A DNA stretch of 36,046 bases from Vicinamibacteria bacterium (GTDB lineage: Bacteria; Acidobacteriota; Vicinamibacteria; Vicinamibacterales; JAENWD01): assembly GCA_016650245.1 (NCBI GenBank), contig JAENWD010000174.1, forward strand, positions 1 through 36,046, written 5' to 3'. Every line of letters starts with the position of its first letter. Position 1 is the stretch's first letter. Below the pieces are notes generated by a model. The model saw only the letters and a list, made by a program, of their open reading frames with translations. It was not told the origin of the DNA and did no database searches. A program made the translations under genes and the position numbers. Of the stretch, positions 1-36,046 are shown piece after piece.

Positions 1-1743
<1,743 letters not shown>

Positions 1744-2058
1744 TCAAGCCTTTTCCATGGCCGCCTGGAGGGGATATCCCGCCTCCTGCGCCAGATCGAC
1801 GACGGTGGCGACCTTCGTTTCGGCGACCTCATGTGCATAGATGCCGGCCAGCCCCGACCCCTGCGTGTGGACCTGCATCATGACCCGGTACGCCTCGGAG
1901 GGGGATTTCACGAAGATGGTCTCGAGCACCTCGACGACAAAGTCCATCGGCGTGTAGTCGTCGTTGAGCAGCAGCACGCGCCACTGCTCAGGGTCTTTCA
2001 GCTCGTGCCGCGTCTTCTCGAGGACGTCGCCCGTCGTGCGGGGCGTCTGGTCGGCCAT
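1744..2058 (-). CDS. clpS: ATP-dependent Clp protease adaptor ClpS
   Basis: 104 aa; WRVLLLNDDYTPMDFVVEVLETIF...VMMQVHTQGSGLAGIYAHEVAETK is the ClpS core. Confidence 0.97.
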   Translation of the reverse strand: MADQTPRTTGDVLEKTRHELKDPEQWRVLLLNDDYTPMDFVVEVLETIFVKSPSEAYRVMMQVHTQGSGLAGIYAHEVAETKVATVVDLAQEAGYPLQAAMEKA

Positions 2059-2073
2059 GGAGGAATTGTACTT

Positions 2074-2094
2074 GGCTACAGGCTACGGGCTCAG
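2074..2094. repeat. heptanucleotide array GGCTACA-GGCTACG-GGCTCAG
   Basis: 7-nt period read directly; overlaps the stop codon (2091-2093) of the next gene. Confidence 0.6.
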
Positions 2095-3365
2095 CCGCCG
2101 AAGCGGCGGTTGACGACGTTGTTGAAGATCGACCCGAAGGTGTAGCTGAACCCCACCGAGAGCTGATAGCGGTACCCGGTTTCGAGCTGGCGCTGCCGGA
2201 CGAGGATCTCTTCCGCCGTTGCTTCGCCGGCCGGCAGGTAAATCTGGTCGCGAATCACGGCGGCGGCGCTGGTGAGGCTGAGCGACAGGCCGCGAAACAG
2301 TCGGATGTCGAACTCGTTGTCGAAGTTCAGCCTGTACTTCTGCGGATCGTCAAGGTACTGCGCGCCGTCCACCGACGCGTTGATGGTGCCCCAGGGCCGC
2401 TTGAGGTCCAGCGCGGCCTCGAAGCTGTGGTCCCACCGGGTTTCCTCGGTGTAGCCGAATACGTTGACCTGGTCGTAGACGAACCTCCGCACGCCGGCCG
2501 CGTACTGCAACGTGAGGCGCCGGCGAGTGGACTCCGCGTAGGGAAACAGGTTGTACTCGATGGCCGGCGCGACGCGGCCGGCTAGATCCTGGTTGACGTA
2601 GGTGCTCGACGTCACCGAGGCGCGCAGGCCCGCGCTCCACCGGTCGCTCAGGCTCTTGACGACCACTGCGCGCACGCCCGAGTTGCGCGACACGCCTCGA
2701 TAGGGATCCTCGCCCCCCAGGTCGTAGTCACTCTGCCAGTAGGCGGCGTCTGCGGAGAGATGGGTCCTCCACGCGTCGGTCGTGCGATTGGCGGACAACG
2801 CGCCATTGACCCCGTATGAGCTCACGCTGCTTTCGGCGTCGACTCGGCTGGCAAGCCGGCTGCGAAACACCCAGTAGTTCCACGGGTCGCTCTGGCGGGC
2901 GGGGGACTGCTCGCGGGGAAGTCCCTGGCCCGCAACCACCACGCGGAGATCGCGCCCGGCGGCGGTGGTGATCACATACCGCACCAGGCCCAGCGACAGC
3001 ATCCGCGCGAAGCCGGCCCGCCGCTCGTCGGCCGTGTCGGTGTCCGATGAACTGTAGGTGAGATCGTCGGTCTGGCCGTCGAAGCGGTCCAACCCGATGA
3101 ACCGCATCGCGTACTCGATGCCCGACCCTGTGCGCTGCGAGGTCACCATCACATGGACGTCGGCGTCCTGACGAGTGCGCACGTAGTCCACAAACGCGAT
3201 CTCGGTGCGCAGGTAGTCGAAGTCACACCGCGTCTCGACGCAGTCGAGGAAGACGCGGACCGGTTCGTCGGTCGCGCGGCGGTGGTGACCACGATCCGCG
3301 GCCTCGGCGGAGGTGTCGAGCGCCACCAGGCCGAGGAGGAGAGCCAGAGCGCGGCCCAGGGACAT
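2091..3365 (-). CDS. predicted outer-membrane beta-barrel protein, secreted
   Basis: ORF with likely start at internal Met (MSLGRALALLLGLVALDTSAEA, signal-peptide-like); alternating aromatic C-terminal strands ending YQLSVGFSYTFGSIFNNVVNRRFGG. Confidence 0.7.
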   Translation of the reverse strand: MSLGRALALLLGLVALDTSAEAADRGHHRRATDEPVRVFLDCVETRCDFDYLRTEIAFVDYVRTRQDADVHVMVTSQRTGSGIEYAMRFIGLDRFDGQTDDLTYSSSDTDTADERRAGFARMLSLGLVRYVITTAAGRDLRVVVAGQGLPREQSPARQSDPWNYWVFRSRLASRVDAESSVSSYGVNGALSANRTTDAWRTHLSADAAYWQSDYDLGGEDPYRGVSRNSGVRAVVVKSLSDRWSAGLRASVTSSTYVNQDLAGRVAPAIEYNLFPYAESTRRRLTLQYAAGVRRFVYDQVNVFGYTEETRWDHSFEAALDLKRPWGTINASVDGAQYLDDPQKYRLNFDNEFDIRLFRGLSLSLTSAAAVIRDQIYLPAGEATAEEILVRQRQLETGYRYQLSVGFSYTFGSIFNNVVNRRFGG

Positions 3366-3417
3366 CGTCACATTGTACCAGGAATTCACAAGCGAGCGGC
3401 AACGCCCCGCGGTCACG

Positions 3418-4095
3418 TCACGGCGCCGCTTCGAACACCAGGAAGTACTGATAGGGCAGGAACGTGTGTTCACGGGCCAGGGTGAACCCATGGGCCTGCA
3501 TCTGGGCGAGGAGATCCTCGCGCGCGATCTTCATCGCGACCGGAGGCCCCACCGGGAGGTCCCGCTTGTGGAAGTCGATCATCACGACGCGGCCACCAGG
3601 CCGCAACTGTCGCTTCATGATCGCCAGGTAGCCTGCCTGATCCTCCACGTGATGCCACACATCGACGATCACGAACAGGTCGACGCGCGTCGGCAGGAGA
3701 GGGTCGTCAGGCGGCGCAAGGATGGTCGAGACGTTGGTCAGTTTCGCGTCGCGGACGCGCGCGTTCAGGTGGCGCACCATGTCGGGGCTCACATCGACGG
3801 CGTACACCCGCCCGGTGGGCCCCACCTTCGGTGCGAACCGCAGCGTGAAGTACCCCGACCCGGCGCCGATGTCGGCGACCAGGTCGCCCGGCTTCAAGGC
3901 GAGGGCGTCCACCACCTCGTCGGGTTTCTGATAGGCGTCGCGCCGCGGATCGTCGAGCGCAGCGATGTAGGCCTTCGGGTCCTGGTGCAGGCGGTGCGCC
4001 TCGTGCTGGTCCGCGGGCGCCTGCGCGCTGGTGGGATGTGCGGCCTGCGCCAGGAGGATCGCGACGGCGAGAAGGGCGGATCGAGTACTGCGCAT
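3418..4095 (-). CDS. class I SAM-dependent methyltransferase with N-terminal signal-peptide-like sequence
   Basis: MRSTRSALLAVAILLAQAAHPTSAQA leader; VADIGAGSGYFTLRFA motif I; VDVWHHV; LRPGGRVVMIDF. Confidence 0.88.
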   Translation of the reverse strand: MRSTRSALLAVAILLAQAAHPTSAQAPADQHEAHRLHQDPKAYIAALDDPRRDAYQKPDEVVDALALKPGDLVADIGAGSGYFTLRFAPKVGPTGRVYAVDVSPDMVRHLNARVRDAKLTNVSTILAPPDDPLLPTRVDLFVIVDVWHHVEDQAGYLAIMKRQLRPGGRVVMIDFHKRDLPVGPPVAMKIAREDLLAQMQAHGFTLAREHTFLPYQYFLVFEAAP

Positions 4096-4142
4096 GCGGT
4101 GATTGTACCGAAACGACGCGCAATGCGCCGGCGCTGCGTTGG

Positions 4143-4178
4143 CCTCGGGCCTCTGAAGCGTCGTGATAGCCTCAGGCC
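4143..4178. repeat. copy of the CCTCGGGCCTCTG...TAGCCTCAGGCC repeat
   Basis: cctcgggcctctgaagcgtcgtgatagcctcaggcc; matches the 29-bp tandem repeat at 27390-27490. Confidence 0.6.
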
Positions 4179-4189
4179 CTCATCTGCGT

Positions 4190-4217
4190 AATCCTCAATC
4201 TGCAATCGTCAATCGGC
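4190..4217. repeat. heptanucleotide array AATCCTC-AATCTGC-AATCGTC-AATCGGC
   Basis: 7-nt period; contains the stop of the UDG gene (4195-4197). Confidence 0.8.
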
Positions 4218-4959
4218 AATTCTGAAACACCTCGGCCAGCATCGCCGGCGTCAGACGCCCGGTGTGGGTGTTCTGGCGGCTGGGGTGATAGGCGCCCAGC
4301 ACGGCCAGGCCGTCGTCGAGCCGCACGCTCGTGCCGTGCGCGAACAGCGGGCGCGGGCGTGGCACCCGATGGCCTCGCGCAGCCAGGGCCCGCCAGCAGG
4401 CGTCCCACGCAAGCCTGCCCAGGCAGAGCACGGCCGTCACGTTGGGCAGCGCGTCCCATTCGGCCAGCAGGTGCGTCTGGCAGCGGGCGAACTCTTCGGG
4501 GGTGGGCTTGTTGTCGGGGGGCGCACAGCGGACGGCGGCCGCGATGAAGGCGTCGCGCAGCTCGAGTCCGTCGCTGACGTGGCGTGAGACCGCCTTGTTG
4601 GCGAAGCCGCTGGCGTGCATCGCCGCCAGCAGGAAGTCGCTCGAGCCGCCGACACCGTCGCCCGTGAACACGCGTCCCGTGCGGTTGGCGCCGTGCGCCG
4701 CCGGCGCCAGGCCGACCACCAGCAGGCGCGCAGCCGGATCGCCGAAGCCCGGCACGGGTCGTCCCCAATACAGCTGGTCGCGAAACGCCGCGCGCTTTTC
4801 GATGGCGATGCGCTGGCAATGGCGTCGCAGGCGCGGGCAGCGCTCGCACGAGACGATCGCGCGATGCACGGCCGCAAGCGCGGGCGTCGGGCCGTGATGC
4901 GGAAGCAGCGCAGGGTCAGCCGCGCGCGGCGGCAAGGGCGTCCGCCTGCTCGTGGGCAT
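4195..4959 (-). CDS. uracil-DNA glycosylase, family 5 (UDGb)-like
   Basis: CERCPRLRRHCQ; LLVVGLAPAAHGANRTGRVFTGDGVGGSSDFL motif A; CLGRLAWDA; HPSRQNTHTGRLTPAM. Start codon lies inside lipA. Confidence 0.88.
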   Translation of the reverse strand: MPTSRRTPLPPRAADPALLPHHGPTPALAAVHRAIVSCERCPRLRRHCQRIAIEKRAAFRDQLYWGRPVPGFGDPAARLLVVGLAPAAHGANRTGRVFTGDGVGGSSDFLLAAMHASGFANKAVSRHVSDGLELRDAFIAAAVRCAPPDNKPTPEEFARCQTHLLAEWDALPNVTAVLCLGRLAWDACWRALAARGHRVPRPRPLFAHGTSVRLDDGLAVLGAYHPSRQNTHTGRLTPAMLAEVFQNCRLTIAD

Positions 4960-5842
4960 GATACGAACTGCGGACCAGCGGTCCGGACTCGACGTGCCCG
5001 AAGCCCAGGTCGAGCGCGATGCGCTTGAGCTCCGCGAACTCGTCGGGGTGGTAGTAGCGGACCATCCGCAGATGCGATTCGGTAGGCCGCAGATACTGGC
5101 CGATCGTGAGGATCTGGACGCCAGACGAGCGCAGGTCGTTCAAGGTCTGCACCAGCTCGTCCCACTCTTCGCCGAGTCCGACGATGAGGCCGGTCTTGGT
5201 CGGGATGTGTGGGGCGATGGCGCGGGCGCGGTCCAGCAGCTCGAGCGCGCGCGAATAGCGTCCGCCGGGGCGCGCCAGCCGATACAGCCGCGGCACCGTC
5301 TCGGTATTGTGGTTCAGGACGTCGGGGCCGGCGTCCAGGACGGTCCGGAGCGAGGCTTCGAGTCCCTGGAAGTCGGGGATCAGCACTTCGACACGGCACT
5401 CGGGACGCGAGGCGCGGACGGCCCGGATGGTGTTGGCAAAGATCTCTGCGCCCCCGTCGGAGAGGTCGTCGCGATCGACCGAGGTGATGACGACGTACTG
5501 GAGCGCCATCGTCGCGATCGCGTGAGCGACGCGTCCGGGCTCGGCGGTGTCAAGCTCGGTCGGCATGCCGTGGGGCACCGCACAGTAGCCGCACGCGCGC
5601 GTGCAGACGTCGCCCAGGATCATGAAGGTGGCCGTGCCGTGGTTCCAGCACTCGCCGATGTTCGGGCAGCGGGCCTCTTCGCAGACCGTGTTGAGCCGCA
5701 GCTGCTTCATCAGGCCCTTGAGCCTGAGGTAGTTGGGCGACCCCGGCGCGCGCACCTTCAGCCATGCGGGCTTGGGCTCGCGCGGGATGCCCGGCCTGAT
5801 GTCTCGCGGACGGATGATCCGGAGGGGTGCGACAGAGGGCAT
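4916..5842 (-). CDS. lipA: lipoyl synthase
   Basis: CEEARCPNIGECW, radical-SAM CTRACGYCAV, VVITSVDRDDLSDGGA, HNTETVPRLY, SSYHAHEQ; likely start MPSVAPLRIIRPRDIRPG. Confidence 0.96.
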   Translation of the reverse strand: MPSVAPLRIIRPRDIRPGIPREPKPAWLKVRAPGSPNYLRLKGLMKQLRLNTVCEEARCPNIGECWNHGTATFMILGDVCTRACGYCAVPHGMPTELDTAEPGRVAHAIATMALQYVVITSVDRDDLSDGGAEIFANTIRAVRASRPECRVEVLIPDFQGLEASLRTVLDAGPDVLNHNTETVPRLYRLARPGGRYSRALELLDRARAIAPHIPTKTGLIVGLGEEWDELVQTLNDLRSSGVQILTIGQYLRPTESHLRMVRYYHPDEFAELKRIALDLGFGHVESGPLVRSSYHAHEQADALAAARG

Positions 5843-5904
5843 CTCGGCTTCTGACACGGTGGATCTCGATGATAACACGGGGGTTCTGGTAAACTGCCGG
5901 TCCA

Positions 5905-6618
5905 GTGTCGGAGCGCAATTCCCCAGTGCACACGGCCCACGCGAGATCGTCTGCCGGGCTGCCAACGTTACTGCTGACGATCGGTTTCTGGCTGGCGTCT
6001 GCCGTCGCGGCCCGCGCGGATGGCCAGATCTGGGCGCTGGTCTCGCTGACCAAGACCGTCGCGGTGGACTGGCGAGTCAGCGTCGATGTCGCGCCCCGAT
6101 GGGAGCGTGACGCGTCGGATTACTCGAAGACGGTGCTGAGGGCTCAGGTCGCCAGGCTCCTCGGCAAGCACACCGCGCTGGGTCTTGGCTATGAGTTCCA
6201 GGAGCCGGCATCGTTTGTTGCCAGGCGCGAGCATCGTATCTGGCAACAGGTGCAGGTGCAGCACCAGGTCGGCGCGTGGTCCCTGTCGCATCGAGGGCGG
6301 GTTGAGGAGCGCTGGCTGCACCTGGCGCCGTCGGTGGTCGTGCGCGCGCGCTACCAGTTTCGAGCCGCGCACCCGATTGCCCACAGCCGCCGCTGGTCGT
6401 GGCTGGTGCTCGACGAGGTCCTCTACACCCTGCGCGGCACGCGCCTGGGTCCCGCGCAGGGCGTCGACCGGCATCGGATCGGCGGCGGCGTCGCCCGCGC
6501 ACTGTCTGATCACATCACCGTCGAAGGCGGCTACACGTGGCAGTTCATCAACCGTCAGCCCCCGCTGCCCGCTCAGCACGACCACTTCGCCGTGTTCACC
6601 CTGACCGCCCGCTACTGA
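5905..6618 (+). CDS. DUF2490-like outer-membrane protein
   Basis: Signal-peptide-like N-terminus; QIWALVSLTKTVAVDWRVSVDVAPRW...; HRGRVEERW; C-terminal barrel strand VFTLTARY. Confidence 0.7.
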   Translation: MSERNSPVHTAHARSSAGLPTLLLTIGFWLASAVAARADGQIWALVSLTKTVAVDWRVSVDVAPRWERDASDYSKTVLRAQVARLLGKHTALGLGYEFQEPASFVARREHRIWQQVQVQHQVGAWSLSHRGRVEERWLHLAPSVVVRARYQFRAAHPIAHSRRWSWLVLDEVLYTLRGTRLGPAQGVDRHRIGGGVARALSDHITVEGGYTWQFINRQPPLPAQHDHFAVFTLTARY

Positions 6619-6653
6619 CCACTGGGTCGGGCCTACGAACCGACCAGCCGATG

Positions 6654-6689
6654 TCAACCCGGCCCAACGTGACCCAACCCGGTCAACCG
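6654..6689. repeat. degenerate CAACCCGGY tandem repeat
   Basis: gtcaacccggcccaacgtgacccaacccggtcaaccg; overlaps stop (6683-6685) of the response-regulator gene; related to 27564-27608. Confidence 0.5.
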
Positions 6690-8053
6690 TTTTCGAGTCT
6701 GTATTTGGCGAGGTAATAACTCAGCGCCCGCTGGCTGATTCCCATCAGCTCGGCCGCGTCCTTCTTCACCCCGCGCGCCTGCTCGAGCGCCTGACGCACG
6801 GTCTCGCGCTCGGCCCACTCGAGGTTCTGGTGCAGGTGCAGCGCCGGCAGCGCCGGCGTCGTCGACACCGGCGGCGCCAGAATCGAGATGTCGTTGACGG
6901 TCAGCACGCGATTGTTGCTGAGCACGACGGCGCGCTCGATCGTGTTTTCCAACTCGCGGACGTTGCCCGGCCACCCGTACTGCTGCAGGGCAGCGAGCAC
7001 GCCGTCTTCCACGCGGTCGATGGGCTTGCCAGTTCGTTGTGCATGCTTGGCAATGAAGTGTTCGGCCAATACGGGGATGTCTTCCCGCCGATCGCGCAGC
7101 GGCGGCAGGTGCACGGGGATGACGTTGAGACGGTAGAACAGATCCTCCTGGAACCGGCCCTCTCCCACCAACTGCCGCAGATCCCGGTTGGTGGCGGCAA
7201 TCACGCGGACGTCCACGCGCTCGGTGCGCTCGGATCCAAGCGGCTCGAACTCCCGCTCCTGAAGCACGCGCAGCAGCTTGGGCTGCACCGCGCTGGGCAT
7301 GATCCCGATCTCGTCCAGGAAGATGCTGCCGCCGTTGGCAAGGGCGAACCGGCCCTTCTTGTTGGTGGTCGCGCCGGTAAAGGCTCCGCGCACGTGGCCG
7401 AACAGCTCTGATTCAAGCAGTGTTTCGGGAATCGCCGCGCAGTTGATCTTGATCAGCGGCATGTGGCGCTGCGCGCTGCGGTCGTGGATGGCGCGGGCCA
7501 CCAACTCCTTGCCCGTGCCCGTCTCGCCGGTGATGAGGACCGTGCTGCGCGTCTCGGCGACGCGCTCGGCGCGATGGATGACGTCCTGCATCAGCCGGCT
7601 CCGGCCGACGATCCCGTAGTGGTTGAACTCCTCGTCACGCTCGGTGAGCAGGTACCGGTGCTGCGTGCGCAGCCGCTGATGCTCGACAGCACGGCTCACC
7701 GTCACCAGGAGGTGTTCGATCTCGAATGGCTTCTGGAGGAAATCGAGTGCGCCAAGCTTCATGGCCTCGATCGCGTCGTTCACGGTGGCATGCGCCGTCA
7801 TCATCACGATCTGCGGCCGGTCCGGTTCCGGGACGGTCGCCACGATATCGCGGATGAGCTCGAGGCCGGTGAGCCCCGGCATCAGGTTGTCGACGACCAG
7901 CACGTCGACTCCGCCTTCGGCGATGAGGCTCCGTGCCTCGCGCGCATCCCCGCGTTCCACCACGCGATGGCCCTCATCTCGCAGCGCGCGGCCCAGCGTC
8001 TTGAGAATCTTCTCCTCGTCGTCCACCAGCAGAATCAATCCGGTAGTGGTCAT
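6683..8053 (-). CDS. sigma-54-dependent response regulator, NtrC family
   Basis: Receiver (ILLVDDEEKILKTL...VLVVDNLMPGLTGLELI), AAA+ GETGTGKELVARAIH, GAFTGA loop, C-terminal Fis-type HTH. Confidence 0.96.
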   Translation of the reverse strand: MTTTGLILLVDDEEKILKTLGRALRDEGHRVVERGDAREARSLIAEGGVDVLVVDNLMPGLTGLELIRDIVATVPEPDRPQIVMMTAHATVNDAIEAMKLGALDFLQKPFEIEHLLVTVSRAVEHQRLRTQHRYLLTERDEEFNHYGIVGRSRLMQDVIHRAERVAETRSTVLITGETGTGKELVARAIHDRSAQRHMPLIKINCAAIPETLLESELFGHVRGAFTGATTNKKGRFALANGGSIFLDEIGIMPSAVQPKLLRVLQEREFEPLGSERTERVDVRVIAATNRDLRQLVGEGRFQEDLFYRLNVIPVHLPPLRDRREDIPVLAEHFIAKHAQRTGKPIDRVEDGVLAALQQYGWPGNVRELENTIERAVVLSNNRVLTVNDISILAPPVSTTPALPALHLHQNLEWAERETVRQALEQARGVKKDAAELMGISQRALSYYLAKYRLENG

Positions 8054-9813
8054 AGCGGCAGGACGATCTCGATAGTCGTGCGGCCCGGTGCGGTGGCCAC
8101 GCCGATGGTGCCGCCGAGGCCTTCGACGATGTTGCGCGCGATGGGAAGGCCCAGCCCCGTGCCCGTGCGGCGCGTGGTGAAGTACGGCTCGAATACCTGT
8201 GACAGGTGCTCGGGTGTGATTCCGGTGCCCTGGTCGCTCACGCGCAATCGGACGTGGCTGTCATCGGGCCGGTCCAGCGTCAGCGGGACCGCTGGTGCCT
8301 CGTGCCCGTTCACCGGCCGCGGGGTGGCGCGCTCGTGCGCGTCGACGGCCTGTCGCGCGTTGGAGAGCACGTTGACCAGCGCCGTGCGCAGCCGTTCCGG
8401 GTCGGTGGACGCCACCAGGGGCGCGTCGGGCATCTCGAGATCGATGGCGGGACCTGCGCCCACGGCGGCGGCGGTGGCCGCGTCCTGGCACAGCCGCACC
8501 AGATCGGCCGGCTCGCGCAGCACGCTGGGCGGCTTCGCGAAGTCGAGCACGTCGTGCACTGTGCGGTTGAGCCGATCGACTTCCTCGTCGATGTCCTTCA
8601 CCGCTTCGCGGATGTCGGCAGCCGGTGCCTCGGGCCGCAGGCCTCGCAGCGCCGCCTTGATGATCATCAACGGATTGCGCACCTCGTGTGCGATGACCGT
8701 CGACAGCCGTCCCAGCGACAGCAGGCGTTCCTTTTGCGCGGCCTCGCGCTGAAAGCGCGCCACCGAATCGGTGAGCGTGTTGAACGTCGTCGCCAGAAGG
8801 CGCGCGTCCTCGTCCTGCCACGCCGACGGCTCGCGCAGCGGGATCTTCCGCGTCAGGTCGCCCGTCGCGGCCACCTCGCGCATCGTCGCCGTGATGGCGG
8901 CCAACGGACGGGTGATCGTGCGCGCGACGGCGTAGCTGAGTCCGATGGCCAGCAGCACCGCCGTGGCGGCGGCCAGGGCGAGCGCCGCATACACGGTGCG
9001 CAGGAATCCCAGCCGTTCGGTGCGCGACTGCAGAACCAGCGCCGCCGGCACCGCCGCTCCCGCGACCGACGCCGCGTCGCTGCCGTCGCTGGCCCCGAGC
9101 GGCTGGGCGCGGCCGACGTACTCGGACTCGCCGATCAAGACGCGCGACACCCCGCGCCTGTTCAGCAGCGGCTGCAATGCACGCCACGTCGCCTGCGGCA
9201 GCGTCGCAGCCCGCACGGTGCCGTCGAGCGTGAAGGCGACCTCGCTGCGTGTCGCGCGCTTGAACCGGTCGGCCATCCGCGCATCGAGCCGCACGCCGAC
9301 GCTCAGCGTGCCGAGCACGTCCGGGCTTTCAAGGCCGATGGCAATCGGCACCGTGGCCACCTGCAGCACGCCGCCGGTGTCCGGCAGAAACTCCACCACG
9401 TCCCGGCCACCCAGCGCCGCGGTCACCGCGTTGGGCGTCGGCGCGCCCGCACCGGCCGGCACGGCGGCCAGCAGCGCGCCGTCCCGATCGGAGATCACCA
9501 GCAGGTCGGCGGTCACCTGCCGTCGGTAGTCGGCGGCGATGGGCGCCACGGTCTCGGCATGGCGCGTCTCGACCGCGCCCTTGAGCTTGGGCAAGTCGGC
9601 CAGCAGATGGGCCGTGAGCAGTGATTGGGCGCTCAACGCCCGCCGCTGCTGGTCCATCAGGTCGCCGGCCTCGGCAAGACCGCGCGCCAGCTCCAGTTCG
9701 GCCTCGTGCGTCGCCCGCAGGCCGACGACGTAGACCGCCACGCCGGTAGTGACGATCGCCAGCAGCGAGGCGGCGATGAAAATGCGATTCGTGAGCGAAG
9801 AGAGCAGCGTCAT
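8050..9813 (-). CDS. sensor histidine kinase
   Basis: Start MTLLSSLTNRIFIAASLLAIVTTGVAVYVVGL; HAMP-like region; H-box VIAHEVRNPLMIIKAAL; ATPase DQGTGITPEHLSQVFEPYFTTRRTGTGLGLPIA; overlaps the regulator start. Confidence 0.93.
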   Translation of the reverse strand: MTLLSSLTNRIFIAASLLAIVTTGVAVYVVGLRATHEAELELARGLAEAGDLMDQQRRALSAQSLLTAHLLADLPKLKGAVETRHAETVAPIAADYRRQVTADLLVISDRDGALLAAVPAGAGAPTPNAVTAALGGRDVVEFLPDTGGVLQVATVPIAIGLESPDVLGTLSVGVRLDARMADRFKRATRSEVAFTLDGTVRAATLPQATWRALQPLLNRRGVSRVLIGESEYVGRAQPLGASDGSDAASVAGAAVPAALVLQSRTERLGFLRTVYAALALAAATAVLLAIGLSYAVARTITRPLAAITATMREVAATGDLTRKIPLREPSAWQDEDARLLATTFNTLTDSVARFQREAAQKERLLSLGRLSTVIAHEVRNPLMIIKAALRGLRPEAPAADIREAVKDIDEEVDRLNRTVHDVLDFAKPPSVLREPADLVRLCQDAATAAAVGAGPAIDLEMPDAPLVASTDPERLRTALVNVLSNARQAVDAHERATPRPVNGHEAPAVPLTLDRPDDSHVRLRVSDQGTGITPEHLSQVFEPYFTTRRTGTGLGLPIARNIVEGLGGTIGVATAPGRTTIEIVLPL

Positions 9814-10499
9814 CGATGCGGGAAGTCCAGCTCGACGCCACGCGACTCGGCGCTCACCTGCACGCTGCGGGTGTCGCGAATCGCGCCTTCCACCCACGCC
9901 ACCAGAGTGTAGGTGCCCGGCGGCACGTGGTCGATCTGGTATCGTCCCTCGGCGTCGGCGACACTGAAGAAGCGGTGGGTGAACACCAGGATGAAGGCGT
10001 TCATGTGCGAGTGGATGTCGCAGAACACGCGCACGATGCCCGGACGATCGAAGCGGATCGACTTGGAGTGCCCGGCGGCATAGCGGCCCAGGTCGAAGCG
10101 CCGGGCCTTGGACAGCGAGAACACGTTGTGGTACGTGCGGTCGCTGTTGGGAAAGTCCACGGTCGTACCGACGGTGATGGCCAGCAGGTGTGGGACAAAC
10201 GTCTCGTGGCGCTGGTCCAGGGACACACGGCCGCCCTCGCGATCCTCGAACGCGCCCTTTGGCGCGGTCTCGAAGTACACCACCGCGCGCCGTCGTTCGA
10301 CGACGTCGCGCACGGGGCCGTCGCCCAGGTCGCCGGAGGAGGGCCTGCGCTCGGTGAGCGAGGTCGTCCGCGGCATCTCGACGCGTCCGCGCAGGGTCAC
10401 GCCCCGTGTCTGGGCGGGACCCGGTGTCGGCCGCGCCGCCAGCACGAGGCCGACGCCCGTCATCACGACGGCCCACCGCAGGCGCGCGCTCAGAACCAC
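9810..10499 (-). CDS. secreted cupredoxin-like protein with C-terminal carboxypeptidase-regulatory-like fold
   Basis: GTG start giving MVLSARLRWAVVMTGVGLVLAARPTPGPAQT; VGTTVDFPNSDRTYHNVFS, VRVFCDIHSHMNAFILV (potential His/Cys/His/Met ligands), GRYQIDHVPPGTYTLVAW. Confidence 0.82.
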   Translation of the reverse strand: MVLSARLRWAVVMTGVGLVLAARPTPGPAQTRGVTLRGRVEMPRTTSLTERRPSSGDLGDGPVRDVVERRRAVVYFETAPKGAFEDREGGRVSLDQRHETFVPHLLAITVGTTVDFPNSDRTYHNVFSLSKARRFDLGRYAAGHSKSIRFDRPGIVRVFCDIHSHMNAFILVFTHRFFSVADAEGRYQIDHVPPGTYTLVAWVEGAIRDTRSVQVSAESRGVELDFPHR

Positions 10500-11776
10500 A
10501 CCGTCACCTGCAACGCCGGCAGCGTGGACGACCGCACCGTGCCGCGCGACCGATCGTTGTGTTGCACCGTGCCGCGGACAATCAGATTGCGCGTCGCTGA
10601 CCACGCCACGCCGCCTTCGACCCGCGTGACCGGTGCGTCCCACGGCAGTGTCTGGTAGCTGCCGCGCACCTGGCTGAACGACAGACGGTCCACGCGCGCC
10701 GCGGCAGTCACGCCGGGCGCGATGCGATAGCGGCCCTCGACCGAGACGCCGGTCGACCGCAGCGGTTCCTCGATCGACGGCGTGCCAATGGCGGGCAGCC
10801 GCCACCGCGCGGCGACCATCTCGGCACGCGCCAGGAAGTGCCCGAGCGAGTACTCGGCGTCGGCGCCCCAGGTCTGCTGATGGTAGCGGCCAGTGGTCGC
10901 CGAGGCCGTGGTGTAGGTGTAGCCGGACCCGGACGAGCTGGCGGGCACCGGCACGGCCAGGTTGTCCGCGAAGAATCGCCCGTCAGCGAACGACCCGCCC
11001 AGGATGAGCCCGGTCGCCGGCCGGACCGCCAGGCGCATGGACACCTGCGGCCCTCCGTTGGTTGTTCGCGCGCCGGGACTCGACAGCGTGCCGGCGGTGA
11101 CGGCTGCCGCGACAAAGACGCGCTGGTGCTCGCCACCCACTCGCGCCTGCACGCCGGTGTCATACCTGAAGGCGGTGGTGAGTGGCACGCCTCGCGCGTA
11201 TCCGGGGGTGCCTACCGAATACGACGCCCGCCAGCCGGCCGACCGCGCGTAGATCAGCTCGTCGGCGCTGGACGGCACGGCGTCGGTTCGCAACACCGTC
11301 AGGTACTGCCACGCAAGCGGGTAGCCGATGAGGACGTTGTCGTTGGCGTAGATGCGACGGCCCGCGGCGCCAAACACAGGGGGAATCCGGCCCGCCTGGA
11401 TGTCAAACGGCCGGTCCTTCCAGGGCCTGACCCGGACGTAGGCGGCAAACGGCGTCGCCGTCCAGGGCCCGCCGCTCGTGTCGCCCTCGGCGCGCAGTTC
11501 CGTCACCAGCGCGATGCGCTCGACCGGCCGGAACGACGCCGTCACGCCCAGTCGCAGCAACTGCAGCGCGCTGCGCTCGTAGTCGGTGTAGTTGAACGTT
11601 CCCTCATCGTCTGGGGCGACCGTGGCGGTGACTTCGCCGCCCAGCGTCAGCCGGCCACCGGCCAGCGACACCGTCTCCTGGGGGAGTAACTGCGCGCAAA
11701 CCGGAGCCGCTGGCAGCAGGCCCAAGAGGGCGAGCCCGCCGAGTCGGCGGATAAGGGACATGGCGTTCACCGACAC
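10490..11776 (-). CDS. predicted outer-membrane beta-barrel/porin-like protein
   Basis: Signal-like N-terminus SLIRRLGGLALLGLLPAAPVCAQ; IQAGRIPPVFGAAGRR; C-terminal aromatic strand LPALQVTVWF. Confidence 0.75.
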   Translation of the reverse strand: MSVNAMSLIRRLGGLALLGLLPAAPVCAQLLPQETVSLAGGRLTLGGEVTATVAPDDEGTFNYTDYERSALQLLRLGVTASFRPVERIALVTELRAEGDTSGGPWTATPFAAYVRVRPWKDRPFDIQAGRIPPVFGAAGRRIYANDNVLIGYPLAWQYLTVLRTDAVPSSADELIYARSAGWRASYSVGTPGYARGVPLTTAFRYDTGVQARVGGEHQRVFVAAAVTAGTLSSPGARTTNGGPQVSMRLAVRPATGLILGGSFADGRFFADNLAVPVPASSSGSGYTYTTASATTGRYHQQTWGADAEYSLGHFLARAEMVAARWRLPAIGTPSIEEPLRSTGVSVEGRYRIAPGVTAAARVDRLSFSQVRGSYQTLPWDAPVTRVEGGVAWSATRNLIVRGTVQHNDRSRGTVRSSTLPALQVTVWF

Positions 11777-11807
11777 CCAAAGACCCGGGGGAAAGGGTCG
11801 CTGGGAA

Positions 11808-11842
11808 TTATACGGGTTACGGGTTACGGGTTACGAGGTACG
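11808..11842. repeat. heptanucleotide array TTATACG-(GGTTACG)x3-AGGTACG
   Basis: 7-nt period; 31 bp upstream of the barrel gene start. Confidence 0.85.
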
Positions 11843-11878
11843 AATGTCTTGTTGATGTGCCCGGGTGCCGGAGTGCTG

Positions 11879-11907
11879 GTACGTAGGGCGGAACTTCAGT
11901 TCCGCCA
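11879..11907. repeat. dispersed palindromic repeat GTACGTAGGGCGGAACTTCAGTTCCGCCA
   Basis: Perfect 8-bp arms GCGGAACT/AGTTCCGC at 11888-11905; second copy, inverted, at 22615-22643. Confidence 0.75.
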
Positions 11908-11939
11908 TCTGCCGTGCGCTGAAGTGGGGAAGTCCCTCG

Positions 11940-12110
11940 TCAGCGGAGGCTGTCGCGCAGCCCACGAAAGCACCGGGGGCACAGATCATGATCCGGGTCG
12001 GCGCGCGTGCGGCCGCGATAGGAGAAGACTGATCGCCGCTGCTGACAGGCTACGCAAACGTATCGAGGGATAATCAGTCGCACTCGGTTTGGATGTCGAA
12101 AGGCATTCAC
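11940..12110 (-). CDS. small zinc-ribbon-like protein
   Basis: MNAFRHPNRVRLIIPRYVCVACQQRR...LCPRCFRGLRDSLR (CxxC...CxxC); GTG start overlaps upstream stop as GTGA. Confidence 0.6.
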   Translation of the reverse strand: MNAFRHPNRVRLIIPRYVCVACQQRRSVFSYRGRTRADPDHDLCPRCFRGLRDSLR

Positions 12111-12349
12111 GACCGGCTCCAATCGTTGCCTGGGGAAATGGCGCTGGTTCCGCGGCCTCGGCGGTATGGTCGACAGACCACGACCTTCGCGGCGATCTCA
12201 CCATTGGGACCGGATAGATGCAGCCAACAGTTCGGGTCTACGAGATTGTCTGCGTTGCCACTGAAAGAAGGCTCACCAGCCTCCGGCAACAGAATCTCCA
12301 GACGGAGACGGTTTCCAGTCAGGTTCACAGCGATCTTTCCGTACGGCAT
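12107..12349 (-). CDS. hypothetical protein (80 aa)
   Basis: ORF MPYGKIAVNLTGNRLRLEILLPEAGE...; GAGGAG-type RBS in the 3' end of the upstream gene; coupled to downstream ORF. Confidence 0.6.
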   Translation of the reverse strand: MPYGKIAVNLTGNRLRLEILLPEAGEPSFSGNADNLVDPNCWLHLSGPNGEIAAKVVVCRPYRRGRGTSAISPGNDWSRS

Positions 12350-12355
12350 TTCGGC

Positions 12356-12931
12356 TCACTCCTCATTCATGAGTGCGGACGGGTCAACTGGCTGAGGCAA
12401 CTGTGGTGGCTCGGCCCTGCCCAAGGGGCCTGTCTTTCGCTCCTCGAGAATTCTCAAGAAGTTGGCGCTTTCCTCTAAGACGCTTCGAAGGAACTCCGTG
12501 CCTCCGAAATTGACCGCTTTCGATACATCTTCAATGTCCGTTCGATGAAGTCGTTCCACCTCGTGGACGCATCCGACAGTCGGGTCGACGATGTCACTTT
12601 CATAGAACTCGGCCCAGCTCATCGTCCTCACCTGCGGCTCGGTTGGATCACTCGGCGGGTACTCTCTCGTCACAGTGATGGAGGCTTCCGGATTCGTCAG
12701 TTGACACGCGACTCGCACTGCCATCCGCCTGAAGTCAAACGAGGTTGCCTCAGAGGTGTTGACAATGTGTGCGGCCTTCTCGATCGCAGCGATGCGGATC
12801 AGTCTTGCCACCGACCAGCCGCGCGCTTTGGCAGCTCGAACTACCAGGTCCTGCTCCGGCGGCGTGAGGCGGGTGCTAAAGGTGGTCAAGGTGGCGTCGA
12901 GGGGGGCCGACTTTCGAAGTTGCTTTCCCAT
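12356..12931 (-). CDS. hypothetical protein, possible ribbon-helix-helix/DUF1778-like N-terminus
   Basis: 191 aa; TTFSTRLTPPEQDLVVRAAKARGWSVARLIRIAAIEKAA resembles RHH/DUF1778 segments. Confidence 0.6.
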   Translation of the reverse strand: MGKQLRKSAPLDATLTTFSTRLTPPEQDLVVRAAKARGWSVARLIRIAAIEKAAHIVNTSEATSFDFRRMAVRVACQLTNPEASITVTREYPPSDPTEPQVRTMSWAEFYESDIVDPTVGCVHEVERLHRTDIEDVSKAVNFGGTEFLRSVLEESANFLRILEERKTGPLGRAEPPQLPQPVDPSALMNEE

Positions 12932-12948
12932 GAATCAAAATGTAGCAA

Positions 12949-12977
12949 ACATCTTCATTCGTGTCAATAGAAGATGT
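12949..12977. promoter_or_regulatory. inverted repeat ACATCTTC-N13-GAAGATGT in the divergent intergenic region
   Basis: Perfect 8-bp arms read directly; between the start codons at 12931 and 13015. Confidence 0.5.
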
Positions 12978-12987
12978 ATGCCGATTG

Positions 12988-13007
12988 TGGTATCACTTGT
13001 GATACCA
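12988..13007. promoter_or_regulatory. candidate operator TGGTATCAC-TT-GTGATACCA
   Basis: Perfect 9-bp arms, 2-bp centre, 7 bp upstream of the PIN ORF start. Confidence 0.75.
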
Positions 13008-13014
13008 TTTTAGG

Positions 13015-13434
13015 GTGAGAGTGGTTCTGGACACGAACGTCCTGGTCGCAGGTCTGCGCTCGCGGAATGGCGCGTCGTTTCAGGTTCTCTCGATGGTGGG
13101 GACGGGACGTTTCGAGACAGTGGTGTCGGTTCCACTGGTGCTCGAGTACGAGGCGGCGCTCAGACGACAGGTGTCGGAGATTGGTTCAACGGCGCTTGAG
13201 ATCGACACCGTCCTGGACTACATCTGCAGCGTCAGCAGCCGGCGTGAGGTGTATTTCCTGTGGCGGCCTGTGCTCAGCGACCCCAGCGACGAGTGCGTAC
13301 TCGAAGTTGCGGTCGAAGCGGAGTGCGACGCTATCGTCACGCACAACGTCGATGACTTCGTCGGAGTAGAACGATTCGGTTTGGAAGCGCTCAGGCCAGC
13401 GGAGTTCTTGAAGCGTGTGAGGGGCCAGTCATGA
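13015..13434 (+). CDS. PIN-domain toxin (putative toxin-antitoxin component)
   Basis: MRVVLDTNVLVAGLRSRNGASFQVL...VVSVPLVLEYE...LSDPSDECVLEVAVEAECDAIVTHNVDDF: PIN acidic residues in order. Confidence 0.93.
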   Translation: MRVVLDTNVLVAGLRSRNGASFQVLSMVGTGRFETVVSVPLVLEYEAALRRQVSEIGSTALEIDTVLDYICSVSSRREVYFLWRPVLSDPSDECVLEVAVEAECDAIVTHNVDDFVGVERFGLEALRPAEFLKRVRGQS

Positions 13435-13736
13435 GTGTCCTTAGTTTGCGATTGCCTGATTCGCTGCACGACAAAGTGCGTGAGCTGGCGAAGCGCGAAG
13501 ACATCTCGCTCAATCAATTCATCGCGATGGCCGTGGCCGAAAAGATGTCGGCCCTCATCACGAGCGAGTACCTCGATGCGCGCGCCTCGAGGGGAACGCG
13601 CAAAGCGTTCGAGGCGGTGCTGAAGCGTGTGCCAGACGTACCAGCGTCGATCAGCGACGAGTTGATCGAGCCAACGAGCGAGGTGGCTCGACGTCGGCGC
13701 CGAGCGACACGCGCGGGCGCAACGAGAACCCGCTAG
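13431..13736 (+). CDS. ribbon-helix-helix antitoxin (HicB/CopG-like)
   Basis: MSVLSLRLPDSLHDKVRELAKREDISLNQFIAMAVAEKMSAL; ATGA overlap with the PIN gene. Confidence 0.88.
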   Translation: MSVLSLRLPDSLHDKVRELAKREDISLNQFIAMAVAEKMSALITSEYLDARASRGTRKAFEAVLKRVPDVPASISDELIEPTSEVARRRRRATRAGATRTR

Positions 13737-13783
13737 GCCCCGGCTTCGCGTCATCGCGCCTTCGCGCCGTCGTGATTGTGAGT

Positions 13784-14218
13784 TCACTCGAGCGGCGGCA
13801 CCCGGAACTCGATCACCATCGTCCCCTCCACGATGCGCGACAGTGTGGCGTCGGGGTACGGCGACACCAGCGTGTAGGCGAGCCGCTGGCCGTCTTTGAC
13901 GAACGACCCGCGGACGACGGTGATCCGCTTGCCGTTGAAGAGTCGGGCCAGCCGGGCGCCGTCGTACAGGCCTTCCTGACCGAACGCCCCGTGGGCCTCG
14001 GGCCGTGACGGCTCCCAGGCGCCCGGGGAGGGCGACGGGTCGAGCTCACGCAGCCGCGCCGTCAGCGTCTCGATCGCCTCGCTCGACGTGTAGACCACGT
14101 AGGTGCCAGGCGGCACCGCGACCGGGGTGAACAGCCGAGTGAGCGCCTGGTGCGGTGTGCCCAGCGGAACCGCGGCCGCCATCAGCGCCAGCACCAGCAC
14201 CTGAGGAGTTTGCCCCAC
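13784..14218 (-). CDS. hypothetical secreted protein
   Basis: GTG start giving MGQTPQVLVLALMAAAVPLGTPHQA (signal-like); no family recognised; start uncertain. Confidence 0.55.
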   Translation of the reverse strand: MGQTPQVLVLALMAAAVPLGTPHQALTRLFTPVAVPPGTYVVYTSSEAIETLTARLRELDPSPSPGAWEPSRPEAHGAFGQEGLYDGARLARLFNGKRITVVRGSFVKDGQRLAYTLVSPYPDATLSRIVEGTMVIEFRVPPLE

Positions 14219-14231
14219 CGCCGGGTTGTAC

Positions 14232-14262
14232 AACCGTCAATCGTCAATCTGCAATCGTCAAT
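14232..14262. repeat. heptanucleotide array AACCGTC-AATCGTC-AATCTGC-AATCGTC
   Basis: 7-nt period read directly. Confidence 0.8.
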
Positions 14263-14331
14263 CCCAATATCCGACCATTCCGCCCCCTTGTTTCCTGCCA
14301 ACTCTCGCCCATACACTCAGAGATGAAACAA

Positions 14332-14350
14332 CGTTCCGTATAGTGGAACG
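14332..14350. promoter_or_regulatory. candidate IclR operator CGTTCC-GTATAGT-GGAACG
   Basis: Perfect 6-bp arms, 14 bp upstream of the iclR-family start codon. Confidence 0.55.
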
Positions 14351-14364
14351 GCAAGGGGTCGGCC

Positions 14365-15090
14365 GTGACGGCGACGTCAATCGACAAGGCACTCGAGGTG
14401 TGCGAGGCGCTCAGCCGCGCCCCCCGTGGGGCGAGCGTGGGCGAGTTGGCGCGAGCGCTCGGGTTGCCGGCGCCGACCGTGCACCGCTTGCTGGGTGTGC
14501 TGAAGCGGCGCGGCTACGTGCGGCAGGACGAAGAGACGCAGCGCTACGGCCTGACGCTGAAGATGCTCGACTTGAGCTTTCAGTTCCTGGGCCGCTCCGA
14601 GCTGCGGTTGCACGCCTACCCGGTGCTGCGCGAGTACGTGCTGGGGTCTGGCCTGCGGGCGTTCATCGCCATCCCGGCCGCCGACGAGGTCACCTACGTG
14701 TGGGCGACCGGGGCGGACGAGGTGGCCATGCGGACGGTGTACGGCAAGGCGATGCCGGCGCACTGCGCGCTGTATTTCTCGCCGACCCAGGCGACCCGAC
14801 GCCTGGGTTGCTTGCGGCTCGACCGGCCGCGCGACGTGGCCGACGGCGCGGCGGTGTTACGCCGTCTCGGACCGCCTGCCGTGGATGGCGCGCCGCCGCC
14901 TCTGGGCTGCACATGCGCGCCGGTGGTGGACTACACGGGCCGTGAAGTGGCGAGGCTCGGCATTTTCGGTCATGCGGCGGACGAGACCCCGCTTGTGACC
15001 ACGATGAATCGCGACGGCTGGGAGCTGGCGCGACAGGTCTCGCGGCGGCTGGGCTGGCTGCCGCCGACATCGATGGACATCCCCGCCTGA
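14365..15090 (+). CDS. IclR family transcriptional regulator
   Basis: DKALEVCEALSRAPRGASVGELARALGLPAPTVHRLLGVLKRRGYVRQD HTH; C-terminal effector-like domain. Confidence 0.93.
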   Translation: MTATSIDKALEVCEALSRAPRGASVGELARALGLPAPTVHRLLGVLKRRGYVRQDEETQRYGLTLKMLDLSFQFLGRSELRLHAYPVLREYVLGSGLRAFIAIPAADEVTYVWATGADEVAMRTVYGKAMPAHCALYFSPTQATRRLGCLRLDRPRDVADGAAVLRRLGPPAVDGAPPPLGCTCAPVVDYTGREVARLGIFGHAADETPLVTTMNRDGWELARQVSRRLGWLPPTSMDIPA

Positions 15091-15131
15091 GGTGTTCGGT
15101 GCCTCACGGCGGCGTGGAGGAGCGAAGCGAC

Positions 15132-15392
15132 ATGGCGTACATCATCACGGAACCCTGCATCGGCACGAAGGACAGCGCCTGCGTCGACGTGTGTCCGGTG
15201 GACTGCATCCACCCGCGCAAGGACGAGGCGACGTTTGAGGCGGCCGAGCAGCTCTTCATCCACCCCGACGAGTGCATCGACTGCGGCGCGTGCGTCCCGG
15301 CGTGCCCGGTCGAGGCGATCTTCGCGCTCGACGAAACGCCCGACAAGTGGAAGCACTTCGTGCAGAAGAACGCGGAGTTCTACCAGAAATAG
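15132..15392 (+). CDS. ferredoxin, 7Fe type (3Fe-4S/4Fe-4S)
   Basis: MAYIITEPCIGTKDSACVDVCPVDCIHP...ECIDCGACVPACPVEAIF. Confidence 0.94.
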   Translation: MAYIITEPCIGTKDSACVDVCPVDCIHPRKDEATFEAAEQLFIHPDECIDCGACVPACPVEAIFALDETPDKWKHFVQKNAEFYQK

Positions 15393-15507
15393 GCATTGCA
15401 GATTGACGATTGCAGATTACGGTGTTTCCCCGAGGCGGTCGGATTCATCCCGGCCTTCGGATGAGCGCCCGTAATCGTCAATCGTCAATCTCCAATCGTC
15501 AATTCCC
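15393..15507. repeat. inverted pair of heptanucleotide arrays around a GC-rich core
   Basis: Left GCAGATT-GACGATT-GCAGATT (15398-15418); right AATCGTC-AATCGTC-AATCTCC-AATCGTC (15473-15500); core contains GGATTCATCCCGGCCTTCGG. Confidence 0.8.
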
Positions 15508-15969
15508 AGCGCGCCGCCTCAGCCGTTCTGCCCGTCGTGCACGCGCCCCCTCGGCGCGCTGGCGTTCCCCGTCGCTCTCGAGCAACAGCGGCGGCACCGC
15601 CCGGTGGCCGCCCTCTTGATCCGCCGTCACGAACGTCAGAAACGCGCGGCTGGTCATCTGCCGCACGCCGGTCAGCGTCTCTTCCGAGAACACCTCGACC
15701 TCAACTTCCATCGACGTCGTGAACGCCGCGTTCACCCTGGCGCGCAGGATGATCAGGTCGCCCACCTTGATGGGGTGCAGAAACTGCAGGTCGTCTACGG
15801 CGGCCGTCACGACAGGCACGCGCGCGTGGCGGAGGGCCGCAATCGCGCCGGCCATGTCGATCAGGTGCATCACCGTGCCGCCCAGGATGAACCCCAGCGG
15901 GTTCGCGTCGTTTGGCAGCACGACGTGGACGGTTTCTGTGAATGACTCGGACGGAGACTTGGGAGTCAT
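15499..15969 (-). CDS. acyl-CoA thioesterase, hotdog fold (YciA-like)
   Basis: VLPNDANPLGFILGGTVMHLIDMAGAIAALRHARVPVVTAAVDDLQFLHPIKVGDLIIL. Confidence 0.92.
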   Translation of the reverse strand: MTPKSPSESFTETVHVVLPNDANPLGFILGGTVMHLIDMAGAIAALRHARVPVVTAAVDDLQFLHPIKVGDLIILRARVNAAFTTSMEVEVEVFSEETLTGVRQMTSRAFLTFVTADQEGGHRAVPPLLLESDGERQRAEGARARRAERLRRRAGN

Positions 15970-16011
15970 AGAAGTGCGAAATGCCAATTGCGAAATGCAA
16001 AGTACGTGAGA

Positions 16012-16073
16012 GGGGCGCGGCCGCCCGAAGGTCGCCGCGCCCCGTAATCGTCAATCGTCAATCTGCAATCGTC
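16012..16073. repeat. GC hairpin joined to a heptanucleotide array
   Basis: GGGGCGCGGC (16012-16021)/GCCGCGCCCC (16034-16043), then AATCGTC-AATCGTC-AATCTGC-AATCGTC (16046-16073). Confidence 0.8.
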
Positions 16074-16075
16074 AA

Positions 16076-19000
16076 TTAGAAGTCGTACCCGATCCACACC
16101 TTGAACTGCGCGCGGCGGAACTCCTGGCTGCCGCCGACCGAGGCGTACAGCGCGTCTTCCCACTGGCTGTTGAAGGTGGTCCGCCACGCCCAGTCGAAGT
16201 GGATGGGGAAGCCCAGCGCGAAGGTCTCGAGGCCAAAGCCGTAGGAGGCTTTGCCGTCGCGCAGACGGAACCCGGTGATGTCTACCGGCGGGCCGTAGAT
16301 GGGAATCGGCGCGCCGGTGCCCGGGTCCACGTCGGACCCCAGATACGGCGCGTACGACTCGGTCTTGCTCGTCGAAAACTGATACGGCTGGTCGTTGAAG
16401 TACGCGGCACCAGTGCCGAAGAAGAACACGCCGCGCACGCCGCCCATCACACCCAGCGGCGTGAGCATCGCCTCGATCAGCGGGAAGCGCAGCTCGGCGT
16501 TCATGAAGTAGACATTGTGCCCCGTAAACGCGAGGTAGTCGTACCCTCGCAGCTCCGAGTTGCCGCCAAAAAATGTGTAGTCCGGCGCGTTGCCCCAACT
16601 CTTGAACATCTTGCCCCGCAGCGCCAGGAGTCCCGATCCGCCCAGGCGGATGTACTTGCGCACGTCGATGTCGCCGGTTTGATACGACAGCGTGTTGCCG
16701 ATCTTGGGCGCCACTTCGTAGGACAGCCGCATCGTGCTGCCCGACAGCGGCCCGAACTCGCGGAACACCGTCGTCTCCTGCACGAAGGCCACGCCCAGCG
16801 GCACCGAGGTCCCGCTACGGAACAACTGCGTGCCGTAGAGCTGTTCCTGGTAGTTGTTCGAGTACTCCTCCAGCGCAGGGTCGTTGTAGTGCTCGTTGTA
16901 GTTGATGACGCTGGTGGAGAGCTCGATTCGGCGATACCGGTCGAACGGGTAGATGCCAAACGCACTGCCGCCGCGCAGTGAGCGCGTGGCGATCGCGTTG
17001 TCGCGGTCCAGGAAGAGTGGGTTGTAGGCCGGGTCGTAGAAGTACGATCCGGTGCCGTAGAAGAAGGACTCCTGCGAGAAGCCCTGCAAGGCGTACTGGA
17101 ACCGCCGCGACAGGTTCGTGTAGTTGACCGAGAACGTCCGGTACTGCGAGATCGACGCCGCGAAGACGTTGAACTGCTTGTCGCCGAGCACGTCGCCGAA
17201 GGTGACCTGTGTGCCGCCAAACAGGTCGCCGCCGCTGGTGACGCCGACGTTGACCGGCGGACGCCCGTCCAGGAACATCTTCTCGAACGTGCCCTTTTGC
17301 TTCTGGTTCTCTTTCACCAGCGTGTGCGTCATCGGCGGCTGGAAGTCCACCATCTCGCCCCCGGCCTCGCCGAAGTCGCTCGCCAGGGCCGTCTGGATCG
17401 GCTCCTTGCGCTCGAGCGTGTGCACGCCCCACTCGTTCTTGTAGTAGGTCACAAAGGCGATGCGGCTGGTCTTGTCGCCGGGCAGCAGGACCGGCGAGAC
17501 GTTGCCGGCGACCGCGTCGGTGTACTGGCGCAGCTCGCTGGTCTTCAGGTCGAGCGTCCAGATGTTGAAGATGTTGCCGTTGCGCGCGACTTCAGGTTCG
17601 ATCGGCTGCGTGGGGTTCACGGCCGTCGACGGGAACACCAGCGTGTGGTCGTCGATGAACTTGGCCTGGCCCTCGTCATGCGTGCCGAAGGTGAGCTGCG
17701 TCTTCTTCCTGGTGTCCAGATCGACGCGGAACAACTTCTCGTTGCCGCTGATGCGGGCCAGATAGACGACCGACTTGCCGTCGGGCGCAAACGTCGGCGC
17801 GTAGTCGGCAAACGCGTCGTCGGTGAGATTGGTGATGTCGCCGGAGGTCGTGTCGAGCCGGAAGATGTCGCCGATGGCGTTGCGCAGGCCTGAAAACGCC
17901 ACGAAGCGGCCGCCAGGCGCAATTGACGGCGACTCGGGCTCGTCCACGGTCTTCATCGGGAAGCGCTGCTTGACGTCGGTCGAGACGACGTCTTGCAGGA
18001 TCAGCGTCTTTTCCTTCTCCGTCCGCACGAAGTACGCCAGCTGATCGCCGACTGGCGACCACGACATCCACGACACGGTGTTCCACCGGCCGCCGGGTGT
18101 GGAGATGTAGGCAAAGCCCATCCCCTGGTCGAAGCCCTTGGTCAGGTTGCGCACGACCGTGCCGTCCTTGGTGGAGAGCAGCACGATGTCGAGCTCCTGC
18201 TCGCGCCGGTTGCCGACCATCGCGGCCATCAGGTCGCCCGACGGCGCCGGCTCGATCGACAGCACCGAGGTGTACTTCGTCTTCTGCGGGTTCGGCGAGA
18301 GGTTGCGCCCGTAGTCGGCCGGACGTTCCTTGTCGCGAAACGCCTTGAAGCGATCCTTCAGGTACTTCTCGTACTCCTGGTCGAACTCTTCGGGCTTGAG
18401 CTGGAACGCTTCTTCGTACGCGTCTTCGCCGCCGCCGATCACGCTCTTGCGCAGCGCGAAGAGGAACTGGCGGATGCCTTCCTTGCCCCACTTGGACTCG
18501 ATGAACTCGAAGACGGTGTGGCCGAGGTTGTAGATCAGGCGCGGGTTGCTGAAGCCGCCATAGCCTTCCAGTTCCGACATCTTCGGGACGGTGTCGGCCA
18601 CCGCTGCATCGCGCACCGTCATCAAGTCGATGGGACGCCAGATGCCGGTCATGTAGTCTGACAGGCCTTCATTCACCCACAGCGGCACGCTGCGGCGGAT
18701 GAGCGACTGCGGGATGATGTCGAACTCGAAGATGTGCGTCAGCTCGTGGACGACGAGGCGGTAGAGCAGGTCGGGCGGCTCGTCGATGGGCAGCACCATG
18801 CGATCCCGAAACGGCTCGGCAAAGGCGCCCACGCCTTCCTGGGCCGCGCCCGGAATCACGTTCTGCTGCTGGAACTCGCTGCTGGTCTTGAAGAGGATCA
18901 GTGGAATCTTGAACGCCAGGTCGTGCTTCAGATCGGCGCTGATCTGCTGATACGCGCTCTCGGCATATCCGGCCACCCGCTCCAGATGCTGCTCGATCTC

Positions 19001-19192
19001 GGGGTAATAATAGATCTCGAAATGATCGGTGGTGTAGATGTGCCACCGGAAATTGTCGTACCGGATCTGGTTCTTGCCGAAGTACGGAACGTATGGCGTC
19101 TGGGCCACGGCCGACAGGGTGCTGCTCAGAAGCAGCGCCGCCGTCAGCCCGGTCAGACGTCCCGTCAGGCAGCGCGTCGTGCGCGTGCGCAT
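16076..19192 (-). CDS. multidomain surface protein: gluzincin (peptidase MA-like) domain, TolB/PD40-type beta-propeller, C-terminal Omp85/BamA-like barrel
   Basis: Start MRTRTTRCLTGRLTGLTAALLLSSTLSAVAQ; VVHELTHIFEFD plus WVNEGLSDYMTG; propeller repeats (SIAPGGRFVAFSG, TFAPDGKSVVYLA); GGNSELRGYDYLAFTGHNVYFMNAELRFPL; ends KVWIGYDF. Confidence 0.85.
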   Translation of the reverse strand: MRTRTTRCLTGRLTGLTAALLLSSTLSAVAQTPYVPYFGKNQIRYDNFRWHIYTTDHFEIYYYPEIEQHLERVAGYAESAYQQISADLKHDLAFKIPLILFKTSSEFQQQNVIPGAAQEGVGAFAEPFRDRMVLPIDEPPDLLYRLVVHELTHIFEFDIIPQSLIRRSVPLWVNEGLSDYMTGIWRPIDLMTVRDAAVADTVPKMSELEGYGGFSNPRLIYNLGHTVFEFIESKWGKEGIRQFLFALRKSVIGGGEDAYEEAFQLKPEEFDQEYEKYLKDRFKAFRDKERPADYGRNLSPNPQKTKYTSVLSIEPAPSGDLMAAMVGNRREQELDIVLLSTKDGTVVRNLTKGFDQGMGFAYISTPGGRWNTVSWMSWSPVGDQLAYFVRTEKEKTLILQDVVSTDVKQRFPMKTVDEPESPSIAPGGRFVAFSGLRNAIGDIFRLDTTSGDITNLTDDAFADYAPTFAPDGKSVVYLARISGNEKLFRVDLDTRKKTQLTFGTHDEGQAKFIDDHTLVFPSTAVNPTQPIEPEVARNGNIFNIWTLDLKTSELRQYTDAVAGNVSPVLLPGDKTSRIAFVTYYKNEWGVHTLERKEPIQTALASDFGEAGGEMVDFQPPMTHTLVKENQKQKGTFEKMFLDGRPPVNVGVTSGGDLFGGTQVTFGDVLGDKQFNVFAASISQYRTFSVNYTNLSRRFQYALQGFSQESFFYGTGSYFYDPAYNPLFLDRDNAIATRSLRGGSAFGIYPFDRYRRIELSTSVINYNEHYNDPALEEYSNNYQEQLYGTQLFRSGTSVPLGVAFVQETTVFREFGPLSGSTMRLSYEVAPKIGNTLSYQTGDIDVRKYIRLGGSGLLALRGKMFKSWGNAPDYTFFGGNSELRGYDYLAFTGHNVYFMNAELRFPLIEAMLTPLGVMGGVRGVFFFGTGAAYFNDQPYQFSTSKTESYAPYLGSDVDPGTGAPIPIYGPPVDITGFRLRDGKASYGFGLETFALGFPIHFDWAWRTTFNSQWEDALYASVGGSQEFRRAQFKVWIGYDF

Positions 19193-19513
19193 ACAGGTCT
19201 CCTCGCGGGCAGTAACACGGAGTCGAGGGGTCGAGGTCTGAATGGATTGCATCTTACTGTGACTGAGACATGGCCGTAAACACGCAGGATCCGCGCCTCG
19301 TGAAACACGACACGAAAGGCTCGAAGCAAGCCCCGTACCTCCGGCTGGCATTGATCAGACGGCCGAATTCGTCGAAAGGTCTGGGGACTTGTCATCGATT
19401 CAGGAAACTCGCTACGGAGGACCAGGACAGGCCGGGCAGCGCCGCCCGGGAATAACCCCGGAGCGGCAGGGGTTTACACTGCTAACGGCTGTAGAAGCTC
19501 CCACGGATGTAAC

Positions 19514-20095
19514 GTGTTCGGTTTTCCGTCCGTCGCCAGCACGTCGGGTGACCAGCTGTCGTTTGAAGACGAGGCGCTGGCTCAGGCTGATGCTTTGTAC
19601 CGGACGGCGCTGCGGGCCACCCGCAACCCGGCCGAGGCCGAAGACCTCGTCCAGGACACGTATCTGAAGGCCTTCCGCAACCAGGGCCGCTTCGAGCCGG
19701 GGTCCAACGTGCGGGCCTGGCTATTCACGATCCTGATGAACACCTGGCGCAACCGGCGGCGCGATGCCGGACGCGACCCGGTGGCGGTGGCAAGCGAGGT
19801 GGTCGAGCAGGCCGAGGCACGACCGGCATCGGGCGGCTCGCCCGAAGACCTGCTCCTGCGCGACACGCTCGGGACCGATCTGAAGGCTGCGTTGGACCAG
19901 ATGCCCGACGCGTTTCGCGAAGCCGTGTGGCTGCGCGACGTCGACGAGTTCACCTACGCCGAGATCGCCGCGATGCTCGAGGTGCCCATCGGCACGGTGA
20001 TGTCGCGCATCTCCAGGGGGCGGCGGCAGTTGTTCGAGAAGCTGACAGCCGGGGGTGACGCGATGCGTCCGGCAGAGGCGGCCGGCCGGGGATAA
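19514..20095 (+). CDS. ECF-type RNA polymerase sigma factor
   Basis: ALRATRNPAEAEDLVQDTYLKAFRN region 2; FTYAEIAAMLEVPIGTVMSRISRGRRQLFE region 4. Confidence 0.94.
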   Translation: MFGFPSVASTSGDQLSFEDEALAQADALYRTALRATRNPAEAEDLVQDTYLKAFRNQGRFEPGSNVRAWLFTILMNTWRNRRRDAGRDPVAVASEVVEQAEARPASGGSPEDLLLRDTLGTDLKAALDQMPDAFREAVWLRDVDEFTYAEIAAMLEVPIGTVMSRISRGRRQLFEKLTAGGDAMRPAEAAGRG

Positions 20096-20100
20096 CTCCG

Positions 20101-20868
20101 GTGGGCACGATCATCAGAATGGCACACTGCACAGACATCGACCGGCTCGTCACAGGCTACGTGGACGGCCTTGCCAGCGCCGCTGAGCGCGACGACGTGG
20201 AACGGCACGTGCGCCGCTGCGCGGCGTGCGACCGACGGGTCACCGCCGAGCGCGCCGCCCGGCAGATCGTGCAGCGGCACGCCGCCGATCTGAGGTCCGC
20301 GACCGCGCCACCCGCGCTGCGCGCCCGGCTGGCCACCCTGGCAGCCCAGGCTCGGCCCCCTCAAGCGCGCGTCGTCCAGCGCTGGCTGCTGCGGACGGCC
20401 ATGGCGGCCTCGCTCGTGCTGGGCTGCGGGCTGTGGCTCACCGCGGTCGTGACCCGGCAGTCCACGACGGTGCTGGCGGCGCAACTGACCGCCGACCACG
20501 TGAAGTGCTTCCTGACGAACCACGACGACGGCATGCTAGACCCACGGCGCGCGGCCGACTACCTGCGCGAGCGATACGGCTTTGCGGCCCGCGTGCCGGC
20601 CAGCGACGCCGACATCGGCCTGCGACTGGTCGGGGCGCGCCGCTGCATCACGGGAAAAGGCACCAACGCCCACATGCTCTACACCTGGCAGGGCCAGTCG
20701 GTGTCGCTCTACATGCTCCCGGGCGTGGGGCACACCCGGCAGGCGCACGACGTGCTGGGGCACACCACCGAGATGTGGTCAGGGCATAATGGAACCTACG
20801 TGCTGGTCATGCCAGACGGCGGGCACTTGACGCCGCTGACCGACTACATGCGCCAGGCCACCAGGTAG
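20101..20868 (+). CDS. anti-sigma factor with zf-HC2-like N-terminus and one TM segment
   Basis: CTDIDRLVTGYVDGLASAAERDDVERHVRRCAACDRRV; TM MAASLVLGCGLWLTAVV; directly after ECF gene. Start could be ATG at 20119. Confidence 0.85.
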   Translation: MGTIIRMAHCTDIDRLVTGYVDGLASAAERDDVERHVRRCAACDRRVTAERAARQIVQRHAADLRSATAPPALRARLATLAAQARPPQARVVQRWLLRTAMAASLVLGCGLWLTAVVTRQSTTVLAAQLTADHVKCFLTNHDDGMLDPRRAADYLRERYGFAARVPASDADIGLRLVGARRCITGKGTNAHMLYTWQGQSVSLYMLPGVGHTRQAHDVLGHTTEMWSGHNGTYVLVMPDGGHLTPLTDYMRQATR

Positions 20869-20891
20869 GAAGGATCTTTAGGAAGGATCTT
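20866..20891. repeat. tandem duplication of TAGGAAGGATCTT (2 x 13 bp)
   Basis: taggaaggatctttaggaaggatctt immediately before ATG at 20893; includes the upstream stop codon. Confidence 0.85.
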
Positions 20892-20892
20892 G

Positions 20893-21450
20893 ATGTCACG
20901 AGTGGTCCGCTGGGTGATTGCCGCCGCCGCCCTCACGGCGCTGGTCTACGCGTTGGTGCCGAGCCTGCCCGCGCCATCCGAACTGGTCGGCGCGGGCGCC
21001 AGGGCGGCCGGAAGCGACGCCTGTCCGGCCGACGCCAAGAAGGCCAATCTCGACTTCACCGTCAACGACATGAACGGCAAGTCCGTGGCGCTCGCCTCGT
21101 TCAAGGGTAAGGTCATCGTGCTGGACTTCTGGGCGACGTGGTGCCCGCCGTGCAAGGCGGAGATTCCCGGCTTTGTCGAGTTGCAGGATGCCTATGGCAG
21201 CAAGGGTCTGCAGGTGGTGGGCGTGTCGGTGGACGACCCGGCCGACAAGCTCCCGCCGTTTGCCGCCGAGTTCAAGATGAACTACCCGGTGCTGGTGGGC
21301 CTGGGCCGCGACGACCTCCAGGACGCGTACGGGCCGATGTGGGGCATTCCGACGACGTTTCTGATCAGCCGGGACGGCAAAATCTGCCGCAAACACTCGG
21401 GGCTGGTGGGCAAGGACCGCTACGAGAAAGATATCAAGGCCCTCCTGTAG
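20893..21450 (+). CDS. TlpA-family thiol-disulfide oxidoreductase
   Basis: VIVLDFWATWCPPCKAEIPGFVELQ; GIPTTFLISRDGKI; N-terminal TM/signal. Confidence 0.94.
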   Translation: MSRVVRWVIAAAALTALVYALVPSLPAPSELVGAGARAAGSDACPADAKKANLDFTVNDMNGKSVALASFKGKVIVLDFWATWCPPCKAEIPGFVELQDAYGSKGLQVVGVSVDDPADKLPPFAAEFKMNYPVLVGLGRDDLQDAYGPMWGIPTTFLISRDGKICRKHSGLVGKDRYEKDIKALL

Positions 21451-21454
21451 TAAC

Positions 21455-21694
21455 ATGGGCGCACACTCCATGTTGAAGGGCTTCACTCACGCTCGTCTCG
21501 CCTGCGGTTGCCGGCTCGCGTTTCGCGCCGGCGTCGAGGGCAGCCCCGTCATCGTCGTGGTCGACGACAAGTCGCCCGCCTGCGCCATGCCGCTGCACGT
21601 GCGCGATCTGCCCATCTACGATTACCGCGAGGCGTTGCGTCCGTCCACGCGCCTGGGCTCGCCCGAAGAGGAAGAATTCGGCGAAGAAGGCTAG
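21455..21694 (+). CDS. hypothetical protein
   Basis: 79-aa ORF between tlpA-like and desaturase genes, same strand, short spacing. Confidence 0.5.
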   Translation: MGAHSMLKGFTHARLACGCRLAFRAGVEGSPVIVVVDDKSPACAMPLHVRDLPIYDYREALRPSTRLGSPEEEEFGEEG

Positions 21695-21703
21695 TCCGAG
21701 TAC

Positions 21704-22609
21704 TTGCCTGCCGCCACCGTCACCATCTTCTGGATCGTTCAGGCCTCGGCGCTGCTCGTCTTCACGGTGGCGTTTCGCTGGGAGCTGGCAGGCCTCTGGG
21801 CGGCCAGTCATTTCCTGCGCGCCATCGGCCTGACGCTCGCCTTCCATCGCTATTACGCCCACCGCGCGTTTCAGATGAACCGCATCGCGCGCTTCTTCTG
21901 GACGCTGGCCGGCACGGCGGCGATGCAGAAGGGGCCGCTCTGGTGGGCGGGACATCACGTCTACCACCACAAGTACGCCGACCGCGACGGCGATCCGCAC
22001 AGCCCGAAGATGAGCGGGTTCTACCACGCGCACTTCGGCTGGTTCCTCAACGACAGCCGTTACAAGTCGCTGCACCCGTCCAACCCCGTCGTCCGGGTGT
22101 TCGGCAGCGCGCCCGAGATCGTGTGGCTCGAGCAGTTCTACTTCCTGCCGCCGCTGGCGCTGGCGCTGTCGATGTACGGCATCGGCGGTTGGGACTGGCT
22201 CGTCTGGGGCTTCTGCCTGCCGACGATGACGCTGGCGCACGCGACCTTTGCGATCAACACGGTGAATCACCTGTTCGGGTCGCGCCGGTTCCAGACGCAG
22301 GACGACTCCACCAACAACCCGCTCACGGCGTTGTTCGCGGTGGGGGAGGGCTGGCACAACAACCACCACCGCTATCAGCGCGCCGCGCGCAACGGCTTCT
22401 ACTGGTGGGAGTTCGATGTAACGTGGTACACGATCTGGGCGATGGAGAAACTCGGCCTGGCCTGGGACGTGCAGCAGGTCCCAGAACGCGTCTACCGGGA
22501 AGCCAGCGACGGTCTGCCCGCCCGCCACGAGTCTACGTACGCCAGTCACGAGTCTACGTACGCCAACCACGGAGACACGGAGATCACAGAGACGGCACAG
22601 AGTTTCTAG
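21704..22609 (+). CDS. acyl-CoA desaturase (stearoyl-CoA/delta-9 type)
   Basis: Histidine boxes HRYYAHR, HHVYHHK, HNNHHR; FGSRRF; WYTIWAMEKLGLAWDV; tail encoded by repeat sequence. Confidence 0.95.
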   Translation: MPAATVTIFWIVQASALLVFTVAFRWELAGLWAASHFLRAIGLTLAFHRYYAHRAFQMNRIARFFWTLAGTAAMQKGPLWWAGHHVYHHKYADRDGDPHSPKMSGFYHAHFGWFLNDSRYKSLHPSNPVVRVFGSAPEIVWLEQFYFLPPLALALSMYGIGGWDWLVWGFCLPTMTLAHATFAINTVNHLFGSRRFQTQDDSTNNPLTALFAVGEGWHNNHHRYQRAARNGFYWWEFDVTWYTIWAMEKLGLAWDVQQVPERVYREASDGLPARHESTYASHESTYANHGDTEITETAQSF

Positions 22610-22708
22610 GGGGGTGCCGGAACTGAAGTTCCGGCCTACGTACGTCGTACCCCAAGAAGTTCTCTGTGCGTCCTCTGTGTCCCCGGTGTCTGCGGTGGTT
22701 GGCGTACG
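22526..22708. repeat. composite repeat: 21-nt tandem unit, about 50-bp imperfect inverted arms, central palindrome CCGGAACT-GA-AGTTCCGG
   Basis: CACGAGTCTACGTACGCCA at 22526-22544 and 22547-22565; left arm cgtacgccaaccacggagacacgg... from about 22557; right arm 22657-22708 is its reverse complement with mismatches; palindrome 22617-22634. Confidence 0.8.
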
Positions 22709-22712
22709 TGAT

Positions 22713-23879
22713 CTATGCGTCGCGAAGCGCGGCGGTGATCGGCGTGCGTGCGGCGCGGAGGGCGGGCAGCAGGCCGCCGATGAGGCCCATGAAGACGGCC
22801 GCCACGACCGCGATGACGAGCCACTGCGGGTCCACCTTGAAGGCAAACGCGATCTGCGAGAAGTTGGCCCCGCCGGTGGCGCCCGACAGCGTGTTGATCG
22901 GCAGCGCGAGGACGCTGCCCAGCAGGCCGCCGACGAGCGCGAGAAACGCCGACTCGATCATGAACGACACGAGGATCGACGTGCGCGAGAAGCCCAGCGC
23001 CCGCAGCGTGCCGATCTCGCGCGTGCGTGCCGACACCAGCGCATACATCGTGTTCATCGCGCCGAACACGGCGCCGATACCCATGATGACGCCCACAAAC
23101 ACCGCCAGGATGGTCAGCGTCGTCGCGGTCTGGCCGGCCTGGCCCTCGTAGAACTGCAGCTCGCTCATCATCTGAACCTGCATGTTCGGGTTGGCCTTGA
23201 GGTCGGCGTTGAACTTCTCGATCTGCGCCGAGTCGTTCAGCTTGAGTGTGAGTGACTGGTAGCCGCCGGCCCGGTTGAACACCGGCGCCAGCGCGTCCAC
23301 GTCGCCCCAGATCTCGCTTTCGAAGCTGCTGCCGTCCGACGTGAAGATGCCCACCACCTTCCAGTTTTGCCGCTGCAGCTTGATGCTGCCGCCGACTTCG
23401 AGGTTCTGGTAGCGGTCGGCCGCCTTCTGCCCGACGACGATCTCGTAGAGCCCCGGCGTGAAGTTGCGCCCGGCGACGATCTTCACGTTCTGGCGGACCT
23501 GGAACGCCATCGGCGAGACGCCACGCACGGTGACGTTGACCTCGGTGCCGTCCCCGAGACGCGGAATCGAGGCCACCACGATCATCTCCGGCGAGGCCAG
23601 CGGCCGGCCGGTGCTGTCGCGCTTCACCCGGTCGTCCACCAGGATCGTGCTCGCGTTGTCCTTGCTGAAGCCGGAGGTGAGTTCCGACCCTGAGCCGCGC
23701 TGGGTGACGATGGCATTGTCGGGCGAGCCGGTGGACTTGAGCGCCACCCTGAAGCCGTTTGCCATCGCGGTGAGCGCGATCAGGACCGCGACGACCAGCG
23801 AGATGCCGGCCAGCGCCAGCAGGGTGACTCTCCAGCGGACGATCACGTTGCGGAAGTTGTACGAGATCGGGATCGCCAT
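22713..23879 (-). CDS. ABC transporter permease, FtsX/MacB type
   Basis: Start MAIPISYNFRNVIVRWRVTLLALAGI; C-terminal REIGTLRALGFSRTSILVSFMIESAFLALVGGLLGS. Confidence 0.92.
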   Translation of the reverse strand: MAIPISYNFRNVIVRWRVTLLALAGISLVVAVLIALTAMANGFRVALKSTGSPDNAIVTQRGSGSELTSGFSKDNASTILVDDRVKRDSTGRPLASPEMIVVASIPRLGDGTEVNVTVRGVSPMAFQVRQNVKIVAGRNFTPGLYEIVVGQKAADRYQNLEVGGSIKLQRQNWKVVGIFTSDGSSFESEIWGDVDALAPVFNRAGGYQSLTLKLNDSAQIEKFNADLKANPNMQVQMMSELQFYEGQAGQTATTLTILAVFVGVIMGIGAVFGAMNTMYALVSARTREIGTLRALGFSRTSILVSFMIESAFLALVGGLLGSVLALPINTLSGATGGANFSQIAFAFKVDPQWLVIAVVAAVFMGLIGGLLPALRAARTPITAALRDA

Positions 23880-25060
23880 CAGACCTGCCTCAGCATCGAC
23901 GTGATGTTCGCGCGATAGGCGCCCACCGCCGGCGCCAACCCCGAGATGAGGCCCATCGCAGCGCCGACGGCAAACATGCCGGCGGCCAAGCCGGCCGACA
24001 TGGCTACCGAGCCGAAGCCCTGCAGGCCCGGAATGGACCCGAGGTTGCCGATCAGAGTGCTGGCCATCAGCACGCCGAGGCCGCTGCCGAGCAGTCCGAT
24101 GACCAGCGCCTCGCCCAGCACCAGCGCGAGCACCAGGGCGGACGGGTAGCCCAGCGTCTTGAGCACCGCTATCTCCGTGCGCCGCTCGCGGATGGCCATG
24201 CTCATCGTGTTGGCTGTGACCAGCAGGATCGTGAAGGCCACGGCCATGCCGATGGCATTCAGGATGAGGCCGAGATCGCCGACGAGCGCGAGGAAGCTCG
24301 CGACAAACTGCGCCTCGGTCTCGGTCTTGGTCTGCGTGTCGCTGTTCTCGAAGGTCGAGTCCACGGCCTTGGCGATCGCGGCGGCCTGTGAGGGGTTGGC
24401 GATCTGCAGACTGTAGGTGCCCACACCCGCCCGCTGGCCCGTCTTCTCGTAGAGGTACTTCCAGTGGAACAGCATCATGTCTCGGGCGTGATTCGGGTAC
24501 TTCTGGGTGTCGACGGAATAGATCGCCCGCACCACGAACTCGAAGGGCTTGTCGGCCCGGTAGGGCGGAATGATGCTTTCGAGCTGAAACGTGCTGCCGA
24601 TCTTCCACCCGTATTTCTCGGCCAGCGCCGGCCCGATGATCGCACCGCGCATGTCCTGCATGAACGCCTGCTTGTCGGCGTCGGTGAGGCCGTACTCGGG
24701 GTACATCGCCAGGTACGGCTCGGCGTCCACCGCGAAGTTGGCGAAAAAGTTCCTCATGTCCGGCTGGCCGCCGCTCGAGCCCATCACGCCGCCAAACCAG
24801 TTGGTCTTGGCCGTCCGCTTCACGCCGGCGATGGCGCCGATGCGCGCCTCGTAGGCCATCGGCAGGTCTTCGGCCAAGCTGATGCGGTGGCGCGTGATCA
24901 GCCGGTCGGTGGCTGCCGTGTCGATGGTGCCGTAAAAGGCGGCCAGCACGGTCTGCAGCGAGGCGATGAGGAAGATGCAGAGCGCCATGGCCGCAATGGT
25001 GCTCGCGGTCCGAATCCAGTTCTTCCGCAGGTGTTTCAAGATGTATGGCAGGTATTTCAT
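23879..25060 (-). CDS. ABC transporter permease, FtsX/MacB type
   Basis: Start MKYLPYILKHLRKNWIRTASTIAAMALCIFLI; RRTEIAVLKTLGYPSALVLALVLGEALVIGLLGSGLG; ATGA overlap with the next permease. Confidence 0.92.
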   Translation of the reverse strand: MKYLPYILKHLRKNWIRTASTIAAMALCIFLIASLQTVLAAFYGTIDTAATDRLITRHRISLAEDLPMAYEARIGAIAGVKRTAKTNWFGGVMGSSGGQPDMRNFFANFAVDAEPYLAMYPEYGLTDADKQAFMQDMRGAIIGPALAEKYGWKIGSTFQLESIIPPYRADKPFEFVVRAIYSVDTQKYPNHARDMMLFHWKYLYEKTGQRAGVGTYSLQIANPSQAAAIAKAVDSTFENSDTQTKTETEAQFVASFLALVGDLGLILNAIGMAVAFTILLVTANTMSMAIRERRTEIAVLKTLGYPSALVLALVLGEALVIGLLGSGLGVLMASTLIGNLGSIPGLQGFGSVAMSAGLAAGMFAVGAAMGLISGLAPAVGAYRANITSMLRQV

Positions 25061-25070
25061 CGTCAGTTCC

Positions 25071-25112
25071 CGAGACTCGTAACCCGTAACTCGTAGCTCG
25101 TAACTGGTACTA
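25071..25112. repeat. heptanucleotide array CGAGACT-CGTAACC-CGTAACT-CGTAGCT-CGTAACT-GGTACTA
   Basis: 7-nt period; contains stop (25110-25112) of the ATPase gene. Confidence 0.85.
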
Positions 25113-25823
25113 GCGTGCGCCAACCGGCGCGGCCACGTCGTGCCGCTCCACGGTCGTCATCAGCACGCCTTTGTCCAGATGCCGCTCGATGTGGGCGCGG
25201 CAGGCGGCGCGCGGGTCGTGCGTGACCATCACGATGGTCTTCTTGAAGTCGCTGTTGAGCGTCTGCAGCAGGTTCAGGATCTCTTCAGCGCTCTTGGCAT
25301 CCAGGTCGCCGGTCGGCTCGTCGGCGACCAGGACCGCCGGGTCCGCCACGACGGCGCGCGCGATGGCGACGCGCTGCTCCTGTCCACCCGAGAGCTGGCG
25401 CGGGTAGTGATGCGATCGGTCTGCAAGGCCGACGATCTTGAGCGCCGTCATGGCCCGTTCGCGGCGCTGCTTCCTGGGCAGCTTCGTCAGCAGCAGCGGC
25501 AGCTCGACGTTTTCCACCGCCGTCAGCACCGGGATCAGGTTGTAGAACTGGAAGATGAACCCGATGTTGCGGCTGCGCCACTTGGCCAGCGGGCCTTCAG
25601 ACAGCGTCGTCAGGTCGGTCCCCGACACGATGACTTTGCCCGACGTGGGACGGTCGATGCCCGCAATCAGGTTCAGCAGCGTCGTCTTGCCGGACCCCGA
25701 CGGCCCCATCAGCGCGACGAACTCGCCCTCGGGCACTTCCAGGCTCAGACCGTCGAGGACGACGATCTCCTGGCTGTCGCGCTTGTAGATCTTTCGAACG
25801 CTCTGCACATCAACTGCGGCCAT
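25110..25823 (-). CDS. ABC transporter ATP-binding protein (LolD/MacB type)
   Basis: [51 protein letters not shown]. Confidence 0.96.
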
Positions 25824-25842
25824 GAACAATCTCCTCCACAAT

Positions 25843-25881
25843 CACGACGGCACGACGGCACGACGGCACGACGGCACGACG
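25843..25881. repeat. 8-bp tandem repeat (CACGACGG) x 4.9
   Basis: Read directly, upstream of the ATPase start. Confidence 0.9.
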
Positions 25882-25890
25882 CACCTCGAG

Positions 25891-25923
25891 GAACCTGAAG
25901 AACCCGAAGAACCCGAAGAACCC
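25891..25923. repeat. 9-bp tandem repeat GAACCTGAA-(GAACCCGAA)x2-GAACCC
   Basis: Read directly; 19-nt exact match to 31861-31879 inside the SCO1 gene. Confidence 0.9.
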
Positions 25924-25926
25924 TGT

Positions 25927-25947
25927 GGGCGGGTTTGAAACCCGCCC
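25927..25947. repeat. palindrome GGGCGGGTTT-G-AAACCCGCCC
   Basis: Perfect 10-bp arms; abuts the stop codon (25948-25950) of the adaptor gene. Confidence 0.85.
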
Positions 25948-27228
25948 CTACCGTTTCTTGACCGCCGCGCCGTCTTTCAGCGTCTCGGCTGGCTTGTCCA
26001 CCAGCGTCTCGCTGCCGGCCAGGCCATCGGTGACGATCACGCGATCGCCGCGGACGGCGCCGGTGGCGATGGTGCGCATCTGCACGCGATCGCCGACGAT
26101 CTCGAACACTTTCGGCCCGTCGCGATTCACCACCGCGCTTTGCGGGACCAGAATCACGGACTTGGCCGGCACGGCCTCGACGGCCACCGGCGCCTCGGCG
26201 CGCTGCGGCTCGAGGAACGTGACCTTCGCGCTCATCTCGGGCTTGAGGTCCTTGTCCTTGTCGATGAGCGTCACCTTGGTCAGCACCGTCGCCTTGGTGC
26301 GATCGGCCGTCGGGATGACCTGGCGCAGCACGGCTTTGTACTTGCGATCAGGGAACGCCTCGACGGTGATCTCGGCCGGCTGGCCTTCGGTGAGCTTGGC
26401 GACGTTGGCCTCGTTGACGTCGGCTTCCATCTCGAGCGTCGCCAGATCGGCCAGCGCGACGATGGCGCCGCTGGCGGTGGAGATATTCACTCCGGGCGGA
26501 ATGGGCGCGACGCTTTCGCCGATCTCGGCCATCTTGCGCACGACGGTGCCGGAAAACGGCGCGCGAATCACCGTGTTCTGCAACTGCGCCTGGGCATAGG
26601 TGAGGTCAGCTCTGGCCAGGGCGGCCGACGCGACGGTCCGCTCGCGCTCGGCACTCGCCTGCGCCAGGGCCGCTTCGGCCAGCTTCACACGGCTCTTGTT
26701 GGCGTCGAGCTGATCCACGGGCACGAGCTTGTCGGCGATCAGCCGCTCGGAGACGCCCAATTGCCGACGCGCTTCGGCGACGTCGGCCTCTGCGCGTTGA
26801 ATGGAGGCATCGGCCGAGCGCTGCGAGGCCGCGGCTTGCTGCACCTGCGCCTGCGCGCGGGCCACGTTGGCCACGAAATCCGAGCTCTCGAGGCGGGCGA
26901 TCAGGTCGCCTTCGCGCAACTGGCTGCCTTCTTCCACGCGCAATTCAGACAGGCGGCCCTGGATCTTCGACGAGACGATCGCCTCCCGGCGCGCGACGAT
27001 ATAACCGGAGGCGGTCAGCACGGGAGTGCCCGCTGGCGCGGTGGAGCGGCGCTCGACGCTCGGGGTCACGGTCGCGACCTCAACAGCGGCGTTGGCGCTG
27101 CGCCATGCCAGCGCCCCGCCGCCCAGCGCGACGATGACCACGGCGAGCAGAATCCACAGCCCCTTGCGGGACGTCTCGGGCGCCTCGTTGAGGCGCAGCG
27201 ACGCCAGGTCGGCCTTCAAATCGCTCAC
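25948..27228 (-). CDS. periplasmic adaptor subunit (HlyD/MFP family) of ABC efflux pump
   Basis: VLTASGYIVARREAIVSSKIQGRLSELRVEEGSQLREGDLIARLES; coiled-coil; IRAPFSGTVVRKMAEIGESVAP. Confidence 0.94.
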   Translation of the reverse strand: MSDLKADLASLRLNEAPETSRKGLWILLAVVIVALGGGALAWRSANAAVEVATVTPSVERRSTAPAGTPVLTASGYIVARREAIVSSKIQGRLSELRVEEGSQLREGDLIARLESSDFVANVARAQAQVQQAAASQRSADASIQRAEADVAEARRQLGVSERLIADKLVPVDQLDANKSRVKLAEAALAQASAERERTVASAALARADLTYAQAQLQNTVIRAPFSGTVVRKMAEIGESVAPIPPGVNISTASGAIVALADLATLEMEADVNEANVAKLTEGQPAEITVEAFPDRKYKAVLRQVIPTADRTKATVLTKVTLIDKDKDLKPEMSAKVTFLEPQRAEAPVAVEAVPAKSVILVPQSAVVNRDGPKVFEIVGDRVQMRTIATGAVRGDRVIVTDGLAGSETLVDKPAETLKDGAAVKKR

Positions 27229-27389
27229 GTGTGCCTGAACTCCTTGGATGGGAACGCGTACTTTATCCGACTGCGCTGCGGCGGTCCATGCGGCCAGCGG
27301 TTACGACAACCTACGACGGCGCGAGGGTCCAAAGTTCACGGTAGCGGTACTGCGGGCCGGGCGCCATTGACAAACATCACAAACAAGGG

Positions 27390-27490
27390 CCTCGGGCCTC
27401 TGGAGCTGACGACGCTAGCCTCAGGCCTCTGGAACTGACGACGCTAGCCTCAGGCCTCTGGAACTGACGACGCTAGCCTCGGGCCTTAGG
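27390..27490. repeat. 29-bp tandem repeat, about 3.5 copies
   Basis: CCTCGGGCCTCTGGAGCTGACGACGCTAG, then CCTCAGGCCTCTGGAACTGACGACGCTAG twice, then partial. Confidence 0.93.
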
Positions 27491-27563
27491 TCACGTGACT
27501 AACGTCTTATGGCGCAATTAGTTATGTCGAATGTGGCGAATGAACGAAAGGGCGCCGACCAAC

Positions 27564-27608
27564 CAACCTGCCCAACCCGATCAACCCGATCCACCTGGTC
27601 AACCTCGG
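27564..27608. repeat. 9-nt period repeat CAACCTGCC-CAACCCGAT-CAACCCGAT-CCACCTGGT-CAACCTCGG
   Basis: Read directly. Confidence 0.75.
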
Positions 27609-27668
27609 TCCCCAGCACCTTATTCCGTCAACCGTTGAAACGGCTTCCCGCGCGCGATTGGCGACGGG

Positions 27669-27703
27669 CATAGCCCGCAGTCCGTAGCCTAGAGCCCAGA
27701 GCC
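27669..27703. repeat. heptanucleotide array (minus strand GGCTCTG-GGCTCTA-GGCTACG-GACTGCG-GGCTATG)
   Basis: 7-nt period; contains stop (27689-27691) of the DUF2961 gene. Confidence 0.75.
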
Positions 27704-29671
27704 GATCTTCTTGATCGCCGCCTGCGCGGCCCACCGAACGCGCGGCTGCCGCTCGAGTTCCTTCAAGAGCGGCAGCGCCGGCGCGGCAGCTCGACCGAGT
27801 TCGCCGAGCGCATCGGCCACGCTTCTGAGCACGTGCACGTGTTGGCCTGGAACGCGGCCTGCCGCCACGAGCGCGTCGAGCGTGGACGGATCGCGCAGCC
27901 GTCCGATCGCTTGCGCCGCGATCATGCGCACGCCGACCTCGTCGTCTTTCAGACGCGCAATCAGCGCGTCACGCGCGGGACCGGCAGCCGCTCCCGCGTC
28001 GCGGAGTCCCAGCGCGGCCAGGCCCCGGACGACGTGGTCCTCATCGGTCAGGGCGCGTGTGAGTGTCGCCACTGCGTCGGCGGTCACCGGCGTCTGGTCG
28101 GCGATGGCTCGAATGGCCTGGGCGCGGCTGGCCGCCGGATCGGCCACGGGGCCCGCGCCCAGCCTGGCGAGGATGAGCGTGTCGATGCCGAAGTTGAAGG
28201 CCGTGGACGCGTTGTTCTTGCCGACACAGACGAAACGCAGCGTGTGCCGTCCCCTGGCCAGCGTGGCCCATCCGATCAGGTGATCCTCGGCGACGTAGGT
28301 CTCGGTGAAGTACGCGTCGATGCGGCCGGTGTCCCCGGCGTTGGCACCGGGCTCGTGCTCCAGCACCGTGCTGCTTGCCGTGGACTGACCGTCGAGCTCG
28401 ACGACATAGGCGCCGTAGTCGGGGCTGTGCGCCAGCTGCGCGACCAATTCGTAGCGGCCCTCGGCGGCCACGTCGAACGGGACCGTGACGGCGGCGCCCG
28501 GACCGCTGCCCTCGAAGAACAGGATGTCCTTCGACCAGAACACGTCCTTCTGCACCGACGCTTTGCCGGATTCAGCCGTCACCTCGCTTGCGCGCTGCTC
28601 GACTTCGATCTGCTGCGCGTTGCCGATCGGCAGTCGGGCGGCGCCGTACGGCAGATCGGGCTGGTCGGTCGCGATCCCGCGCTGATACCAGAACGCCACG
28701 CTGCTGAACAGGTCTGCGCGCTCCTCGAATGCCGAGCGCACCGACCCATCGGCGTTGTAGGTCCAGCCGGCGTGCTCGATGTCGAGCCGCAGCGAGCGGC
28801 GGAACGGCACGGGATCCACGACGTGCCACCGGTACGCGCCCAGGCGCGCGCCCACGCCGGTGCCCTCCGCGATGGGTACGCCGGTGTAGAGCGAGTCGCC
28901 GACGCGAAAGCTCCATGCGTCGTTGAAGTAGTCCTCGGTCCCGGTGCCTTCGATGACTGGTGCCGAGTTGCCGTCCACGTAGAAGCGCTCGTCGCCCTCG
29001 CCGAACCAGCCGGCCTCGTTCTGGACGATGTTGAGCACCGTGCCGACGTAGTGGCCCTGTCCGGCGACCGAGAGAATCTCGTAGGGTGTGCCCGCTTTGG
29101 CGGGCAGCGCCTGCCGGAACCGCGCGTGAAAGTAGGTGGTGTCGGGGGGCACCGACGGCAGCGTCCGCCAGTCGACGTGGTAGTAGAGATTCGACACACG
29201 GCGGCGGCCTTCGTTGGTGATCGTGATGCGGATGCGTTTGGCAAAGGGCATCTGCCAGTAGCTGTTGCGCGACCGCCCGCTCGAACTGTTGCGCGCCATC
29301 GCCGAGTTGATCGAGCGCTCGAAGCCGTGGCCGACGCCGAAGAAGTCGCCGACCGGCGCGTCCACGCTCGGGACCGGGCTGTCGTCGTAGTACACGCGCA
29401 GGCGAAGCAGGCGCGGCCAGCCGTACTCGTTGGCGGCCACCGTGAGCCAGATGTGGTTGACGACGCCGGGTCCGGCAAGGTCGGCCAGCGTGACGGTCTC
29501 GCCGGCGATGGGTCGCAGGCTGTCGTCGTTGGAGTCAGGGTCGCGGTTGTTGCTCGACACCCTCGCGGCCTCGCCCTCCTGGAGCCGCGTGAGGCTCGAG
29601 GGGTCAACCCCCACCGGTGTCTGGGCAAAGACTCCTGCAGCGCAGAGAACGACGATGATCGCGATACGCAT
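27689..29671 (-). CDS. secreted DUF2961-domain protein with C-terminal HEAT-like repeats
   Basis: Start MRIAIIVVLCAAGVFAQ; DLAGPGVVNHIWLTV, IEGTGTEDYFNDAWSF; HEAT-like ALTDEDHVVRGLAALGLRDAGAAAGPARDALIARLKDDEVGVRMIAAQAIGRL. Confidence 0.85.
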   Translation of the reverse strand: MRIAIIVVLCAAGVFAQTPVGVDPSSLTRLQEGEAARVSSNNRDPDSNDDSLRPIAGETVTLADLAGPGVVNHIWLTVAANEYGWPRLLRLRVYYDDSPVPSVDAPVGDFFGVGHGFERSINSAMARNSSSGRSRNSYWQMPFAKRIRITITNEGRRRVSNLYYHVDWRTLPSVPPDTTYFHARFRQALPAKAGTPYEILSVAGQGHYVGTVLNIVQNEAGWFGEGDERFYVDGNSAPVIEGTGTEDYFNDAWSFRVGDSLYTGVPIAEGTGVGARLGAYRWHVVDPVPFRRSLRLDIEHAGWTYNADGSVRSAFEERADLFSSVAFWYQRGIATDQPDLPYGAARLPIGNAQQIEVEQRASEVTAESGKASVQKDVFWSKDILFFEGSGPGAAVTVPFDVAAEGRYELVAQLAHSPDYGAYVVELDGQSTASSTVLEHEPGANAGDTGRIDAYFTETYVAEDHLIGWATLARGRHTLRFVCVGKNNASTAFNFGIDTLILARLGAGPVADPAASRAQAIRAIADQTPVTADAVATLTRALTDEDHVVRGLAALGLRDAGAAAGPARDALIARLKDDEVGVRMIAAQAIGRLRDPSTLDALVAAGRVPGQHVHVLRSVADALGELGRAAAPALPLLKELERQPRVRWAAQAAIKKIGSGL

Positions 29672-29788
29672 GTGGTTAGCGCAGATTACACAGATTCTTC
29701 TTTCCAAGCGTGCGGAAGACAGAAGAAAACGATCTGGTCATCGGCGTAATCTGCGGATGAAACCTGTCCGTGCAATCCAGAACATCGA

Positions 29789-30517
29789 TCAAATCGCGAC
29801 GCGAAGCGTCGCCACAAGCGGCAGATGGTCTGACGCGATCAGCGCGCGCCGCGATCGAACCAGTTCCACCTTCTCGACTTCGACGTCGCCCTGGTAGTAG
29901 ATGTGATCCAGGTGCACCATCGGGAAGATCCCCGGATACGTGTGGCGCCTGCGAAGATGTGCCGAGAGATCGATGCCTTGCAGCCGCTCGCTCAGCAGCG
30001 CCGAGGCTGGCCCGCGCGTCCACTCGTTGAAGTCGCCGAGCACGATCTTGGGCCCCGTCACGCGGCGGTCGCTGACGATGCTGGCAAGCCGTTCGGCCTG
30101 CACGCGACGCTCGAGAATCGCGGTGCCGAAGTGCACGTTGTAGAGGTGCAGGATCACGCCGTCCATATCGAGGTCGACGCGCATGCAGCCGCGCGGCTCG
30201 CACGTCTTCCACGACAGGTTGTAGCGGAGCTGGTGGACGATGGGGAAGCGCGACAGCACGACGTTGCCGAACTGGTGGCTCCACAGCTGGCGGGTCGGCG
30301 CCATCACCCAGCCCATGCCAAGCGCCGCGCCGAACGCTTCAGCATGCCCCCCGTGGCGCGGTCCAGCGCCCACCACCTTTTGCAGGGCGACGACGTCGGC
30401 GTCGATGTCCTGAAGCACCGCGGCAATGCGATCGGGCTTGGTACGACCGTCGAGGCCGCGGCCGCGATGGACGTTGTAGGTGACGACGCGGATGGTATGG
30501 GAGCGACGTTCGGTCAT
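29789..30517 (-). CDS. endonuclease/exonuclease/phosphatase family protein
   Basis: RVVTYNVHRGRGLDGR...IAAVLQDIDADVVALQ; LGDFNEW; LDHIYYQG; SDHLPLVATL. Confidence 0.92.
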   Translation of the reverse strand: MTERRSHTIRVVTYNVHRGRGLDGRTKPDRIAAVLQDIDADVVALQKVVGAGPRHGGHAEAFGAALGMGWVMAPTRQLWSHQFGNVVLSRFPIVHQLRYNLSWKTCEPRGCMRVDLDMDGVILHLYNVHFGTAILERRVQAERLASIVSDRRVTGPKIVLGDFNEWTRGPASALLSERLQGIDLSAHLRRRHTYPGIFPMVHLDHIYYQGDVEVEKVELVRSRRALIASDHLPLVATLRVAI

Positions 30518-30575
30518 CGGTCACGGCCGCCGGCGGGCTGGGGGGCCGTCAGGGTCTGGGGTGTATCATACCGGC

Positions 30576-30878
30576 ATGTCGCGCCTGATATCGGAAGTCG
30601 AAGTCCCGTGCCCGTGCTGTGGCGCCGTTTTGGTGTTCGATCGGAACCTCGGACGCGTCATCTCGCACGCGCAGCCCGAGCGCGGCGACAAACCTGAACT
30701 GAACGACGCCCAGCGAATCGTCGCCGCCGAAGCCGCACGACGCGAGGCGATTTTCGAGAAGTCCGTGCAGAGCGAGAAGACGCGCGGCGACGACCTGGCG
30801 AAGCGCTTCGAGGAGGCGCTCAGGCAGGCGAAGCAGGAGCCGATCTCGAGGCCGAAGCGAGACTTCGACCTGGACTGA
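30576..30878 (+). CDS. hypothetical protein with N-terminal CxxC and charged helical C-terminus
   Basis: MSRLISEVEVPCPCCGAVLVFDRNLGRVISHAQPERG... Confidence 0.65.
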   Translation: MSRLISEVEVPCPCCGAVLVFDRNLGRVISHAQPERGDKPELNDAQRIVAAEAARREAIFEKSVQSEKTRGDDLAKRFEEALRQAKQEPISRPKRDFDLD

Positions 30879-31545
30879 CCCCAGCGAATCCGATCCCCTC
30901 GGCCCTCAGAAATTCCTCCGGGATCGGCGTCCACTTCTCCCGCCCCTTGTAATCCACGGGTTTGATTCCGTGCATCTTCCGGAATGCGCGATACCGACGT
31001 CGCAGGTCGGCGATGTGCGCGGCGTTGGTCTTGATGTGCCGATGCGGGTAGTCGAGCAGGAACTGCTCGGCCGGCCAGACAAAGCGGCGCGAGAACCGCC
31101 AGTCGTAGTCGCCCATCTGCCGCATGTCGACGACGGCATAGCCGGTGACGCCGCCTGTGAAGTCCACGTAGGGCTCCACATAGCTCACCGCGAGCGCGCG
31201 CGGAGTCGCAAAGACCGGCTTGCGTCCGTGAAGACCAGGGTCGCGTGACCGCGCAACCGATCCCCACGCGCCGCCCTGCTGATACGCGAACAGCACGTGG
31301 TCGAGGCGGTCGATGGACTCGAAGCTCAGGACCAGCGGCGGGTAGCCGTGCTGCTCCAGCACGACCGCCGCAAACATCGCTGCCTCGAAACAGTGGGCCG
31401 TGCCCGCGCGGACCACGCCGCGGAAGCTGCGAAGCGTCTCGCCGCCCGGCTCGGTGTTGTAGCGCAGCGCATTCAGATACGCCTGAACCTTGGCGGGCGT
31501 GGACAAGCGGCTGATGAGGCGCCACTCGCTGGCGGTGAACCTCAC
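30820..31545 (-). CDS. hypothetical protein, possibly transglutaminase-like cysteine protease fold
   Basis: RAGTAHCFEAAMFAAVVLEQHGYPPLVLSFESIDRLDHVLFAYQQGGAWGSVARS: Cys then His in transglutaminase-like order. Confidence 0.65.
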   Translation of the reverse strand: MRFTASEWRLISRLSTPAKVQAYLNALRYNTEPGGETLRSFRGVVRAGTAHCFEAAMFAAVVLEQHGYPPLVLSFESIDRLDHVLFAYQQGGAWGSVARSRDPGLHGRKPVFATPRALAVSYVEPYVDFTGGVTGYAVVDMRQMGDYDWRFSRRFVWPAEQFLLDYPHRHIKTNAAHIADLRRRYRAFRKMHGIKPVDYKGREKWTPIPEEFLRAEGIGFAGVSPGRSLASASRSAPASPA

Positions 31546-32420
31546 GCGCCGGCCACCGCGCGCAGCCGCGTCACCAGGTCCGCGGCCGTCCAGCCGGTAC
31601 CCCTGCGCATCTCGACGACGCGGCGGTGGCGATCCAGGACGACGGCACGCAGGTTGTGCTCGATGTCGGCCGGCGCCGAGCCCGTCTGGCGCACGTCAAG
31701 TCCGAACTGGCGGCCAAAGACCGCGATCTCCGCGGGCGGTGCCGTGACGAACCGCCACATCGCCGCGTCCGCGCCCAGCTTCTGCGCATGCGCCTTGAGC
31801 ACGGCCGGGGTGTCAAACGCCGGGTCGATGCTGATGGACAACAGCCGGACGCCGGCCAGCGAACCTGAAGAACCCGAAGCACCTCTGATTGCAGCTTGCA
31901 GCTCAACAAACTTTCGATCGATGGCGGGGCAGAAGTCCGGCAACGGACACCGCGTGTAGATGAACGTCACCACCGTCACGTGCCCATCCACCCACCCCAT
32001 CGTCAACGGCGCGTCGTCTTGATCGACGAATGTCTGATCCGCCACGCGGTCACCCGGCGCCAGACCCGGAGCTGGCCGCTGGGCGGGGGTGGGTAGAGGG
32101 GCCGAGCCCGTCTTTGCGAGGCGCGAGATCCATGCGTCGGTGTTCTGCACCTGCAGAGTGGCCGTGACCAGATCGCCCGGGACCCGACCCTCGAGCAGCG
32201 CCGGGTCCTTCACCGCGAAAGGCATCGTCATGCCGGGCATGAAGCCGGTGATGTCTTCGTGTCGTAACGTTACATAATTCGTGCTGCGGTCGATGGCGAC
32301 GATTTGGCCAACGACCGTGAACTCGCGGATCGGCGGGGCTTCCCGGCACGCGATGGCCGCAAGCAGGACAAGCGGCACCGATTGGACTGCCAGCCGCACT
32401 TGGCGGCGAGGGCTGCGCAT
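31542..32420 (-). CDS. SCO1/SenC family protein with N-terminal CusF-like copper-binding domain
   Basis: VVGQIVAIDRSTNYVTLRHEDITGFMPGMTMPFAV (CusF-like); VTVVTFIYTRCPLPDFCPAIDRKF (CxxxC-type SCO motif); IEHNLRAVVLDRHRRVV. Confidence 0.9.
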   Translation of the reverse strand: MRSPRRQVRLAVQSVPLVLLAAIACREAPPIREFTVVGQIVAIDRSTNYVTLRHEDITGFMPGMTMPFAVKDPALLEGRVPGDLVTATLQVQNTDAWISRLAKTGSAPLPTPAQRPAPGLAPGDRVADQTFVDQDDAPLTMGWVDGHVTVVTFIYTRCPLPDFCPAIDRKFVELQAAIRGASGSSGSLAGVRLLSISIDPAFDTPAVLKAHAQKLGADAAMWRFVTAPPAEIAVFGRQFGLDVRQTGSAPADIEHNLRAVVLDRHRRVVEMRRGTGWTAADLVTRLRAVAGA

Positions 32421-32483
32421 CTCAGGTCACTCTATCAGGCGTACCGCGAAGGCGCTCGTGACAGCCGTTGGTAGCTGCACATT

Positions 32484-32612
32484 GACGATTGACGATTGAC
32501 GATTGCAGATTACGATGGCGTTGGGATGCATCCCGGCGCTCGGCTCGGCTCCAATTCGGTGGAATTTCGTAATCGTCAATCTGCAATCGTCAATCTGCAA
32601 TCGTCAATCATC
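32484..32612. repeat. inverted pair of heptanucleotide arrays around a GC-rich core
   Basis: Left (GACGATT)x3-GCAGATT (32484-32511); right six units from 32571-32612; core GGATGCATCCCGGCGCTCGG. Confidence 0.85.
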
Positions 32613-32613
32613 C

Positions 32614-33333
32614 ATGATCTGGACCGGCACCTCCGGCTACAACTACCCCGAGTGGAAGGGGACCTTCTATCCGGCTGATCTGCCGGCGTCCAAGATGCTG
32701 GCGTTTTACGCAGCACGCTTTCCGACGGTCGAGATCAACTACACGTTCTACCGGCTGCCCACCGAGAAGCTGGTCGCCGGCTGGGCTGCCGGGACGCCGT
32801 CTCCATACAAGCTCACGCTGAAGGCGCCCAAGCGCATCACGCACGACAAACGTCTGCGCGACGCCGGTGAGTTGCTGCGCGTGTTCTGTCACGTCGCGGG
32901 CACGCTGGGCGACAAGCTCGGCGTGCTGCTGTTTCAGCTCGCGCCGAACTTCAAGGTCGACCTCGCCGTCTTCGACGCGTTTCTCGCCGAACTGCCGCCC
33001 GGCGCCAAGGCAGCGTTCGAGTTCCGCCACCCGTCATGGTTCGACGAGGCGGTGTACGATCGCCTGCGCGCCCGCAACCTCGCCCTTTGCATCGCCGACA
33101 GCGAGAAGCTGTCCACCCCCGTCATCGCGACCGCCGACTACGGCTACTTCCGTTTGAGAGACGAAGGGTACCAGGACGCCGACATGGCCCGTTGGGCCCA
33201 CACCATCCGCGCCCACCAGGCGCAGTGGAGGGACACCTTCGTGTACTTCAAGCACGAGGAATCTGGTAAAGGGCCAGCGTTCGCCCGGCGCCTGAGCGAA
33301 CGCCTCGCTGAGCCATTGACGAATGCAGATTGA
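32614..33333 (+). CDS. DUF72 domain-containing protein (YecE-like)
   Basis: MIWTGTSGYNYPEWKGTFYPADLPASKMLAFYAARFPTVEINYTFYRLP; FRHPSWF. Confidence 0.94.
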   Translation: MIWTGTSGYNYPEWKGTFYPADLPASKMLAFYAARFPTVEINYTFYRLPTEKLVAGWAAGTPSPYKLTLKAPKRITHDKRLRDAGELLRVFCHVAGTLGDKLGVLLFQLAPNFKVDLAVFDAFLAELPPGAKAAFEFRHPSWFDEAVYDRLRARNLALCIADSEKLSTPVIATADYGYFRLRDEGYQDADMARWAHTIRAHQAQWRDTFVYFKHEESGKGPAFARRLSERLAEPLTNAD

Positions 33334-33430
33334 CGATTGACGAATAAGAAATTGCGCAGATGGGGTTTGCGCCCTCCGCTCGGGTGCATCCAAGCGGTAC
33401 GTAATCGTCAATCTGCAATCGTCAATCTGC
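33318..33430. repeat. inverted pair of heptanucleotide arrays bridging two convergent stop codons
   Basis: Left GACGAAT-GCAGATT-GACGATT-GACGAAT (33318-33345); right AATCGTC-AATCTGC-AATCGTC-AATCTGC (33403-33430). Confidence 0.85.
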
Positions 33431-34388
33431 AATGCTCCAGTGCCCTCCACTCGGCCCAGTACCCGTCGTGCACCCCGTTCCCCGCCGCCACAAACGCGCA
33501 ATGACCGCCGTGGGGGCTCACCAGCGCCGTGATGTGCGGGTTGCCGGTGACGGCTGGATCGGAGAACGGCTCGGGTGGCACGAAGGGGTCGTCAGCGGCG
33601 CTGATGATGAGCGCGGGCACCTGGATTCGACCGACGACGCGCAGCGAGGCGGCACGGTAGTAGTAGTCGGTGGCGTCGCGGAAACCGAAGTGCGGTGCAG
33701 TGTACGCCTCGTCGAAGTCGCGCACCGTACGGATCCGGTCGAGCGGCTCGGCCGAGAAGCGCTCCGGAAACGCCGAGACCTTCCGGCGCATGCGTGCCTT
33801 CAAATTCCGGACAAAGTTCCACTGGTACGCGAAATTGCTCCGCCGTTCGAGCGCGTCGACACAGCGCGGCAGGTCCATCACCGGCGAGATGGCGACCACG
33901 GCCTTCAAAAATGACGGCGCCTGCGCGCCGTAGTCACCGGCCAGCTTCAGCGCGAGGTTGCCGCCCAGCGAGTACCCGACCACCCCGAATCGAGTGAGCC
34001 CTTCGGCCGCCAGCTCGCGCAGCACCCAGTCGGTGTCGGCCGTCAGGCCCGAGTGATACAGCGTGGACGACAGGTGCTCGGTGCCGCCACAGTTGCGCTG
34101 GTTGAGCAAGACGACGTTGAAGCCGGCGGTCCACGCCTTGTCCGCCACGCCTTGCATGTAGTGCGCCTGGCTCGACCCTTCCAGCCCGTGCAGCGCCAGG
34201 ATTGTCGGGCGCGCGGTACGGTCCCGGTGCCAGTAGCAGTGCCCAAGCACGCGGGCATCCGGGGCGACCTGAAACAACCGGCTCTCCGGCGACGGCAGGT
34301 TCGGAAACGGCCGCCGCCGGGCCCATGCCCACAAGGTCATGGCATGACCATTCAGAAGGCGGGGGTGGGGCAGAAACGAGTCGGACAT
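33408..34388 (-). CDS. alpha/beta hydrolase, YheT family
   Basis: LPHPRLLNGHAMTLWAW; ILALHGLEGSSQAHYMQG; NQRNCGGTEH; VGYSLGGNLALKLAGDYG. Confidence 0.93.
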   Translation of the reverse strand: MSDSFLPHPRLLNGHAMTLWAWARRRPFPNLPSPESRLFQVAPDARVLGHCYWHRDRTARPTILALHGLEGSSQAHYMQGVADKAWTAGFNVVLLNQRNCGGTEHLSSTLYHSGLTADTDWVLRELAAEGLTRFGVVGYSLGGNLALKLAGDYGAQAPSFLKAVVAISPVMDLPRCVDALERRSNFAYQWNFVRNLKARMRRKVSAFPERFSAEPLDRIRTVRDFDEAYTAPHFGFRDATDYYYRAASLRVVGRIQVPALIISAADDPFVPPEPFSDPAVTGNPHITALVSPHGGHCAFVAAGNGVHDGYWAEWRALEHCRLTIAD

Positions 34389-34409
34389 CTTGATCTAGAC
34401 TACCAGACC

Positions 34410-36046
34410 GTGATCCGACGACCTCCGATTGTCGTGCTCGCTCTGATCCTCGCTGCCAGCGTCGCCCCCCGCGCGCAGCAGGTGCCATCCACCGCGCCGA
34501 TCAAGAAATCCGCGAAGGCCGCCAGGCCTGCACCGCCCACGAAAGACCAACTGCGTCTCACTGCCCTGAAGAAGGAGGCTTCCACCGACATCGACGGTCT
34601 GGCCACGCTGACGCAGCAGATGGTGGACTCGGTGTTCAGCTTCGGCGAGCTGGGCTTTCAGGAGATCGAGTCGTCGCGCTACCTCACCGGCATCCTCGAG
34701 CAGCACGGCTTCACGATCACCCGCGGCATCTCGGGTATCCCGACGGCGTGGGTCGCCCAGTGGGGCAGGGGCAAGCCCGTCATCGCGCTGGGTTCCGACA
34801 TCGACGGCATCCCGCAAGGCTCGCAGAAGCCTGGCGTGGCCTATCGCGACCCGCTGGTCGAGGGCGCGCCGGGGCACGGCGAGGGGCATAACTCCGGCAT
34901 CCCGCTCAACATCACCGCCGCGATCGCGGTGAAGAAGCTGATGGAGCGCGAGAAGCTGTCGGGCACCATTCGCCTGTGGCCGGGCGTCGCCGAGGAACTG
35001 GTGGGCGCCAAGGCCTGGTACGTGCGTGACGGGCTGTTCAAGGACGTCGACATCTCGCTCTTCGCGCACGTCGACAACAAGTTCGGCACGTCGTGGGGCA
35101 TGCGGCAGGGCACCGGGCTGGTGTCCATCGAGTACACGTTCACCGGGCAGACGGCCCACAGCGCCGGCGCGCCGTGGCGCGGAAAAAGCGCGCTCGACGC
35201 GGTGGAGCTGATGAACATCGGCTGGAACTACCGTCGCGAGCACCTGCGCCTGCAGCACCGCTCGCACTACGTCATCACCAACGGCGGCGACCAGCCCAAC
35301 GTCGTGCCCCGCTACGCCGGCGTCTGGTACTACTTCCGCGAGACCGAGTACGCGCGCATCAAGGAGCTGTGGGAGATCGGCAATCAGATCGCCGACGGCG
35401 CCGCGACGATGACCGGCACCACCTACACGTCACGAATTCTTGGCACCGGCTGGCCGCAGCACATGAACAAGCCGCTGGCCGAGACGATGGACGCCAACAT
35501 CCGGGCGATCGGACTGCCGACGTGGACCGACGCGGACCAGGCACTGGCCAAGGCGCTGCAGAAGGAACTCGGCGTGAAGCAGGCGGGGCTGTCCAACGAG
35601 ATTCCCGCGCTTGAAGGCAATGTGAAGGACGAAGACAACCGCGGCGGGGGCAGCGACGACATCGGCGACGTGTCGTGGAACCTGCCGACGATCACGCTGC
35701 GGTATCCGGCCAACATCCCGGACCTGCCGGGTCACAACTGGGCCAACGCGATTGCCATGGCCACGCCCATCGCGCACAAGGGCACCACGGCCGGCGCCAA
35801 GGCCATGGCCGCCACCGTGCTCGAGGTGCTGCTGACGCCGGCGCTGGTCGAGCAGGCGTGGACCTACTTCCGCGACGTGCAGACGAAGGACCAGAAATAC
35901 GTGCCCTTCATCACCGACAAGGACCCGCCGGCCATCACGACCAACGCCGCAGTGATGGCCAGGTTTCGTGAGGAGATGAAGAAGTACTACTACGACCCGA
36001 CGAAGTACAAGACATACCTCGAGCAGTTGGGGATTACGTATCCGAC
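34410..36046 (+). CDS. secreted M20-family amidohydrolase (AbgB-like), 3' end truncated by window edge
   Basis: GTG start giving MIRRPPIVVLALILAASVAPRAQQ; FSFGELGFQEIESSRYL, VIALGSDIDGIP, GHGEGHNSGIPLNITAAIAVKKLM, FTGQTAHSAGAPWRGKSALDAVELMN; open to position 36046. Confidence 0.92.
   Translation, partial: MIRRPPIVVLALILAASVAPRAQQVPSTAPIKKSAKAARPAPPTKDQLRLTALKKEASTDIDGLATLTQQMVDSVFSFGELGFQEIESSRYLTGILEQHGFTITRGISGIPTAWVAQWGRGKPVIALGSDIDGIPQGSQKPGVAYRDPLVEGAPGHGEGHNSGIPLNITAAIAVKKLMEREKLSGTIRLWPGVAEELVGAKAWYVRDGLFKDVDISLFAHVDNKFGTSWGMRQGTGLVSIEYTFTGQTAHSAGAPWRGKSALDAVELMNIGWNYRREHLRLQHRSHYVITNGGDQPNVVPRYAGVWYYFRETEYARIKELWEIGNQIADGAATMTGTTYTSRILGTGWPQHMNKPLAETMDANIRAIGLPTWTDADQALAKALQKELGVKQAGLSNEIPALEGNVKDEDNRGGGSDDIGDVSWNLPTITLRYPANIPDLPGHNWANAIAMATPIAHKGTTAGAKAMAATVLEVLLTPALVEQAWTYFRDVQTKDQKYVPFITDKDPPAITTNAAVMARFREEMKKYYYDPTKYKTYLEQLGITYP

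Follow-up and report, generated by a model that had tools for sequence, protein, structure and literature searches.

A conserved Acidobacteriota protein combines a predicted gluzincin protease, a TolB-type propeller and an Omp85 barrel

Omp85 proteins are usually described with POTRA domains and act in assembly or transport. A gene of a Vicinamibacteria bacterium raises the question of what such a barrel may do when a zinc protease and a propeller precede it instead, and on which side of the outer membrane these domains lie. The original prediction, made from the sequence of the window (the whole stretch of DNA analysed, 36,046 nucleotides), had read one polypeptide as a gluzincin protease, a beta-propeller and an Omp85-like barrel. 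It had likened this arrangement to type Vd secretion, with an effector fused to its own barrel, and had suggested that the protease is displayed or tethered at the outer membrane. The gene and the parts of its product are as follows:

16076..19192, minus strand: protease-propeller-Omp85 gene, an open reading frame of 1038 amino acids plus stop, with homologues in 39/40 relatives from the same order
19103..19192, minus strand: signal peptide, residues about 1-30, cut between LSAVA and QTP, read from the sequence
18287..19102, minus strand: predicted gluzincin (Peptidase MA) domain, residues 31-302, from Pfam (59/59 members), the structural model and Foldseek
18734..18748, minus strand: zinc motif HELTH, residues 149-153, with H149, E150 and H153 invariant in 60 sequences
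18668..18670, minus strand: E175, presumed third zinc ligand, in WVNEGLSDY, invariant in 60 sequences
17384..18286, minus strand: TolB-like propeller, residues 303-603, from AlphaFold2 strands and from TolB matches by profile and fold
17255..17383, minus strand: linker of 43 residues, 604-646, mean identity 0.76, pLDDT about 70-88
16079..17254, minus strand: 16-strand Omp85-type barrel, residues 647-1038, from AlphaFold2, Foldseek and hhalign
16526..16567, minus strand: Omp85 L6 motif GGNSELRGYDYLAF, residues 876-889, between strands 11 and 12, with L6 fixed at 26 residues
16478..16501, minus strand: NAELRFPL, residues 898-905, in strand 12, with E900, L901, R902 and P904 invariant

The reading frame is open up to 19351, and the ATG at 19192 is preceded by a GAGGAG-like site. 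Third-position GC is 0.90, which fits a real gene in a GC-rich genome. The signal peptide is poorly conserved (0.26) and the mature region after the cut is conserved (0.75); residues 1-40 have low pLDDT in the AlphaFold2 model. For the whole protein the model has a pLDDT of 83.6, and its PDB matches are TolB and BamA. Conservation is highest in the protease (0.80), compared with 0.71 in the propeller and 0.70 in the barrel. Every motif named in the original prediction was located in the 1038-residue frame, as was the aromatic residue at its end (F1038, in WIGYDF), and the three domains were recovered in the proposed order by Pfam, conserved residues, the AlphaFold2 model and Foldseek. Sequence and model together indicate that this is a real, conserved, three-part outer-membrane protein composed of a gluzincin domain, a TolB-type propeller and an Omp85 barrel.

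Within the order, homologues are mostly 57-68% identical over their full length, usually with one close copy per genome. The presence of the gene in 39/40 relatives rules out a chance fusion or an assembly artefact. Across the phylum, 74/149 sampled genomes contain matches, mostly of the same organisation; those outside the order are mostly 32-47% identical, some genomes also encode a more distant paralogue (25-31% identity), and a few of the weakest matches are TolB-like propellers only. Close homologues of this Acidobacteriota protein were also found on contigs titled Acidimicrobiia (L059, L098 and L109), which raises the possibility that these genomes are mislabelled. The genome under study itself encodes a second protein built on the three-part plan but very divergent in sequence (L147, G000:C427, minus strand, 1008-residue frame), with HEYAH...WQIEG, a propeller-like middle and a predicted Omp85 barrel that contains LRGFQDD and NLEARVPL. 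Another Omp85 match there lies within an open frame of about 2345 residues (L138 and similar, G000:C281) that has counterparts of 2200-2360 residues in several relatives.

A 633-residue protease-propeller homologue that lacks the barrel is encoded on plasmid pSR116 of Salinibacter ruber (L187, 2408-4309), a hint that the barrel is an added anchor, separable from the rest. This homologue is annotated as a basic secretory protein-like protein and adjoins a serine carboxypeptidase-like gene. Separate Omp85, TolB and M48 homologues exist in the genome under study and in its relatives, so the fusion protein adds to them and does not replace them. It follows that the protein is neither the TolB of this organism nor the sole Omp85 protein or sole zinc protease there.

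The zinc-site residues are invariant in an alignment of 60 sequences that includes one Gemmatimonadota member aligned at 30% identity, in line with the gluzincin-like reading of HELTH and the downstream NEGLSDY (residues 174-180). HExxH is also retained in distant homologues and paralogues. Y221 and H225 are invariant too, and may supply the transition-state residue. Pfam's Peptidase_MA_2 was matched over residues 93-275 (E 1e-5) at 25.9 bits in the whole protein and at 29.5 bits by the isolated domain, against a gathering cut-off of 32.4 that is a library threshold and not a biological feature. All 59 of the 59 protease-domain sequences match this family, and no family fits better. The isolated N-terminal domain was modelled with a pLDDT of 82, and Foldseek placed M9 collagenase peptidase domains as its best matches (E 3e-6), followed by M1 aminopeptidases and an M30 peptidase. 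The M9 peptidase domain is thus the closest solved fold, although identity to it is 11-17% and the protein has no other collagenase domains. A zinc site in the N-terminal domain had been set beforehand as a decisive test; the ligand residues are conserved, and the model combines HExxH and a downstream Glu with a thermolysin-like, gluzincin fold. Invariant zinc ligands and fold matches to M9 and M1 enzymes together predict an active-type gluzincin, with proteolysis as its presumed activity.

The middle of the protein forms about six four-stranded blades in the AlphaFold2 model. TolB is the best match by profile (E 5e-27) and by fold (E 3e-10), and PD40 of Pfam was matched at E 0.006, in agreement with the TolB/PD40-like middle first proposed. 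There are also weak matches to the propellers of DPPIV, S9 and tricorn peptidases. TolB itself, of the same propeller family, occurs on its own as a soluble protein of the periplasm and has a homologue in these genomes, whereas the propeller here is fused. The linker that follows is ordered, conserved and almost without helix in the model. The supposed lack of an obvious POTRA domain was likewise upheld: no POTRA family of Pfam was matched at E<=1 in the whole protein, and the 43 ordered residues between propeller and barrel are too few for such a domain. The protein therefore differs from classical Omp85 members, in which one or more POTRA domains precede the barrel.

The count of 16 strands comes from our interpretation of the DSSP string for the AlphaFold2 model, which does show the C-terminal barrel whose absence would have told against the prediction. 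In BamA, the L6 motif of Omp85 lies between strands 11 and 12. The LRGY of the present protein, an instance of the [VIL]RG[FY] pattern of Omp85 barrels, sits in the same place. Foldseek matched the barrel to BamA (E 7e-10, TMt about 0.56-0.61) and to Sam50 (TMt 0.64). In hhalign, a profile of 55 barrels matched Acidobacteriota BamA-type barrels with a probability of 97.7 (E 9e-12) over the whole domain; controls gave a probability of 1.0 for the reversed BamA alignment and 0.1 for the protease profile. The likeness is visible only to profile-profile and fold comparison: a BamA profile did not match the single protein sequence, a PDB sequence search with the barrel profile gave no match, and PF01103 of Pfam matches 1/55 barrel members, only the Gemmatimonadota one. 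With GGNSELRGYDYLAF and NAELRFPL, the BamA/Sam50 fold and the profile match, the Omp85-type barrel proposed for the C-terminus is well founded.

The family PF00149 is one of calcineurin-like phosphoesterases and not of proteases. It defines the 'Metallo' class of the 2014 Omp85 survey by Heinz and Lithgow (PMC4104836). Among the groups of that survey is a WD40-Omp85 subfamily whose members have a TolB-like propeller, lack POTRA domains and are likened to a fusion of BamA and BamB (PMC4104836). Our protein shares the C-terminal Omp85 barrel, the TolB-like propeller directly before it and the lack of POTRA; in contrast, it has a gluzincin before the propeller, whereas the text of the paper names the propeller only (PMC4104836). 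As far as that text goes, the uncharacterised WD40-Omp85 subfamily is the closest known kind, and the protease is an addition to it. No description of the exact protease-propeller-Omp85 architecture was found in the literature searched.

The surroundings of the gene were compared over 79 loci, many of them short, and its promoter region over 48 intergenic regions:

19514..20095, plus strand: ECF sigma factor, divergent neighbour (Pfam; 49/79 loci)
20101..20868, plus strand: zf-HC2 anti-sigma-like protein (Pfam; 40/79 loci)
20890..21450, plus strand: TlpA-like redoxin (Pfam; 55/79 loci)
15499..15969, minus strand: 4HBT hotdog thioesterase, downstream on the same strand (Pfam; 36/79 loci)
19251..19280, minus strand: sigma70-like promoter of the gene, TTTACG-N18-TAAGAT (TAAGAT in 33/48 intergenic regions)
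19449..19476, plus strand: GGAATAA-N14-GGGTTTA, candidate promoter for autoregulation of the ECF gene, towards which it points (29/48 regions)

In loci of the order the gene points away from the divergent ECF, zf-HC2 and TlpA-like set and is followed by the thioesterase and a ferredoxin; none of these neighbours was seen in the short flanks of the homologues examined from outside the order. None of the conserved neighbours in the 79 loci is specific to outer-membrane protein biogenesis. TAAGAT, in relatives most commonly part of TTGCAG-N17-TAAGAT, was expected in 0.6 of the 48 regions in mononucleotide shuffles, and the ECF-type motif, found in the window and 28 relatives, in 0.1; the genomes compared are related, and common descent therefore adds to both counts. 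No second copy of GGAATAA-N14-GGGTTTA occurs in the whole genome at zero mismatches. Since the single ECF-type promoter that was detected points the other way, these data give no support to stress or ECF control of the gene, and the simplest reading of these motifs is that the gene has a housekeeping-type promoter while the ECF operon regulates itself. Elsewhere in the window, a sigma54-type response regulator and histidine kinase pair lies with an unassigned 428-residue frame (6683-11776, minus strand). In up to 18 related loci, homologues of these genes follow the protease-propeller-Omp85 gene downstream at a distance of several kb.

Outer-membrane barrels usually have long loops outside and short turns inside. 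In the present barrel the loops after odd strands have 5, 3, 23, 29, 8, 26, 49 and 23 residues, with variable length in most of the long ones, whereas the turns after even strands have 5, 5, 4, 2, 3, 2 and 2 residues and never vary. This asymmetry places the start of strand 1, and hence the linker, on the periplasmic side, and the loop lengths in sequence and model suggest that the N-terminal domains lie there also. Omp85 barrels are normally plugged by L6, and the N-terminal domains could reach the surface only if the linker ran through such a plugged barrel; a linker of 43 residues could in principle thread a barrel. Type Vd-like display, in which the barrel would carry its own protease-propeller to the surface to degrade external protein, would account for the order of effector and barrel and for the closeness of the N-domain fold to M9 collagenases, which act outside cells. 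Against it stand the topology parity, the ordered and conserved linker and the fact that the protease is the best-conserved part. PlpD, the prototype of type Vd, was shown to be a homodimer with a periplasmic enzyme domain, and passenger delivery to the surface is disputed even for it (PMC11116518). Like the present protein, PlpD joins an enzyme at the N-terminus to an Omp85 barrel at the C-terminus; it has a patatin lipase and POTRA, whereas the protein here has a zinc protease and a propeller, and neither Pfam nor the model gave the patatin-like lipase domain or the POTRA of type Vd. The type Vd logic of the original prediction therefore fares poorly, on topology parity, linker, the PlpD precedent and a near-universal gene that is no variable effector. 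Tethering at the outer membrane is likely; surface display we consider improbable, and less likely than an anchored protease facing the periplasm.

The best-supported reading is that of a zinc protease anchored to the outer membrane, facing the periplasm and using the propeller as an adaptor. We hold it with modest confidence because of the loop and turn asymmetry, the conservation of the protease, the near-universal gene with its conserved sigma70-like promoter and the precedents of PlpD and BepA. BepA is a periplasmic zinc protease that degrades stalled outer-membrane proteins at BAM (PMC13067283). As the closest functional analogy, it too is an HExxH protease that works in the envelope close to an Omp85 barrel; however, it belongs to M48 and is a separate protein, whereas here a Peptidase MA-type protease is covalently linked to the barrel. 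By this analogy the protein probably has a role in the quality control or maturation of envelope proteins. The barrel would anchor propeller and protease on the periplasmic side of the outer membrane, the propeller would probably serve as a docking surface or gate placed between protease and barrel, and the protease would cut envelope or outer-membrane proteins beside the membrane. The whole would be a built-in analogue of a BepA-like protease paired with a BAM-like platform.

It is doubtful that the protein is instead a dedicated translocase or assembly factor, whose barrel would insert or export a specific client that the protease trims. Assembly or transport is the conservative expectation for any Omp85 barrel in the 2014 survey (PMC4104836), and the L6 and strand-12 motifs are retained; on the other hand, there is no POTRA to receive clients, and no client gene consistently adjoins in the 79 loci, where the neighbours are the ECF operon, thioesterase and ferredoxin. 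Still less probable is a nutritional peptidase of the outer membrane, with the propeller gating peptides, the protease shortening them and the barrel as a pore. Propellers gate substrates in DPPIV- and tricorn-type peptidases, and the weak propeller matches to this kind of enzyme noted above would suit such a role, but L6, the normal plug, is retained and uptake genes are not consistently conserved nearby in the 79 loci.

Compared with the periplasm-facing anchored protease, a broader proposal is more tentative: that the protein stands for a housekeeping class of Omp85 spread throughout the Acidobacteriota, whose barrel proteins would carry out proteolytic quality control themselves and have propeller and protease instead of POTRA. 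A protease and propeller in the place of POTRA would show how the Acidobacteriota, a large phylum represented here mostly by soil and groundwater metagenomes, couple outer-membrane proteins to proteolysis, and the WD40-Omp85 subfamily would thereby gain a testable enzymatic function.
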